Shown here in pieces: positions 1 to 64,000 of a stretch of 64,000 bases of DNA (its first letter is position 1; the number at the start of each line of letters is the position of its first letter). The notes beneath the pieces were generated by a model. It had not been told where the DNA came from, ran no database searches, and saw nothing but the letters and a program-made list of their open reading frames with translations. Both the position numbers and the translations under genes were made by a program. Origin of the DNA: Parvibaculum sedimenti (GTDB lineage Bacteria > Pseudomonadota > Alphaproteobacteria > Parvibaculales > Parvibaculaceae); contig NZ_WESC01000013.1 of NCBI RefSeq assembly GCF_009184905.1, forward strand, positions 1-64,000, read 5' to 3'.

Positions 1-178
1 ACTCCCTGCAATCTTCCATCAAAAGGTGATCGCAGATCACGACGCCAGAGGTAATGTGGGGGCAAAACACCGCTTACACAATGTCCCAATCCAAGAGCGA
101 AGCCTTGGAATAGAAACTCACGTCGGACACGGCATCAGACGCGAGATCGAGACCGATAGCCAAAATTTCTTTTGCCAT
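1..178 (-). pseudogene. Broken or partial small gene at the window edge
   Basis: On the minus strand an ATG at 178 is preceded by a GAGGGG-like ribosome site and opens a 34-codon frame beginning MAKEILAIGLDL. It ends at TAA (74-76). Beyond that stop the same frame stays open to the window edge and still reads like protein (AVFCPHITSGVVICDHLL), so a premature stop in a longer gene is the simplest reading. The family resembles small hypothetical proteins of unknown role; I do not recognise a function. The DNA is less GC-rich than its neighbours. It could instead be a real 34-residue peptide or chance. Confidence 0.35.
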
Positions 179-315
179 ATAGACACAAAACCCCTCGAAT
201 CGTCTCCCCTTTCAGACTAACAACATCCACCCTTTCTTCTAAATTGTCTGTGTGCCGCAGCACTTATGGCCGAACTCACGCACTGATTTTCCTAGCGCCC
301 ACATGTCAGACTGGG

Positions 316-332
316 TTAATGTATATCATTAA
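316..332. promoter_or_regulatory. Palindrome upstream of the sulfatase gene
   Basis: TTAATG-TATAT-CATTAA is a perfect palindrome with 6-base arms, centred about 36 bases before the sulfatase ATG at 360. It sits where a promoter -10 region or repressor operator would be. The regulator is unknown; none is encoded next door inside the window. Confidence 0.4.
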
Positions 333-359
333 TAGTTGAATAGAGGTACGGGAGACTTC

Positions 360-1898
360 ATGGGCCGCAAGATACTTTTCATCACGACCGATCAGATGCG
401 CTTCGATGCCATCGGCGCGAATGGGCAGAAAGTGGCCCGCACGCCAGCGATCGACGCGCTGGCGGCAAACGGCATCAACTACAGCCGCGCGCATAACCAG
501 AACGTCGTCTGCATGCCCGCCCGCTCGACCATGATCACCGGACAATATGTCTCGACGCATGGCGTGTGGATGAACGGTGTGCCGCTGCCCGTCGATGCGC
601 CGAGCGTCGCGCAATATCTGCACGAGAAAGCGGGCTACCGCACCGCGCTCATCGGCAAGGCGCATTTCGAGCCTTTCCTCGACTTCAAGCAGCAGTTCTA
701 TGAGAGCCAGATGGCGCGGCTCGGAGAATACGGGCCCCATCGCGGCTTCGAGCACATGGAACTCGCGGCCCATTCACCGCTCATCCTGCACTACGCGGAA
801 TGGCTGAAGACGCACGATCCGGATGCCTTCGTGAAGTTCTATCCAAACCTCGACGCGAAATTTCAGGTGAATGCGGCGGGCGGCGGCGAAACGGGCGGTT
901 GCCAGCTCCACTTCAACGATGTTGCGCGCGAGCATTATCACACCGACTGGGTGGCGGACCGCGCCATCGCCTGGCTCGACGGTTTGAAGGCGGATGAAGA
1001 CTGGTTCTGCTGGGTCTCCTTCCCCGATCCGCACCACCCCTGGGACCCGCCGAAGTCGGAGCTTGGCCGCCACCCCTGGCGCGAAACACCGATGCCGGAA
1101 TTCTATCCGGGCTCGAAGGAAAAGATCGAAGCGATCCTGAAGGACAAGCCGCGCCACTGGCACGAATGGTACACGGGCGAGCGCGTCACCAATTTCGAAG
1201 CGCCGCCGGAGTTTCGCGCCTGCGACATGACCGCCGATCAGGTGCGCGAGATCAACGCCTTCACCCATGTCGAGAACGAACTGATCGACGAGGCCGTGGC
1301 AAAGATCATGGCCAATATCGAAAAACGCGGCTGGGGTGACGATGTCGATGTCGTCTTCACTACCGATCATGGCGAGTTTCAGGGCGAGTTCGGCCTGCTC
1401 TTCAAGGGCCCCTATCATGTCGACGCGCTGATGCGCCTTCCCATGATCTGGCGGCCCGCCAAGTCGGCCAATGTCGCGCCCGCGAGCGTCGCCGCACCGG
1501 TCGGCCAGGTCGATCTCGCACCGACCTTCTGCGAGATCGCAAGTCTTCCCGTCGCCGAATGGATGCAGGGCAAGCCCCTCCCCCAGAGCGAAACGGAGGC
1601 CGCGCGCCAGAAACGCGAACGGGTTTTCACCGAATGGGACTGCCAGCATGTAGACGGCACGACAGTGGGGCTCCGCACCATCTATCGCGACGGCTACACC
1701 ATCACGGCCTACCTGCCGGGAACGATCTATGACGGCACTGAGGGCGAGCTTTACGATCACAAGAACGATCCGCAGCAGTGGCGGAACCTCTGGAACGATC
1801 CGGCTTACCAGGCGCTGAAGTCGGACCTGCTCGCGGATATGAAGGACAATCTTCCCTCGGTCCACGAGCCGCGCCTTGAATGTGTCGCACCGGTCTAG
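360..1898 (+). CDS. Sulfatase-family hydrolase (formylglycine type)
   Basis: A 512-residue member of the sulfatase / phosphonate monoester hydrolase branch of the alkaline phosphatase superfamily. The CMPAR box at Cys51-Arg55 is the C-x-P/A-x-R site that a formylglycine-generating enzyme converts to the catalytic aldehyde. Metal-ligand candidates are Asp11 (TTDQ) and Asp336-His337 (TTDHGE), with Lys349 behind. No signal peptide is visible, so it is probably cytoplasmic. The ATG at 360 is chosen because GGGAG lies six bases upstream; a TTG at 336 would add eight residues. Substrate (sulfate ester or phosphonate ester) cannot be told from the sequence, and no maturase gene lies in the window. 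Confidence 0.85.
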   Translation: MGRKILFITTDQMRFDAIGANGQKVARTPAIDALAANGINYSRAHNQNVVCMPARSTMITGQYVSTHGVWMNGVPLPVDAPSVAQYLHEKAGYRTALIGKAHFEPFLDFKQQFYESQMARLGEYGPHRGFEHMELAAHSPLILHYAEWLKTHDPDAFVKFYPNLDAKFQVNAAGGGETGGCQLHFNDVAREHYHTDWVADRAIAWLDGLKADEDWFCWVSFPDPHHPWDPPKSELGRHPWRETPMPEFYPGSKEKIEAILKDKPRHWHEWYTGERVTNFEAPPEFRACDMTADQVREINAFTHVENELIDEAVAKIMANIEKRGWGDDVDVVFTTDHGEFQGEFGLLFKGPYHVDALMRLPMIWRPAKSANVAPASVAAPVGQVDLAPTFCEIASLPVAEWMQGKPLPQSETEAARQKRERVFTEWDCQHVDGTTVGLRTIYRDGYTITAYLPGTIYDGTEGELYDHKNDPQQWRNLWNDPAYQALKSDLLADMKDNLPSVHEPRLECVAPV

Positions 1899-1916
1899 GC
1901 ACCCCGGTCCACGTCA

Positions 1917-1944
1917 TGTCATCCCGGCGCAAGCCGGGATGACA
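1917..1944. repeat. Perfect 12-bp hairpin (dispersed-repeat type)
   Basis: Twelve-base arms around a GCAA loop, with TCATCCCGGC in the left arm, sit between the sulfatase stop and the enoyl-CoA hydratase gene. Sequences of this type recur widely as extragenic palindromes in alphaproteobacterial genomes (general knowledge). It may also stop or attenuate transcription, but no T-run follows it. Confidence 0.6.
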
Positions 1945-1997
1945 GTCGCGCGTCCGGCATGCAGAATGCGGCACCTCAAGAACTGCAGGAGTCCCGC

Positions 1998-2792
1998 ATG
2001 TCCTCTCCCACCCCGCGCATGATCGCCGTCAAGGACGGTTCGATCGGCTGGATGATCTTCAACAATCCGGAGCGCCTCAACGCCGTCAGCCTCGACATGT
2101 GGGAGGCCGTGCCGAAGATCATTGCGGAATTCGAATCCGATCCGGAAATCCGTGTCATCGTGCTGAAGGGCGCAGGCGACAGGGCCTTCGTCGCGGGCGC
2201 CGACATTTCGCAGTTCGAGGCGCAGCGCAACAATCCTGAAAGCGTCGCGACCTACGAAGACGCGACCACCCTCGCCTTCGAAACAATCGCGCGCGCCGAA
2301 CGCCCGACCATCGCCATGATCGACGGCTATTGCATCGGCGGCGGCCTCGGTATCGCGCTTTCCTGCGACATCCGCTTCGCGGCAGAAGGTTCGACCTTCG
2401 GCATCCCGGCCGCGAAGCTTGGCCTTGCCTATGCGGCGTCCGGTACGCGCCGCCTCGTCGATGTCGTAGGCCCCGCCTTCGCCAAGGAAATCTTCTTCAC
2501 CGCGCGGCGTTTCACCTGCGACGAAGCGCTCTCCATGGGTCTCATCAATCGCGTCTTTACACGCGAAACTCTGGAGGCCCAGACGCGGGACACCTGCTCG
2601 ATCATCGCCGAGAATGCGCCGCTGACCGTCATGACGGCAAAGAAGATCGTCGACGAGACACGAAAGGCATCCGACAATTTCGACGCCGATTATTGCGATC
2701 AACTGATCGAACGCTGTTTTTCGAGCGAGGATTATGCCGAGGGACGCAAGGCGTTCATGGAAAAGAGAAAGCCCGTATTCAGGGGCCGCTGA
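1998..2792 (+). CDS. Enoyl-CoA hydratase/isomerase (crotonase family)
   Basis: A 264-residue crotonase-fold protein, normal length for the family. The oxyanion-hole segments are visible as AGADISQFEA and as GYCIGGGLGIALSCDIRFA. It would act on acyl-CoA thioesters in the cytoplasm, by hydration, isomerisation or a related step; the exact reaction cannot be fixed, since the usual catalytic Glu pair is not obvious to me. The ATG at 1998 is preferred over 1959 because GCAGGAG lies just upstream. A short-chain dehydrogenase follows after 35 bases, suggesting co-transcription in a fatty-acid or side-chain degradation route. Confidence 0.85.
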   Translation: MSSPTPRMIAVKDGSIGWMIFNNPERLNAVSLDMWEAVPKIIAEFESDPEIRVIVLKGAGDRAFVAGADISQFEAQRNNPESVATYEDATTLAFETIARAERPTIAMIDGYCIGGGLGIALSCDIRFAAEGSTFGIPAAKLGLAYAASGTRRLVDVVGPAFAKEIFFTARRFTCDEALSMGLINRVFTRETLEAQTRDTCSIIAENAPLTVMTAKKIVDETRKASDNFDADYCDQLIERCFSSEDYAEGRKAFMEKRKPVFRGR

Positions 2793-2827
2793 AACAAATC
2801 CAACGAGAAAACAAAGGGAGAAACGTC

Positions 2828-3694
2828 ATGGGCGGAAGGCTCGAAGGCAAGGTTGCGATCATCACCGGCGGCACGAGCGGGATCGGCCGCGGCACGGTCG
2901 ATCTTTTTCTGAAGGAAGGCGCGAAGGTCGTCGTTGGCGATCTCCAGGACCACAAGGGCGTGGCGATGGAGCACGAGCTGGGCAAGAACTTCTCCTATTG
3001 CCGCACCAATGTTGCGCATGAGACGGAAGTGAAGACGCTGGTCGAGCACACGATCGAGAAGTTCGGCAAGCTCGACATCCTGTTCAACAATGCCGGTTAT
3101 GGCGGCGTCGGCGGCGAGCTGCACGAAATCGACATGAATGGCTTCGACGAGACGGTCGGCGTCCTGCTGAAGGGCGTTGTGCTCGGCTACAAATATGCCG
3201 CGCCACACATGAAGGCGCAGCAGTCCGGCAGCATCATCTCGACCGCATCGGTCGCAGGATTGCAGGCTGGCTTCGGCCCCCTCATCTATTCCGCCTGCAA
3301 GGCGGCGGTGCATCACTTCTCGCGCTGTGCGGCGATGGAGCTTGCGCCCTTCTTCGTGCGCTCGAATGCGATTTGCCCCGGCGGCATCGCAACCTCAATC
3401 TTCGGAAGCGGGCTCGGCCTCGGCACGCAGGTTGCCGACCAGTTCGCCGAAGTGATGAAGCAGCACCTTGCCAACATCCAGCCGACACCGCGTTCGGGCC
3501 TGCCGAACGACATCGCGGAAATGGCGCTCTTCCTCGGCAGCGACGCATCGAGCTTCGTTACCGGCCAGAGCATCGCCGTCGATGGCGGGCTTACCGCTGG
3601 CCCCATGGCATCGCTCGGCAAGCGGATCGACTTCGAAAAGGTCATCGGCGACTTCCTGTCGAGCCTGCCCGCCGACGCGAAGCCCGCGCAATAA
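2828..3694 (+). CDS. Short-chain dehydrogenase/reductase
   Basis: A 288-residue classical SDR. The N-terminal TGGTSGIG is the cofactor loop, an Asp in VVVGDLQD at the end of the second strand favours NAD(H), NNAG is present, and the catalytic Ser and YSACK (Tyr-x3-Lys) follow. It would oxidise or reduce an alcohol/ketone, plausibly a 3-hydroxyacyl or cyclic alcohol intermediate. The start at 2828 has GGGAG eight bases upstream and lies 35 bases after the enoyl-CoA hydratase stop. The C-terminus carries an extra ~25 residues (IDFEKVIGDFL region) beyond the usual VDGG end. Confidence 0.87.
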   Translation: MGGRLEGKVAIITGGTSGIGRGTVDLFLKEGAKVVVGDLQDHKGVAMEHELGKNFSYCRTNVAHETEVKTLVEHTIEKFGKLDILFNNAGYGGVGGELHEIDMNGFDETVGVLLKGVVLGYKYAAPHMKAQQSGSIISTASVAGLQAGFGPLIYSACKAAVHHFSRCAAMELAPFFVRSNAICPGGIATSIFGSGLGLGTQVADQFAEVMKQHLANIQPTPRSGLPNDIAEMALFLGSDASSFVTGQSIAVDGGLTAGPMASLGKRIDFEKVIGDFLSSLPADAKPAQ

Positions 3695-3715
3695 TTCCTA
3701 AACCATCCGGCCCTA

Positions 3716-3755
3716 GGCTCTCTCCGGGGGTGCGTCACGCCCTCCGGAGAGAGCC
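3716..3755 (+). promoter_or_regulatory. Inverted repeat that buries the PilZ gene's ribosome site
   Basis: Twelve-base perfect arms (3716-3727 and 3744-3755) flank a 16-base loop that could itself pair in part. The right arm contains the GGAGAGAG ribosome site of the next gene, whose ATG begins two bases after the arm. In mRNA this hairpin would hide the site, as in a translational switch or RNA thermometer. It may alternatively terminate the upstream transcript, though no T-run follows. Confidence 0.5.
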
Positions 3756-3756
3756 C

Positions 3757-4104
3757 ATGGCCGAACCATCCGAAACCCAGCCGAAAGACGCCTCCGACCG
3801 CCGCCTGTTCCGGCGTATCGGCACGCGCATCGAAGGCCGCGTCGTCTTCGCCGGCGTCGATGTCGATTGCATCGTGCATGAAATGTCGGCGACCGGCGCG
3901 CTCATCGAATGCCTGCCGCTCCCTGCCCTCGGCGCCGCTGTCGCCATCGACGTGCCCGATGTGGGTTTCGCGCGAGGCGCCGTCATCCGCCATGACGGCG
4001 CGCTTGCCTGCATCGAGCTTTCGACGCCGACAGGCAAGCGGCTGAAGCTGACCGACCGCCTCATCCTCGCTGCCTTCCATAACCCGCCAGAAGACCTTTC
4101 CTGA
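3757..4104 (+). CDS. PilZ domain protein
   Basis: A 115-residue single-domain protein. The Arg-rich segment RRLFRRIGTR supplies the RxxxR half of the PilZ c-di-GMP motif, and HEMSATGALIE supplies the second half, with Glu in place of the usual Asp/Asn before x-Ser-x-x-Gly. The beta-rich remainder fits PilZ. Such proteins bind c-di-GMP and modulate motility, polysaccharide synthesis or other effectors; the target here is unknown. It stands alone between two SDR genes. Its ribosome site lies in a hairpin. Confidence 0.8.
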   Translation: MAEPSETQPKDASDRRLFRRIGTRIEGRVVFAGVDVDCIVHEMSATGALIECLPLPALGAAVAIDVPDVGFARGAVIRHDGALACIELSTPTGKRLKLTDRLILAAFHNPPEDLS

Positions 4105-4175
4105 CGTTTCTACCAGTAGCCTTCGCCCCCGGAACAGCTAAACTCCCCGCAAACAATATCTCACGGGGAAGCGAC

Positions 4176-4964
4176 ATGACGCTCAAGGACAAGGTTTCCA
4201 TTGTCACCGGTTCGGCCACGGGCCTCGGCGCCGCCGTCGCCATCAAGCTCGCGGAGCGCGGCAGCCGCGTCGTCATCAACTACACGAAGAGCGAGAAGGA
4301 AGCGAAAGAGACACTGGAGATGGTCAAGTCGAAAGGCGTCGACGCCATTCTCGCCCAGGGCGATGTCGGCGAGGATGCCGATTGCCGCCGCATCGCGCAA
4401 ACCGCTGTCGACAAATGGGGCCGCATCGACGTGCTCGTCAACAATGCGGGCACGACGCAGTTCGCCAACCACGCCGATCTCGAAGCGCTGACTGCAGAGG
4501 ACTTCTTCTGTATCTACAAGGTCAACGTCGTCGGCGCCTATCAGATGATCCGCGCCTGCGCGCCGCACATGAAGAAAGTGGGCAAGGGCTCGGTGGTCAA
4601 TGTGTCGTCGATCGCAGGCGTCACCGGCGTCGGCTCATCGGTTGCCTATGCCGCCTCGAAGGGCGCACTCAACACCATGACGCTATCGCTCGCCCGCTCC
4701 CTCGCGCCGGAAATCCGCGTCAACGCCGTCTGCCCCGGATTCATCGGCACGCGCTGGTTCTCCGACCGTTTCGGCGAGATGCAATACGAAAAGATCAGAA
4801 AGCAGCAGGAGGCGACCACGCCGCTCGCCCGCGCCGGAACGCCGGAGGACATCGCCGTTTCGGTCGTCTTCTTCGCCGGCGAAGGCTCGGACCACATCAC
4901 CGGCGAAACGCTGATGACCGATGCCGGCATGCATCTCGGCTTCGCACCGCTGAAAGCGCGGTAA
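4176..4964 (+). CDS. Short-chain dehydrogenase (FabG-like)
   Basis: A 262-residue SDR with TGSATGLG (cofactor loop), NNAG, catalytic Ser in VNVSSIAG and YAASK. The overall pattern, including VNAVCPGFIGT and a C-terminal TGETLMTDAG, resembles 3-oxoacyl-ACP reductase-like enzymes. Asn-Tyr after the second strand (VVINYTKSEKEA) suggests NADP(H). An ACGGGGA ribosome site lies just before the ATG. It is followed after 25 bases by the arsA-like gene. The physiological substrate is not known. Confidence 0.87.
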   Translation: MTLKDKVSIVTGSATGLGAAVAIKLAERGSRVVINYTKSEKEAKETLEMVKSKGVDAILAQGDVGEDADCRRIAQTAVDKWGRIDVLVNNAGTTQFANHADLEALTAEDFFCIYKVNVVGAYQMIRACAPHMKKVGKGSVVNVSSIAGVTGVGSSVAYAASKGALNTMTLSLARSLAPEIRVNAVCPGFIGTRWFSDRFGEMQYEKIRKQQEATTPLARAGTPEDIAVSVVFFAGEGSDHITGETLMTDAGMHLGFAPLKAR

Positions 4965-4989
4965 GTCGCGCGGGAAAGAACGGGTTCTT

Positions 4990-6747
4990 ATGCTGAAGCT
5001 CGCCGACAATCCGACGCGATTCCTGTTCTTCACCGGCAAGGGCGGCGTAGGAAAGACCTCGCTCGCTTGCGCTGTCGCGCTAAAGCTCGCCGACAGCGGC
5101 AAATCGGTGCTGCTGGTCAGCACCGATCCCGCTTCCAATCTCGACGAGATGCTCGGTGCCAAACTCGACAATGCCCCCACGCCAATACCGGGCGCGCAGC
5201 ATTTGTTCGCCATGAACATCGATCCTGACGAGGCGGCTGAAGACTATCGCCGGCGCGTCATCGAACAGATGGCACCTACATCAACCGACTCGGAACGCTC
5301 GACGGTACGCGAGGAGCTATCTGGCGCCTGCACCACCGAGATCGCAGCCTTCGATGAATTCGTCGGTCTTCTGGCGGATGACGAGTCCGCTTATGACCAC
5401 ATCATTTTCGATACGGCCCCTACCGGCCATACGCTGCGTCTTCTGAGCCTGCCCAAGGCGTGGACGGGATTTCTGAAAGACAATGATCGCGGTGCTTCCT
5501 GCCTCGGTCCGCATTCGGGCCTCAAGATGCGCGAGGCACGCTTTCGCGCCGCGCTCGCAACGCTTGGAAATGCGGCGCTCACCACCATCATGCTGGTAAC
5601 GCGCGCCGACAGAAGCGCCATACGCGAAGCGGCGCGCACTTCGGACGAGTTGCGAGCGCTAGGCCTCGCCAATCAGCGCCTCGCCATCAATGGCGTCTTT
5701 CACGCGGCCGATCGGAACGACAGCATTGCTCATTCGATCGAAGCGCTTGGTGAGAAAGCCCTAGCCGGCATGCCGGAAAATCTGGAGACGTTGCCGCAGG
5801 ATCGCATCCCTCTGCGGCCGTTCGACATGGTTGGATTGGCTGCGCTGCGCGCCCTGCTCTCCGATGTCGACCCACATGCCGCCGCGCATGTGAAGGGCGC
5901 GGGGCCCTCGGCACCGGCCATCCCCAAACTCGATGCACTGGTGGATGAACTCGCCGCCGCGGGTCGCGGCCTCATCATGGTGATGGGCAAAGGCGGTGTC
6001 GGCAAGACAACCATCGCCGCCGCGCTCGCCATAGGACTCGTCCGGCGCGGACATAGCGTTCACCTCAGCACCACCGATCCGGCCGCACATATCACCGCGA
6101 CGCTCGACGGCGACCTCGACGGATTGCAGGTCGACCGTATAGACCCCAAGGCGGAAACCGATCGCTATATCGAGAAGATCATGGCCACGCGCGGCAAGAA
6201 TCTCGATGAGCAGGAACGCGCCCTGATGCTCGAAGATCTGAAGTCCCCCTGCACCGAGGAAGTGGCCGTGTTTCACGCTTTCTCGCGCGTCGTCGCGGAA
6301 GCGAGAAGCAATTTCGTCGTTCTCGACACGGCTCCCACCGGTCACACGCTTCTGTTGATGGACGCGACAGGCGCATATCATCGCCAGATGATGCACGACA
6401 TCGCGCCCGGCACCCATGGCCGCATCATCACGCCAATGATGAGATTGCAGGACCCTGACTACACAAAGATCATCCTCGTTACGCTACCGGAGACGACGCC
6501 CGTCTCGGAAGCGGCGAGTCTTCAGGAAGATTTGCGCCGCGCGAAGGTCGAGCCCTATGCGTGGGTGATAAATCGCAGCCTCGCAGCGGCCGCCACCCAT
6601 GACCCGCTGCTGCGCGCGCGCATCGCTGCGGAGCGCATCCAGATCGAACGTGTCGGCAAAACGCTTGCAAGGCGTCTCTTTCTTCTGCCGTGGCAGGCCG
6701 AACCGCCGGTTGGCGTTTCTGCCCTGTCCGAACTCGTCTCTGGCTAA
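4990..6747 (+). CDS. arsA: ArsA-like tandem anion-pump ATPase
   Basis: A 585-residue protein with two homologous ATPase halves. P-loops GKGGVGKT are at about 16-23 and 333-340, each followed by a DTAPTGHTLR/L signature. The three metalloid-binding cysteines of arsenite ATPases have counterparts at Cys114 (GACTTE), Cys171 (GASCLGP) and Cys421 (SPCTEE), very near the R773 ArsA positions 113/172/422. ArsA normally powers the ArsB arsenite efflux channel with ArsD as chaperone, yet no arsR, arsB, arsC or arsD is nearby. It is either an orphan efflux ATPase paired with a distant ArsB or a Get3-like factor; the conserved cysteines favour the former. Confidence 0.88.
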   Translation: MLKLADNPTRFLFFTGKGGVGKTSLACAVALKLADSGKSVLLVSTDPASNLDEMLGAKLDNAPTPIPGAQHLFAMNIDPDEAAEDYRRRVIEQMAPTSTDSERSTVREELSGACTTEIAAFDEFVGLLADDESAYDHIIFDTAPTGHTLRLLSLPKAWTGFLKDNDRGASCLGPHSGLKMREARFRAALATLGNAALTTIMLVTRADRSAIREAARTSDELRALGLANQRLAINGVFHAADRNDSIAHSIEALGEKALAGMPENLETLPQDRIPLRPFDMVGLAALRALLSDVDPHAAAHVKGAGPSAPAIPKLDALVDELAAAGRGLIMVMGKGGVGKTTIAAALAIGLVRRGHSVHLSTTDPAAHITATLDGDLDGLQVDRIDPKAETDRYIEKIMATRGKNLDEQERALMLEDLKSPCTEEVAVFHAFSRVVAEARSNFVVLDTAPTGHTLLLMDATGAYHRQMMHDIAPGTHGRIITPMMRLQDPDYTKIILVTLPETTPVSEAASLQEDLRRAKVEPYAWVINRSLAAAATHDPLLRARIAAERIQIERVGKTLARRLFLLPWQAEPPVGVSALSELVSG

Positions 6748-7494
6748 CTACTCGGCAAGAAACTTCAGCACCGCTTCCTTATAGGCGCGGTCGCCGACCG
6801 TCTTCATGTGGTCGCGCTTCGGCACGGTATATGACTGTGCACCGGGAATAGGTGCCGCGAGCGATGCTGCAGGTCCGGCCTGATCGTCCGTTTCGCCCGC
6901 GACGATCAGCACAGGCCTTGTGATGTGTGGCAGCAGCTCGGCCGGAAAATCGGCGCGCACGGCCTCGAAGCAGGCGGCGAGCGCCGCGCGGTCCTGATGG
7001 TTCTGGTCGGCGAAGGTGCGGAAAAGCTTTGCGGCGGGACTTTTGATCGAGGCGGGATCGTCGGTCAACAATGCATCGGCGACCGCACTCGCATCCTTGT
7101 TCTTATCGAGAAGGCGTTCGCCGACGCCTGCGACAATCACGCGATCGAAGCGCTCCGGATAGAGCGCTGCCGCGACGAGCGAAACCATGCCGCCCATGGA
7201 ATAGCCCATCAGGTCGACACCCGGCTCACCCAGATGGTCGAGCAGCGCAACCACATCGCCCGCCATTGCCTCCAGCGCATAGTCTTCCACATCATGCGGC
7301 TTGTCGCTTTCGCCATGTCCTCGCCCATCGGCCATGATGACGCGCCGGCCTGCCTCGATCAGTGTTCGCGTCCAGCTCGTCGCAATCCAGTTCACCCGAT
7401 GCGTCGAGGCAAAGCCATGCACGAGAAGAATGGGCGCACCCTCCCCCTCGACGCGATAGGCGAGCTTCAATCCATCTGACTCAAAATACTGCAC
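6748..7494 (-). CDS. Alpha/beta-fold hydrolase
   Basis: About 248 residues. The oxyanion segment VHGFAS, nucleophile elbow GYSMGG (Ser99), and a C-terminal KRDHMKTV holding the likely catalytic His mark an alpha/beta hydrolase of the esterase/lipase group. I start it at a GTG (7494) with GGAGA about seven bases upstream, which gives the usual QYFESDGLKLAY opening; the frame extends to 7632 but that would overlap the divergent amidohydrolase gene. Its stop abuts the arsA stop with no gap. Substrate unknown. Confidence 0.85.
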   Translation of the reverse strand: MQYFESDGLKLAYRVEGEGAPILLVHGFASTHRVNWIATSWTRTLIEAGRRVIMADGRGHGESDKPHDVEDYALEAMAGDVVALLDHLGEPGVDLMGYSMGGMVSLVAAALYPERFDRVIVAGVGERLLDKNKDASAVADALLTDDPASIKSPAAKLFRTFADQNHQDRAALAACFEAVRADFPAELLPHITRPVLIVAGETDDQAGPAASLAAPIPGAQSYTVPKRDHMKTVGDRAYKEAVLKFLAE

Positions 7495-7616
7495 GGGCAA
7501 TCTCCAGGCCGTTTCCGACAGCATAGCATTTTCGCTCGTCGGAAACGCGGCCACGGATTGTAGCGGTGACATTTGCCCGGCGAAGAGGATAGGATTTCCA
7601 AAACGCGGAGGATCCC

Positions 7617-8879
7617 ATGACTGCATCAGCATTGAAACGCCAGGTCTGCGACGCTATCGACGCCATGGCGCCGACGCTCATCGAAGTGAGCCATGCGATC
7701 CATGCAAAGCCTGAGCTTGCCTTTCACGAGGTCGAGGCGGCCTCTCTGCTGGCGGGGCATCTGGAACGCGCCGGCCTGCCGGTCACGCGCAGCGCCTTTG
7801 GCCTGCCCACCGCCTATGCCGCAACCTTCGGCCCCAAGGGCACGCCGGAAGTGGCGATCCTGTCGGAATATGACGCGCTGCCCGGCATCGGCCATGCCTG
7901 CGGACACAACATCATCGCGACCACGGGCCTCGGTGCGACGCTCGCCTTGGCGCAGCTTGGCCATGGCCTGCCCGGCCAGATCCGCTATCTCGGCACACCT
8001 GCCGAGGAACGCGGTGGCGGCAAGGAACTGATGGCGCAGCAAGGTGCCTTCGATGGCGTCGATGCCGCCATGATGGTGCATCCGGCGGGCATCGACCTCA
8101 TCACCATGCCCTGCATCGCCATTTCCGAAGTCGCCGTCACCTATCGCGGCCTGGCTGCCCATGCTTCGGCCATGCCGCATGCGGGCCTCAATGCGCTCGA
8201 CGCGCTCATCACCGCTTACCAGTCAATCGCCCAGCTCCGTCAGCACATCAAGCACACCGAGCGCATTCACGGCATTATCACCAAGGGCGGCGTGGCGCCC
8301 AACATCGTGCCGGACGAGACGGAAGGTTTCTTCTATGTCCGCGCGGCCAATGCGGAGGAGCTGGCGCTGCTGAAAAAGCGCGTGCAGGTGTGCTTCGAGG
8401 CTGGCGCGCTCGCCACCGGCTGCACCGCCGAAATCAAATGGGCGCAGGCCGATTATCTCGACCTCAAGACCAACATGCCGCTCGCTCGCAGCTACGAGGG
8501 CAATATGCGCGCGCTCGGCCGCGACTTCTTTCCGATCGAGAAGCTGCCCTCGGGCACCGCCGGCAGCACGGACATGGGCAATGTCAGCCATCGCGTACCG
8601 TCGATCCATCCGATGATCTCCTGCGCGCCGCCCAATGTCGTGATTCACAATCCGGAATTCGCGCGTTGGGCCCGCTCCGATCTCGGCGACAAGGCCTGCA
8701 TTGATGGTGCGAAGGCGCTGGCCATGACGGCCATCGACTATCTGAGCGATGCGGACCTGCGCGCCAAGACTGCTGCCGACTTCGCGGCAACGGCGGAAGC
8801 CTCCGCCCGCTCCGTCGCCGCCGCTTATGATCCGCGTGGCACGGCCGAAATCGGCGGCTGCGGCTGCGGCGCCCATTAG
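7617..8879 (+). CDS. M20-family amidohydrolase
   Basis: A 420-residue peptidase M20 / amidohydrolase related to p-aminobenzoyl-glutamate hydrolase subunit B and hippurate hydrolases. Metal-site residues appear as CGHN (Cys95, His97), Glu130-Glu131 and His155. The dimerisation lid domain lies at about 175-290. The substrate is probably an N-acyl amino acid or amidated compound. The start has GGAGGA close upstream. The C-terminus ends in a small Cys/Gly-rich tail (GGCGCGAH), unusual and possibly metal binding. It is transcribed divergently from the alpha/beta hydrolase. Confidence 0.87.
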   Translation: MTASALKRQVCDAIDAMAPTLIEVSHAIHAKPELAFHEVEAASLLAGHLERAGLPVTRSAFGLPTAYAATFGPKGTPEVAILSEYDALPGIGHACGHNIIATTGLGATLALAQLGHGLPGQIRYLGTPAEERGGGKELMAQQGAFDGVDAAMMVHPAGIDLITMPCIAISEVAVTYRGLAAHASAMPHAGLNALDALITAYQSIAQLRQHIKHTERIHGIITKGGVAPNIVPDETEGFFYVRAANAEELALLKKRVQVCFEAGALATGCTAEIKWAQADYLDLKTNMPLARSYEGNMRALGRDFFPIEKLPSGTAGSTDMGNVSHRVPSIHPMISCAPPNVVIHNPEFARWARSDLGDKACIDGAKALAMTAIDYLSDADLRAKTAADFAATAEASARSVAAAYDPRGTAEIGGCGCGAH

Positions 8880-8897
8880 GGCGCCGCAGCCTCTCGC

Positions 8898-10259
8898 TCA
8901 ACGAACGATCGTCTCGATCGACTCGACTTCCTCGACGACACGCTCGTCGAGGATCTTGCGCAACTCCTGCTGCTCCTTCAGCCCGATGGGGAAGCCCCAC
9001 ATCATGTAGGCGACGAAGAGATTGCAGCAGAACGGCACCGCGACATAGAGCATGTTGAGGTGGGTCAGCACCTCCGGCGCGTTCTCGCCACCTGGCTGAA
9101 ACCCGATGAAGGACAACGCCCAATAGGTGACGCCGATCGACACGGCGCTCCCCACCTTCGCCGTCAGCGTCAGCAGAGCATAGAAAAGCCCCGTGCGGCG
9201 CTGGCCCGTATGCACTTCATCGTAATCGCCGACATCGGCCATGATCGAGCGATAGAGCACGTTCGGAATACCGACATTCATGCCGAGGAAAAGCAGCACG
9301 ATCGACGCGACGACGATGTTGCCCGGCGGAATGAGGAACAGCGTAGGCACGAAGAGAACGTTGAAGAGTGCCGCGCCGATCATGGTACGGTGCTTGCCCA
9401 GGCGATAGCTGATCTTCAGGACGAGCGGAATGAAGGCAACGCCCGCGAAGAAATAGAGCAGCAGCAGCAGGCTCGCATAGGTGCCAACCTGCCAGACGTA
9501 GCTCGATTCGTAGATGAACATGGCGCCGAGCGCCGAGCCCGAGAAGCCGCTGGCGAGGTCGGCGATGACAAGCGTCCTGAGCGCGCGATTGGTGGCGAGC
9601 ACCTTTACTGCTTCGCTGATTGGCAGATGCGCCTGCGGACGCTGCTTGCGCTCGCCCATGAAGCGGACTGCGAAGAAGACAGTAAGCGGCAGCGCGATAA
9701 TGACATACCAGCCCATGACGGCGACACGCGCCGTCTCGACATGCTCGCCGCCCACTTTCTCGATGATCGCGGGCAGCATCAGCACCAGCGGAACGCCAAG
9801 CACCGCAAGCCCCTCGCGCCAGCCCTGGATGCGGGACCGCTCGTGATAATCGTCATCGAGCTCCGCGCCCCACGACATATGCGCGAGCAGCATCATGGTG
9901 AAACCGAGATAGAGACCGAACAGGCCGGCGAGCAGATAGTTCGCAGAGACTGGCGCCGTGGGCACGAAAATGAACCAGCTCGACACCATCAGGAGCGGGA
10001 CGGCAATAACCAGCCAATGGCGCCGCCTGCCCCAGCGGCTGGGAAATCGGTCGGAGAGGTAACCGAGAACAGGATCGATCACGACGTCCCAGATGCGCGC
10101 CAGCATGAAGATCGTGCCGACGGTCGCAAGGCCGAGGCCCATAGGGCCCGCATAGAAAGGCGGCAGATAGACCGCCAGAGGCAGGCCCAGCGCGGCAATG
10201 GGAATCGAAGGGCCCGCGAAGGCGAGCAGGCGAAGGGCGGAATGTTTCGGTTCGGCCAT
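8898..10259 (-). CDS. GPH-type (MFS) sugar:cation symporter-like transporter
   Basis: About 453 residues with some twelve hydrophobic segments. The loop after helix 2 (DPVLGYLSDRFPSRWGRR) is the glycoside-pentoside-hexuronide family signature. It is an inner-membrane secondary transporter; cargo may be a sugar or another anion, since this family is diverse in alphaproteobacteria. I start at the ATG at 10259 with GAGGGAG upstream; the frame extends to 10346. It converges on the amidohydrolase gene, 18 bases apart. Confidence 0.82.
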   Translation of the reverse strand: MAEPKHSALRLLAFAGPSIPIAALGLPLAVYLPPFYAGPMGLGLATVGTIFMLARIWDVVIDPVLGYLSDRFPSRWGRRRHWLVIAVPLLMVSSWFIFVPTAPVSANYLLAGLFGLYLGFTMMLLAHMSWGAELDDDYHERSRIQGWREGLAVLGVPLVLMLPAIIEKVGGEHVETARVAVMGWYVIIALPLTVFFAVRFMGERKQRPQAHLPISEAVKVLATNRALRTLVIADLASGFSGSALGAMFIYESSYVWQVGTYASLLLLLYFFAGVAFIPLVLKISYRLGKHRTMIGAALFNVLFVPTLFLIPPGNIVVASIVLLFLGMNVGIPNVLYRSIMADVGDYDEVHTGQRRTGLFYALLTLTAKVGSAVSIGVTYWALSFIGFQPGGENAPEVLTHLNMLYVAVPFCCNLFVAYMMWGFPIGLKEQQELRKILDERVVEEVESIETIVR

Positions 10260-10578
10260 CGAAGGCAGGGCTCCCTCTCGTACGTAACTGTTTACTGGAA
10301 CGAGAAGAAACGCCCACCCAAGGCCGGAAACGCCTGCGCGCCCCATCGCCGGGTACTTGTCCTCCCCAAATCCTGCCTCCTGCGGGGTCTTCGTGCCCCG
10401 CTTTGGGCGGGAGGAGTATGCCGAACCGCACCGGCAGGGCCAAGCAATACTATCGACGTTGCGTCGTCCCCAAAAAAGTTGGGGAAAAGAGGCTAGGAAT
10501 CCGCGCCCGCCCGGACTAATTTAGCGCCCGCCGGGGAAGCCACCCGGCCGAGTTACCCGCGGCAGAAGGTCAGACGCA
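10260..10578. other. 319-base gene-free stretch
   Basis: Lies between the divergent transporter and zf-CHCC genes, so it should carry both promoters. It holds a 7-bp stem (TCCCCAA/TTGGGGA, 10467-10485) and a GCGGGG/CCCCGC stem near 10400, neither clearly a terminator. No coding potential was convincing. Confidence 0.5.
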
Positions 10579-10827
10579 ATGCACGGCGAAGGCACCCCGA
10601 AATTCACGAATGACGCAGGCGTGTCGGAAATCCGCATCGGCGTGCGTGAGTTTGAATGCGTCGGCGCAACCCCGCCCTACGACCACCCGCATGTCTATCT
10701 CGACATGGGCCGCGAGACGGAAATGATCTGCCCCTATTGCTCGACGCTCTACAAGTTCGATGCGTCACTGAAGGCGGATGAAGCCGTTCCGGCCAGCGCC
10801 GTCTACCACACCACGGCACACGCCTGA
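10579..10827 (+). CDS. zf-CHCC zinc-finger protein (NDUFS6-like)
   Basis: An 82-residue protein with the C-x(n)-H-x(n)-C-x2-C pattern: a Cys in FECVGA, HPHVYLDM and ICPYCSTLYKF. This is the zf-CHCC family whose mitochondrial relative is the complex I accessory subunit NDUFS6; alphaproteobacterial members are small zinc proteins linked to complex I. The usual Gly-Gly after the first Cys is Val-Gly here. No nuo genes are in the window. Confidence 0.85.
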   Translation: MHGEGTPKFTNDAGVSEIRIGVREFECVGATPPYDHPHVYLDMGRETEMICPYCSTLYKFDASLKADEAVPASAVYHTTAHA

Positions 10828-10864
10828 TCCTGTAACGCTGCCGCCCGCTCAGGCAGCCGGGCGC

Positions 10865-12151
10865 CTACAAGGTCACGATCAATCCGACCACCGTCGCCAG
10901 CATGACGAGGGTTGAGAGCCAGCCGAGCAGACGCAGGCCCTTCGGCAGCATCAACTCGCCCATGATTTCGGGCCGCTTGGTCATCAGCATCATCATCACC
11001 ATGACCGGCACGGCGACGAAGCCGTTGATGACGGCGCTCCAGAACAGCGCCTTGATCGGGTTGATTTCCAGAAAATTCATCGCCACGCCGATCAGCGTCG
11101 AGAAGGCGACGACACCGTAAAAGGCCTTCGCCTCGCCCGGCTTGCGCGCAAGCCCCGAGGGCCAACCCATCGCCTCGCCCACCGCATAGGCAGCAGAGCC
11201 CGCCAGCACGGGCACGGCCAGAAGCCCCGTGCCGATAATGCCCGCAGCGAAAAGAACGAAGGCAAAGGGACCCGCAATCGGACGCAAGGCTTCTGCCGCC
11301 TGGGCCGAGGTTTCGATGTCCGTGACGCCATGCACATGAAGCGTCGCCGCCGTGGTCATGAGGATGGCGAGCGCAACAACATTCGAGAAAACCATGCCCA
11401 CGACAGTATCGAGCCGAATGCGGGAGAATTCCCGGACCGCCCATTTCGGGTCGGTCGCTAGCGGCGGGCGGCGCGGATCGCCATCCGTAGACTCGACCTC
11501 CTCCTCAGCCTGCCAGAAGAAGAGATAGGGGCTGATGGTCGTGCCGAAGACGGCAACGATGCTGGTAAAATAGGCCGTATTATAGGAAATCGACGGTAGG
11601 AAGACATCGCCCGGGAGCTCGCTCCACGGCACGTCGACAGCGAAAAGCGTCGCCACATACGCGAAAAGCGTGAGCGTCAACCATTTGAGCGCAGGCTCGT
11701 AGCGCGCGTATTGGATGAAGACTTCCGCCAGCACACTGGCTGCGCCGAACAGCACGACATAGACCGGAGCCGGCCCGCCGATGAGTAGCTGCAATGCAGC
11801 ACCCATGGCGCCGAGGTCCGCGCCGATATTGATCGTGTTGGCAATACAGAGAAGGCCGACAATCGCGTAGAGCACAGGACGCGGGTAGTAGCGGGCGAGG
11901 TTCCCGGCAATGCCGTGCCCCGATACACGGCCGATGCGGGCACTGATCTCCTGGATCGCCGCCATCAACGGGAGACTCAGCACCAGTGTCCAGGCGAGCC
12001 CGTAGCCGAACTGCGCCCCTGCCTGCGAATAAGTGGCTATGCCGCTCGGATCGTCGTCCGAGGCGCCCGTCGTGAGGCCGGGGCCGAGGAGCGCAAAACG
12101 TGGCTGCGCGTCATCGTCGGGCGCGTTTGCGGCATCGTCCGGGTTTGTCAT
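10865..12151 (-). CDS. Nramp-family metal-ion transporter, atypical motifs
   Basis: About 428 residues with ten or more hydrophobic segments. The helix-1 signature is DDDPSGIATYSQ where Mn/Fe transporters have DPGN, and the helix-6 region reads TTISPYLFFWQ where MPH is expected. Inner-membrane location. These differences hint that the substrate is not Mn2+ or Fe2+, as in Nramp-related Mg or Al transporters. The ATG at 12151 is used; a TTG three codons earlier is possible. Confidence 0.83.
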   Translation of the reverse strand: MTNPDDAANAPDDDAQPRFALLGPGLTTGASDDDPSGIATYSQAGAQFGYGLAWTLVLSLPLMAAIQEISARIGRVSGHGIAGNLARYYPRPVLYAIVGLLCIANTINIGADLGAMGAALQLLIGGPAPVYVVLFGAASVLAEVFIQYARYEPALKWLTLTLFAYVATLFAVDVPWSELPGDVFLPSISYNTAYFTSIVAVFGTTISPYLFFWQAEEEVESTDGDPRRPPLATDPKWAVREFSRIRLDTVVGMVFSNVVALAILMTTAATLHVHGVTDIETSAQAAEALRPIAGPFAFVLFAAGIIGTGLLAVPVLAGSAAYAVGEAMGWPSGLARKPGEAKAFYGVVAFSTLIGVAMNFLEINPIKALFWSAVINGFVAVPVMVMMMLMTKRPEIMGELMLPKGLRLLGWLSTLVMLATVVGLIVTL

Positions 12152-12420
12152 GGAGACCAATGTTTGCGGTTTGGCGCTGGGGGCAGTCTATCTGCTTCGC
12201 TCCGGGCGAGGGAAGCTCCCCCTACCGAATGTTTCCGCGAAAGCCTTCCATGACTCCGGGATCTGGCGGTCGTTTCCCTTTTGGATACAAAGGCGGCCAC
12301 GAGGATTCCTCCTGTCTGGACGAGCAGGTCCAATGGGCACACTCTGCACGCCGCGATCTTCGATTCTCCCAAACACCCCAAGTCGTCCCGGCGAAATTAT
12401 TGAGGCAACCAGAGGCCAAA

Positions 12421-13419
12421 ATGCCCAACTACCCCTCCTCGCCGGCCAGGCGCCTCGCCTTTGCCGCCATCGACCGGGGGCTTCTCACATGGCGCTTCGC
12501 CAGGCTCGGGCGAAGGTTCATGCGCGTTCAGGGCCGCATGCCGAAACTCGCGCTGCCGGAGACCTATTACGACTGGATGCAATGGCGAAAGGTCTTCGAC
12601 CATAATCCGCTCTTCGTGACGCTGAGCGACAAGCTCGCGGCGAAGGAATTCATTACATCGCGTAATTCGGATCTGAAAGTGCCGCGCGTGTTGTGGGTGG
12701 GGAAAGGAACGGATGCCATTCCCAAAGAGGTTCTGCGCGGCAATGTCGTCGTGAAGCGCAATGACGGCTGCAATCGCAACTTCTTCATCCGCGCCGGGAA
12801 ATATGACCGCGACGAGCTGGCGCAAACAATCCGGTGTTGGCGCAGCGAACGCGCCTATGGCCGCAAGGATGCGGAATGGGCCTATGGGCAGATAGAGCGC
12901 CGCATATTCGTCGAGGAAATGCTGGGCAATGAAGACGAGCCGCCTGTCGAGATCAACATACGCGCGGGGGCCGGCAAGGTAAGCTATGTATCGCTGCTGC
13001 TTCACGCAAAGACCGATCGAGAATCGCTGATCTATTTCTCTCGCGATGGAAAGCGCCTTGGGGTGGAACCTGCGCCCGGCGTGACGGACGCCGAGCTCGA
13101 CGCCATTGCCCTGCCGGAGGGCTATCAATTGGCGGTGGCGCAGGCGGCGCGGCTCAGCCAGGAGATCGATTATGCGCGTTTCGATTTCTACTGGAGCAGC
13201 GGCGAACTCTTCGCAGGCGAAATCACCATCTATCCAGCTTCGGGCTACGGGATCATCCCGACGTTGAAGTTGAAAGAGGACCTCATAGAGAACATCATGC
13301 GTGTCTGGGATCCGCGCAATTCGTGGTTCCTGTCGACGCCGCAGCGGGGATGGCGCGGTGTCTACCGCCGCATACTTCTGGATGAACTCGACCGGCGCGG
13401 GTCCGCTGTTATCTCCTGA
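12421..13419 (+). CDS. TupA-like ATP-grasp protein (1)
   Basis: 332 residues. DKLAAKEF, VVVKRNDGCNRN and GEITIYPASG resemble the ATP-grasp fold of TupA-like ligases, encoded in capsule, teichuronopeptide and other glycan loci, where they form amide or peptide links using ATP. The start at 12421 has AGAGG upstream. Base composition is less GC-rich than the flanking genes. A relative follows after 17 bases, so they probably form a pair. Acceptor and donor are unknown. Confidence 0.72.
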   Translation: MPNYPSSPARRLAFAAIDRGLLTWRFARLGRRFMRVQGRMPKLALPETYYDWMQWRKVFDHNPLFVTLSDKLAAKEFITSRNSDLKVPRVLWVGKGTDAIPKEVLRGNVVVKRNDGCNRNFFIRAGKYDRDELAQTIRCWRSERAYGRKDAEWAYGQIERRIFVEEMLGNEDEPPVEINIRAGAGKVSYVSLLLHAKTDRESLIYFSRDGKRLGVEPAPGVTDAELDAIALPEGYQLAVAQAARLSQEIDYARFDFYWSSGELFAGEITIYPASGYGIIPTLKLKEDLIENIMRVWDPRNSWFLSTPQRGWRGVYRRILLDELDRRGSAVIS

Positions 13420-13436
13420 AGACAGACATTTGTGGT

Positions 13437-14489
13437 ATGTCACTGAAACAAATGCCGACAGGTAATCTCATAAAGACGGTCCGCTGCGTCGCGGCCTGGC
13501 GGAAAAGCCTGTCGCGACGGCGCCATAGCTATGCATTTCGGGCCGCCGCCGCCCGACAGATCGAGCAGATCAGAAAATCCGCAGACTCACCATTTCGTCG
13601 AAAGCCGCGCCCCGGCCACGCACGAGGCATTGATTTCTACGATGAGAATATGCTGATCCAAACCATGGCCTTCGCCATGTACAAATATCACCGCTTTCAC
13701 GGAACTTTGCCGGACTTCGTAAATCCGAGCGGATATAACGAGCATATTTTCAGGCGAAAATTTTTTGCCGAATTCAGTGTGCCCGAGAGCGGCAACAAAC
13801 TGCTGACATCCTCATTCATCCCGGCGCATCTGAAGGGCCTGATTCGCATCCCGGAGATCGTATGGCATTCCCCACATGCGGAATTGCCGACTAACAACGA
13901 AATCGCCCCGGGCTTCTATTATCTAAAAGCCAATCACGGCTCCAACATGTTTCAACGGATTGAATATCCGCTGAAGGAAGACGAGCGCCGACTTCTTGAG
14001 AGGAAATGCGCAGCCTGGCTCGCAAACGACTATGGCGTCCATGACGGCGAGTGGTGGTACAGCGCGTTCCCGAAGGAAATCCTCATCGAGAAGCAGGTCG
14101 GATCGAGCGCAGAGTCGATCGCCTGGAACGTATACATCTTCAAGGACCGGATCGGACTGATCTCAGCCTACAGAAAGACCTTGAGGAACGGAATCCTGGT
14201 CGAAGAGTCGACATGGTTCGACGAAGATTTTCAGGTGAGCCGGTTTCAGTCCTCCGAAAGACCCCGCCTTCAGGACTTTCATCTATCGGAAGACACTAAG
14301 GCGCGGCTGGTCAGCGCCGCGCTCGACATCGCCAAGCCGTTCGATTTCAACAGGGTCGACTTTCTCATCGATGAAATGGAGCGGATCTATCTGGGCGAGA
14401 TCACCTTCACACCGAGCAACGGGCTGAACGAACCAGCCGACGGATTGATCGCCCATTTCGACGCGCTGCTCGCCAGCACACTTCGCTAA
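13437..14489 (+). CDS. TupA-like ATP-grasp protein (2)
   Basis: 350 residues, more divergent than its upstream neighbour but sharing the layout: a lysine-bearing FYYLKANHGSN segment, an acidic EILIEKQVG segment and a C-terminal FNRVDFLID ... YLGEITFTPSNG that would bind Mg-ATP. An N-terminal Arg/Lys-rich extension of ~60 residues has no clear function. The gene is visibly AT-richer than neighbours, consistent with transfer as a surface-glycan module. A tRNA-Leu gene starts 14 bases beyond on the other strand. No glycosyltransferase gene is adjacent. Confidence 0.68.
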   Translation: MSLKQMPTGNLIKTVRCVAAWRKSLSRRRHSYAFRAAAARQIEQIRKSADSPFRRKPRPGHARGIDFYDENMLIQTMAFAMYKYHRFHGTLPDFVNPSGYNEHIFRRKFFAEFSVPESGNKLLTSSFIPAHLKGLIRIPEIVWHSPHAELPTNNEIAPGFYYLKANHGSNMFQRIEYPLKEDERRLLERKCAAWLANDYGVHDGEWWYSAFPKEILIEKQVGSSAESIAWNVYIFKDRIGLISAYRKTLRNGILVEESTWFDEDFQVSRFQSSERPRLQDFHLSEDTKARLVSAALDIAKPFDFNRVDFLIDEMERIYLGEITFTPSNGLNEPADGLIAHFDALLASTLR

Positions 14490-14503
14490 GGCGTCCGCCC
14501 GGC

Positions 14504-14590
14504 TGGTGGCCCCTGCGGGACTCGAACCCGCATTCCCTCACGAGAAGCAGATTTTAAGTCTGCTGCGTATACCAATTTCGCCAAGGGGCC
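14504..14590 (-). tRNA. tRNA-Leu (anticodon UAA)
   Basis: 87 bases including an encoded CCA. The acceptor stem GGCCCCT/AGGGGCC, an anticodon loop CTTAAAA, a long variable arm (class II) and the T-arm GGTTCGAGTCC are all present. It reads UUA codons. tRNA-Leu genes are common integration sites, and AT-richer glycan genes sit next to its 3' end. Confidence 0.95.
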
Positions 14591-14674
14591 CCGTTTAGCG
14601 GCGTCACAGATATGCCTGCTCGGGCGGCGTGGCGCAACGCGGGAGCGTTTATCCGCATCACCCACCCCAAATGA

Positions 14675-14702
14675 AAACGGCGGCCCCGAAGGACCGCCGT
14701 TT
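14675..14702 (-). terminator. Intrinsic terminator after the small secreted protein
   Basis: A stem of about 12 pairs with one mismatch and a CGAA-type loop lies 20 bases past the stop. On the minus strand it is followed by TTTTCATTT. Confidence 0.7.
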
Positions 14703-14722
14703 CAAATCCAGCCTGCCGAAGC

Positions 14723-14974
14723 TTAGCCGGCGAGGCCCTGCCAGACCGGCCAGCAGCTGTTGCCGGCGGAAGCAGCGAGCTTCGCCTGGGCTTCCTTGGC
14801 CGTCGCGCCATCGGCGGACTGCACACTGCTCTTGCCGCCGGTGCACCAGACATAGAACTGGTGCTTGCCCGACTTGGACATGGCATCGAAGCTGGAATCC
14901 AGCGCCATCGCCGTGCCCGAAACCATCATCGTCGCACCGGCAACCAGACCCACAATGCCGAAAATCTTCTTCAT
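14723..14974 (-). CDS. Small secreted protein of unknown function
   Basis: 83 residues. The first ~24 form a clear Sec signal peptide (MKKIFGIVGLVAG, then a cleavable AMA). The mature ~59 residues contain two cysteines (near 44 and 74) that could form a disulfide, and a KEAQAKLAA helix. An intrinsic terminator follows. GGAGGGAGAGA lies upstream of the ATG. I do not recognise the family. Confidence 0.72.
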   Translation of the reverse strand: MKKIFGIVGLVAGATMMVSGTAMALDSSFDAMSKSGKHQFYVWCTGGKSSVQSADGATAKEAQAKLAASAGNSCWPVWQGLAG

Positions 14975-15241
14975 AAGCGTCTCTCCCTCCGGGTATCGCT
15001 GACCCTTGAACTCGTTCCCAAGCCTTGTTTTTTTCAGGCTTTGCCGACGCTTCCCCCCAACCCAAGTGTTCCCTGCGGAGCGCGAGATTGGCGGCCGTCA
15101 AAACCCGTCAGCTTGGAACTTTAGCCGACTCTCATAATATTGTATCGGCTTGAGCCGGAGTGAAAGCTGAATCTTTGCAACAGATGGACCCGGCTGTTGC
15201 AATTTGGCGACATTTCCACCCCTGCCCGGCGTCTCCGGCTC

Positions 15242-16039
15242 TCAGCCTGGTTCCCCTTCGATGGGCTCCACACCAAAACCTTCCAAAAGCGCCCGAATCT
15301 CGCCCGCCGCCTCATCGAGTCGGACGGGATCGACACCGCGCATGACGAGGCTCGTCCCGAAGCTCTTGCCCCGATAATAGGGGTAGGAGCCGATAACGAC
15401 GTCCGGAAAGCGCTTCTGAAGCTCGCCAAGCTTCTCCGCGATGGTCCCCTCCCCGATCTGCCCGCTCACCGTGCGGCTGCACATGGTAGCGCCGCCTTCG
15501 AGTCGCGGGGTCAGGCTGTCGAGCATGACCTGCATGACCATGGGCACGCCCGCCATGACAAAGACATTGCCGATCTGGAAACCCGGCGCCTTGCTCAGCG
15601 GATTGGCGATGAGCGTCGCGCCTTCGGGAATGCGGGCCATGCGCTTGCGCGCCTCGGTGAATTCGCCGCCGGTTTCCTTGTAGTGGGCATCAAGGATCGC
15701 CATCGCCTCGGGATGGTGGTCGATGGGCACGCCGAAGGCCTTGGCAATCGAATCCGCCGTGATGTCGTCATGCGTCGGGCCGATGCCGCCCGTAGTAAAG
15801 ACATAATCATGCCTGGCGCGAACCTCGTTGATGACGGAGACGATAGTCTCCTCCACATCCGGAATCACGCGCGCCTCGCGCACCTGCACGCCGATCTGGT
15901 TCAGGTGCTGGGCGATATAGGAGAGGTTCGAATCCCGCGTCCTCCCGGAGAGGATTTCGTCGCCGATCAGCACCACGCAGGCTGTAACGAGGCGAGGCGC
16001 AGCGCTCTCGGCGCCCGGGCGGCCGGCGGCATCCGTCAT
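15242..16039 (-). CDS. Molybdopterin-binding (CinA N-terminal-like) protein
   Basis: 265 residues. The segment GDEILSGRTRDSN near the start and FTTGGIGPTHDDIT are the MoaB/MogA-like binding motifs of the COG1058 group, found in CinA. The C-terminal nicotinamide-nucleotide amidase half of full CinA is absent, as in many stand-alone alphaproteobacterial members. The role is probably nucleotide or cofactor repair rather than molybdopterin synthesis (inference). GAGGA precedes the ATG. Confidence 0.85.
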   Translation of the reverse strand: MTDAAGRPGAESAAPRLVTACVVLIGDEILSGRTRDSNLSYIAQHLNQIGVQVREARVIPDVEETIVSVINEVRARHDYVFTTGGIGPTHDDITADSIAKAFGVPIDHHPEAMAILDAHYKETGGEFTEARKRMARIPEGATLIANPLSKAPGFQIGNVFVMAGVPMVMQVMLDSLTPRLEGGATMCSRTVSGQIGEGTIAEKLGELQKRFPDVVIGSYPYYRGKSFGTSLVMRGVDPVRLDEAAGEIRALLEGFGVEPIEGEPG

Positions 16040-16152
16040 CTTTCAGTCCTCGCGGGAGTTCATATACGGATGAAGATAGCGCCCTCGCCACGTCATAGAC
16101 AATGAGCGGCTTCAGCCCGGCGTTGGGCTGGCCCTCGGCCCTTTGAAGGATT

Positions 16153-17010
16153 ATGTTGCCCGAAAGCAGCCTTCACCCGGACCTTCCCATGAATTACATC
16201 GATGCCTTCGACGCGCCTACGCGCAATACCGGTCAGATCAAGCTCTACGGGGCCGACGCATTCGAAGGCATGCGGGTCGTGGGCAAGATCGCCGGCGGGG
16301 CGCTCGACATGCTGGCGGGGCTCATCAAACCGGGCGTGACCACGGCGGAGATCGACCAGGCGGCCTATCAATACGGGATCGACTGCGACGCCCTGCCCGC
16401 CACGCTCGGCTATCGCGGCTATCGCTACTCCTGCTGCACCTCGATCAACCATGTCGTCTGCCACGGCATGCCGAGCGACCGTGTGCTGCGCGAGGGCGAC
16501 ATCGTCAATGTCGACGTCACCTATATCAAGGACGGCTGGCACGGCGACAGCAACCGCATGTATTACGTGGGCGAAGTGCCCCGCAAGGCCGCGCGCCTTT
16601 GCGAAGTCACCTATGAGGCGATGATGCGCGGCATCGCCGCCGTCAAGCCCGGTGCGACCCTCGGCGACATTGGCGCCGCGATCCAGGAATATGCGGAAGG
16701 CGAGCGCTGCTCGGTCGTGCGCGAGTTCTGCGGCCATGGCGTCGGCCGCGTGTTCCACGACATGCCGAACATTCTGCATTACGGCCGCCGCGGCGAAGGC
16801 GCGCGGCTCAAGGCGGGCATGTTCTTCACCATCGAGCCGATGATCAATCTCGGCAAGCCGGGCGTGAAGATCCTCGCCGACGGCTGGACTGCCGTCACGC
16901 GCGACCGCTCGCTCTCGGCCCAGTTCGAGCATTCGGTCGGCGTCACGGAAGATGGCGTCGAGATTTTTACCAAATCCCCCGCAGGTCTCGACTTCCCGCC
17001 CTATGCCTGA
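16153..17010 (+). CDS. map: Methionine aminopeptidase, type I
   Basis: 285 residues; removes the initiator Met from nascent proteins. Metal ligands are recognisable: the Asp pair in [15 protein letters not shown], His in GHGVGRVFH, Glu in FFTIEPM and Glu in QFEHS. An upstream His lies in HVVCHGMP. The start is uncertain: ATG 16153 has GAAGGA only two bases upstream, while ATG 16189 gives a more usual N-terminus. Its end overlaps the radC start by eight bases, so the two are likely co-transcribed. Confidence 0.93.
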
Positions 17011-17704
17011 ACCAACCAAGCGAAAGACGCCGGTCAATCCGCATCACGCGGGCCACCGCGAGCGTCTGCGCGCGCGCTTCAACGTGGCACCCGACGCGCT
17101 GCCCGACTATGAGCTGCTGGAACTCATCCTCTTCCGCACCATTCCGCAGCGCGATGTGAAGCCGCTGGCGAAAGATCTGATCGCCTTTTTCGGCGGACTA
17201 TCGGAAGTGCTGAACGCCGCACCCGAACGGCTGCGCGAGGTGAAGGGCGTTTCGGACGCGACCATCACCGACTTCCGCATCGTCCGCGAGGCGGGGCTTC
17301 GCCTTTCGCAGGCGAAGGTGATGAAGAAGGAAGTGATCTCTTCCTGGTCAGCGCTGCTCGACTATTGCTCGGCCTCCATGGCGCATCACCCGATCGAGCA
17401 GTTCCGCATCCTCTTCCTCGATCGGCAGAATGTGCTCATCGCCGACGAGGTGCAGCAGACCGGAACCGTCGACCACACGCCAGTCTACCCGCGCGAAGTG
17501 GTGAAGCGGGCGCTGACGCTCAACGCTTCCTCGATGATCCTCGTCCACAACCACCCCTCGGGCGACCCGACCCCCTCCTCAGCGGACATCGAGATGACCA
17601 AGCGCATCGTCGAGACGGCCAAGCCGCTCGGCATCCAGGTTCACGACCATCTGGTCATCGGCAAGGGCCGCCACGCGAGCTTCAGGTCGCTGGGGCTGAT
17701 CTGA
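17003..17704 (+). CDS. radC: RadC-family JAB/MPN-domain protein
   Basis: 233 residues from the ATG at 17003. The JAMM zinc motif is [14 protein letters not shown] near the C-terminus, preceded by a helix-hairpin-helix-like N-terminal domain. The family was named for DNA repair but its biochemical activity is unsettled. The frame is open from 16952, but 17003 gives the short overlap with map. Confidence 0.92.
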
Positions 17705-17756
17705 ACCACCTGCCCGCGATAACGGCCCCCCTCGTCAGGAGTAATCTGCCCACAAA

Positions 17757-19244
17757 CTAACTCGCATAAACTGGCGCGTGCCGGATCGCCCAGGGCTGGG
17801 CCTGTTCGAGCTCATAAGCGAGCGCGTAGAGCACCCCCTCACCGCCTTTTGCCGCCGCGAACTGGCTTCCGACGGGAAGCCCGCTCTTGCTCATGCCGAG
17901 GGGAACGGACATGGCGGGTGTTCCGGCGACATTGTGGATGGGCGTGTAACCCACATAATGGATCGTGCGCTCGTAGAGTGTGTCGAAGGAGACCGTCGGG
18001 GCCTGTTCGCCGAGCTTCGGCGCGGGAGCGGCCAGCACCGGCGTCAGCCACGTATCGTAGCGGGACATAAAGGCGTCGGTCTTCGCTTCGGCTTCCTTGA
18101 AATAGGCGAGCGCCTTGTCGAAAGCGCCCTTGGGTTTCTTCGCGAAGAACTCGGCGAGGCCGAGCGTCCAGGGCTCCAGCACGCTATCGGGCTTGAGCCC
18201 CTTGCTCTTCGCAAGTCCGACGAGGTTTGCGGGGCCCGAGGACCAGACCGTCAGGAAGGCGTCGATAAATTCTTCACCGTGGAGCGGGTTCTTCGCCTCG
18301 ACGATCAGATGACCGAGGTCGCTGCAAAGGTTCGCCGTCGCGTCGATCGCGGCCTTCACGTCCGGATGCGGCTCATTCCCGAAATAGTCCTGCGTTCCGA
18401 AGGCGATAGTGAGGCGCTTTTTCGAGGGCCCCGTCACGAAACCGACCGACTTCAACAGCGCGTCGGGCGCACGATTTTCGGAAAGCGAGAAGACCATCGC
18501 GCTGTCGCGCACCGTGCGGCTGACGCAATTCTCGACGCCGATGTCACCGGGCATCGGCGGCCTGCCGAGGATCATGCGTCCGCGTGAAGGCTTCAGGCCG
18601 AAGACGCCGCAGTTCGAGGCCGGGATGCGGATCGATCCGCCGCCGTCCGACGCATGCGCGACCGGCAACATGCCCGAAGCAACGGCCGCCGCCGCGCCGC
18701 CCGACGAGCCGCCGGTCGAATGGTCGAGGTTCCAGGGATTGTGGCAAGCGCCAAGCAGCAGCGACTCGGTCGTCGCGAGAAGGCCAAATTCCGGCGTGTT
18801 GGTCTTGCCAAGCACGACCGCGCCCGCCTCGACCGCCTTTTCGGGTACACCGTCAGTCTTTTCCGAAACATGTTTCGCGAAAAGCCGCGAACCCGAGGTG
18901 CGGCGCTCACCCGCGAAATCGTCGAGATCCTTGATGAGATAGGGAACGCCGGAAAGCGGGCTGTCCGGAAGCTTACCCTTCGCCACATCGCGGGCCTTGT
19001 CGAAGAACTCCGTCACCACCGCATTGACCTTGGGATTGACGGCCTCAATGCGGGCGATCGCGGCATCGACCAGTTCGAGTGCGGTCACCTCCTTCTTGCG
19101 AACGAGTTCGGCCTGCGCCATCGCGTCGAGGCCGATGAAGCTCTCCTTGGCGACGAGTTGAGTCGACCGGAGGCTGGCTCCAGCGACCAACGCCGCCGTG
19201 GCAGCGGCCCCCAGAAACGAACGGCGGCTGAGCTTGATGGTCAT
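17757..19244 (-). CDS. Tat-exported amidase-signature hydrolase
   Basis: 495 residues. The N-terminus carries a twin-arginine signal ([18 protein letters not shown]), so the folded enzyme should go to the periplasm. The amidase signature is present: catalytic Lys in [10 protein letters not shown] and the Ser-rich [17 protein letters not shown] with the Ser-cisSer-Lys triad. It hydrolyses an amide, possibly an aryl or short-chain one. GGGAGA lies six bases before the chosen ATG. It is divergent from a LysR gene that probably controls it. Confidence 0.88.
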
Positions 19245-19330
19245 GTTTTCTCCCGGGAACTCGTTTGATTTGGTTCGCTCATCATACCGATACAGATTTC
19301 CTCTAAAATGGGATAAGATTGGCATTCTTA

Positions 19331-19345
19331 TTCTATAAATTAGAA
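19331..19345. promoter_or_regulatory. Candidate LysR operator between amidase and regulator genes
   Basis: TTCTA-TAAAT-TAGAA is an inverted repeat immediately before the LysR ATG (19351) in the 106-base AT-rich divergent region. Its size and the T-N11-A spacing fit LysR-type regulators, and the location allows autorepression. Confidence 0.5.
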
Positions 19346-19350
19346 CATTC

Positions 19351-20271
19351 ATGCACCCGAACCTTCTCGACCAACTCGAAGTCTTTCTCGCCGTGGCGGA
19401 GACCGGCAGTTTTTCAGGCGCCGCGAAGCGCCTGGGCCGCGCTGTCTCGGCGGTGAGCTATGCAATCACCAATCTCGAGAGCGAGCTGCGCGTTGAAGTC
19501 TTCGACCGCTCCGGCTACAAGCCCGAACTCACTGGGGCAGGCCGAGCCGTTCTGTCCGACGCCGAGATCATCTTCCGCCGCGTCGACCGGCTGAAGGCGC
19601 GGACCGCGGCGCTGCGCGAGCGGGCTGAGGTAGAGCTTTCCATTGTCGCCGATGCCGAATTCGACGTATCGACGCTTGCCCGGGCAGCAGGCCTCTTCCA
19701 TCAGGAAATGCCCCATGTAGGCCTCCGTTTTTCGACGGACCATGCCGAGAACATCCTTGCGCGCATTGGCGAGGGACAGGCGCAGATCGGTATTCTCGGC
19801 CTCTTTTCGGGATTCAAGGGCAAGAAGCTCGACGGCCGCGAGATCGCGGCCTGGCCGAAACGGATCGTCGCTGCCCCATTCCACCCGCTCGCAAAGCTGA
19901 ATGCGCCCTTCCCTCTCATCGCGCTCGACGACCATCGCCAGATCGTGCTCGCCGCCCATGAGAAAGAAGCCAGCAGCCTCGACTACAAGGTCCATACAAC
20001 CGATTTCTGGATTGCGGACGGCCAGGGAATGATGCTGGCGCTGCTGCGCGAAGGGCTCGGCTGGGCTTTTGCGATCGAGCATATGGTCGCCGACGACATC
20101 GCCCGCGGGCAGCTCGTTGCGCTCCGCTGTTCGGGCGTGAACAACCCGCCACTCCAGCGTTTCGCCGCCGTATGGGCGGTGAAGACCCCACCTGGCCCGG
20201 CTGCCCAGCATTTCGTCGATTGCCTGGCAGGCACAGGCCACCGGATCGGGGAGCTTCAGCCACGCTATTGA
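19351..20271 (+). CDS. LysR-family transcriptional regulator
   Basis: 306 residues with the usual layout: an N-terminal winged HTH (LDQLEVFLAVAETGSFSGAA ...) and a periplasmic-binding-protein-like co-inducer domain from about residue 90. It starts 106 bases from the divergent amidase gene, the classic target arrangement. A palindrome lies between them. The inducer is unknown. Confidence 0.88.
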   Translation: MHPNLLDQLEVFLAVAETGSFSGAAKRLGRAVSAVSYAITNLESELRVEVFDRSGYKPELTGAGRAVLSDAEIIFRRVDRLKARTAALRERAEVELSIVADAEFDVSTLARAAGLFHQEMPHVGLRFSTDHAENILARIGEGQAQIGILGLFSGFKGKKLDGREIAAWPKRIVAAPFHPLAKLNAPFPLIALDDHRQIVLAAHEKEASSLDYKVHTTDFWIADGQGMMLALLREGLGWAFAIEHMVADDIARGQLVALRCSGVNNPPLQRFAAVWAVKTPPGPAAQHFVDCLAGTGHRIGELQPRY

Positions 20272-20333
20272 GCCCATGAGGGCCATCTGTTAAACCCTCG
20301 GCTTCTCAAGCACTTATATTTACGAGGCGGCCC

Positions 20334-21656
20334 ATGATCCCCCGCTATTCGCGGCCCGAAATGGTTTCTATCTGGACCCCGGAGACGAAGTTCCGGATCT
20401 GGTTCGAGATCGAGGCGCACGCCTGCGACGCGCTGGCGGAACTGGGCGTCATTCCCAAGGAGGCCGCGAAGAAGATCTGGGATCTCGGCGGTAAGGCCGA
20501 ATTCAACGTCGAGCGCATCGACGAGATCGAGCGCGAGGTGAAGCACGACGTCATCGCCTTCCTGACGCATCTCGCCGAATTCATCGGCCCGGAATCGCGC
20601 TTCGTCCATCAAGGCATGACCTCGTCGGACGTGCTCGACACCTGCCTCAATGTGCAGCTGGTCCGCGCCGCCGACCTGTTGCTGAAGGACATGGACGGCC
20701 TCCTCGCCGCCATCAAGCGCCGCGCCTTCGAATACAAGGACACGCCGACCATCGGCCGCAGCCACGGCATCCATGCCGAGCCGACGACCTTCGGCATCAA
20801 GCTCGCACAGGCCTATGCCGAGTTCTCACGCTGCCGCGAGCGCCTTGTTCATGCCCGGAAGGAAGTCGCAACCTGCGCCATCTCCGGCGCCGTCGGCACC
20901 TTCGCCAATATCGACCCGCGCGTCGAAGAGCATGTGGCCGAAAAGCTCGGCCTTGAGCCGGAGCCCGTCTCGACGCAGGTGATCCCGCGCGACCGCCACG
21001 CCATGTATTTCGCCACGCTCGGCGTCGTCGCCTCCTCGATCGAGCGGCTGGCGACCGAGATCCGCCACCTGCAGCGCTCGGAAGTGCTGGAAGCCGAGGA
21101 ATATTTCTCGGAAGGCCAGAAGGGCTCGTCGGCCATGCCGCACAAGCGCAATCCGGTACTGACCGAAAACCTGACCGGCCTTGCTCGCCTCGTGCGCGGC
21201 ATGGCGATTCCGGCGATGGAAAACGTCGCCCTCTGGCATGAGCGCGACATCTCGCACTCGTCCGTCGAACGCATGATCGGCCCGGACGCGACGGTGACGC
21301 TCGACTTCGCCCTCGTCCGCCTCACCGGCGTCATCGACAAGCTGCTCGTCTACCCCGAGAACATGCAGAAGAACCTCGACAAGCTCGGTGGCCTCGTCCA
21401 TTCGCAGCGCGTGCTGCTGGCCCTGACGCAGAAGGGCGTGAGCCGCGAGGACAGCTATCGCCTCGTCCAGCGCAACGCCATGCCGGTCTGGCGCGGCGAA
21501 GGAAACTTCCTCGAGCTCCTCAAGGCCGACAAGGACGTTTCCGCCAAGCTTTCGGCCAAGGAACTCGAAGACCTCTTCGACCTCGGCTACCACACCAAGC
21601 ATGTCGACACGATCTTCGCCCGCGTCTTCGGCAAGGATGCAGTCGCCAAAGGTTGA
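20334..21656 (+). CDS. purB: Adenylosuccinate lyase
   Basis: 440 residues; cleaves SAICAR and adenylosuccinate in purine synthesis. The fumarase/aspartase signature [11 protein letters not shown] is intact, with TSSDVLD and [13 protein letters not shown] before it. Length is normal. It is separate from the purC-S-Q-L operon 4.5 kb away. GAGGCGG precedes the ATG. Confidence 0.96.
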
Positions 21657-21728
21657 CGGCGACTTTCACCGCTCCGTCACGAAGTCGCCTATACTGGATT
21701 TATCGATATTCATTTCGAGGATCCAGTC

Positions 21729-22451
21729 ATGCTTCGTACCGCTTTCGACGGCTCGCGCCGCCGCCGGATTTATGTGTTTCGCCACGGCGACGTTTCCTAT
21801 GTGGACGATCAGGGCAACCGGGTCGCGGATTCGACCATCGTTCCGCTGACCGCCTGGGGCCGCGAACAGGCGGCGCTGACCGGCAAGGCGCTGGCCAATA
21901 TCCCCTTCGACCGCGCCGTCGTGTCGAGCTTCCCGCGCTCGGTCGAAACGGCGAGCCTCATCCTTCAGGGCCGGGATATCGAGATCGAGCAGGACCCGGC
22001 CTTTGTGGAATTCCAGGGCGACAGTGCCGCCCGCGGCGCCATCACCGACCTCAACGATCTCGCCTATGCCTTCCGCCACGCAGCCGTTCCCGGCGCACGC
22101 TATGTCGGCGGCGACAGCTTTGAGGAGGTGAACGACCGCGTGGTCACGGCGCTGGAGCGCGTGCTGGCCGAGCCGGAGTGGGAAACGCTCGCCCTCGTCG
22201 CCCATGGCGGCATCAACCGCCTCGTTCTCGGCTGGGCCTTCGGGACAGGGCTTGCCGTTTTCTCGTCGATTGACCAGCACACCTGCTGCTTCAACATCAT
22301 CGACGTCGATGTGCATCCCGAGACGAATGAGGTGGTTCGCAAAACGGTCCGCGCGATGAATGTGACGACTTACGACGTCGCCAAGGAAGGCAATCACCTT
22401 CTCTCGCTGGAGCAGATCGCGGCGCGGATGCAGAAGAAAATTCTCGCCTGA
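21729..22451 (+). CDS. Histidine phosphatase (phosphoglycerate mutase-like)
   Basis: 240 residues with the RHG nucleophile motif (YVFRHGDVSY, His near 19) and a second catalytic His in LVAHGGINR. A phosphatase is more likely than a mutase, because the family is broad and no glycolytic neighbour is present. GAGGA lies upstream of the ATG. Substrate unknown. Confidence 0.83.
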   Translation: MLRTAFDGSRRRRIYVFRHGDVSYVDDQGNRVADSTIVPLTAWGREQAALTGKALANIPFDRAVVSSFPRSVETASLILQGRDIEIEQDPAFVEFQGDSAARGAITDLNDLAYAFRHAAVPGARYVGGDSFEEVNDRVVTALERVLAEPEWETLALVAHGGINRLVLGWAFGTGLAVFSSIDQHTCCFNIIDVDVHPETNEVVRKTVRAMNVTTYDVAKEGNHLLSLEQIAARMQKKILA

Positions 22452-22479
22452 GAAATCTCGCCGGATAGTCCTTCTCCTT

Positions 22480-22658
22480 GAAACGGGGGAGATATCGACG
22501 ATCTATGACGACGCGGCGGAACGGATTGCGGCGCGCAAGGAGACCCGCGCGCCTGATCCGTGTGCAGCCCTTTCGCCGGATGTGAAGACGGCCTTGCCGT
22601 CATGCGTTTCGTCGACGCAGCCGTGCGCTCGTCGAAAGCGAAGACCGCGTGGACCTCA
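22480..22658 (+). pseudogene. Possible relic of a Gfo/Idh/MocA oxidoreductase
   Basis: The spacer after the histidine phosphatase gene translates, with one frame change near 22582, into protein-like segments: IYDDAAERIAARKE and PDPCAALSPD in one frame, then EDGLAVMRFVDAAVRSS in another. These resemble the C-terminus of Gfo/Idh/MocA dehydrogenases. No start codon or cofactor domain remains. This is a by-eye reading. Confidence 0.35.
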
Positions 22659-22669
22659 CCAGCCTTAGA

Positions 22670-24622
22670 TTACTTCGCGTCAGGCAGCGCATAGGCGATC
22701 ACATAGTCGCCGAGCTTCGTTCCGGAGCGCGCGTGTCCGCCCGCGGCGATGACGACATACTGCCTGCCCTTCCATGCATAGGACATGGGCGTCGCCTGCC
22801 CCCCCGCGGGCAGGCGGCCTTTCCAGAGCTCCTTGCCGCTCTCGATGTCGAAGGCGCGCAGATAATTGTCCATCGTCGCGCCGATGAAGACGAGGCCGGT
22901 CTTCGTCGTCAGCGGACCGCCGCAATTCGGTACACCCCATTCGAGCGGCAGCGGCACGGGCGCCAGGTCGCGGATGGTGCCGAACGGGTGGTTCCATTTG
23001 ATCGTACCGTCGTTCAGATCGACCGCGACCAGCGTGCCCCATGGCGGCGGCGTGCAGGGAAGTCCGAGCGGTGACAGGAAGAGATCGCGCTCCATGCCGT
23101 AGGGCGCGCCCTCCTGCGGCGAGATTTCCGCCTTCAGGTCCGCCGCCCTGCGCGCCCTGTATTCAGCGGCCGGAAAGAGCGTGACGATGTGGCCGGCGCG
23201 ATTGACGTTGATGATCGCGATCTTGCGAACGGGATCGAAGGACATGCCGCCCCAGTTCGCACCGCCACCCGTGAAAGGATAGATCAGTGTGCCCTGCGTC
23301 GATGGCGGCGTGAAAAGACCGTCGCTTCGCACCCTGTCGAGCTTCGCGTTGCACGCGCGCTTGTCGAACCAGGCGACGCCCCAGGCGCCACCCTTCTCGA
23401 GCTTCTGCGGCACGAGCGCGGGCGGCTTCACAGGGAAAGGCTGCGTCGGCGACAGCGCCTCGCCCGCGACGGCACTTTGCGGCACGGGTCTTTCCTCGAC
23501 GCCGAAGAAAGGTTTACCGGTGTCGCGTTCGAGCACGAACATGAAGCCGGTCTTCGTCACCTGGATGACGACATCGACGGGCTTGTCGTCACGCGTCAGC
23601 GTCGCGAGCGTCGGCTGCGCAGGAAGATCGTAGTCCCAGACGTCGTGATGCACGGTCTGGAAACTCCAGACGACCTCGCCCGTCTCAGCCTTCAGCGCGA
23701 CGACGGAATCCGCGTAGTCGTTGTTGCCCTTGCGCAGGCCACCGAAGAAATCCGGGCTCGGGCTTGATGTCGGCAGAAAGACGAGCCCACGCGTCTCGTC
23801 GACCGAGATCGGCGCCCAGACATTCGCCTGCCCCGTATGCTCGGCCGCGCCGGCGGGCCAGCTTCCCGGTTTTTCGGCGGAACCGCGCGCGACAGGATCG
23901 AAGCCCCATTTCAACGCACCCGTTCGCGCATCGAAGGCCCGCACGGTGCCCTTCGGCGCATCGACGCGACGGTTGTCGCTGATCGAGGATCCGACGATCA
24001 CCGTATCGCGCGCGACGACCGGCGGCGAGGTCATCTGAAATTCGCCGGGCCAGACGAGCGCCCTGTCGGCACCTGCATCCACTATGCCCAGCTTCGCCAT
24101 GTCACGGCCGAAGCCCGTGCAGGGCTTGCCGCTCCGCGCGTCGAGCGCGATGAGGCGTCCATCCACGGTTCCCATGAAGATTCGGGTTGCGCAGGCGCGA
24201 TCCGCCGAGGCCTTTGCGACCTCCCAATAGGCGACGCCGCGGCAGACATACTGGTTGCCGGGTTTGCGATCGAGGGCGACATGCGGATCGTAGCTCCAGC
24301 GCTGCGCGCCCGTTGCCGGATCGAGCGCGATGATGCGATTGAATGGTGTGCAAAAGATCAGGCTGCCGCCGACGAGGATCGGCGTTCCCTCGAAGGCGTA
24401 GCGCTTCTTCACCTCGTCCGACTTGTCCACGAGTTCCCCAGTCTGAAAGCGCCAGGCCTCGCCGAGACCACCGACATTGGCGGGCGTGATGGCGTCAGCC
24501 TCGACATGGCGCTGGCCGCCTGCGTCGCCGCCGTAATGGTCCCACTCCTCGGACCTTGCGCCAAAAGCCCCGTAGAAGAGGAAGGCTGCACCGAGCCCCA
24601 TCCATCCCGCGAATTTTCTCAT
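22670..24622 (-). CDS. PQQ-dependent dehydrogenase (quinoprotein)
   Basis: 650 residues. The N-terminus is a short signal/anchor (MRKFAGWMGLGAAFLFYG), followed by eight-bladed propeller repeats with tryptophan-docking features such as ALDPATGAQRWSYDP, ALDARSGKP and AFDARTGALKWGFDP. It most resembles the soluble domain of membrane glucose dehydrogenase (HHDVWDYDLPAQP, WNHPFGTIRD) but lacks the five-helix membrane part. It would oxidise a sugar or alcohol in the periplasm, passing electrons to quinone or cytochrome. GGGAGG precedes the ATG. No PQQ synthesis genes are in the window. It is divergent from a TetR gene with an operator between them. Confidence 0.86.
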   Translation of the reverse strand: MRKFAGWMGLGAAFLFYGAFGARSEEWDHYGGDAGGQRHVEADAITPANVGGLGEAWRFQTGELVDKSDEVKKRYAFEGTPILVGGSLIFCTPFNRIIALDPATGAQRWSYDPHVALDRKPGNQYVCRGVAYWEVAKASADRACATRIFMGTVDGRLIALDARSGKPCTGFGRDMAKLGIVDAGADRALVWPGEFQMTSPPVVARDTVIVGSSISDNRRVDAPKGTVRAFDARTGALKWGFDPVARGSAEKPGSWPAGAAEHTGQANVWAPISVDETRGLVFLPTSSPSPDFFGGLRKGNNDYADSVVALKAETGEVVWSFQTVHHDVWDYDLPAQPTLATLTRDDKPVDVVIQVTKTGFMFVLERDTGKPFFGVEERPVPQSAVAGEALSPTQPFPVKPPALVPQKLEKGGAWGVAWFDKRACNAKLDRVRSDGLFTPPSTQGTLIYPFTGGGANWGGMSFDPVRKIAIINVNRAGHIVTLFPAAEYRARRAADLKAEISPQEGAPYGMERDLFLSPLGLPCTPPPWGTLVAVDLNDGTIKWNHPFGTIRDLAPVPLPLEWGVPNCGGPLTTKTGLVFIGATMDNYLRAFDIESGKELWKGRLPAGGQATPMSYAWKGRQYVVIAAGGHARSGTKLGDYVIAYALPDAK

Positions 24623-24645
24623 TCTTTGCCTCCCTGCAAAGCTTG

Positions 24646-24666
24646 ATGAATGAACCATTCATTCAT
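24646..24666. promoter_or_regulatory. TetR-type operator between the quinoprotein and regulator genes
   Basis: A perfect inverted repeat with 9-base arms (ATGAATGAA / TTCATTCAT) around CCA, 23 bases from the quinoprotein start and about 35 from the TetR start. Size and sequence are typical of TetR operators, and it lies where both promoters would be. Confidence 0.75.
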
Positions 24667-24700
24667 ATTATGTCGAGGTGAGGATGAAAAGCGAGTCGAA

Positions 24701-25420
24701 ATGCAGAAGACTGAAATGCGGCGGCGGAAAGTACGACCGAACACCGAGCGCTTCGAGCAGATCGCCGAAGCGGCCATCGCCTGTTTCAGTGAACTCGGCT
24801 ACCGGCGCACCCAGGTTGCCGACATCGCAAAACAGACGGGGGCCGCCGCCGGCACGCTTTATCTTTATGCTGAGAGCAAGGAAGCCCTGCTTCATCTCGC
24901 CATCATGCGGCTCTGCGGGCTCCCGTTCGAAGGGCTAGCCGCGCCGCTTCCCACGCCGCCCATCGGCGAAACCGTAGCCCTCCTTCGCACCGCCGTGGGA
25001 CAGCGCATCCGCTGGCCGGCGCTGGATGCGGCACTCGCCCGCCCCTCCGCGCGGACGCGGCAGGACCTCACGGCGATCGGACTCGAACTCTACGATACCC
25101 TCGCGGCGGAGCGCCGGGCGATCTGGCTGATCGACCGCTGCTCGCTCGACATCCCGGAACTGGGGGAGCTTCACCGCGACATCATGCACGGCGGCTATCT
25201 TTCGGCGCTGATCCGGCTTCTCGAAAAACAAAGTGACTGGCCAACAGAGCGTATCGCCATCGCCGTCCGCGCCGCACTGGAAATGGTCGCCTGGACCGCC
25301 ATGCATCGCCGTCGCGGCGACCGTCTTCATACCGACGGCATCACGCCGGCGAACGAATCTGAGATCAGGGATGTCGCGACGCGCTGTTTCGCGGCAGCAC
25401 TGACCGTCGTGTCGGATTAG
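24701..25420 (+). CDS. TetR-family transcriptional regulator
   Basis: About 239 residues with an N-terminal HTH (TQVADIAKQTGAAAGTLYLY) and a C-terminal ligand domain. The ATG at 24701 is preferred; the frame opens at 24650 but that would lie inside the palindromic operator. Most likely it represses itself and the divergent PQQ dehydrogenase. The ligand is unknown. Confidence 0.87.
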   Translation: MQKTEMRRRKVRPNTERFEQIAEAAIACFSELGYRRTQVADIAKQTGAAAGTLYLYAESKEALLHLAIMRLCGLPFEGLAAPLPTPPIGETVALLRTAVGQRIRWPALDAALARPSARTRQDLTAIGLELYDTLAAERRAIWLIDRCSLDIPELGELHRDIMHGGYLSALIRLLEKQSDWPTERIAIAVRAALEMVAWTAMHRRRGDRLHTDGITPANESEIRDVATRCFAAALTVVSD

Positions 25421-25460
25421 CGAGTCGGCTCAGCGACTCAGGCCAAGCCGCTGGAAAGCT

Positions 25461-25784
25461 TCAGCCTTCCGTCTGAATCTGACGCACAGCCTCAGCCAGC
25501 AGATCGTCCATGACGCGACGGATTTCGTGATCCGACTGTTCGACGCCGCGCTGGTCGAAATCGCCGCGCAGCTTGCGGAACACATCCTCCTCGCCCGCTT
25601 CCTGCAGGTCCGAGACCACCACTTCCTTCGCATAGGCGTCGGCTTCCGCACCCTTCAAGCCGAAGAGTTCAGCGGCCCAGAGGCCCAGAAGCTTGTTCCG
25701 ACGGGCAGTCGCCTTGAATTTCAGCTGAGCATCGTGGGCAAACTTGCTCTCGAAAGCTTCTTCGCGCTTGTCGAAGGTAGACAT
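25461..25784 (-). CDS. DUF1476 protein (F1-ATPase zeta-inhibitor family)
   Basis: 107 residues. The opening FDKREEAFESKFAHD and KATARRNKLLGLWAAELFG are hallmarks of DUF1476, the alphaproteobacterial family that includes the zeta inhibitor of F1FO-ATP synthase in Paracoccus. Mostly helical; cytoplasmic. It stands alone, divergent from purC. Confidence 0.88.
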   Translation of the reverse strand: MSTFDKREEAFESKFAHDAQLKFKATARRNKLLGLWAAELFGLKGAEADAYAKEVVVSDLQEAGEEDVFRKLRGDFDQRGVEQSDHEIRRVMDDLLAEAVRQIQTEG

Positions 25785-26119
25785 GGGCTAACCGCTCCAA
25801 AGGAATGCCGACGCGCCAGATCAATCCACGGGCCGCGCGGCGAGGCCGAAAACGAGGCTTAGGCATAACCGCGAGCGGGCCTCAAATCAACCGTCCTCGT
25901 CCGCTTGAGGCAGATATGCGACGAATTGGGTAAGTATCTGATTTAACGTCACAAAAATGAGGCGGTAAAGACCGGCGCAGTTCCATTGTATCCCCGGGGG
26001 CCATAGAGTAACTTGCGCGCGAGCCACAGGGGCGATTCCTGCTCTCTCCGCGCATCCCGGTTTAGCGGGACCGATCAGCACTTCCGCCCCGTTACGGGCA
26101 ACCGATTGGATTTCATGAC
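25785..26119. other. 335-base spacer upstream of purC
   Basis: Should hold the promoters of the purine operon and of DUF1476. A weak stem (GCCTCAA 25879-25885 / TTGAGGC 25905-25911) with a 19-base loop is the only structure I see. No riboswitch was recognised. Confidence 0.5.
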
Positions 26120-26881
26120 ATGAGCCGCCGCAGACGCGTTTACGAAGGCAAGGCCAAGGTTTTGTATGAGGGGCCCGAGCCGGGCACGCTCATCCAGCAC
26201 TTCAAGGACGACGCGACCGCCAACAACAACCAGAAGCATGCGACGATCGAGGGCAAGGGCGTCCTCAACAACCGCATCTCGGAATTCATCTTCACGAAGC
26301 TCAACGACATCGGGGTGCCGACACACTTCATCCGATCCATCAACATGCGCGAGCAACTGATCCGCGAGGTTGAGATCATCCCCTGCGAGGTCGTGGTGCG
26401 CAACGTGGCTGCGGGCTCGCTGACCAAGCGTCTTGGCATCGACGAGGGGACGCCGCTCCCCCGCTCGATCATCGAATTCTATTACAAGAACGACGAACTC
26501 GGCGATCCGATGGTCTCCGAGGAACACATCACGGCCTTCGGCTGGGCGACGCCCCAGGAGATCGATGACATGATGGCGCTCGCGCTGCGCATCAACGATT
26601 TCATGGCCGGCCTGTTCCTTGGGATCGGCATACGCCTCGTCGACTTCAAGGTCGAGTTCGGCCGCCTCTATGAAGGCGATATGGTTCGCGTGGTTCTGGC
26701 CGATGAGATCAGCCCGGACAGCTGCCGCCTCTGGGACATGCGCACCAACGACAAGCTCGACAAGGACCGTTTCCGCCACGACATGGGCGGCCTCATCGAA
26801 GCCTATCAGGAAGTCGCGCGCCGGCTCGGCATCCTGTTCGAGAACGAGCCCAAGCGACGCGGCCCCACACTCGTTAAATGA
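26120..26881 (+). CDS. purC: SAICAR synthetase
   Basis: 253 residues; couples CAIR with aspartate using ATP in purine synthesis. [11 protein letters not shown] at the N-terminus and the [15 protein letters not shown] and LVDFKVEFG segments are diagnostic. First gene of the purC-purS-purQ-purL run. Confidence 0.97.
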
Positions 26882-26919
26882 TGCCCCCATTCGGGGTTTT
26901 GCTTGAGAGAGACTTACAT

Positions 26920-27165
26920 ATGAAGGCCCGTATCAAGGTCATGTTGAAGAACGGTGTGCTTGACCCGCAGGGAAAGGCCATTGAGCACGCGCTCGGCTCG
27001 CTCGGTTTTCCCGGTGTCGCAAGTGTGCGTCAAGGCAAGCTCTTCGAGGTTGAACTCGCGGAGACGGACCCGGCCAAGGCCCGCGCCGCGATCGAGGAAA
27101 TGAGCAAGAAGCTGCTCGCCAATACCGTGATCGAGAACTACGCGATCGAACTCGACGAGAAGTAA
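26920..27165 (+). CDS. purS: FGAM synthase subunit PurS
   Basis: 81 residues from ATG 26920, preceded by GAGAGA. It begins [19 protein letters not shown], typical of PurS, the small bridging subunit between PurL and the glutaminase PurQ. Two bases separate its stop from purQ. Confidence 0.95.
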
Positions 27166-27167
27166 GC

Positions 27168-27836
27168 ATGAAATCCGCCGTCATCGTCTTTCCAGGATCG
27201 AACCGCGAGCGCGACATGCTCTACGCGCTTGAGAAGATCACCGGCGAGAAGCCCATCCCCGTCTGGCACACCGAGACGGAGCTGCCCAAGGTTGACCTCG
27301 TGGTTCTGCCGGGCGGCTTCTCCTATGGCGACTATCTGCGCACCGGCGCCATCGCGGCGCGGGCCGCCATCATGGACGATGTCCGCAAGAAGGCCGATCA
27401 GGGCGTCCATGTACTGGGCGTCTGCAACGGCTTCCAGATCCTTTGCGAGGCAGGCCTCCTTCCCGGCATCCTCGTCCGCAACAACCACCTTAAATTCGTC
27501 TGCCGCAACGTGAAGCTCGAGGTCGCCAATGCGCAGACGGACTTCACGCGCAAATACGCGCAAGGCCAGGTCTGGCGCTGCCCGGTCGCGCATGGCGACG
27601 GCAACTACTTCACCGATGCCGAAACGCTTGCCCGCATCGAAGGCGAGAACCGGGTCGTTTTCCGCTATGCCGAGGGCACGAACCCCAATGGCTCGCTCAA
27701 CGATATCGCCGGCATCATCAATGATCGCGGCAACGTCATGGGGCTGATGCCGCATCCCGAAAATGAAATCGAGCCGCTTAATGGCGGCACTGAAGGGCGC
27801 AATCTCTTCGAAAGCGTGCTGGAGGCGGTTGCGTGA
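27168..27836 (+). CDS. purQ: FGAM synthase glutaminase subunit PurQ
   Basis: 222 residues, class I glutamine amidotransferase. The nucleophile is in [10 protein letters not shown], with His-Glu in MPHPENE. It supplies ammonia to PurL. The last codons overlap purL by four bases (GTGA). Confidence 0.96.
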
Positions 27837-30052
27837 TTCCCAACGACACCAAGATCACCCCGGAACTCATCGCCGAACACGGCCTGAAGCCCGATGAATA
27901 TCAGCGCATTCTCGACCTTATCGGCCGCGAACCGACGCTGACCGAACTCGGCATCTTCTCCGCGATGTGGAACGAGCACTGCTCCTACAAATCGTCGAAG
28001 AAGTGGCTCCGCACGCTCCCCACCACCGGCCCGCGCGTCATCTGCGGTCCCGGCGAGAATGCGGGCGTCGTCGACATCGGCGACGGTCAAGCGATCATCT
28101 TCAAGATGGAAAGCCACAACCACCCCTCCTACATCGAGCCCTATCAGGGTGCGGCGACGGGCGTGGGCGGCATTCTGCGCGATGTCTTCACCATGGGTGC
28201 GCGGCCCATCGCGGCGCTGAACGCGCTGCGCTTCGGCGCGCCGGATCATCCGCGCACACGCCACACGGTTTCGGGCGTCGTGGCGGGCGTCGGCGGCTAC
28301 GGCAATTCCTTCGGTGTGCCTACCATCGGCGGCGAAGTGAATTTCGACGAGAGCTATAACGGCAACTGCCTGGTCAACGCCTTCGCGGCGGGCCTCGCGG
28401 ATACCGACAAGATCTTCTATTCGCAGGCCAAGGGCGTCGGCCTTCCGATCGTCTATCTCGGCTCCAAGACCGGCCGCGACGGCATTCACGGCGCGACCAT
28501 GGCGTCGGCCGAATTCGGCGAGGACTCCGAGGAGAAGCGCCCCACCGTGCAGATCGGCGACCCCTTCTCCGAGAAGCTCCTGCTCGAAGCCTGCCTTGAG
28601 CTCATGGCGTCGGGCGCGGTTATAGCCATTCAGGACATGGGCGCTGCTGGCCTCACCTGCTCGGCGGTTGAAATGGGCGCCAAGGGCGACCTCGGCGTCG
28701 AACTCGATCTCGACAAGGTGCCCTGCCGCGAAGCCGGCATGACCGCCTATGAAATGATGCTGTCGGAAAGCCAGGAGCGCATGCTCATGGTGCTCGACCC
28801 CGCGCGGGAAAAGGACGCCGAGGCGATCTTCCGCAAATGGGGCCTCGACTTTGCTGTCATCGGCAAGACGACGGATGACCTGCGCTTCCTCATCAAACAG
28901 CACGGCCAGGTCATGGCCAATCTGCCGATCAAGGAGCTTGGTGACCAGGCGCCGGAATATGACCGCCCCTGGGTGCCGACACCGAAGCCCGCAAGCCTTG
29001 CGCCTTCCGACGTGCCTGCGCCCAACGATCTCGCCGAAGTGCTGGTGAAGATCGTCGGCTCGCCCGACCAGTGCTCGCGCCGCTGGGTCTGGGAACAGTA
29101 CGACCACCTCATTCAGGGCAACACGGCCATCGGACCGGGCGGCGACGCCGCCGTGATCCGCGTCGGTCATTCGGGCAAGGCGCTCGCCTTCACGCTCGAT
29201 GTGAGCCCGCGCTACTGCGCCGCCGATCCGCAAGAGGGCGGCAAGCAGGCCGTTGCCGAATGCTGGCGCAACCTCACTGCCGTCGGCGCGGAACCGCTCG
29301 CCATCACCGACAACCTGAATTTCGGCAATCCCGAAAAGCCGGAAATCATGGGCCAGTTCGTCGGCTGCATTCAGGGCATCGGCGAAGCCTGCCGCGCGCT
29401 CGACTTCCCTGTCGTCTCCGGCAACGTGTCGCTCTACAACGAGACCAACGGCAAGGGCATCCTGCCGACCCCCGCCATCGGCGGCGTTGGTCTGCTGCCC
29501 GATATGGCGAAGCGCGCCACAGTCGCCTTCAAGGCGGAAGGCGAAGCGATCGTCGTTATCGGCGAGACCAGGGGCCATCTCGGCCAAAGCATCTATCTGC
29601 GCGACATCCTCGCGCGGCGCGAGGGCTCGCCCCCGCCGGTCGACCTCAGTGTCGAACGCCGCAATGGCGACTTCGTCCGTGCCGAGATCCGTTCGGAAGC
29701 TCTCACTGCCGTCCATGACGTCTCGGATGGCGGCCTCTATCTTGCGCTCGCCGAAATGGCGATGGCGGGCGACATCGGCGCCAAGGTCGATGCGCCGAAG
29801 GATATCCCGCTCCATGCCTGGGCTTTCGGCGAGGATCAGGGGCGCTATGTCGTCACCCTGCCCGAAGCCGCGGCCAAGGGCTTGCTGGACCGCGCAGCCA
29901 AGGCCGGTGTGCCTGCCGCCCGCATCGGTGCGACGGCTGGCCGCGAATTGACACTGGACGGTTGCAATCCCATATCATTGCAACGGCTCAAGGATGCCCA
30001 TGAGGGCTGGCTGCCTGCCTATATGGCGGCGGCGCCTGCGGAAGCCCTTTGA
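27833..30052 (+). CDS. purL: FGAM synthase large subunit PurL
   Basis: 739 residues, the short PurL type that needs PurS and PurQ. The start is GTG in the GTGA overlap with purQ, implying translational coupling. [34 protein letters not shown] and the glycine-rich segments fit. It converts FGAR to FGAM with ATP. Confidence 0.97.
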
Positions 30053-30079
30053 GGCCCTGAAACCGGGAGTGTCTACGGC

Positions 30080-30316
30080 ATGGCGATGAGTGCGAGCGAT
30101 ATCGAACGTCTGATCAAGGAAGCGCTTCCGGACGCCTTGGTCGATATTCGCGACCTCGCAGGCGACGGCGACCATTATGCGGCCAACGTCATTTCGGCGG
30201 CCTTCAAGGGCAAGACGCGCGTTCAGCAGCACCAGATGGTCTACAACGCGCTGAAGGGCGGCATGGGCAATGAGCTTCATGCCCTTGCCCTGCAGACCTC
30301 CGTTCCGGAAAACTGA
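30080..30316 (+). CDS. bolA: BolA-family protein
   Basis: 78 residues with the BolA fold pattern, including DGDHYAANVISAAFKGKTRVQQHQMVYNAL-type spacing; His residues suited to 2Fe-2S coordination are present. It sits between purL and a monothiol glutaredoxin, its common partner. GGGAG is eleven bases before the ATG. Confidence 0.93.
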   Translation: MAMSASDIERLIKEALPDALVDIRDLAGDGDHYAANVISAAFKGKTRVQQHQMVYNALKGGMGNELHALALQTSVPEN

Positions 30317-30368
30317 ACAAACCCATTAGCAAAGAGCGACGCTTCACGAGCGCGCGGAAGGACATCAG

Positions 30369-30707
30369 ATGAGCGACAATCCGGTCTTCGACCGCATCCG
30401 TCAGGAAGTCGAGAGTAACGACGTGGTTCTCTTCATGAAAGGCACGCCCGTCTTTCCGCAGTGCGGCTTCTCCAATGCGGTCGTTCAGGTGCTGACCTAT
30501 CTCAACGTCCCCTTCAAGGGCGTCAACGTGCTTGAAGATGCGGACATCCGTCAGGGCATCAAGGACTTCTCCGACTGGCCGACGATCCCGCAGCTCTATG
30601 TGAAGGGCGAATTCGTCGGCGGTTGCGACATCGTCCGCGAGATGTTCGAGCAGGGGGAACTCCGCGAGTTCCTCGCCCAGAAAGGCATCGAGACCGAAGC
30701 CGCCTGA
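30369..30707 (+). CDS. grxD: Monothiol glutaredoxin (Grx4/GrxD type)
   Basis: 112 residues with the CGFS active site at Cys32 and Lys24 in LFMKGTP, marking the Fe-S carrying monothiol class. Together with the upstream bolA it forms the conserved pair involved in iron-sulfur trafficking and iron sensing. GGAAGGA precedes the ATG. Confidence 0.95.
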
Positions 30708-30732
30708 TCGGCGTTTCATCCGAAGAATATGG

Positions 30733-30754
30733 AGGCCGCGCGAAAACGCGGCCT
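30733..30754 (+). terminator. Hairpin after grxD
   Basis: An 8-bp perfect GC-rich stem with a CGAAAA loop, followed a few bases later by a short T-run (ATTTT). It also lies just past the stop of the minus-strand kinase gene. Confidence 0.6.
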
Positions 30755-30770
30755 TCTCCATTTTCGCGCC

Positions 30771-32117
30771 CTATTCGGAGGCTGCTGGCAGTTCGATATC
30801 GACCTTGAGGCCGCCGCCCTCCCGATCGCCAAGCGTAATCTTGCCCTTATGGTGGCGAACCACATCGGCGACGATGGCAAGCCCGAGCCCGAAACCACCT
30901 GCGTCGAGATTGCGCGCAGTATCGAGGCGATAAAACGCCTCCAGAACGGCCTCGCGCTGCGCCGCCGGAATACCCGGCCCCCGATCCTCGACCAGAAGCC
31001 GGACGATTCCACCTTCGCGCGACAAGGTTACATCCGCCTCGCCGCCATATTTGAGCGCGTTGGAAATGAGGTTCGCAAGCGCCCTGCCAAGCGCCGCTTC
31101 CTTGCCGCACACCGATACCGGCCCATCCGGCAAATGTAGCCTGAGCTTCGCCTCCGGCACGCCCGTCGCCTCGACGGCGCGGCGCGCTACCGGCGCGAGA
31201 TCGACGACATCTAATTCCTCGCCGTTGTTGTCCAGTCTGGCGAGCGTCAGCGTGTCGTTCATCAGCCCGCTCATATCCTCGATATCCCGGATGGCGCGCT
31301 CACGCTGGTCTTCATCCGCGATGAACTCGGCGCGAAGCCGAAGCCGCGTGAGATAGGTGCCAAGATCGTGGCTGATCGCAGCCATCATCCGTGTACGTCC
31401 TTCGACGAGATCGCGAATACGTCCCTGCATCCGGTTGAAGGCGAGGATCAGACGCCGAACGTCGCTAGCGCCCTCCTCCTCGATCGGTGCCCGGTCGAGG
31501 CTCGTGCCGAACTGGTCTACGGCGGCTGCTAGCTTCTGGATCGGCCGTATCTGCCGCTGCACGGCCCAAAGCGAGGCCGCACCGACAAGGAGCGTCACGA
31601 CAAGAACCATGAGCGCCATGCGGAAGCCGGTGAAACGCATGAGCACGGAGCTGCGGAAGTCGATGGTAAGGCTGCGGCCATCCCTCAGCTCCACGACGAG
31701 ACGCATGGGATGCATCGCCAGGAACCTTCCGCCGCGCAGGTTCACTACGTCGGAGCAAGGGCCCTCGGACACATCGACCATGGCCCGCACTTTCCGCCCG
31801 CCCAAGGCGCGGAGATAGCCGGCCACAAGCCGCGTCATCAAAGGCATGGAGACGGTGCCATCGCTATCCGGCTCCTTCGCGCTGACGGCGACGCGGACAT
31901 AGGAGGAATTCAAAGCCGTCAGGAGCCGCGGCAGATCCGCCTCGGGCGTCTTTTCCACCACCTCGACGATCGCGACGACCTGATTGGGCACCGGCAGAGG
32001 CAGGCCGCTGCCAAGTGTGTCCTGCCATTGCGCAAAATAGATCGCAAAGCCTGCCGCAACCATTACGACGATTGCCATGGCAACAATCAGGCAGATGCGG
32101 AGGAGGAGCCCGCGCAT
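30771..32117 (-). CDS. Sensor histidine kinase
   Basis: 448 residues. A membrane segment at ~8-30, a periplasmic domain of ~130 residues with a Cys, a second membrane helix (~168-190), HAMP, then the H-box ISHDLGTYLTRLRL. ATPase boxes follow (NLISNALKYGG, EDRGPGIP, GFGLGLAIV). The H-box has Tyr where Pro and Gly where Arg are usual (HDLRTPLTR). Its start lies just past the response regulator stop, so it is co-transcribed with it. The periplasmic domain is not one I recognise. Confidence 0.9.
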   Translation of the reverse strand: MRGLLLRICLIVAMAIVVMVAAGFAIYFAQWQDTLGSGLPLPVPNQVVAIVEVVEKTPEADLPRLLTALNSSYVRVAVSAKEPDSDGTVSMPLMTRLVAGYLRALGGRKVRAMVDVSEGPCSDVVNLRGGRFLAMHPMRLVVELRDGRSLTIDFRSSVLMRFTGFRMALMVLVVTLLVGAASLWAVQRQIRPIQKLAAAVDQFGTSLDRAPIEEEGASDVRRLILAFNRMQGRIRDLVEGRTRMMAAISHDLGTYLTRLRLRAEFIADEDQRERAIRDIEDMSGLMNDTLTLARLDNNGEELDVVDLAPVARRAVEATGVPEAKLRLHLPDGPVSVCGKEAALGRALANLISNALKYGGEADVTLSREGGIVRLLVEDRGPGIPAAQREAVLEAFYRLDTARNLDAGGFGLGLAIVADVVRHHKGKITLGDREGGGLKVDIELPAASE

Positions 32118-32120
32118 GGC

Positions 32121-32840
32121 TCAAACCCTCTCGGCCGGCACCGCGAGCATATAGCCCACGTTGCGCACGGTCTTTATGTAAGCGGGCAGCGAGGCGTCGT
32201 CTTCGATCTTGCGCCGAAGCCGCGACATGGCGACGTCGATCGACCGATCGAATGCCTCCCAGCTGCGTCCCCGCGTCATGTCCATCAACTGGTCACGCGA
32301 GAGCAGACGCTGCGGATGATGGACGAGGACGGTGAGAAGATCGAAGTCCCCGGTCGAAAGCTGGAGTTCGACGCCATCACGGAAAAGTCGGCGCGCGCCG
32401 AGATCGAGAACAAATTCTCCGAAGCGCATGCGCTCACCCTCACCGCCATGAACAATAGCGGGCACCGTCCGTCGAAGGATCGAACGGATGCGCGCGAGCA
32501 ACTCGCGCGGATTGAAGGGCTTGGCCATGTAGTCGTCGGCACCGAGCTCGAGGCCAATGATCTTGTCTATGTCGTCGCCCTTCGCCGTCAGGATGAGAAT
32601 GGGCACATTGCTCCGCGCCCGCAGGCGCCGGCAGATCGACAGCCCGTCCTCGCCCGGCAGCATCAGATCGAGAATGATGAGATCGGCATGCTTTTCGAGA
32701 AGCGCGCGATCCATCTCGACGCCACTGCGCGCAAGCCGCACGTCGAAGCCTTCTTTCACGAGGAAGGCTTTGACGAGTTCCCCGACCTCCCGGTCGTCCT
32801 CGACGATGACGATGCCCGATATGTGTGCCGATGCGTTCAT
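32121..32840 (-). CDS. OmpR/PhoB-type response regulator
   Basis: 239 residues from the ATG at 32840. The receiver domain has the acidic pocket (IVEDDRE), phospho-acceptor Asp in LIILDLMLPGEDG and Lys in AKPFNP; the C-terminus is an OmpR-type winged helix (RLLSRDQLMDMTRG). Partner of the kinase three bases downstream. The region in front of it carries spaced GTTAC repeats. Confidence 0.93.
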   Translation of the reverse strand: MNASAHISGIVIVEDDREVGELVKAFLVKEGFDVRLARSGVEMDRALLEKHADLIILDLMLPGEDGLSICRRLRARSNVPILILTAKGDDIDKIIGLELGADDYMAKPFNPRELLARIRSILRRTVPAIVHGGEGERMRFGEFVLDLGARRLFRDGVELQLSTGDFDLLTVLVHHPQRLLSRDQLMDMTRGRSWEAFDRSIDVAMSRLRRKIEDDASLPAYIKTVRNVGYMLAVPAERV

Positions 32841-32880
32841 GGCTCTTTTTTGCGCCGAAGCCGGAGCTACCACAAGCGCC

Positions 32881-32905
32881 GTTACCTTTGGTTACAAAGG
32901 GTAAC
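32881..32905. promoter_or_regulatory. OmpR-type direct repeats between regulator and EF-hand genes
   Basis: GTTAC at 32881 and 32891 are spaced 10 bases apart, the layout for tandem OmpR-family dimers, and an inverted GTAAC follows at 32901. The site is 40 bases from the regulator start and ~85 from the EF-hand start, so it may control both. Confidence 0.55.
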
Positions 32906-32991
32906 GGGCCGGAAATGGCCGCGAAACAGTGACCTTCCAAACTGCAAGTGTCGCAGGGGCGATCGCCCGGCAGCCAGTATGGAGGAACGCT

Positions 32992-33372
32992 ATGAAATCT
33001 TTCCTGACATCCGCAACCGGCCGGAAGACCCTTCTGACCTTCGCCGGGCTCGCCCTGCTGAAGACGCTGGTGGTCGTCGGCGCCGCCGGCCTCTTCTTCG
33101 TAGCACCCAACGCCGAGGCCGACGACGACATCGCCATGCTGCGCGGCGCCGACGGCAATGGCGACAAGGCGGTGACCATCGACGAGGCGCGCGCTGCCTT
33201 CGAAGCTCAGTTCAAGAAGCTGGACAAGAACGCCGACGGTGTCGTGAGCCGCGACGAATATGTCGAGGCGCGTCTCGCGGCGCTCTCCGAATACGACACC
33301 AACAATGACGGCAAGATCACCCGCGACGAGGTCCGCGCCCGCATGAGGGCGCGCGTCTCTGCCACCCGCTAA
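32992..33372 (+). CDS. Membrane-anchored EF-hand protein
   Basis: 126 residues. A hydrophobic segment at ~18-42 may be a signal or anchor. Three EF-hand loops follow: DGNGDKAVTIDEA, DKNADGVVSRDEY and DTNNDGKITRDEV, with Asp/Asn ligands and the Glu at position 12 mostly in place. It probably binds Ca2+ on the periplasmic face. GGAGG precedes the ATG. It is divergent from the two-component system and is its likely target. Confidence 0.82.
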   Translation: MKSFLTSATGRKTLLTFAGLALLKTLVVVGAAGLFFVAPNAEADDDIAMLRGADGNGDKAVTIDEARAAFEAQFKKLDKNADGVVSRDEYVEARLAALSEYDTNNDGKITRDEVRARMRARVSATR

Positions 33373-33405
33373 AGCCCCCCGCTCCAACCCGTGAAAGATC
33401 ACCCC

Positions 33406-33990
33406 ATGAACAGCAGATTTCTCCGCATTGCCGGCATCGCTCTCGCCGCCGGCCTCGCACTCACCTCATTCACCAATGCTGCCTCAGCGCGCGAACGTCT
33501 CCGGAACGGCTCAGCTACCGGCACCCAGGGCGGCACGGCGCAATGGTCCAAAGGTGTCGAGCGCAGCCCCGGTCATCGTTCGGTCGACCGCTCGCGCAAC
33601 GTGACCGGGCCCGAGGGCCGCTCGGCCAGCATGAATGCCGAACATGGCTGCACGGAAGGCGCAGGCTGCAGCCGTTCCATCGATCGCACGGGGCCGAACG
33701 GAAACACCTACAGCCATGACAGCTCGACGACCCGCAATCCCGACGGCAGCGTTTCGCACACCGCCGCCACCAGCGGTCCACAGGGTGGCAGCGGCAGCAC
33801 CACGAGCAATTTCGCCCGCACCGAGGACGGGGCGAGCTGGTCGCGCAACAAGGAAGGAACGGGGCCCAACGGAAACTCGGCCAGCGTCGATGCCAGCGGC
33901 CAATGCGAGTCCGGCCAATGCGGCAGCGAGGTGACACGGACGACACCAAACGGCGGCAGCACGGTATCCCGCTGGGTGACCGTCGAATAA
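33406..33990 (+). CDS. Secreted Gly/Ser-rich repeat protein
   Basis: 194 residues. Signal peptide 1-27 (ending NAASA), then a low-complexity region with repeats around TGPEGR, TGPNGN, SGPQGG and GTGPNGN at ~25-45 residue spacing, and two Cys pairs. I do not recognise a function; such repeat proteins are common in alphaproteobacterial envelopes. It follows the EF-hand gene by 33 bases and may share its control. ATG 33406 is used rather than GTG 33391. Confidence 0.72.
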   Translation: MNSRFLRIAGIALAAGLALTSFTNAASARERLRNGSATGTQGGTAQWSKGVERSPGHRSVDRSRNVTGPEGRSASMNAEHGCTEGAGCSRSIDRTGPNGNTYSHDSSTTRNPDGSVSHTAATSGPQGGSGSTTSNFARTEDGASWSRNKEGTGPNGNSASVDASGQCESGQCGSEVTRTTPNGGSTVSRWVTVE

Positions 33991-33993
33991 CGA

Positions 33994-34044
33994 AATCCGC
34001 GCCCCCCTTGCGCGGATTCCCGGGAGACCTCTCCCCAGGTCTCC
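33994..34044. repeat. Two tandem hairpins between convergent genes
   Basis: Two perfect 8-bp stems lie end to end: AATCCGCG/CGCGGATT (33994-34018) and GGAGACCT/AGGTCTCC (34023-34044). They precede the main terminator, making three stem-loops in ~85 bases. Confidence 0.65.
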
Positions 34045-34047
34045 AAG

Positions 34048-34078
34048 AAAAAAGGCCGCGGGAAACCGCGGCCTTTTT
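34048..34078. terminator. Bidirectional terminator between secreted-protein gene and rpsD
   Basis: A ~13-bp stem with GGCCGCGG at its core and a GAAA loop, flanked by an A-run on the left and a T-run on the right. It can stop transcription in both directions. Confidence 0.9.
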
Positions 34079-34101
34079 GACGTTCCGGTCTCGCGCGCCG
34101 G

Positions 34102-34722
34102 TTAGCTGCGCGAATAATGTTCGACGACGAGGTGCGGTTCCATCTGCACCGGATAGGGCACATCGGCCAGACCGGGGACGCGGACGAAACGAGCCGTCAG
34201 CTTGTTGGTGTCGACTTCGAGGTAGTCCGGCGTGTCGCGCTCGCCGCTCTGCACCGCTTCGAGAACGATGGCGAGCTGCTTCGACTTTTCGCGGACCTCG
34301 ACGACATCGCCTTCCTTCAGGCGGAAGCTACCGATGTTGACGCGCTTGCCATTGACGAGCACATGGCCGTGATTGACCAGCTGGCGGGCGGCAAAGACCG
34401 TCGGCGCAAACTTCGCGCGGTAGACGGCGGCATCCAGGCGGCGCTCAAGCAGGCCGATCAGAAGGGCGCCCGTGTCGCCGCGAAGGCGCGAGGCTTCGAC
34501 ATAAATGCCGTGGAACTGCTTCTCGGAAATGTTGCCGTAGTAGCCCTTGAGCTTCTGCTTCGCGCGGAGCTGCACGCCGAAGTCGGAGAGCTTGCCCTTG
34601 CGGCGCTGGCCATGCTGGCCGGGGCCGTATTCGCGGCGGTTGACGGGGCTCTTGGCGCGACCCCAGATGTTTTCGCCCATCCGGCGGTCAATTTTGTACT
34701 TGGCTTCCTGGCGCTTTGTCAT
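34102..34722 (-). CDS. rpsD: 30S ribosomal protein S4
   Basis: 206 residues from ATG 34722, preceded by AGGAA. An N-terminal segment ([17 protein letters not shown]) and an S4 RNA-binding domain ([14 protein letters not shown]) are clear. It nucleates assembly of the 30S subunit and elsewhere regulates its own operon; here it stands alone. Confidence 0.97.
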
Positions 34723-34965
34723 CGCGATTCCTGTCAAAAATGGAAACGCCCCTCCTTCGCCGTCGGGCTTAAGCCGTTGGGCCGACAGGGAAAACTGGCT
34801 CAAGCGTTACCGTTTCCCACGGGTGCGTAAATGAAAACGGACCCAGAGGAGCCCGTCTTCAGGGCGGCTTCTAGCCCGGGGGGTTCCCTGTGTCAAATGC
34901 TTGCCAAAGGCACAAAACAGGAACATTCTATTCGGGTTCCTCCTCTCTCCGACGGATTTACGACA

Positions 34966-35217
34966 ATGCGCACAGATGACATAGAGATCCAAAAGGACAG
35001 ATGGCTTAAGCGGATATCAAAAGCCAAAGCAGATCTATTTGAAAGTTCGGGCTCTGTTACGTCGCGAATGGCCGCCGTCTACCATGGTGACCAAGAGGCC
35101 AGCCCATCAATGCATGCGGTTCAAGCGTTTCTCTCCGCGACCAATCGATTCCGACGACTGACTGTCGCATACGCGAAATTTGTGCACCGTCATGCGAAAT
35201 CGACGCCACACTCCTAG
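34966..35217 (+). CDS. Hypothetical small protein
   Basis: 83 residues from ATG 34966; the frame opens at 34831. It is rich in Lys/Arg with a helical look (KDRWLKRISKAKADLF). It is AT-richer than its neighbours, has no good ribosome site and converges on trmJ with a shared stop. It may be a recent acquisition or not a gene at all. Confidence 0.35.
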   Translation: MRTDDIEIQKDRWLKRISKAKADLFESSGSVTSRMAAVYHGDQEASPSMHAVQAFLSATNRFRRLTVAYAKFVHRHAKSTPHS

Positions 35218-36002
35218 CCCTCGGGCCCCTCGCCTTTCGGCACCCGGCGGGTCAAAGCGGCGACGACGCCGCGCATGGTCCTGACCTCCTGCTCGGTCAT
35301 GGTAGCCCGCTGGAAGAGGTTGCGCAGGTTCCTGACCATCGAGGGGCGCTTCTCCGGCGGCTTCAGGAAGCCGAAGCGGTCGAGCTCGCCTTCCAGATGT
35401 TCGAAGAAACCCAGAAGCTCCTCCTTGGTCGCCGGCCGCGTCTGGAGATAGTCGATCTGCTCGGCGGGGGTGCGGTCCGCCGCCTTGAACCACTCATAAC
35501 CGATCAGCAGGACCGCCTGGGCGAGGTTCAGCGAGGCGAAGGCCGGATTGACCGGGACCATCAGAACCGCGTCGGCGAGCACCACATCGTCATTGGTAAG
35601 CCCTGTACGCTCCGGCCCGAAAATAATCCCCGCCCGCCTGCCGCTCCCGATGACCTCGCGCAGCTTCGCCGCCGCCGTTTCGGGCGTCAGCACCGGCTTC
35701 ACCATGTCGCGCGTCCGGGCTGTGGTAGCGATCACATAATCGAGGTCCGCCACGGCCTCCTCGGTTCTGCTCACCAGACGAGCATTGTCGATCACAACAT
35801 CGGCGCCTGACGCAGCGGCACGGGCACGATCATTAGGCCAGCCATCGCGCGGGGAGACCAGACGCAGATCGGAAAGGCCGAAATTGAGCATGGCGCGGGA
35901 GGCCGTACCGATGTTCTCGCCAAGCTGCGGCTGGACGAGAATGATGGCTGGCGCGTTCTCACCCTGTGAGACGTCTGCTTTGGTTTGGTCGGTTCCGGCC
36001 AT
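35214..36002 (-). CDS. trmJ: TrmJ-type tRNA 2'-O-methyltransferase (SPOUT)
   Basis: 262 residues. The SPOUT knot segments are QPQLGENIGTASRAMLNFG near the N-terminus and FGPERTGL mid-protein. TrmJ methylates the 2'-OH of tRNA position 32 in E. coli. The C-terminal ~80 residues form a helical extension typical of the family. Confidence 0.9.
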   Translation of the reverse strand: MAGTDQTKADVSQGENAPAIILVQPQLGENIGTASRAMLNFGLSDLRLVSPRDGWPNDRARAAASGADVVIDNARLVSRTEEAVADLDYVIATTARTRDMVKPVLTPETAAAKLREVIGSGRRAGIIFGPERTGLTNDDVVLADAVLMVPVNPAFASLNLAQAVLLIGYEWFKAADRTPAEQIDYLQTRPATKEELLGFFEHLEGELDRFGFLKPPEKRPSMVRNLRNLFQRATMTEQEVRTMRGVVAALTRRVPKGEGPEG

Positions 36003-36165
36003 GATAATGGGCTCGCGCGTGAAATATTGTGTCGCTGAATAGGCGATTGGCCGTCTTTAATCAATCGGCCCGCAATGTTATACGAACTTGTCCCACAAGC
36101 GCCCTGGCGCGCGCTGCGCGCCTCGCCCGCCTCCCCGCTCACGCTTTCTCGAAGGGTTCAGTTTC

Positions 36166-37389
36166 ATGTCCAAGATCAAGGTCAAAAATCCGGTTGTCGA
36201 TCTCGACGGCGATGAAATGACCCGGATCATCTGGAAGTGGATCAAGGACAAGCTGATATTCCCCTATCTCGACATCGACCTCGACTATTACGACCTCGGC
36301 ATGGAACATCGCGACGCTACCGACGACAAGGTGACGATCGACTCGGCCGAGGCGATCAAGAAATACGGCGTCGGCGTCAAATGCGCGACGATCACCCCCG
36401 ATGAAGCCCGCGTGAAGGAATTCGGCCTCAAGAAGATGTGGAAGTCGCCCAACGGCACGATCCGCAACATTCTCGATGGCACCGTTTTCCGCGAGCCGAT
36501 CATCTGCCGCAACATTCCCCGCCTCATTCCTGGCTGGACCGAGCCGATTGTCATTGGCCGCCACGCTTTCGGCGACCAGTACCGCGCAACCGATTTCGTC
36601 GTGCCGGGTAAGGGCAAGCTGACGATGAAATGGGTCTCCGAGGATGGCAAGGAGACGAAGGAATTCGACGTGTTCGACTATCCGGGCGCCGGCGTCGCCA
36701 TGGGCATGTACAATCTCGACGCGTCGATCCGCGACTTCGCGCGCGCCTGCCTGAAGTTCGGCCTCGACCGCAAGTACCCCGTCTACCTCTCCACGAAGAA
36801 CACGATCCTCAAGGCCTATGACGGCCGCTTCAAGGACATCTTCCAGGAAGTCTACGAGAAGGAGTACAAGGCGGACTTCGACAAGCACAAGCTCGTCTAT
36901 GAACACCGCCTGATCGACGACATGGTGGCCTCCTCGCTCAAGTGGTCGGGCGGCTATGTCTGGGCCTGCAAGAACTATGATGGCGACGTGCAGTCGGACT
37001 CGGTCGCTCAGGGCTTCGGCTCGCTCGGCCTGATGACCAGCGTGCTGCTGACGCCGGATGGCAAGATCATGGAAGCGGAAGCCGCTCACGGCACGGTCAC
37101 GCGCCATTACCGCGCCCATCAGCGCGGCGAGCAGACCTCGACCAACTCCATCGCCTCGATCTTTGCCTGGACGCGCGGCCTCACCCATCGCGCCAAGCTC
37201 GACGGTACACCGGAGCTCGAGAAGTTCGCCCACACGCTTGAGAAGGTTTGCGTCTCGACGGTGGAAAGCGGCTACATGACGAAGGATCTCGCCCTTCTCG
37301 TCGGCTCTGAGCAGAAGTGGCTCTCGACCGAGGGCTTCCTCGACAAGGTTGCCGAGAACCTCAACAAGGCGCTGGCGAAGCAGGCTTGA
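36166..37389 (+). CDS. icd: NADP-dependent isocitrate dehydrogenase
   Basis: 407 residues of the dimeric eukaryotic-like class. [40 protein letters not shown] and the NADP-binding [10 protein letters not shown] segments are visible. Converts isocitrate to 2-oxoglutarate in the TCA cycle. GAAGGG lies eleven bases before the ATG; the open frame continues to 36088. Confidence 0.96.
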
Positions 37390-38655
37390 TCAGCCTGCTA
37401 TTTCGTCTCCCTGCGAGCCCTTCTCGATTGTGATCTCGGCCATTTCGGTTTCGAGCTCGCTGCGCCGCTTGAGGTCGCGCAGACGTTCATCGGCAATCTT
37501 CCTGATCCGCGCGTAAACTTCCGGATGGCGGAGCATGAAGCGGGAGAAATCCCCGCTCTGCAGCTTCAGCAAGGAGCAGCGCGTCAGCGCCATGATGTCC
37601 GCCGCGCGGCGGCGCGACTGGATCAGCGCCATCTCGCCGAAGAACTCACCCTCGCCAAGCATCACGGGGCCGGAGGGAAACTCCACCTGCACCTGCCCCG
37701 ACATGATGAAGTACATGCCGGTCGCCTCTTCGCCCTTGCGTCCGATGAGAGTGCCAGGCTCCACCGCCCGCGCGTGGAGCAGCTGGACGAGATTTCCGAT
37801 AGTCAGCGCGTCCAGCCCGCAGAAAAGCGGCACACGCGCCACCATGCCCCAGGTGACGACGAAATCCCGGCGATGGATCTCGGCGGCAAAGCCCGACGAG
37901 ATGATCGCGACCGGCAACGCGAACATGCCGAAACCGGCAATCATCACAAAGCCAGCCATCAGCTTGCCGAGCGGCGTGATGGGGACAACATCGCCATAGC
38001 CGATGGTCGTGAGCGTCGCAGCCGACCACCACATGGCTCGGGGAATGCTGCCGAAGGCCTCCGGCTGTGCGGGGCCTTCGATCTCGTACATGACGGCCGC
38101 CGAGGCTGTGATCAGTCCCAGCATGATGACGATGGCGCCGAAGATCGCCCGGCGCTCGTTGTAGAGCACACGCCCGAGCGTTCCGAGAGCGGGTGTCGCC
38201 CGGGCTAGTTTCAGGAACCGGACGAGCCTGAAGAGCAGCGCGATCTTCGGATCGAAGGCGACGAAGAGCGAGACATAGAAAGGCAGGATCGCCGCAAGGT
38301 CGATGAGCATGGGCGGCGTCGCCGCCCAGGTGAGCCGCGCCTCCCGGCGGGGCTTGTCGGCCAGAGGTGCGTGCTCGACGCAGACCCAGAGCCGCGCGAA
38401 ATATTCGAGAGTGAAGATGCCAACCGAAATTTCATCGAAGAGGAGCAGTTCGGCGCGAATGGAGCTCGCAATCGACGGTTCAGTTTCCGCCACCACCGCC
38501 GCGACATTGGCGAGAATGAGCAACACCATCGAGATGTCGAAGATGCGACTTGCGGTCGTCCGGCGTCCCGACTCCAGGATGACATAGAGCTGGCGCCGCA
38601 GGAGCGTCAGTCCCCTGCGACGTTTTCCTTTATGTGCGTCAAGCGGCGCCGGCAA
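37390..38655 (-). CDS. Voltage-type K+ channel with cyclic-nucleotide-binding domain
   Basis: About 421 residues. Six hydrophobic segments, the filter TIGYGD with TLT before it, then a C-terminal cyclic-nucleotide domain whose phosphate-binding segment is [17 protein letters not shown]. It resembles MloK1-type channels. The N-terminus is unclear: no ATG exists before the first membrane helix within the spacer, so I use a TTG at 38655, 17 bases inside alaS, with GGGG upstream. An ATG at 38709 would overlap alaS by 71 bases. The tail is helical and charged. Confidence 0.83.
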
Positions 38656-41311
38656 GCTGCCCCACAACGGCGCGGACCGCTTCGAGCGCGGCGTCGGCCT
38701 TGTCCCCATCGGGACCGCCCGCCTGCGCCATGTCCGGCCTTCCGCCGCCCCCCTTGCCGCCCATAGCCTCTGCACCCGCCTTCACGAGTTCGACCGCGTT
38801 GAAGCGCGTGGTGAGATCGGCAGTAACGCCAGTGGCAATCGCGCCCTTTCCATCCTCGCTCACCGCCACCAGAGCGACGATACCCGAGCCGACCTGCTGC
38901 TTCGCCTCATCGACGAGGCCACGCAGGTCCTTCGGGTTCACGCCCTGAAGCACACGCGCAATGACATTGACGCCGCCAATGGCCTGCACCGACGAGGCTT
39001 CAGCGCCGCCGGTACCCGACATGGCGAGCTTCTTCTTCGCTTCGTTCAGCTCGCGTTCAAGGCGCTTGCGCTCCTCGACCAGCGAGGCAACACGGGCGGG
39101 AAGATCTTCCGTTGCTATCTTGAGAGCACCAGCGGCTTCCTTGGCAATGCGCTCCTGATCGACGAGATAATGCCGCGCGCCTTCACCCGTCAGCGCTTCG
39201 ATGCGACGCACGCCCGAAGCGACCGCGCTTTCGCCGATGATCTTGAAGATGGCGATGTCGCCGACGCGGCGCACATGGGTGCCGCCGCAAAGCTCGACCG
39301 AATAGGTCTTGCCGTCGGTGTCGTCATTGACGCCCATGGAGAGCACGCGCACTTCGTCGCCATACTTCTCGCCGAAAAGCGCCAGCGCACCGGCCTCGAT
39401 CGCCTCCTTCGGCGTCATCAGCCGCGTCGTCACGTCACTGTTCTGACGGATGATCCGATTGACGATTTCCTCGACCTTCGAAATCTCGTCCGGCGTCATG
39501 GGCTTCGGGTGGCTGAAGTCGAAGCGCAGGCGCTCCGGCGCAACCATCGAGCCCTTCTGAGTGACATGCTCTCCGAGCACGCGGCGCAGTGCCTCATGCA
39601 GGAGATGGGTGGCGGAATGGTTCGCCCGCGTCGCCCTGCGGCGCGCGCTGTCGACCTTCATCTCGACCACGTCACCAACCTTGATTTCACCACGCGCGAG
39701 CTTGCCGAAATGCACGATCATGTCGCCGAGCTTTTTCAGCGTGTCAGACACTGGAAACTCGACGCCCGCCCCATTGAAGAGCACGCCCGTGTCGCCGACC
39801 TGGCCGCCGGATTCGCCGTAGAACGGCGTCTGGTTGGTGATAATCGCCGCTTCCGCGCCGGCCGCGACGACCTTCGCCGGTTTGCCGTCGACGATGATCG
39901 CGACGACCTTCGCCTCGGCATTCTCTGTGTCGTAGCCGAGGAATTCGGTGGCGCCGATCTCTTCGCGCAGTTCGAACCAGACCGTCTCCGTCGCCTTCTC
40001 GCCCGAGCCCGACCAGGCCTTGCGGGCCTCTTCGCGCTGGCGCTGCATGGCGCTGTCGAAACCCGCCTGCTCAACGGCGATGCCCTTCGGGCGCAGCGCG
40101 TCCTGCGTCAGGTCGAGCGGAAAGCCATAGGTGTCATAGAGCTTGAAGGCGACTTCGCCGGGAAGCACCTTGGCGCTGCCGATCTGTTCCAGCTCTTCGT
40201 CGAGGAGACGCAGGCCCCGTACCAGCGTCTCGCGGAAGCGCGTTTCCTCGAGCTTCAGCGTCTCGGTGACGAGCGCTTCGGCACGGCGGAGTTCCGGATA
40301 GGCGTCGCCCATCTGGCGGACCAGAGCGGGCACCAGCTTCCACATCAGCGGCTCGGTGACGCCGAGAAGCTGCGCATGGCGCATGGCTCGGCGCATGATG
40401 CGGCGAAGCACATAGCCGCGGCCCTCATTCGAAGGCAGAACGCCATCCGCGATCAGGAAGCAGCTCGAGCGCAGATGGTCGGCGATGACGCGATGGCTGA
40501 CCGCATGGGGGCCGTCGGGATCGGTGCGCGACGCCTCGGCGCTCGCCACGATGAGCGCACGCATGAGGTCGGTGGCGTAGTTGTCATGCGTACCCTGCAG
40601 TACGGCGGCGAAGCGCTCAAGGCCCATGCCCGTGTCAATCGAAGGCTTGGGCAGGTTGAGGCGTGTGCCGTCAGCCTGCTGCTCGTACTGCATGAAAACG
40701 AGATTCCATATCTCGATGAAGCGGTCGCCGTCCTGATCCGCGCTGCCGGGAGGGCCGCCGGGAATTTTCGGCCCGTGGTCGAAGAAAATTTCCGAGCAGG
40801 GACCGCAGGGGCCCGTGTCGCCCATCGACCAGAAATTGTCCGTCGTCGGGATGCGGATGATGCGGTCGTCGGAGAAGCCCGCGATCTTCTTCCAGAGATT
40901 GAACGCCTCGTCGTCATCGACATAGACGGTCGAGAGAAGACGGTCCTTCGGAAGGTCGAATTCCTTGGTAATGAGGTTCCAGGCAAATTCGATCGCGTCG
41001 GCCTTGAAATAGTCGCCGAAGGAGAAATTGCCGAGCATCTCGAAGAAGGTGTGGTGGCGAGCCGTATAGCCTACATTGTCGAGGTCATTGTGCTTGCCGC
41101 CCGCGCGCACACATTTCTGTGCGGTCACGGCGCGCTTGTAGGGACGCGTCTCCTGACCCGTGAAGACATTCTTGAACTGAACCATGCCGGCATTGGTGAA
41201 AAGCAGCGTCGGGTCGTTATTCGGAACCAGAGGACCGGAGGGCAGAACCTCATGGCCATTGCTGCCGAAGAAGGACAGATACTTGCTGCGAATCTCGTTG
41301 AGGCCGGCCAT
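38639..41311 (-). CDS. alaS: Alanyl-tRNA synthetase
   Basis: 890 residues with class II catalytic signatures ([30 protein letters not shown]), the editing HSATHLLH and [11 protein letters not shown] zinc motifs, and a C-terminal C-Ala domain. Start at ATG 41311. The last 17 bases overlap the channel gene's proposed start. Confidence 0.97.
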
Positions 41312-41476
41312 TCCGTCGTCTCGCTTCAAAACCTTGGGTCGCCTGCCCTTCCATTAAATCAAGGCGGCGCGCCCGGAAAAGTTAAAGTCGTTCCAGCTTT
41401 TACCGTCCGCTCCGGCAACTGTCTAGGAAGGCTCCATATGGGCCCCGGCCGGGATTGTGCCCCTTACAACGCAAAA

Positions 41477-41503
41477 GCGGCGCCGGGGGGTATCCGGCGC
41501 CGC
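41477..41503 (-). terminator. Terminator after recA
   Basis: A perfect 10-bp stem (GCGGCGCCGG/CCGGCGCCGC) with a 7-base loop, followed on the minus strand by TTTTGCG. It lies 38 bases past the recA stop. Confidence 0.8.
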
Positions 41504-41540
41504 ACCTTGCGAGCAAGGCTAGAGAAACGTTAAGGCACCC

Positions 41541-42638
41541 TCAGGCGCTGGCCTCCAGATCGCCATCCCCATCATCCTCGGGCGAGCCTTCCATGATCTG
41601 CTCGGCGATGAGGCCGGCATTCTGGCGGATGGCCTGCTCGATCTGGGCAGCCATGTCGGGATTGTCCCGAAGGAACTGCTTGGCATTCTCGCGGCCCTGG
41701 CCGATGCGCTGGCTGTTATAGGAAAACCAGGAGCCCGATTTTTCGACGATACCGGCCTTGACGCCGAGATCGACGAGTTCGCCCGTCTTGGAGATGCCTT
41801 CGCCATACATGATGTCGAATTCGATCTGCTTGAAGGGCGGCGCGACCTTGTTCTTGACCACTTTCACGCGGGTCTGGTTGCCAACCACCTCTTCACCATT
41901 CTTGATCGCACCGATGCGGCGGATGTCGAGACGGACGGAGGCGTAGAATTTCAGCGCATTGCCGCCGGTCGTGGTTTCGGGGCTGCCGAACATCACGCCG
42001 ATCTTCATGCGGATCTGGTTGATGAAGATCACCATCGTGTTCGACTTGGAAATCGAACCGGTGAGCTTCCGGAGCGCCTGGCTCATCAGACGGGCCTGAA
42101 GACCCGGCAGGCTGTCGCCCATTTCACCTTCAAGTTCGGCCTTTGGGGTCAGCGCTGCCACCGAGTCGATCACGAGCACGTCAACCGCGCCTGAGCGGAC
42201 CAGCGTGTCGCAGATTTCGAGCGCCTGCTCGCCCGTGTCGGGCTGGGAAATCAGAAGGTCGTCAAGCGCCACGCCGAGCTTGCGGGCATAGACGGGATCA
42301 AGCGCATGTTCTGCGTCGATGAAGGCGCAAACGCCGCCCTTCTTCTGGGCTTCGGCGATGGTCTGGAGCGCCAGCGTCGTCTTGCCGGAGGACTCCGGGC
42401 CGTAAACCTCGATCACGCGGCCGCGCGGAAGACCGCCAATGCCAAGCGCGATATCGAGACCGAGAGAACCCGTCGAAATCGACTCGATCTCGACCACCTG
42501 CTCGTTCTTGCCGAGCCGCATGATGGAGCCCTTGCCGAACGAGCGCTCGATCTGACTGAGGGCGGCTTCGAGGGCTTTCTGCTTGTCCATATCGGTCTTA
42601 TCGCCCTTATCAACGAGCTGAATCGCAGGTTTCGACAT
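41541..42638 (-). CDS. recA: Recombinase RecA
   Basis: 365 residues from ATG 42638, preceded by GGGGAA. Walker A is [29 protein letters not shown] and [20 protein letters not shown] are the loop regions. Strand exchange and LexA co-protease. Two GTTC-type boxes lie in its promoter. The C-terminal tail is acidic ([12 protein letters not shown]). Confidence 0.98.
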
Positions 42639-42689
42639 TCCGGTTCCCCTTATTTCACGCTGGCCGCAGCGAAGCAATCTGGAGCTACC

Positions 42690-42704
42690 GTACCGGTTTT
42701 GTTC
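42690..42704. promoter_or_regulatory. Near-consensus SOS box
   Basis: GTAC-N7-GTTC, one base from the alphaproteobacterial LexA consensus GTTC-N7-GTTC, 52 bases before the recA start. Confidence 0.45.
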
Positions 42705-42757
42705 TCACTGGCAAGAAAAAAGTTAATGCTTTGAAAATAAAAGGCTTTTCAGACCAT

Positions 42758-42772
42758 GTTCGACGGATGTTC
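42758..42772. promoter_or_regulatory. SOS (LexA) box of recA
   Basis: An exact GTTC-N7-GTTC, 120 bases before recA. It overlaps an imperfect 10-bp inverted repeat (42758-42780) that could alternatively be part of a cckA terminator. Confidence 0.65.
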
Positions 42773-42816
42773 CGACGAACCACAACCCTCCGCAACCACA
42801 GGCTACAGAATCGCCC

Positions 42817-45342
42817 TCACGCCTTGCCCATGACGTCCTTCACGGCGGCGGCGAGCTGCTTCAGCGAGAAGGGCTTGGGCAGGAAATGGAACTGCTGCTC
42901 GGGGTCGAGGCTCTTCTCGAAGGCATCTTCGGCGTAGCCGGAGACGAAGATGATCCTGGCGCCCGGAAGCTTGCCCCTGAGTTCCTTCACCATGGTCGGC
43001 CCATCCATGTTGGGCATGACCACGTCCGAAACCACGAGGTCAATCTTGCCCTCGAATTCCTGAACGAGCGCGATCGCGGCCTCGCCGCAGTCGGCCTGAA
43101 GCACTTCATAGCCGCGTGTCTGAAGTGCGCGGGCGGCGAAGGTGCGCACGGCGTCCTCGTCCTCGACGAGGAGGATGGTGCCCTTGCCGGTGAGGTCGGT
43201 CGGTTCGGCGGCGACGGCTGCGGCTTGCGCTTCCGCCTCGGCCTTGGCCTCGGCCGGCGTTTCGAAATAGCGCGGCAGATAGATGCGGAAGGTCGTGCCC
43301 TTGCCCACCGTCGAATAGGCGAAGATGAACCCGCCCGTCTGCTTGACGATGCCATAGACAGTCGAAAGGCCGAGGCCCGTTCCCTTGCTCGGATCTTTCG
43401 TCGTGTAGAAGGGCTCGAAAATCTTGCCGAGATTTTCCTTCGGAATACCGGTGCCTGTATCCGCGACCTCGATCAGCAGATAGTCGGCGGGCGGCATCAT
43501 CGCGTGGTCGAGCGCACGGGAATCCTCCTCCGAGACGTTCGCCGTGCGGATGGTCACCCGGCCGCCGTCCGGCATGGCATCGCGCGCATTGACGGCCAGG
43601 TTCATGATGACCTGTTCGAGCTGATTCTGGTCCACCTTCACCAGGCCGAGATCGCGGCCATGCACGATCTTGAGCTCGACTTTCTCGGTCAGAAGGCGCG
43701 ACAGCAGGTTCTGAAGCTCGGCCAGCGCGTCGGTGAGTGAAAGAACCTTGGGGCGCAAGGTCTGGCGGCGCGAGAAGGCGAGCAGCTGCCGCGTGAGGTT
43801 CGCGGCGCGGTTGGCATTCTGCTTGATCTGCATGACATCGGCGAAGGACGGATCGCCCGCCTGATGGCGCGCGAGCAACAGATCACAGAAGCCGATGATG
43901 GCGGTCAGCAGATTGTTGAAGTCATGCGCCACGCCACCAGCGAGCTGACCGATGGCCTGCATCTTCTGCGACTGGGCGAATTGCAGTTCGAGCGATTTCT
44001 GTTCGGTCGCGTCGATAAGGTAGACAACCGTGGAGCTTCCACCCTCGCCGCTGTCGACGCGGCTGGCATAAAGCTGGCCGACGCGCTCCGGACGATTGAC
44101 CAGACGGACTTCGATGGGCGGCCCGGGCTGCCTGCCCCCGCGCAGGGCGGCGAGGCTTTCGAGCAGGGCCGGGCGATCATCCTCGACCAGAAGATCGGCC
44201 AGCGGCACGCCACGGGTCACATTGCCGCCCATATATGAGAGGAAGGCGCTATTGGCATTGTCGATGCGGCCTTCGGCATCAACGGTGGCGATGCTGATCG
44301 GTGCGTTGTTGAAGAAGCGCGCGAAGCGTAATTCTGCATCGCGGGCGTTGCCCTCGGCCTCGCCGGAGGTGGCGCGGTCGAGCACCAGCGCGCAACTGAT
44401 GAACTCTCCATCCTTGCCACCGGCCTTGGGCACCAGCGAGCGCAGGATGCGGACCGGCACCGGACGCCCATTTGGCCCCTTGAGATCGGCATCGACGATG
44501 GAAGCATCCTCGAAGTCCGAAACCATGGAGAGCCCGGCGACGTCGCCAAGCAGAATATCGGAGAGCTTCTGCGTCCGCCCGGAGAGGCGTTCCACCGAGG
44601 CGCCGAGCCAATCTGCGAGCTTGTTGTTCACATAGAGAATTTCGCCGCTCAATTCGGCGGCGTAGAAACCGATGGGCGTCGCCGAAAGAAAGGCAGAGGC
44701 GCGCCGCCATTGCTGTTCGGCCTGATCGAGGCGCTCACGCTCCAGCGTGAGGTCGCGGAGCAACCATACGGCTCCGCCCAGCTGGCCGCTCAGTGGCCGC
44801 ACCACAACCTGATAGGTCCGCTCGGCAAGGCCGGTGCGGAGCGCAAAGCGAATTTCCTCCTCGGCGGCAAATCCGGTGCGCGCGGCCTGGGCCAGCCGGT
44901 ATAGCGTCTCGGCATGCCCCTCCCTGCCCGCAAGCAAGCGCTCGAGCGGCGCGGGCCGGTCAGCATTCACGGAACCGACGAGGCTGCGGTAAGCCTCGTT
45001 CGCGAAAAGGACGGCACCGCGCCGGTCAGTCGCATAGCAGGGATCGGGAAGCGCGTTGAGCGCGTCGCCCGCCGCTGCCGGCGCCCGGCTCACATCGCGC
45101 GAAATGGTCGAACTGAAGCCGAACAGGATGATGCCGGCGGCGCCGATCGTTCCGATGACGGTGAGCACACCCGGCACGGCGAAAGCGTGGAACCCCAGAA
45201 TGTCGAGCAGGATCGCAAGCCCGGCGACCGCCACGCCCGCAAGCGTGAAGATTTGCCGTGGCGACAGGCGCGAACCCGGCTCGCGCCCGGACGCATTACG
45301 TTCCAGTTCAGCCATTTCAGCTGACGTTTCGGTCATCGGCAT
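42817..45342 (-). CDS. cckA: Hybrid histidine kinase CckA
   Basis: 841 residues. Two membrane helices (~30-50, ~55-76), PAS-like domains spanning ~95-445, H-box GQLAGGVAHDFNNLLTAI with His473, ATPase boxes (NLAVNARDAM, ADTGTGIP, GTGLGLSTVYG) and a C-terminal receiver with Asp773. This is the CckA pattern, the kinase that through ChpT phosphorylates CtrA in alphaproteobacteria. It follows flhB on the same strand, and CtrA-type boxes occur across the flagellar locus. GGGGGC precedes the ATG. Confidence 0.92.
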   Translation of the reverse strand: MPMTETSAEMAELERNASGREPGSRLSPRQIFTLAGVAVAGLAILLDILGFHAFAVPGVLTVIGTIGAAGIILFGFSSTISRDVSRAPAAAGDALNALPDPCYATDRRGAVLFANEAYRSLVGSVNADRPAPLERLLAGREGHAETLYRLAQAARTGFAAEEEIRFALRTGLAERTYQVVVRPLSGQLGGAVWLLRDLTLERERLDQAEQQWRRASAFLSATPIGFYAAELSGEILYVNNKLADWLGASVERLSGRTQKLSDILLGDVAGLSMVSDFEDASIVDADLKGPNGRPVPVRILRSLVPKAGGKDGEFISCALVLDRATSGEAEGNARDAELRFARFFNNAPISIATVDAEGRIDNANSAFLSYMGGNVTRGVPLADLLVEDDRPALLESLAALRGGRQPGPPIEVRLVNRPERVGQLYASRVDSGEGGSSTVVYLIDATEQKSLELQFAQSQKMQAIGQLAGGVAHDFNNLLTAIIGFCDLLLARHQAGDPSFADVMQIKQNANRAANLTRQLLAFSRRQTLRPKVLSLTDALAELQNLLSRLLTEKVELKIVHGRDLGLVKVDQNQLEQVIMNLAVNARDAMPDGGRVTIRTANVSEEDSRALDHAMMPPADYLLIEVADTGTGIPKENLGKIFEPFYTTKDPSKGTGLGLSTVYGIVKQTGGFIFAYSTVGKGTTFRIYLPRYFETPAEAKAEAEAQAAAVAAEPTDLTGKGTILLVEDEDAVRTFAARALQTRGYEVLQADCGEAAIALVQEFEGKIDLVVSDVVMPNMDGPTMVKELRGKLPGARIIFVSGYAEDAFEKSLDPEQQFHFLPKPFSLKQLAAAVKDVMGKA

Positions 45343-45447
45343 GCCCCCAAAGCCGCCTGGCGCCCAGATTCCATATGGACCGCGCCTCGCACAGCCTCAT
45401 GAGTTCTGCCCCGAATTCATGAAGTTTGATTGGCAAGAGCGACCGAA

Positions 45448-46530
45448 TCACCTGGCGCGTCTCCGTCCACCGATCTTAGCCTTAAGACGCATGACATATC
45501 CAATGACCTCGGCCACGGCCTTGTAGTGGTCGGGCTGGATTTCCTGGTCGATCTCGACCGAGGCATGGAGTGCGCGGGCAAGCGGCGGGTTTTCAACCAC
45601 GGCCACCCCGTTTTCCTCGGCGATGGCGCGGATTTTCAAGGCGATGGCATCAAGGCCCTTGGCGACGCAAACCGGCGCGCCCATGCCCTTCTCGTATTTC
45701 AGTGCCACGGCATAATGGGTCGGGTTCATGATGACGACGGTTGCCTTGGGCACATTGGCCATCATGCGCTTGCGACTACGTTCGGCCCGGATCTGGCGCA
45801 GCTTGGCCTTCACCGTCGGGTCGCCTTCGGACTGCCTGTACTCGTCCTTGATTTCCTGGAACGACATGCGCTGCTTTTTCATCCACTGCATGCGCTCGAA
45901 AAGGTAGTCGACGCCGGCGACGATCGCCATGACAGCAATGACGCCCGTGAACATCTTGAGTGCCAGCGCCCGGACGAGCGGCAGCAGCAGAGAGACATCC
46001 CATGTCATCATCAGTGCGAGCCGCCCACGCTCCGGCCAGGCGATCTGGAACACGACGGCGCCGACAACGACGAATTTGACGATGCTCTTGGCAAGATTGA
46101 CGAGGCTCTTCTTGCCGAAAAGCCGCTCCAGCCCCTTCATGGGTGAGAGCTTGGAGAAGGAGGGCTTCATGTTCTCGGCGGAGAAGACCGGCGCATGCTG
46201 CACCAGATTGCCCGCGAGCGCCGCGACGATAAGGACGCCGAGCGGCATCGCCATCGCGCCGAAGATGGTAGCGCCGAGGTGGAGGATCATCGCCCGCAGA
46301 TGATCGCGATCCATCGGGATCTGATCCGGTGCGGCGAGGTAAACCTTGAGTGCATGCATGATGGTGCCCGCCGAGGAGCTGCCCATCAGGCCGATACACA
46401 TGGCCCCGCCCAGCATCACAAACCAGGCGCTGATTTCCTGGCTCTTGGCGACGTCGCCGCGCTTTGCGGCTTCTTCTAGTTTTCGGTGTGTTGGTTCTTC
46501 TGTTTTTTCGGAATCGTTTTCTTCGGACAT
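45448..46530 (-). CDS. flhB: Flagellar export protein FlhB
   Basis: 360 residues. Four N-terminal membrane helices, and the autocleavage motif NPTH in VIMNPTHYAVALKY, which controls the switch from hook to filament substrates. Part of the flagellar type III export gate with FliR/FliQ. Confidence 0.96.
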   Translation of the reverse strand: MSEENDSEKTEEPTHRKLEEAAKRGDVAKSQEISAWFVMLGGAMCIGLMGSSSAGTIMHALKVYLAAPDQIPMDRDHLRAMILHLGATIFGAMAMPLGVLIVAALAGNLVQHAPVFSAENMKPSFSKLSPMKGLERLFGKKSLVNLAKSIVKFVVVGAVVFQIAWPERGRLALMMTWDVSLLLPLVRALALKMFTGVIAVMAIVAGVDYLFERMQWMKKQRMSFQEIKDEYRQSEGDPTVKAKLRQIRAERSRKRMMANVPKATVVIMNPTHYAVALKYEKGMGAPVCVAKGLDAIALKIRAIAEENGVAVVENPPLARALHASVEIDQEIQPDHYKAVAEVIGYVMRLKAKIGGRRRAR

Positions 46531-46549
46531 GACGTTCTGTTCGCCTCCG

Positions 46550-47311
46550 TCAATGCACGAAGACGGTCATCGACTGCTCGAACCCTTGCAGGAACCAACT
46601 CATCATGGCTCCCAGGATCAGGAAAAGCAGCGCGAAGCCGAAGCCGATATTCGCCGGCACTGTAATGAAGAAAATCTGTATCTGCGGCATCAGGCGGGAA
46701 AGGATGCCGATACCAACATAGAAGACGAGACCGAAGACGACGAGCGGCGCGGAAAGCTGGACGCCGAGCTTGAACGCGCCGGAGACGGCCTTCACCGCCA
46801 TCTGCGAGAAATCGCCCACGGGCAGCGCCTGCCCCGGCTTGAAGAGATCATAGCTGTCGCGCATCGCGGCGATCAGCAGATGATCGAGATTGGTCGCGAA
46901 AATGAGCGTGACCGCGACCATCGAAAAGAAGGTCGAGACGATGACGCCCTGCGTGCCCTGCGTCGGGTCCACCGTCTGCGCGAATGAGAGGCCCATCTGC
47001 ATGGCGATGATGTTGCCCGCAACCTGAAGAGCGCTCATAACGATCCGCGCCGACAAGCCGACAAAAAGCCCGATCGCCACTTCGAAGATGACGGCAATCG
47101 CAAGGCCCGGAACAGTCTGCGGGATGGTGCCGAATGAGCCCGATACGAGCGGCATCATGACGCCCGTGATGAGCAGCGCGAAAATGAGCCTGACGCGCGG
47201 AGGAATCGACGCCTCACCGAGCGCGGGCATCAGCATGATCATGGTGCCGAGGCGCGAAAAGACGAGCATGAACACGAAGCCCGTCTGCGGCAGAAAATCG
47301 ATATCGATCAT
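46550..47311 (-). CDS. fliR: Flagellar export protein FliR
   Basis: 253 residues with about five hydrophobic segments, including GFVFMLVFSRLGTMIMLMPALGE-like family features. Export-gate component; between fliQ and flhB, the usual order. Confidence 0.95.
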   Translation of the reverse strand: MIDIDFLPQTGFVFMLVFSRLGTMIMLMPALGEASIPPRVRLIFALLITGVMMPLVSGSFGTIPQTVPGLAIAVIFEVAIGLFVGLSARIVMSALQVAGNIIAMQMGLSFAQTVDPTQGTQGVIVSTFFSMVAVTLIFATNLDHLLIAAMRDSYDLFKPGQALPVGDFSQMAVKAVSGAFKLGVQLSAPLVVFGLVFYVGIGILSRLMPQIQIFFITVPANIGFGFALLFLILGAMMSWFLQGFEQSMTVFVH

Positions 47312-47336
47312 GTCGCGCCCCGCCCTTCGCCGTTTC

Positions 47337-47600
47337 TCAGCCTGCGACGATCTTCTGGGCGATCAGGTTCATGTAGCCGGAAAGCGCCTGCCCCATGAAG
47401 GGCAGAGCAAGCAGCATGACCAGAAAGATGGCGACGATCTTCGGAACGAAGACCAGCGTCATTTCCTGCACCTGTGTCAGCGCCTGCAACAACGCGATGG
47501 CGATGCCCACCACCAGCGCGACAATCATCATTGGCGCTGAAATCTCGAGCAGAACATAGATGCTCTGGCGTGCCAGATCGAGCACTTCCGGTCCGGTCAT
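47337..47600 (-). CDS. fliQ: Flagellar export protein FliQ
   Basis: 87 residues from ATG 47600 with AGGGG upstream. Two membrane helices; the segment ALTQVQEMTLVFVPKI is characteristic. Export-gate component with FliP/FliR. Confidence 0.95.
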   Translation of the reverse strand: MTGPEVLDLARQSIYVLLEISAPMMIVALVVGIAIALLQALTQVQEMTLVFVPKIVAIFLVMLLALPFMGQALSGYMNLIAQKIVAG

Positions 47601-47664
47601 TCCCCTACCCACTTTCCTGAATCGATCAGCTTGAATTTCACCCGCCGCACCAAAGCCAGAGGCT

Positions 47665-47985
47665 TCAGATCGGCATCTTCATGATGTCCTGATAGGCCGC
47701 GATCACCTTGTCGCGCACCGCGACGACCGTTTGCAGCGTCGTCTCGGCTTCTGCCACGGCGGTCACGACATCGACGAGGTTTCCGTCTTTCGATCCGGCG
47801 GTCGCCGCCATCTGGCGCTCGCTCGCCTTGCCGGTATCGACCGTTTCGTTGATCGCCTTTTCGAGGAAATCGCCGAAGCTGCCGCCCATCGCCTCTTTTG
47901 CCGCGCCCGCCTGGGGGGCCGCGCCGCCGCCCATGCCGGCAGCGCGGGCATAGGCGTTCAGAGCTACTGTCGCTGGAATGGCCAT
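47665..47985 (-). CDS. fliE: Flagellar hook-basal body protein FliE
   Basis: 106 residues; the C-terminal helix VVTAVAEAETTLQTVVAVRDKVIAAYQ-like region is typical FliE, which links the MS ring to the rod. Its start is six bases past the flgC stop. Confidence 0.93.
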   Translation of the reverse strand: MAIPATVALNAYARAAGMGGGAAPQAGAAKEAMGGSFGDFLEKAINETVDTGKASERQMAATAGSKDGNLVDVVTAVAEAETTLQTVVAVRDKVIAAYQDIMKMPI

Positions 47986-47991
47986 GATGCG

Positions 47992-48411
47992 TTACCGCTT
48001 CAGAATGTCGATGGTTTGCGAAATCATCCGGCGCGAGGCCTGGATAAGATTGAGGTTCGCTTCGTAGCTGCGCTGTGCCTCTTTCATGTCCATGGCTTCG
48101 ACGAGGCCATTGACGTTCGGCATCTTCACGTAGCCATTCGCGTCGGCGGCAGGATGTCCCGGCATGTACTTCATCTGGAAGTCGGCCTTGTCGAGGACGG
48201 GCCGTCCGAGCTGCACGGTCTCGGTGCCAAGCGAACGGTCGAGGCGGTCCTGAAAGGTCGGAATCTTGCGGCGATAGGGATCCCCGCCCGGCTTTGTGGC
48301 CGTGGAGTCAGCATTCGCGATATTTTCCGCGATGATACGCATGCGACCGCTCTGGGCCTTCAGACCCGAAGCGGCAACCATCATCGATTTCAGAAGATCC
48401 ATGGCGGTCAT
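47992..48411 (-). CDS. flgC: Flagellar proximal rod protein FlgC
   Basis: 139 residues. N-terminal rod signature (SGLKAQSGRMRIIAENIAN) and C-terminal helix (SYEANLNLIQASRRMI) are those of FlgC. AGGAACG precedes the ATG. Confidence 0.96.
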   Translation of the reverse strand: MTAMDLLKSMMVAASGLKAQSGRMRIIAENIANADSTATKPGGDPYRRKIPTFQDRLDRSLGTETVQLGRPVLDKADFQMKYMPGHPAADANGYVKMPNVNGLVEAMDMKEAQRSYEANLNLIQASRRMISQTIDILKR

Positions 48412-48422
48412 TCTGGCGTTCC

Positions 48423-48878
48423 TTATGAGTTGCCGCTGATCGCGAGCTTGATGAGGCCGAGGCTCTTCGAATAGAGGCTCGTCACCGTGTCGTAATCCAT
48501 CTGTGTCTGTGCGACTTTCACCATCTCGTCTTCGAGCGTGACTGAATTGCCGCTCGGCGTGGTTTCAAAGTCCGCCTTCTTGATGAGCTCGCCGCCGCGC
48601 GCCTGGCCGAAACTCAAGCCCCCTGCCGCGCTCGGAACGGGCGAGCCGATATGCGCGGGGCTGGTGGCGACAGGCGCGAGCTTGGTGCCGCTCGCATCCA
48701 CCATCGCGCCAAAATCCAGTTCCTTGAGGTCCCTCGCCTCGTAGCCGGGCGTATTCGCATTGGCGACGTTCTGCGCCAAAACTTCCTGGCGCTGCGTCAG
48801 CCAATGCAGGCGCTGCTTCATCATCGAGAGGATGGGGAGATCGCCGATAGCCATGGTCGCGTACCCAATAGAGACCAT
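48423..48878 (-). CDS. flgB: Flagellar proximal rod protein FlgB
   Basis: 151 residues from ATG 48878, preceded by GGGAGCG; ATG 48854 is an alternative. RQEVLAQNVANANTPGYEARDL is the rod signature. First gene of flgB-flgC-fliE-fliQ-fliR-flhB, with CtrA-type boxes upstream. Confidence 0.93.
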   Translation of the reverse strand: MVSIGYATMAIGDLPILSMMKQRLHWLTQRQEVLAQNVANANTPGYEARDLKELDFGAMVDASGTKLAPVATSPAHIGSPVPSAAGGLSFGQARGGELIKKADFETTPSGNSVTLEDEMVKVAQTQMDYDTVTSLYSKSLGLIKLAISGNS

Positions 48879-48973
48879 CTTCACGCTCCCATTCTGGGTG
48901 CTCGAGACAGGTCGCTCGTCAGTTCGCAGGCCACGCATTCCTTGGCGGCATGGGCAGTCTTCGCCGCTCAAGG

Positions 48974-48988
48974 TTAAGATCGTCCTAA
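48974..48988. promoter_or_regulatory. Near-consensus CtrA box
   Basis: TTAA-GATCGTC-CTAA, one mismatch to TTAA-N7-TTAA, about 95 bases before flgB in the flgB/fliO divergent region. Confidence 0.5.
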
Positions 48989-49055
48989 CGCGGCAAAAAT
49001 GACCTACCGCCGGTCAGAAGTCGTTAACCGTCGGAATGGCTGATTTTTGCGGGTC

Positions 49056-49070
49056 TTAACCCGTCATTAA
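49056..49070. promoter_or_regulatory. CtrA box between flgB and fliO
   Basis: An exact TTAA-N7-TTAA (spacer CCCGTCA), 70 bases before fliO and ~180 from flgB. CtrA regulates early flagellar genes in Caulobacter and relatives. Confidence 0.75.
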
Positions 49071-49139
49071 ACATGACCCGGCAAATTGTGCCGAAGGGAG
49101 GCGGCCCGCAACGGGACGCCCCGGCTGATGGGCATACCG

Positions 49140-49505
49140 ATGGACCTGACAGAAATCTTTCGCTTCGTCGCTGCTCTCGCCTTCATCGTCGGGTTGATCG
49201 GGGTTTGCGCCTATGCCGCCAAACGCTTCGGCTTTGCGACCGGTGGCTTCGGCGGAAGCGCGCAGAAGCGGCTCTCGGTCACCGAGGTGAAGGCCCTTGA
49301 CGCCAAGCACCGACTGGTCCTCATCCGCCGCGACGGCAAGGAACACCTCATTCTGATGGGAGGCGAGCACAACCTCCTGATCGAAACGGGCATCGACGCC
49401 CCCACCATCGTGGAGGCCGCCACCATGACGCCAGATGGCGAGCCCCCTGCCCCCGGCTTTCAGTTCCAGCGTATCGTCAACCTCATCAAGGAGCGCCGCG
49501 CGTGA
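49140..49505 (+). CDS. fliO: Flagellar export protein FliO-like
   Basis: 121 residues. One membrane helix near the N-terminus (FVAALAFIVGLIGVCAYAAKRF), then a small soluble domain with RLSVTEVKALDAKHRLVLIRRD typical of FliO. It assists FliP assembly. The stop overlaps the fliP start. ATG 49128 is an alternative start. Confidence 0.85.
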   Translation: MDLTEIFRFVAALAFIVGLIGVCAYAAKRFGFATGGFGGSAQKRLSVTEVKALDAKHRLVLIRRDGKEHLILMGGEHNLLIETGIDAPTIVEAATMTPDGEPPAPGFQFQRIVNLIKERRA

Positions 49506-50269
49506 ACCGCTTTTCGAACTTCGTTCTGCGTCACGTGCCGCTTGTAGTCGGCATTCTCGGCGCATTCATTGCCTTCTCCATTTCCAATGCCGCGATGGCG
49601 GAATCGATCAAGGTCGATCTCGCCGACAATCTCGGCCTGACGGACCACGTCGTACAGCTCGTCGCCCTCATCACGGTCCTGAGCCTCGCGCCGTCCATCT
49701 TCATCATGGTGACGTCCTTCGTGCGCATCGTGGTGGTTCTGTCGCTTCTGCGCACGGCTATGGGCCTGCAGCAATCGCCGCCGAATTCGGTGATCATCAG
49801 CCTCGCACTGTTCCTCACCGCGTTCGTCATGACTCCGACCTTCACGACGGCCTATCATGACGGCATCGAGCCCCTGATGAACAAGAAGATCGAACTGGCT
49901 GAGGCTTTCACCAAGACCAGCCTACCCTTCAAGGGCTTCATGCTGACCCAGGTACGCAAGCAGGACCTGAAGCTCTTCGTCGATCTTTCGAAGACCGCCG
50001 AACCCGAAGAGGCAAAGGACCTTCCGCTTCAGGTCGTCGTACCTGCCTTCATGTTGAGCGAGCTGCGCCGCTCCTTCGAAATCGGCTTCCTGATCTTCCT
50101 GCCCTTCATCGTCATCGACATGGTGGTGGCGTCGGTTCTCATGTCGATGGGCATGATGATGCTACCGCCGGTAACGATCTCGCTGCCCTTCAAGCTCATC
50201 TTCTTTGTGCTGGTGGACGGATGGGCGCTGATCGCGGGAAGCCTCGTCCAGAGCTTCGGAACAGGTTGA
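49502..50269 (+). CDS. fliP: Flagellar export protein FliP
   Basis: 255 residues. An N-terminal signal-like segment, then FliP membrane helices with LSLLRTAMGLQQSPPNSVII and MGMMMLPPVTISLPFKL. Core of the export gate. Starts at GTG in a four-base overlap with fliO. Confidence 0.96.
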   Translation: MNRFSNFVLRHVPLVVGILGAFIAFSISNAAMAESIKVDLADNLGLTDHVVQLVALITVLSLAPSIFIMVTSFVRIVVVLSLLRTAMGLQQSPPNSVIISLALFLTAFVMTPTFTTAYHDGIEPLMNKKIELAEAFTKTSLPFKGFMLTQVRKQDLKLFVDLSKTAEPEEAKDLPLQVVVPAFMLSELRRSFEIGFLIFLPFIVIDMVVASVLMSMGMMMLPPVTISLPFKLIFFVLVDGWALIAGSLVQSFGTG

Positions 50270-50272
50270 CCG

Positions 50273-53200
50273 CTATTCGTTCGCAGCAACGGCGGTGCCG
50301 TCGAGCTCCGAGACCCGGTCGTCTTTCTTCAAGGAATTGACGAAACGCTCCATCGTGTTGACGGAGGCGATCCGGCTCGCGAGCTCACGGAAGGCCACGC
50401 CGTTCTTCTCGATGGCATCCGTCACAACCGCGAAAGCGCTGGCATCAGAGGTGGCGGCCATGCGGCTTCCGAATTGCGTTCTCAGCCGCGAAAGTCCTTC
50501 CTCGTCCTCAGCCATCGCATAGGCAATCGCGCTACGCATGACATCGAAGCGTTCGTCATCCGTAAGCGGCCTTGCGCCGCCTGCCCCGGCAAGCACGACC
50601 TCGGCCGCGGCTCCCGCGTCGCCCCAACGTTGCGCTTCCCAGAGGATATCGGCGCGCAGCACTTGCGCGATCGGGCCGGGAATCTCCGACAGGAGATCGA
50701 GCGCCAGATCGAATTTCTTGAGTGAGCCGAGCGAACGTGCCTCGATCAGGCGGCGTTGCTCGTCGATATCTTCAGGCAGCCCGTTCTGCGCCGTGGCACG
50801 GATGATGTTGAGCGCGTCCTGCGGCTTGCGGTCGAGGAGATAGAGACCTGCAAGGCGAGCCGCCACCTGCGCCTTGGCGACGCCGCTATGGAGGCGTTGC
50901 TCGATCTGATAGCGAAGCAGCGTCTCGGCCTGAGGCAGCAAATCAAGCGATGCGAGATGCTCCGCCAGATGGCGCAACAGATCGTCGCCCCGCCGGCCGA
51001 TCGGCGTCAGGTCCTGGAAGTCATAATAGAGGCTCAGCGCCTGAATGGGCGGCAGTTTGGACGCGCTGTCGTTGATGAAATAGTCGGCGAAGATATCCGG
51101 CATCCGCGCGCCCATGGCCCGGGCGTCGTCGCTGTTGGGGAAGTTCACCGTGGCGACGCGCATGGTCTTCAACCCGGCCACGACATCGCCGGTGGCAAGC
51201 TGACGCTCCGAAAGCGCCGACAGAATGCGCAGCTCGAGATCGTCCCCGCGCCACATCATGCGAAGTTTTTCGAGTTCCGCGAGCAGCAACTTGTCGTTGA
51301 GTTTGCCTGCCCTGTTCAGCATCAATGCCTTTTCCAGCCGCGCCTGCACAGCGAACCGACGCACACCCTGGGCAATCGCATCGTCGTAAAGTACCGCCGC
51401 CTTATCGGTCTGGTCGAGGGCCGCTGCGATCTGCGCCTTGACCAGCAGAACCTCCGCATCCGCCGCATGATCGCCGCTGCGGTCGGGCAGCAACCTCATA
51501 TAGCCGCGCGCCGCCTGCAAATTGCCCATGGCGACAGCCGCGCGCGCCGCCTTCAGCTTGACGCGAGCGGCCAGTTGCGGCTCGAGACTGCTGATCGCCG
51601 GCGAGGCGAGATCGAAATCGCGCCGCGCCGCCGCCATCTGCCCAAGTTCCACCCGGGCAAGACCACGCCAGATCGCGGCATTCGGATCCATGGCAAGCGT
51701 ACTTGCCGAAAGGTCGGTGACCGCCTCCGCGTACCTATGAGCGAGGACCTTTGCGACGCCCTTGAGCGCGGCGAAGCCTGGATCGGAGCTGAGCCCGCCG
51801 TCGGCTTGCTCGGCTTGGCGAAGCTGAGCGACCGCTTCCGGACCCAGCTGATTGGCGACGAGAAACCGGGCATAAGTCACGCGCGCTGCAGCTACATCTT
51901 CGGCGTCGGCCATCGCGATCTTCGCTTCGAGGTCCTTGCGCTCCTCGGTGTAATCCTTCTTGCCGCGCCAGTCCGCGAAATCCATGAAGCCCGCATAGGA
52001 GAACGACGCCTGGGACGGCGTCTCCGAATTGTCGGCGGAGAGTGTCAGGCCGCTTTGCCGCGTCACAGCCACCGACTCCGGCCCGGCAACCACATTGAGG
52101 TCGTCCGCAATCTGCACGATGGCAAGCCCTTGCGCCGTTTGCAGTGCCTGAAACTCGACAAAGCTGCGCGGCGTCTGCAGCGATTGCACCGGCGCGCGGG
52201 CAGTCGCGACTTCGAGCACATCGCCCACGACAGGATCATGAATCTGGACGATGCGCCGCGCATCTTTCATGTCGAAGCCGACGACGCCCTCGCCCGTATC
52301 GCGCCATGACCGCTCGACATTGATCGATCGACCGGTGCCTGCAAGCGTTTCACCGACCGAAACCCGCCATTCGGTGCCGCTCTCTGCCGCGCTGACAAGC
52401 ACATGGCTCCGACCCAGGGGGAAGGCGAGCGCAACACCGTTCTCAATCTCGACAGAACGCGGTTGGCCAACCTGTTTCGACGCATTGCGCAGCAATGCCG
52501 ACAGATCGAGCGGCGCGGTCCGATCGAAGACGACCCAGAGCGTTCCGGCGCGAACGAAAACGGCCGCGCCTGCTGGCACGGTCCAGGGGAAGATAATGTC
52601 GGTGCGCCCGTCCACGGCGCTTGCGCTCACCTTGAGCGGTGCCATCTGCCCTGCCGCATCGGGCGCGGCGGCGGCAATTGGAACTTCCGGTTCGGGTTTG
52701 ACGGTTTCGGCTGCCTCGTGCTTTTCCACCGCTGGCGGTGCCTCGGAAGTCGGCACGATCCGCTTCGGTGTATGCGCTTGCGCCGCCGGAACTGCGGCGG
52801 CGGATTTCTCATGGTCGGCCCGCACGCGAGGCTCTTCCGCCACGGGCTCCGAGGCTTCAGTCTCCGCCCTCGGTTTCAGGTCAAGCACAACCCCAAGATC
52901 CTCGCGGAAATCGGTGACGGCGACACCCGGCTTCAGCTTCATAACGATGGAGAGGCGGCCATCGCGCTCCAGCGCGCTGATCGTTTCCAGGTAAGGCGGC
53001 GGGTCAACGCGGATCGGTGCCAGCGCCACCTTGGCCGAGCGATCGAAGGTGACCGTCGCCGCGCCCTCCTGCTGCACGACCGAATAGAGAACCGGCTGGT
53101 TCCAGTCGAAGACGAGGCGCGTCATGCCATCATGCCGTGCGACGCGAACGCGCAAAGCAGGCGCAGGCGCACCGGGATCAACGATGCCGAGATCCTTGAC

Positions 53201-53659
53201 GAGCTTGGCGTCCTCAGCCGCCTTCTTCTTCGCGGCGGATGCGGCCGCTATACGCGCCAGCACATCGGCTGGCAGCGACGGCGCCTTCCCGGCCCAGGAA
53301 GACGGCAGCAGATCAAGATAGAGGCTGCTCTCAGCCTGCTGAACGTTGAGCCAATAATCGAACTTGAGGGCGAGGCGCAACGTCCGGCCATCCGCATCCT
53401 GCCGCGCCATGGCGACATAATCCGGCATCTGGCGCATGAATTCGGAAAGGTCGGTCGTGAATGGCTGATCGAATTTAACGACCAGAACGCCCGAGGTGAT
53501 CGCCTCTACATGGGCGGGCACCCCGCCCGGCCAGGTAAGGACGATACGGCCATAGCCATCGCTCTCGATGAAGTTGCCCGAAACATTGACCGCGGCGCCA
53601 GCAGGCGCGGCCACGATCATGGACCAGACGACAAGCAGCGCCGCCGCAATGCTACGCAT
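50273..53659 (-). CDS. Large secreted beta-repeat and TPR protein, flagellar locus
   Basis: About 1128 residues, unnamed. After a signal peptide (1-23) four beta-rich segments follow a shared pattern: a charged strand, a VxFD-like strand (VVKFDQP, TVTFDRSA, VVFDRTA) and a closing strand, at roughly 24-120, 168-262, 341-436 and 445-530; they look AMIN-like. An acidic/Pro-rich linker lies at ~265-340. From ~575 to 1060 are TPR-like helices. It converges on fliP, three bases apart, follows motE-like/fliM genes on the same strand and has its own CtrA box. It is probably a periplasmic scaffold, perhaps for stator or basal body; its function is unknown. Confidence 0.8.
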   Translation of the reverse strand: MRSIAAALLVVWSMIVAAPAGAAVNVSGNFIESDGYGRIVLTWPGGVPAHVEAITSGVLVVKFDQPFTTDLSEFMRQMPDYVAMARQDADGRTLRLALKFDYWLNVQQAESSLYLDLLPSSWAGKAPSLPADVLARIAAASAAKKKAAEDAKLVKDLGIVDPGAPAPALRVRVARHDGMTRLVFDWNQPVLYSVVQQEGAATVTFDRSAKVALAPIRVDPPPYLETISALERDGRLSIVMKLKPGVAVTDFREDLGVVLDLKPRAETEASEPVAEEPRVRADHEKSAAAVPAAQAHTPKRIVPTSEAPPAVEKHEAAETVKPEPEVPIAAAAPDAAGQMAPLKVSASAVDGRTDIIFPWTVPAGAAVFVRAGTLWVVFDRTAPLDLSALLRNASKQVGQPRSVEIENGVALAFPLGRSHVLVSAAESGTEWRVSVGETLAGTGRSINVERSWRDTGEGVVGFDMKDARRIVQIHDPVVGDVLEVATARAPVQSLQTPRSFVEFQALQTAQGLAIVQIADDLNVVAGPESVAVTRQSGLTLSADNSETPSQASFSYAGFMDFADWRGKKDYTEERKDLEAKIAMADAEDVAAARVTYARFLVANQLGPEAVAQLRQAEQADGGLSSDPGFAALKGVAKVLAHRYAEAVTDLSASTLAMDPNAAIWRGLARVELGQMAAARRDFDLASPAISSLEPQLAARVKLKAARAAVAMGNLQAARGYMRLLPDRSGDHAADAEVLLVKAQIAAALDQTDKAAVLYDDAIAQGVRRFAVQARLEKALMLNRAGKLNDKLLLAELEKLRMMWRGDDLELRILSALSERQLATGDVVAGLKTMRVATVNFPNSDDARAMGARMPDIFADYFINDSASKLPPIQALSLYYDFQDLTPIGRRGDDLLRHLAEHLASLDLLPQAETLLRYQIEQRLHSGVAKAQVAARLAGLYLLDRKPQDALNIIRATAQNGLPEDIDEQRRLIEARSLGSLKKFDLALDLLSEIPGPIAQVLRADILWEAQRWGDAGAAAEVVLAGAGGARPLTDDERFDVMRSAIAYAMAEDEEGLSRLRTQFGSRMAATSDASAFAVVTDAIEKNGVAFRELASRIASVNTMERFVNSLKKDDRVSELDGTAVAANE

Positions 53660-53783
53660 CGCGCTATGCCGATTCAGATGATGCCAACCGGCCTCGATCA
53701 ATTCTTTGCCCGCCAGATTTACGCAGGCCGCATCAGAAAAACGCGCGGCCAGGTGCCTGAAGTCAAAGCATAAATGCGCGGAG

Positions 53784-53798
53784 TTAAGTGACGCTTAA
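53784..53798. promoter_or_regulatory. CtrA box upstream of the beta-repeat/TPR gene
   Basis: An exact TTAA-N7-TTAA (spacer GTGACGC) in the 170-base gap, 125 bases before the start. Confidence 0.7.
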
Positions 53799-53829
53799 AC
53801 CGACCGGGCTCACGTCAATTTGTGACAAA

Positions 53830-54600
53830 TCAGACGTGTTTGCCCTTCGTGCCGTCGAGTGCGGCGCCGGGTGCGGCGGGAAGACCTGCCTGCGGCGCGG
53901 ACGTCGCGGCGGGCACATCCACCGACGGCTTGACGTCCTTGACCGCCGGCACGGCATCAATGCCATCAGGGAGCTTGTCGCCAGTGGCGAGTTCGACGGT
54001 CAGTTCCTGTGCCGTCACCGGGTCCATGGCGGCGAGCACGGCAGCAAGCTTGCGCGGCTCCATGCGCTTCGTCACATCGACCAGAACGCCCATGTCGAGC
54101 CGCTCGAAAATCCGCGCGGCGTCCTTCGGCTTCATCGTTTCATACATCTTCACGACGCCTGCGAGCCGCGCTTCGTTCGCCTTGTCGTTATCGGCGATGC
54201 GCGTCTTGATGCTCGCCTCGATCTGCTTCAACTCGCCAATCCGGTCCTCGACTCGCTTTTCAGCAGCCGTGAGCAGTTGCTCGCGCATTTCGATATCCTT
54301 GGCGCGCTTGTCCAGTTCATCGCGGCGTTGAGCAAGACTGCCGAGCACTGCAACCTCGGCGGGGCTCATGGCAGGATCGGAGGGCACCTGCGCCTGCTGC
54401 TTGGGCGCGGGAACCAGAGTCTCCGCATGGCCTTTCTCCGCGCCTTCGGAGGCCTTCTCCGCCTCCGCATGGTCGGCGGCACGGGCTGGCGAGATGGCGA
54501 CAAAGCCTTCGAGTCCGCCGACGAGATGAACGACCTTCAGCCCGAGCAAAAGCCCGGCGCAGAGCATCACGGTCGGCAGGAGACGAAGACGGTTGAACAT
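53830..54600 (-). CDS. motE: MotE-like flagellar protein (MgtE-N-like domain)
   Basis: 256 residues. One N-terminal membrane helix (6-27), a coiled coil (~95-145: LAQRRDELDKRAKDIEMREQ-type heptads), then MYETMKPKDAARIFERLDM and ILVDVTKRM-type MgtE-N helices, and a Pro/Ala tail. It resembles MotE, the periplasmic chaperone for MotC in Sinorhizobium. It lies between DUF6468 and the beta/TPR gene. Confidence 0.75.
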   Translation of the reverse strand: MFNRLRLLPTVMLCAGLLLGLKVVHLVGGLEGFVAISPARAADHAEAEKASEGAEKGHAETLVPAPKQQAQVPSDPAMSPAEVAVLGSLAQRRDELDKRAKDIEMREQLLTAAEKRVEDRIGELKQIEASIKTRIADNDKANEARLAGVVKMYETMKPKDAARIFERLDMGVLVDVTKRMEPRKLAAVLAAMDPVTAQELTVELATGDKLPDGIDAVPAVKDVKPSVDVPAATSAPQAGLPAAPGAALDGTKGKHV

Positions 54601-54610
54601 GGGGTAAACC

Positions 54611-55099
54611 TCAGCGGGCCCGCTTCAGAAGATCGAGCAGCGGATGCTGCGCCTGGGATTTCTGCGGCTGAGCCGCCCTCGCCGTTTCACGAGCGGGTGC
54701 AGCGCTCGCCTGACGCGGGCCGGAAGCCGGCTTCAGATTGGGCACGATTCCCGCCGGCGCGCGGCGCGCATCGATGTTGCCGAGACGATTGGCAATGTCG
54801 TTGCCGGCTTCGAGCATGAAGGCAAGCTCGTCAGCAAGACTCCTGCCCCGAGCAACATGTTCACTCAGTTTCTGGCCCGTCGCATTCGAAGCATCGCGCA
54901 GGCGGGTGATGGCATCCGACGCCTGCTCAGTCGCGGCAGACAGTTCGCCGATCAGATCGCGCAGACCATCCTGCCCCGAGCGCATGGCGCGGAGGCGACG
55001 GTCGATCATGGCGCAATAGCCGATCGTCGCGACGAGCAGTATCGAGACGATGCCCTCCAGCAGGAGGTCGAACGGCAATCCGGTTTCAAGGAAATTCAT
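54611..55099 (-). CDS. DUF6468 flagellar-locus protein
   Basis: 162 residues: an N-terminal membrane helix (LLLEGIVSILLVATIGYC), then a coiled-coil soluble part with a Pro/Ala tail. Matches my memory of DUF6468, found beside fliM in alphaproteobacteria. Its start overlaps the fliM stop by four bases, so coupled translation is likely. Role unknown. Confidence 0.72.
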   Translation of the reverse strand: MNFLETGLPFDLLLEGIVSILLVATIGYCAMIDRRLRAMRSGQDGLRDLIGELSAATEQASDAITRLRDASNATGQKLSEHVARGRSLADELAFMLEAGNDIANRLGNIDARRAPAGIVPNLKPASGPRQASAAPARETARAAQPQKSQAQHPLLDLLKRAR

Positions 55100-56232
55100 C
55101 GGCGCGCTCCTGTGGCGTTCGATCCGCCTGCCTGGTTTGCCGCCATAGCGGCCTCCATCGCCTCGGTGCGATTGGTTTTCTTGATGCCATGCTCGATGCG
55201 CACGGCGACGTTGCTGCTCATGCGCCCGATGCGCCCCGATGCGAGCGGCACACCGCCGCAGCGCATTTCGACCAGCGCGTCAGGCCCGTTGTTCAGCATC
55301 AGCGTTTGCCCGACCTTGAAATTCATGACTTCGCGAAGCGTGAGCTTCTGTTCGTCGAGTACCGCTTCGAGCGGAACCTTGGTCGACCAGAGTTCAGTCG
55401 CGAGATGGCTTTCCCAGATGGAATCCCGCCCGAACTTCTCGCCCATGAACATCTGAAGCAGAAGTTCACGGATCGGCTCGAGCGTCGCATAGGGAAGCAG
55501 CATTTCGATGCGGCCGCCGCGATCTTCCATGTCGATGCGGAGCTTGACCAGAATGGCTGCATTCGCAGGACGTGCAATGGCAGCAAAACGCGGATTGGTC
55601 TCCATCCTGTCGAGTTCGAGATTGACCGGCGACAGGGGTTCGAAGGCGGCTTTCGCATCCTGCAGCACGACTTCGATCATGCGCTGGACGAGATTGAGCT
55701 CAATGGTCGTATAGGGCCGCCCCTCGATACGCATCGCGGCTGTGCCGCGGCGTCCGCCCAGCAGCACGTCGACGATCGAATAGATGAGGTTCGAGTCGAC
55801 CGTGAACATGCCGTAATTGTCCCACTCCTGTGCACGGAAGACAGCGAGGATGGCCGGCAGCGGAATGGAATTCAGATAATCGCCGAAGCGGATCGACGAA
55901 ATATTGTCGAGGCTCACCTCAACATTGTCTGACGTGAAATTGCGAAGGCTTGTGGTCATCAGACGCACGAGCCTGTCGAACACGATTTCAAGCATAGGCA
56001 GGCGCTCATAGGAGACGAGCGCGGAATTGATGATTGCCTTTATGCCCGATTTGTCGCCGGCATCTTCATTGTCGATCTCGAAGCCGAGCAGGCTGTCGAT
56101 CTCGTCCTGGTTGAGCACGCGTTCAGGCGGCGCGCGAAACTCAGGCTGCGCCGCGGCCTCATCCTCATCGTCCGCCATGGCGGCCATGGCCGCGGCCATT
56201 TCGTCCTGATCGATGTCGTCGATATCAGCCAT
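55096..56232 (-). CDS. fliM: Flagellar motor switch protein FliM
   Basis: 378 residues. An N-terminal LNQDEIDSLLG CheY-binding motif and the FliM middle domain (RNFTSDNVEVSL ... GDYLNSIPLPA) with a C-terminal surface-presentation domain. C-ring component controlling rotation. Confidence 0.96.
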   Translation of the reverse strand: MADIDDIDQDEMAAAMAAMADDEDEAAAQPEFRAPPERVLNQDEIDSLLGFEIDNEDAGDKSGIKAIINSALVSYERLPMLEIVFDRLVRLMTTSLRNFTSDNVEVSLDNISSIRFGDYLNSIPLPAILAVFRAQEWDNYGMFTVDSNLIYSIVDVLLGGRRGTAAMRIEGRPYTTIELNLVQRMIEVVLQDAKAAFEPLSPVNLELDRMETNPRFAAIARPANAAILVKLRIDMEDRGGRIEMLLPYATLEPIRELLLQMFMGEKFGRDSIWESHLATELWSTKVPLEAVLDEQKLTLREVMNFKVGQTLMLNNGPDALVEMRCGGVPLASGRIGRMSSNVAVRIEHGIKKTNRTEAMEAAMAANQAGGSNATGARR

Positions 56233-56264
56233 GAATCACACTTTTCCCGGCGGGGCCCACTGCC

Positions 56265-56759
56265 CTACTGAACGATGACTTCCTTGAAGAGAATGTCGCT
56301 GACGATTGGCGGCTGGATCGCGAGCGTAATCCGACGCAGCAGCTCTTCCTTGACGCGTGCCATGCCGGCTGACCCTTCAAGGTCTTCAGGCCTGAGTTCG
56401 CGCAGAAAGGTCTGGAAGCCGTCGAGAACGCGCGGAAGCTCCGCGTCGAGGCGCTTGACGGCTTCCTTGTCCGTAACCTGGAGCGACACTTTCATCTTCA
56501 GAAAGTGCTGGGGCGCCGGACCGCTCAGGTTCACGAGAAAGTCCGGCAGGTCGTAGAAGACCGGCTCGGCAACAACCGGCTTCGCATTTTCACCGCCGCC
56601 GAGAAGCCCCGAAAAATAGACGCCGGCGCCTGCTCCACCGAGCAGGAGGAGAGGAACGACGATGTAGAGAACGAGAACCCTTCCGCTCAGCTTGCGCTTC
56701 GCGGGAACGGCGGCCTCTGCTTCATCACCTGAAGCATCAGCGCTGATCGCTGCTGCCAT
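56265..56759 (-). CDS. fliL: Flagellar basal-body protein FliL
   Basis: 164 residues, one membrane helix (LVLYIVVPLLLLGGAGAGVYF) and the periplasmic FliL domain (FYDLPDFLVNLSG). It supports the stator. First gene of fliL-fliM-DUF6468-motE-like. Confidence 0.94.
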   Translation of the reverse strand: MAAAISADASGDEAEAAVPAKRKLSGRVLVLYIVVPLLLLGGAGAGVYFSGLLGGGENAKPVVAEPVFYDLPDFLVNLSGPAPQHFLKMKVSLQVTDKEAVKRLDAELPRVLDGFQTFLRELRPEDLEGSAGMARVKEELLRRITLAIQPPIVSDILFKEVIVQ

Positions 56760-56998
56760 GACTACCCCACCCTTGCCCGCCGGCGACGAGGCCGGATCAA
56801 TTCAAAGCGCCTCGGGCGACGCGAGAACGCATTCCGCCCGTGCGCTGCGCACGTCTGAATATTTGCTGATTTTAGTTAATGAAGCGTTGCGGGCGTCGGG
56901 TGCCTCCCGGCAAGAACTGCCCGGTAAAGCCTGCCACGAAGCCGGGGACCGCCGGACTGCTTATCTTCTAAGCCGCTGAAATTGCGCATGTTTTTTTC

Positions 56999-57014
56999 TG
57001 GCACACGCCCTGCA
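56999..57014 (+). promoter_or_regulatory. Sigma-54-like promoter of flgF
   Basis: TGGCACACGCCCTGCA: GG at -24 and GC at -12 with the correct ten-base gap, 45 bases before the flgF ATG. One T of the -12 element is C. Confidence 0.65.
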
Positions 57015-57058
57015 CATGAGTGGCTGAGCTTCACCAACGGCACGACTTCGGAACCGCC

Positions 57059-57811
57059 ATGGACAACGCAATTCTCATCGGACTATCGCGGCAGAGCGCC
57101 ATGATGCGCCAGATGTCGGTGATCGCGAACAACATCGCGAACATGAACACCAATGGCTACAAGTCCGAGAGCATGATTTTCGACGAGTTCGTCATGCCCG
57201 TTGCGAGCGAGGCGAGCCCCGACAAGAACCTCTCCTTCGTTCAGGACCTGGGCCAGTTCCGCAATGTCGCCGACGGCGCCATGCAGACAACGGGCAATCC
57301 GCTCGATGTCGCGATCAGCGGCGAAGGCTTCTTCAAGATCCAGACGCCGCAGGGCGTGCGTTATACGCGCGACGGTCACTTCCAGCTCGACGGTTCCGGC
57401 CAACTTGTCACGCAGGAAGGCAACCCGGTGCTTTCCGACTCCGGCTCGCCCATCACCTTCAATGCCGACGAAGGCGAGATCACCATCGCCCGCGACGGTA
57501 CGATCACGACCACGCGCTCCGGCACCGCCAATTCCGAACAGGTGCGCGGTAAGCTCGGCCTCGTCACCTTCGCCAATCTCCAGGACATGAAGAATGAGGA
57601 GAACAACCTCCTCTCGACGACGCAGACCGAGGCGCCTGTGCAATCTGCGCGCGTCGTTCAGGGCTCAATCGAAGGCTCGAATGTGAAGCCCATCGTGGAG
57701 ATGACCAACATGATGACCGTCCAGCGCTCTTACGAAAGTGCGCAAAAGCTCATCGAGGCCGCTGACGACATGCGTCGCCAGGCCATTTCGCAAATCGCCG
57801 CTGCGGCCTGA
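57059..57811 (+). CDS. flgF: Flagellar rod protein FlgF
   Basis: 250 residues from ATG 57059; the rod/hook N-terminus (MSVIANNIANMNTNGYKSE) and C-terminal helix (VQRSYESAQKLIEAADDM) are clear. First gene of flgF-flgG-flgA-flgH. Confidence 0.95.
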   Translation: MDNAILIGLSRQSAMMRQMSVIANNIANMNTNGYKSESMIFDEFVMPVASEASPDKNLSFVQDLGQFRNVADGAMQTTGNPLDVAISGEGFFKIQTPQGVRYTRDGHFQLDGSGQLVTQEGNPVLSDSGSPITFNADEGEITIARDGTITTTRSGTANSEQVRGKLGLVTFANLQDMKNEENNLLSTTQTEAPVQSARVVQGSIEGSNVKPIVEMTNMMTVQRSYESAQKLIEAADDMRRQAISQIAAAA

Positions 57812-57869
57812 ACCGCACCTGACCGTTCAACACGATCCCCTCGCTTAACAAGATCAAGGAACCCGATCC

Positions 57870-58655
57870 ATGCAAGCGCTCAGCATCGCCGCCACCGGCA
57901 TGATGGCCCAGCAGCTCAATGTCGAGGTGATCTCGAACAACATCGCCAACATGAGCACGACGGGCTTCAAGAAACAGCGCGCCGAGTTTCAGGACCTGCT
58001 CTACCAGAACCTGCGCCGCGTCGGCACGAACTCATCCGACACCGGCACTGTCGTTCCCTCGGGTGTGCAGATCGGCCTCGGCGTCAAGACAGGCTCGGTC
58101 TATCGCATCATGAACCAGGGCGACATGGACAATACGGGCAACAAGCTCGACATGGCGATCCAGGGCCGCGGCTATTTCCGTGTGCAGCTTCCGAGCGGCG
58201 AAGACGCTTATACGCGCGCCGGCAACTTCTCGTTGAGCGCGACCGGCCAGATCGTCACCTCCGACGGCTACACGGTGCAGCCGGGCATCACCATCCCGAG
58301 CGACGCAACCGACATCACGATCAGCAAGGATGGCCAGGTGCAGGCAACCATTCCCGGCCAGACGGCGGCTCAGGTCGTCGGCCAGCTCGATCTCGCGACC
58401 TTCCCGAATGACGCCGGCCTCGACCCTCAGGGCGACAACCTCTTCCTTGAAACCGCCGCGAGCGGTGCGCCCTCCGTCGCCACGCCTGGCACCACTGGCG
58501 TCGGTACCTTGCTGCAGGGCTTCCTCGAGACCTCGAACGTCAATGCCGTGACGGAAATCTCGAGCCTCATCACTGCGCAGCGCGCCTATGAGATGAACTC
58601 CAAGGTCATCACCGCCGCCGACGAAATGATGTCGGTCACGTCGAACCTGAAGTGA
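57870..58655 (+). CDS. flgG: Flagellar distal rod protein FlgG
   Basis: 261 residues with the FlgG pattern: EVISNNIANMSTTGFKKQ, then ITAQRAYEMNSKVITAADEM. Distal rod subunit. AAGGA lies before the ATG. Confidence 0.97.
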   Translation: MQALSIAATGMMAQQLNVEVISNNIANMSTTGFKKQRAEFQDLLYQNLRRVGTNSSDTGTVVPSGVQIGLGVKTGSVYRIMNQGDMDNTGNKLDMAIQGRGYFRVQLPSGEDAYTRAGNFSLSATGQIVTSDGYTVQPGITIPSDATDITISKDGQVQATIPGQTAAQVVGQLDLATFPNDAGLDPQGDNLFLETAASGAPSVATPGTTGVGTLLQGFLETSNVNAVTEISSLITAQRAYEMNSKVITAADEMMSVTSNLK

Positions 58656-59650
58656 GAATAACAGCAATGTTTTCGGGTATGCGCCATTCCGTTCTGATGC
58701 TTGCCGCCGTCACCGTCGTGACGGGCTTCACCGCCCGCGCCGACGCAGCCGCGCTGCGTTCCGACGTCACAGTTTCCGGCAATGCCGTCACACTCGGCGA
58801 TCTCTTCGACGATGCAGGAGATGCTGCGCGCGTCATTGTTGCCGATGCGCCTGCACCGGGCCTGACGACAGACATCTCCGTCTCGCGCATTTCTCTTGCC
58901 GCACGCCGCAGTGGCCTTGCCTGGCACAACACGACGGGGCTCACCCATGTGACCGTCGCGCGTGCAGGCATCGCCGTTCCCGATGCCGAGGTTTCTTCAG
59001 TGATCGCTTCGGCAATCATCGCCTCGACGCCTTCGCTCATGCCGAGTGCAAAGCTCCAGGTCGATTTCGCCAATGGCGCCGCCGGCATTCAGGTCGGCAT
59101 GGACGCTCCCGCCACCGTGAAGGTCGAACAGATCGCCACCAATCCGCGTACCGGTGCGTTCGACGCGCTGCTTCGCGCGCCCGCCAACGATCTCACGGCC
59201 CCGCTCCGCCACGTGTCCGGCCGCGCCTATCCGGTCGCCGATGTTCCGGTTCTCACACGCGAGATCGCACCGGGCGATGTGGTCCGCGCGCAGGACATCG
59301 ATTGGGTGCGCTTGCCCGCCATGCGTGTCAGCCAGAACATCATCACGTCGCTGGACCAGCTTGTCGGCATGTCGCCGCGCCACCAGATCCGCCTCGGCGA
59401 ACCGATCCGCACCACGGATGTGCAGGCACCCCTCGTCGTGAGCAAAGGTATGCAGGTGGACATGACCTATGCCATCGGCTCGCTGACGCTGCTTGCCCGC
59501 GGTCGCGCGCTGCAGAGCGGTGCGGTGGGCGATACGGTCGACGTTCTCAACCCGCGCTCAAATCGTACCATTCAGGGCATCGTCGAAGGGCCGAACATGG
59601 TTCGTATCGAAGCCCTCGGTGTACCCCATCCCGCCGAACTGAAGTCCTGA
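58652..59650 (+). CDS. flgA: Flagellar P-ring chaperone FlgA
   Basis: 332 residues. A signal peptide, then SAF-type beta domains with SRISLAARRSGLAW and a C-terminal MTYAIGSLTLLARGRALQSG-type region. It assists P-ring (FlgI) assembly. The start overlaps flgG by four bases (GTGA); ATG 58667 is an alternative. Confidence 0.92.
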   Translation: MRITAMFSGMRHSVLMLAAVTVVTGFTARADAAALRSDVTVSGNAVTLGDLFDDAGDAARVIVADAPAPGLTTDISVSRISLAARRSGLAWHNTTGLTHVTVARAGIAVPDAEVSSVIASAIIASTPSLMPSAKLQVDFANGAAGIQVGMDAPATVKVEQIATNPRTGAFDALLRAPANDLTAPLRHVSGRAYPVADVPVLTREIAPGDVVRAQDIDWVRLPAMRVSQNIITSLDQLVGMSPRHQIRLGEPIRTTDVQAPLVVSKGMQVDMTYAIGSLTLLARGRALQSGAVGDTVDVLNPRSNRTIQGIVEGPNMVRIEALGVPHPAELKS

Positions 59651-59667
59651 GCAGGCCCTAGCAGATA

Positions 59668-60444
59668 ATGAGGTTCGTAATGTTTTCCCGCCTGGTCTCC
59701 GCGCGCTCTGCCGGTCTTGCAGTACTTGCCGCTTTCGCCATGACACTTGGCGGCTGCGGCGCCATGGACCGCATCGACAATATCGGCGCGGCCCCCGCAC
59801 TCGCCCCCATCGCCAATCCGACGACGCAGCCGGGCTACCGCCCTGTCAGCATGCCGATGCCGACGGCGGAGAAGGTTGTCTACGAGCCGAATTCGCTCTG
59901 GCGCACCGGCTCGCGCGCCTTCTTCCGCGATCAGCGCGCAGCGAAGGTTGGCGACATTCTCACCGTGTTGATCGACATCGCCGACAGCGCCAAGGTCGAC
60001 AACTCGACGGAGCGCACACGCGCCAATTCGGAAAATGCGGGCCTCACCAATTTCCTGGGGCTCGAGGGCAAGTTGAAAAACGTGCTGCCGAGCGGTGTCG
60101 ACCCGACGAGCCTTGTCGACGGTTCGAGCGCGAGCGCGAGCAAGGGCGCAGGCTCCGTTGACCGCAAGGAAAGTATCGCGCTCACGATTGCAGGCGTCGT
60201 GACGCAGGTCCTACCCAACGGCAATCTGGTGATCGAGGGACGCCAGGAAGTTCGCGTCAATTATGAGGTACGCGAACTTCTCATTAGCGGCATCGTCCGG
60301 CCGGAGGACATCTCCAACACCAACACGATCAAGCACACGCAGATCGCCGAAGCGCGCATCTCCTATGGCGGTCGCGGCCAGATCAGCGACGTGCAGCAGC
60401 CGCGCTACGGACAGCAGCTTTACGACATCGTGATGCCGTTCTGA
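59668..60444 (+). CDS. flgH: Flagellar L-ring lipoprotein FlgH
   Basis: 258 residues. A lipoprotein box LGGC ends the signal peptide. FFRDQRAAKVGDILTVLIDI and the C-terminal GRGQISDVQQPRYGQQLYDI are diagnostic. Outer-membrane ring. ATG 59680, with GAGG upstream, is a possible start. Confidence 0.96.
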   Translation: MRFVMFSRLVSARSAGLAVLAAFAMTLGGCGAMDRIDNIGAAPALAPIANPTTQPGYRPVSMPMPTAEKVVYEPNSLWRTGSRAFFRDQRAAKVGDILTVLIDIADSAKVDNSTERTRANSENAGLTNFLGLEGKLKNVLPSGVDPTSLVDGSSASASKGAGSVDRKESIALTIAGVVTQVLPNGNLVIEGRQEVRVNYEVRELLISGIVRPEDISNTNTIKHTQIAEARISYGGRGQISDVQQPRYGQQLYDIVMPF

Positions 60445-60464
60445 TGGTTTGATGTCGGAAAACA

Positions 60465-60492
60465 AAACGCGGCTCCGAAAGGAGCCGCGTTT
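60465..60492 (-). terminator. Terminator between flgH and dksA
   Basis: A perfect 12-bp stem with a GAAA loop. On the minus strand it is followed by TTTTGTTTT, so it ends dksA; it also lies past flgH. Confidence 0.9.
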
Positions 60493-60522
60493 CTGATTCA
60501 GTGCCTAAGCAAAGCCGAAGCC

Positions 60523-60939
60523 TCAATCGTCGCGATAAACCTTTTCGCGCCGCTCGTGGCGTTCCTGCGCTTCAATGGAGAGCGTGGCGATGGGACGCGC
60601 ATCCAGCCGCTTCAGGCTGATGGGCTCGCCGGTCTCCTCGCAATAGCCGTAAGTACCTTCCTCGATCCGGCGCAGCGCGGCGTCGATCTTGGAGATCAGC
60701 TTGCGTTGCCGATCGCGTGTCCTGAGTTCGAGCGAGCGCTCCGTCTCCGTCGACGCGCGGTCGGCGAGATCCGGATGCTGTGCCGTTTCTTCCTGAAGAT
60801 GCTGCAGCGTTTCGCGATTTTCGTGGAGGATGTCGTCCTTCCACTTTTCCAGCTTGCGCCGGAAATACTCGCGCTGCCGCTTGTTCATGAACGGCTCGTC
60901 CTCGGACGGTACATAGCCTTTAGGTAAGCGGACAACCAT
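60523..60939 (-). CDS. dksA: DksA-family RNA polymerase-binding protein
   Basis: 138 residues from ATG 60939, with GGAGAG upstream. The coiled coil with an acidic tip (QHPDLADRASTETERS) and the GTYGYCEETGEPISLKRL domain are DksA. Only one cysteine (Cys100) of the zinc finger remains; Ser121 replaces the one in ATLC. ppGpp partner in stringent control. It lies between flgH and fliX. Confidence 0.92.
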   Translation of the reverse strand: MVVRLPKGYVPSEDEPFMNKRQREYFRRKLEKWKDDILHENRETLQHLQEETAQHPDLADRASTETERSLELRTRDRQRKLISKIDAALRRIEEGTYGYCEETGEPISLKRLDARPIATLSIEAQERHERREKVYRDD

Positions 60940-61265
60940 TCGCGGTGATCTCTCCTGACACACACGCAAGAAAACGCGGCGGAGTATAGGGAGTGGATTC
61001 TCGATTCTCAACAACCGAAGGCAACTTAGGTTATCAATCTCCAACCCGTTGATAAATATAAGAGAAATGCAGCCCTTCAGGCGGAATTCGCCATCGGCGC
61101 GCATGAACCTTCTGTTACGCCGTTATGCGTTCAGAACCTAATGTATGAGATTATGCATAATTATACCTGCTCCCGTCGCAGGCTTATGGGTCATTTTTGG
61201 CACTTCGGACATAGCTTCAGGCGGGTAAAAAGCGCCGCTTGAGAGACCGCAAGGCAGTCCTCCGA
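60940..61265. other. 326-base stretch between dksA and fliX
   Basis: AT-richer. Contains an inverted repeat TTATCAA-N11-TTGATAA (61031-61055) that could be an operator for dksA, whose promoter must lie here. No coding or RNA gene was recognised. Confidence 0.45.
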
Positions 61266-61697
61266 TCAGTCTTTCGGGAAGGCTCCGAACTTCGCCAGTT
61301 CGACCCGCGCCCTGAGCTCGATGTGATCGAGGATGTTCCCCAGCTCGGGATCTACGACGCGGCCCCGCTGCCCTTCGACGGCAATGAGCAGACGCGAAAG
61401 CTTTGCCTGTGGCACCTGCCCCGCGAGCAGCGCCACCTTTATATCGTCGAGCATGTCGAGCAATTGCTCGCCACGCGCGATGGCGCGGCGGGGCGAGGTC
61501 AGTGCGTCGCCCGCGGCGGAAGCACCTTGCAGCGCGAGAAGCGCGTCAACGGCGCCCAGCGAGGCCGCAGCGCCGAGGCCCGCAACGCCCCTGCCTTCGT
61601 CCAACTCTCCCGCCATGAAGCCGGAGCCCAGGCCGCGCGCCGATGCCGAGCGCTTGCCCGCCGTCTGGCCGATCTGCCGTGTACCGCCAATCTTCAT
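61266..61697 (-). CDS. fliX: Flagellar assembly protein FliX
   Basis: 143 residues from ATG 61697 with GAGGA upstream. A Gly/Ala-rich N-terminal half and RRAIARGEQLLDMLDDIKVALLAG-type FliX helix, then RGRVVDPELGNILDHIELRARVELAKF. In Caulobacter FliX couples basal-body assembly to FlbD and sigma-54 control. Divergent from flgI, as in Caulobacter. Confidence 0.88.
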   Translation of the reverse strand: MKIGGTRQIGQTAGKRSASARGLGSGFMAGELDEGRGVAGLGAAASLGAVDALLALQGASAAGDALTSPRRAIARGEQLLDMLDDIKVALLAGQVPQAKLSRLLIAVEGQRGRVVDPELGNILDHIELRARVELAKFGAFPKD

Positions 61698-61776
61698 CGA
61701 TATGTCCTCAAGCCCTTTTTCCGGCAATGCGCCGGACGATATGGAGCTATTCGACAGTGATGATGGACCGCATCCG

Positions 61777-61791
61777 TTAAAGCGGCGTTAA
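61777..61791. promoter_or_regulatory. CtrA box between fliX and flgI
   Basis: An exact TTAA-N7-TTAA (spacer AGCGGCG), 80 bases before fliX and 170 before flgI. Confidence 0.75.
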
Positions 61792-61907
61792 GCATGAACT
61801 CATCGCCGGCAGAATTTGCCGGGAGCGCCGTCGAAACTTGCCGGGCATGGCGGAAGCGCACCATTCAGAAGGCGCATGAGACAAACAAAATCAGCCACTT
61901 AGGCCAT

Positions 61908-61923
61908 GGCATGGCTTTCGCTA
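61908..61923 (+). promoter_or_regulatory. Sigma-54-like promoter of flgI
   Basis: TGGCATGGCTTTCGCT, with GG and GC ten bases apart as required, 37 bases before the flgI ATG. Confidence 0.55.
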
Positions 61924-61960
61924 GGGAGGGTCGTACTCTTACGCCTCAGACGGTCAGCAA

Positions 61961-63100
61961 ATGCTCAGGCACATCGCCGCCTTCTTCCGCTCCACCGCAC
62001 CGCTCCTCGCCTTGGCCTGTGCCTTTGCGCTTGTTCTGCCTCAGGGCGTTCAGGCCTCGTCGCGCATCAAGGACATCGTCGATGTCGAAGGCGTCCGCGA
62101 TAACCTGCTCGTGGGTTATGGCCTCGTGGTCGGCCTGAACGGCACGGGCGACACGCTGCGCAACGCGCCCTTCACGCAGCAGAGCCTCACCGCGATGCTT
62201 GAACGGCTGGGCGTCAACACGCGCGGCAGCCAGATCAAAACGGCGAATGTGGCCGCCGTCATGGTGTCGGCAAACCTGCCGCCTTTCGCACCGCAAGGCA
62301 CCCGCATCGACGTGACTGTCAGCGCGCTTGGCGACGCGACCAATCTTCAGGGCGGCGTCCTGCTTGTGACGCCTCTCATGGGCGCGGATGGACAGGTCTA
62401 TGCCGTCTCCCAGGGTTCCGTGGCAACCGGCGGCTTTTCCGCCAAGGGCGACGCGTCATCCGTGGTACGCGGTGTGCCGACCAATGGCCGCATCGCCAAT
62501 GGCGCCGTGGTCGAACGCGAAATCGACTTCAAGCTCGCCGAGCTCAAGACGCTGCGCCTTGCGCTACGCAACCCCGATCTCACGACCGCTCAGCGCGTCG
62601 CCGGCGCCATCAACACCTTTCTGGGCAACGGCGCGGCTGTCGCCAACAATCCGACCACGGTTCAGCTGACCGTGCCCCCTTCCTATGCGGGCAATGTGGT
62701 CAATCTGTTGACGGATATCGAGCAGCTCCGCGTGGAGCCTGACCTCGCGGCCCGCGTTGTCATCGACGAAAGCTCGGGCGTGATCGTGATGGGTCAGGAT
62801 GTGCGCGTCAGCAAGGTGGCCATCGCGCAGGGCAACCTCACCATCAGCGTCACCGAAACGCCGCAGGTCAGCCAGCCCGCGCCCTTCTCCAACACCGGCC
62901 AGACCACCGTCGTGCCCCGCACCAGCGTCAATGTCGATGAGGCCAAGGGCCGCAAGCTCGCCATGGTCGACGGCAGCATCAGCCTCAAGGAACTGGTGGA
63001 CGGGCTCAACGCCCTCGGCGTCAGCCCGCGCGACATGATCACCATTCTTCAGGCGATCAAGGCTGCAGGCGCACTCCAGGCCGAAATCGAGGTGATGTGA
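61961..63100 (+). CDS. flgI: Flagellar P-ring protein FlgI
   Basis: 379 residues with a signal peptide ending VQA, then SSRIKDIVDVEGVRDN and LVGYGLVVGLNGTGD, diagnostic of FlgI. It forms the periplasmic P ring. Its stop overlaps flgJ by one base. Confidence 0.97.
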   Translation: MLRHIAAFFRSTAPLLALACAFALVLPQGVQASSRIKDIVDVEGVRDNLLVGYGLVVGLNGTGDTLRNAPFTQQSLTAMLERLGVNTRGSQIKTANVAAVMVSANLPPFAPQGTRIDVTVSALGDATNLQGGVLLVTPLMGADGQVYAVSQGSVATGGFSAKGDASSVVRGVPTNGRIANGAVVEREIDFKLAELKTLRLALRNPDLTTAQRVAGAINTFLGNGAAVANNPTTVQLTVPPSYAGNVVNLLTDIEQLRVEPDLAARVVIDESSGVIVMGQDVRVSKVAIAQGNLTISVTETPQVSQPAPFSNTGQTTVVPRTSVNVDEAKGRKLAMVDGSISLKELVDGLNALGVSPRDMITILQAIKAAGALQAEIEVM

Positions 63101-63414
63101 TGATCGCCAGCCTCGCCGCCGCCACGCCCGCCTATGTCCACACGCCGATGCAGGCTTCAACGCCCGGCGCGACGCGCAATGCAAAGGCCTGGGCCGTGGC
63201 GCAGGAGTTCGAGAGCCAGTTCATCTCGGTCATGGCGCAGTCAATGTTCGAAGGCATCAAGTCCGACGGGCCTTTCGACGGCGGGCAAGGCGAAGGCATG
63301 TTCCGCTCGCTCCTCGTCGATCAGTACGGCAAGGAAATGACCAAGGCGGGCGGCATCGGCATCGCCTCCAACATCTACAACGAAATTCTGAAGCTTCAGG
63401 AGCAAGGACGATGA
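63100..63414 (+). CDS. flgJ: Rod-binding protein (FlgJ N-terminal type)
   Basis: 104 residues. Only the rod-binding domain is present (AWAVAQEFESQFISVMAQSMFEGI ... MFRSLLVDQYGKEM); the muramidase half of enteric FlgJ is missing, as is usual in alphaproteobacteria. It overlaps the next gene by four bases. Confidence 0.88.
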   Translation: MIASLAAATPAYVHTPMQASTPGATRNAKAWAVAQEFESQFISVMAQSMFEGIKSDGPFDGGQGEGMFRSLLVDQYGKEMTKAGGIGIASNIYNEILKLQEQGR

Positions 63415-63878
63415 GCGAACCCCACCGCATCGCCGCAGGCGACCTTTCCCCCGCCGCCCTGGTGGACCGCATGCTTGCCGTCGCCGACCAGCTCGGCGAC
63501 ATCATCATCCGCGAAACCGGCCACCTTCAGGCCTGCGAGCCTCTGAGGATCGGCGAGCTTCAGGAGCAGAAAATCCGCCTTGCCAATGAATATGCCATGG
63601 ATGTCCGCGCTGTGACGTTGCGCAAGGATTTGATCGACCGCGCACCTGCCGAGAAGGTCGCGACGCTCAAAGCCGCCATGACAAAGCTCGACAGCTTGCT
63701 TCGCGCAAACGAAGTAGCCCTCGGCGCGGCGAAGTCCGTCTCCGAACGGCTGCTCAAGGCCGTGGCCAACGCAGTCTCCGAGAAGAAGGCCCCTGTCCTG
63801 GGATACGGCCGCAATGCCGCCATCGCGCGGCCCTCGGGCAGCTCGCCCGCAGCCATCGCGCATGACGCGCGCGTTTAA
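63411..63878 (+). CDS. FlgN-like flagellar chaperone
   Basis: 155 residues, largely helical with heptad character. Position after flgI-flgJ and the pattern (IRETGHLQACEPLRIGELQEQK) suggest a FlgN-like export chaperone or an alphaproteobacterial relative. The start is an ATGA overlap with flgJ. Confidence 0.55.
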   Translation: MSEPHRIAAGDLSPAALVDRMLAVADQLGDIIIRETGHLQACEPLRIGELQEQKIRLANEYAMDVRAVTLRKDLIDRAPAEKVATLKAAMTKLDSLLRANEVALGAAKSVSERLLKAVANAVSEKKAPVLGYGRNAAIARPSGSSPAAIAHDARV

Positions 63879-63880
63879 GG

Positions 63881-63912
63881 CTAATACCGCCTTAAAATTA
63901 ACCGGACGCTAA
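63881..63912. promoter_or_regulatory. Two near-consensus CtrA boxes at the right edge
   Basis: CTAA-TACCGCC-TTAA (63881-63895) and TTAA-CCGGACG-CTAA (63898-63912), each one base off the consensus, side by side. They likely serve a gene beyond the window. Confidence 0.5.
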
Positions 63913-64000
63913 CCCTGTTCGCGCGAGTGTTGAGGCACATTCGGGCATCGTCCATTCCGCGCGCGACGCGCCGGCCATGGACAGGACAGCGGGGGCGGCT

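Follow-up and report, generated by a model that had tools for sequence, protein, structure and literature searches.

A predicted MotK/FssB/PflA-type motor scaffold gene with its own putative CtrA promoter in the flagellar locus of Parvibaculum sedimenti

The stretch of DNA analyzed here (the window; 64,000 nucleotides, positions 1 to 64,000 of contig NZ_WESC01000013.1) carries a motK/fssB-like gene at 50273-53659 on the reverse strand. Its product comprises 1,128 aa counted from the ATG, and its stop lies at 50273; the frame is also open from a TTG at 53701, and the ATG at 53659 represents the better start. A Sec signal peptide is predicted at the N terminus (MRSIAAALLVVWSMIVAAPAGAA), where the AlphaFold2 model has a helix at residues 2 to 15. 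An initial annotation had described an open reading frame of about 1,128 residues with a signal peptide, located after a motE-like gene, a DUF6468 gene, and fliM on the same strand, and the reading frame, the gene order, and the predicted signal were all confirmed. The same-strand genes upstream are as follows.

56265-56759, reverse strand: fliL (PF03748, 3.8e-20)
55096-56232, reverse strand: fliM (PF02154, 3.4e-70)
54611-55099, reverse strand: DUF6468 gene (PF20072, 5.7e-21)
53830-54600, reverse strand: motE-like gene, for an E-ring protein of the FlgY/FlbB kind (MgtE_N, 4.9e-5, narrowly below its cut-off; collar_FlbB, 4.1e-9, likewise below its cut-off)

The motK-like gene is convergent with fliO-fliP, and it has the fliL cluster on one side and the flgB-flgC-fliE-fliQ-fliR-flhB cluster on the other. 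Adjoining flhB, at window positions 42817-45342, is a gene for a hybrid kinase resembling CckA, which scores 905 bits against NF046020 (cut-off, 1000). CckA is the head of the CtrA phosphorelay. The DUF6468 gene stands where the fla2 operon of Cereibacter has pflI (operon order according to PMC10954123), and DUF6468 may represent the PflI family, which is associated with flagellar positioning.

An AlphaFold2 model of the protein, built from 73 sequences (mean pLDDT, 86.9), agrees with a second model of residues 22 to 548 alone. The domains delimited with these models and with profile comparisons are as follows.

53288-53596, reverse strand: predicted AMIN-type module 1, residues 22-124 (bbbb-a-bbbb in the AlphaFold2 model; hhalign to modules 2 and 3)
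52862-53170, reverse strand: predicted AMIN-type module 2, residues 164-266 (hhalign to true AMIN; Pfam AMIN matches in relatives)
52646-52861, reverse strand: predicted disordered linker, residues 267-338 (pLDDT <50)
52343-52645, reverse strand: predicted AMIN-type module 3, residues 339-439 (hhalign to module 2; merged profile)
52025-52342, reverse strand: beta-domain 4, apparently not AMIN, residues 440-545 (hhalign; all-beta in the model)
50300-51979, reverse strand: predicted TPR alpha-solenoid, residues 561-1120 (model helices; TPR profile; conservation)

The strand order bbbb-a-bbbb is seen three times in the model, in modules 1 to 3, as judged from secondary structure, and a helical linker is modeled at residues 131 to 156. 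Single-protein searches of Pfam, NCBIfam, and PDB gave weak matches only, and PF11741 scored 12.5 bits on the window protein, i.e., below the Pfam cut-off of 20.5. Comparison of profiles by hhalign revealed that modules 1 to 3 are homologous to each other (99.0% for 1-2, 96.8% for 1-3, and 98.3% for 2-3), with beta-domain 4 reaching at most 1% against any of them. Against a reference set of 26 AMIN domains from alphaproteobacterial genomes, picked by PF11741, module 2 alone reached 93.2% over 33 columns; module 1 alone (36%) and module 3 alone (42%) were aligned over nearly their full length. The merged profile of the three modules matched the 26 domains at 95.1%, with a score of 43 over 80 columns; column-shuffled and reversed profiles served as controls, and column-shuffled AMIN profiles scored at most about 20. 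Among relatives, Pfam AMIN was the commonest match for module 2 (12 of 37), and the best of these modules matched AMIN at 2.1e-4 and AMIN-like at 8.5e-6. A profile of module 1 or module 2 alone found no AMIN chain in PDB. The initial annotation had proposed four AMIN-like beta segments; by the profiles and the secondary structure of the model, AMIN-type modules are indeed present, and three of the four segments appear to be of this type, the fourth being judged not to be AMIN (1.2% by hhalign). The order AMIN1-AMIN2-AMIN3-domain 4 was found in 73 of the 95 relatives examined, with none to three AMIN-type modules detected in the remainder.

The long TPR region, also proposed earlier, was borne out by about 28 helices forming an alpha-solenoid in the AlphaFold2 model and by a match of the family profile to designed TPR chains at 5e-9. 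A 1e-6 match to the type IX secretion proteins PorW/SprE was dropped as generic TPR similarity (27.7 bits; cut-off, 250). The TPR stretch at residues 791 to 945 is the most conserved part of the protein and contains WRGD and LTPxGxxGD motifs; it is probably the face on which a conserved partner docks.

The family profile matched 175 of 289 well-assembled alphaproteobacterial genomes (E 1e-3). At E 1e-20 there were 154 carriers, 148 of which also possess FliM, and 115 of the 289 genomes have neither (Fisher p 1e-50 for the co-occurrence, not corrected for relatedness). The flagellar setting noted at the start proved to be general, nearly all relatives with readable flanks lying in a flagellar locus; motE, DUF6468, fliM, and fliL are found upstream in the great majority of fetched loci, and the named loci that depart from this pattern mostly reflect contig ends. 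Four loci (L095, L133, L135, and L150) have several kilobases of flank without a flagellar gene recognizable by the window's own proteins. One of these (L150:5992-9342, forward strand) is a full-length relative outside the usual operon in a metagenome-assembled genome labeled Robiginitomaculum; it adjoins an apparent NAD kinase reading frame and has a large flagellin/hook-like reading frame on its 3' side (judged by eye). In several relatives, cheY and a CheZ-like gene lie between motE and motK, as confirmed by Pfam in L060:5092-6195 (forward strand) and seen by eye in L037:12415-13539, L042:12835-13910, and L045:10696-11792 (all reverse strand).

Proteins of this kind have been described in several bacteria. 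MotK of Cereibacter sphaeroides, encoded after fliL2-pflI-motE-motA2, is a periplasmic protein with an AMIN-type N terminus and TPRs that is essential for rotation; it binds MotE and MotB2, and the flagella of a delta-motK strain are paralyzed (PMC10954123). Deletion of Caulobacter CC_2058 (fssB), which adjoins the motE homologue CC_2059, leads to non-turning flagella and blocks stator-dependent adhesion signaling (PMC7885107). Fold comparison matched both MotK and CC_2058 to PflA of Campylobacter, a TPR spoke meeting the E-ring protein FlgY (PMC11870540, PMC13023049); PflA combines an AMIN-like sandwich with the TPR spoke and is related in fold to CC_2058 (PMC11870540).

The window protein resembles MotK (RSWS8N_12065) in having a predicted signal peptide, an N-terminal AMIN-type domain, and a C-terminal TPR region, in being encoded downstream of the fliL-pflI-motE order, and in its flagellar cluster, the fla2 cluster of C. 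sphaeroides being under CtrA (PMC10954123, PMC6180460). With FssB/CC_2058 it shares the Sec signal, the TPR region, the AMIN-like N terminus, and the place next to a motE homologue (PMC7885107, PMC10954123, PMC11870540). As judged from the model, it also has the architecture of PflA of Campylobacter and Helicobacter, i.e., an AMIN-like beta-sandwich, a flexible (here disordered) linker, and a long TPR superhelix or spoke, with the gene for an E-ring partner adjacent; PflA is a partner of the E-ring protein FlgY and is needed for stator placement (PMC11870540, PMC12222027). A further likeness is to MotC of Sinorhizobium meliloti, a periplasmic motility protein that is rich in TPRs and dependent on MotE (PMC13023049).

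There are also clear differences. MotK has 652 aa and one AMIN domain, whereas the window protein has 1,128 aa with three predicted AMIN modules and a fourth beta domain. In Cereibacter, motA2 lies between motE and motK, but no motA lies between the motE-like and motK-like genes in the window. PflA has a single beta-sandwich, pairs with PflB, and belongs to another phylum; the relation is one of fold and not of sequence. For MotC, no AMIN domain has been reported, and its gene follows motB instead of motE (PMC13023049). By position and architecture, as opposed to direct alignment, the protein belongs with MotK, FssB (CC_2058), and PflA, the TPR partners of MotE/FlgY; one scan of genome contigs for similar sequences brought up closer relatives than MotK or CC_2058 and nothing beyond them. 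The gene itself is unannotated, and its earlier description as uncharacterized holds to that extent, yet its kind, that of MotK, FssB, and PflA, is already known from the literature. Because these characterized relatives are stator-linked (PMC10954123, PMC7885107, PMC11870540), the role at the stator or rod-wall interface that had been suggested for the protein gains support by analogy.

The same literature bears on whether the protein would be a fixed part of the motor or, instead, a periplasmic chaperone for the assembly or stability of MotE or of the stator complex. In S. meliloti, MotE is reported to act as a chaperone for MotC (PMC13023049), and in C. sphaeroides the stability of MotE depends on MotK (PMC10954123). 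However, MotK-sfGFP is located at the flagellated pole and requires MotA2/MotB2 (PMC10954123), and PflA is resolved as a structural spoke (PMC12222027), which together make the chaperone explanation improbable.

A pair of MotB-like genes stands immediately before motK in many relatives, among them members of other genera in the same family, and mostly the ends overlap. The first of the two lacks the Asp of the FxDL motif; the second has this Asp and, in many cases, an OmpA domain. Examples of the tandem pair are given below.

L060:6211-7625, forward strand
L031:10932-12325, reverse strand
L065:6426-7855, forward strand
L066:11346-12766, reverse strand
L146:4583-5976, forward strand
(plus others)

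Where genomes were checked with PF13677, carriers of the MotB-like pair also had a strong MotB match elsewhere; a single MotB and no tandem pair was present in the window genome and in the two members of its genus that were checked. We found no description of such a pair before motK in the literature searched. The close placement of these MotB-like genes in so many relatives ties motK to the stators.

A perfect TTAA-N7-TTAA had been reported in the gap before the gene, and it was found between the motE stop and the motK-like start, with a -10-like element downstream.

53784-53798, reverse strand: predicted CtrA box TTAA-N7-TTAA, perfect match (TTAAGTGACGCTTAA)
53768-53773 (approximate place), reverse strand: -10-like element (column conservation in the genus alignment; fixed spacing in 39 loci)

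CtrA-activated promoters in Caulobacter have a TTAA-N7-TTAA box and a conserved element at a fixed distance downstream. The genome encodes CtrA (427 bits, over the cut-off) and GcrA. Perfect boxes number 3 in the window (0.02 expected) and 9 in the whole 3.7-Mb genome; the other two in the window lie at 49056-49070 (flgB-fliO gap) and 61777-61791 (before flgI).

The box could in principle be a chance match in AT-rich DNA or the site of another regulator, with the gene read through from fliL: the intergenic gap is short, motE is on the same strand, and 24 of 64 loci with adjacent motE and motK lack a perfect box. The remaining 40 have one (the loci are related, so the counts are not independent), which represents a ~400-fold excess over 100 dinucleotide shuffles (mean, 0.09 boxes; at most 1). 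Against a chance match, moreover, the box is kept in 23 of 24 loci of the genus (the same-genus genome L027 has no perfect box), and the genus alignment reveals near-invariant half-sites and a following C around a variable spacer. A -10-like cTAgAcT (cTAnAcT) is conserved downstream of the box in relatives, and this layout, with the box near -35 and the -10 element a constant distance away, is that of a CtrA-type promoter. Elsewhere in the same loci, no perfect box was found in flgF-fliL gaps (0 of 52), in fliL-fliM gaps (0 of 57), or inside motK (0 of 80); the exception among the gaps of the cluster is fliO-flgB, with a perfect box in 33 of 37 relatives. When other genes intervene between motE and motK, perfect boxes are few and lie mostly just after motE. 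An explanation by chance or by another regulator is thus very improbable, and a CtrA promoter belonging to the motK-like gene itself is very likely on the comparative sequence data. The earlier proposal that the gene may be timed to flagellar assembly apart from the fliL run would fit the specificity of the box for the motE-motK gap over the flgF-fliL gap. In 42 of 52 relatives, the flgF-fliL gap has a sigma-54-like site pointing at flgF; in the window, such a site (TGGCACACGCCCTGC) lies at 56999-57013 and is oriented to flgF.

Of the new points in this analysis, the CtrA box has the best support, and its placement differs from that in Cereibacter. C. sphaeroides has one CtrA site identified ahead of fliL2 and one predicted ahead of motA2, which precedes motK (PMC6180460), whereas the box in the window lies directly before the motK-like gene.

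These observations suggest, with a probability of roughly 0.8, that the gene encodes a periplasmic motor scaffold protein of the MotK/FssB/PflA type that is expressed from its own CtrA promoter. By analogy with the characterized relatives, the TPR arm, most conserved at residues 791 to 945, would dock both on MotB and on the MotE ring that encircles the MS-ring, with the AMIN modules extending outward to peptidoglycan and/or neighboring scaffold proteins. Stators would be held and activated at the rotor edge around the MotE ring, and loss of the gene would leave a filament that is present but does not turn. CtrA would switch the motK-like gene on directly, and because there is no perfect CtrA box before fliL-fliM-motE, the spoke protein could be made independently of the ring protein.

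How the beta part contacts its surroundings bears on this proposal. The AMIN modules might not bind peptidoglycan; the beta part and the linker would then form a protein clamp, a rim around the stators, with wall contact made by MotB alone. Such an arrangement has a precedent in PflA: there, PflB and not the wall is bound by the AMIN-like domain and the linker, and the AMIN domain resembles those of PilQ (PMC11870540). In the window protein, the predicted disordered linker at residues 267 to 338 could wrap a partner. On the other hand, three AMIN modules exceed the need of a single clamp, and an unsystematic look recognized no PflB-like second TPR protein in the loci. We regard the clamp as a realistic possibility, somewhat short of an even chance; a peptidoglycan-anchored spoke holding the stators around the MotE ring is, by analogy, the most likely arrangement. 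In an extended form, which we put forward as speculative and rather doubtful, a triple-AMIN, wall-anchored MotK spoke would occur across much of the Alphaproteobacteria, its CtrA promoter would fire apart from the MotE operon, and it would work with the tandem MotB-like pair in many lineages. If this is true, the triple-AMIN spoke and the MotB-like pair would constitute an accessory stator-anchoring module that is undescribed in the literature found.

Through this analysis, a large and so far unannotated family of proteins from flagellated Alphaproteobacteria is assigned to the MotE/MotK/FssB/PflA stator-scaffold system, and the domain map (three predicted AMIN modules, beta-domain 4, and the TPR region) offers known borders for cutting. 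A CtrA promoter of its own, which comparative sequence data make very likely, would tie stator-scaffold assembly directly to this cell-cycle regulator.
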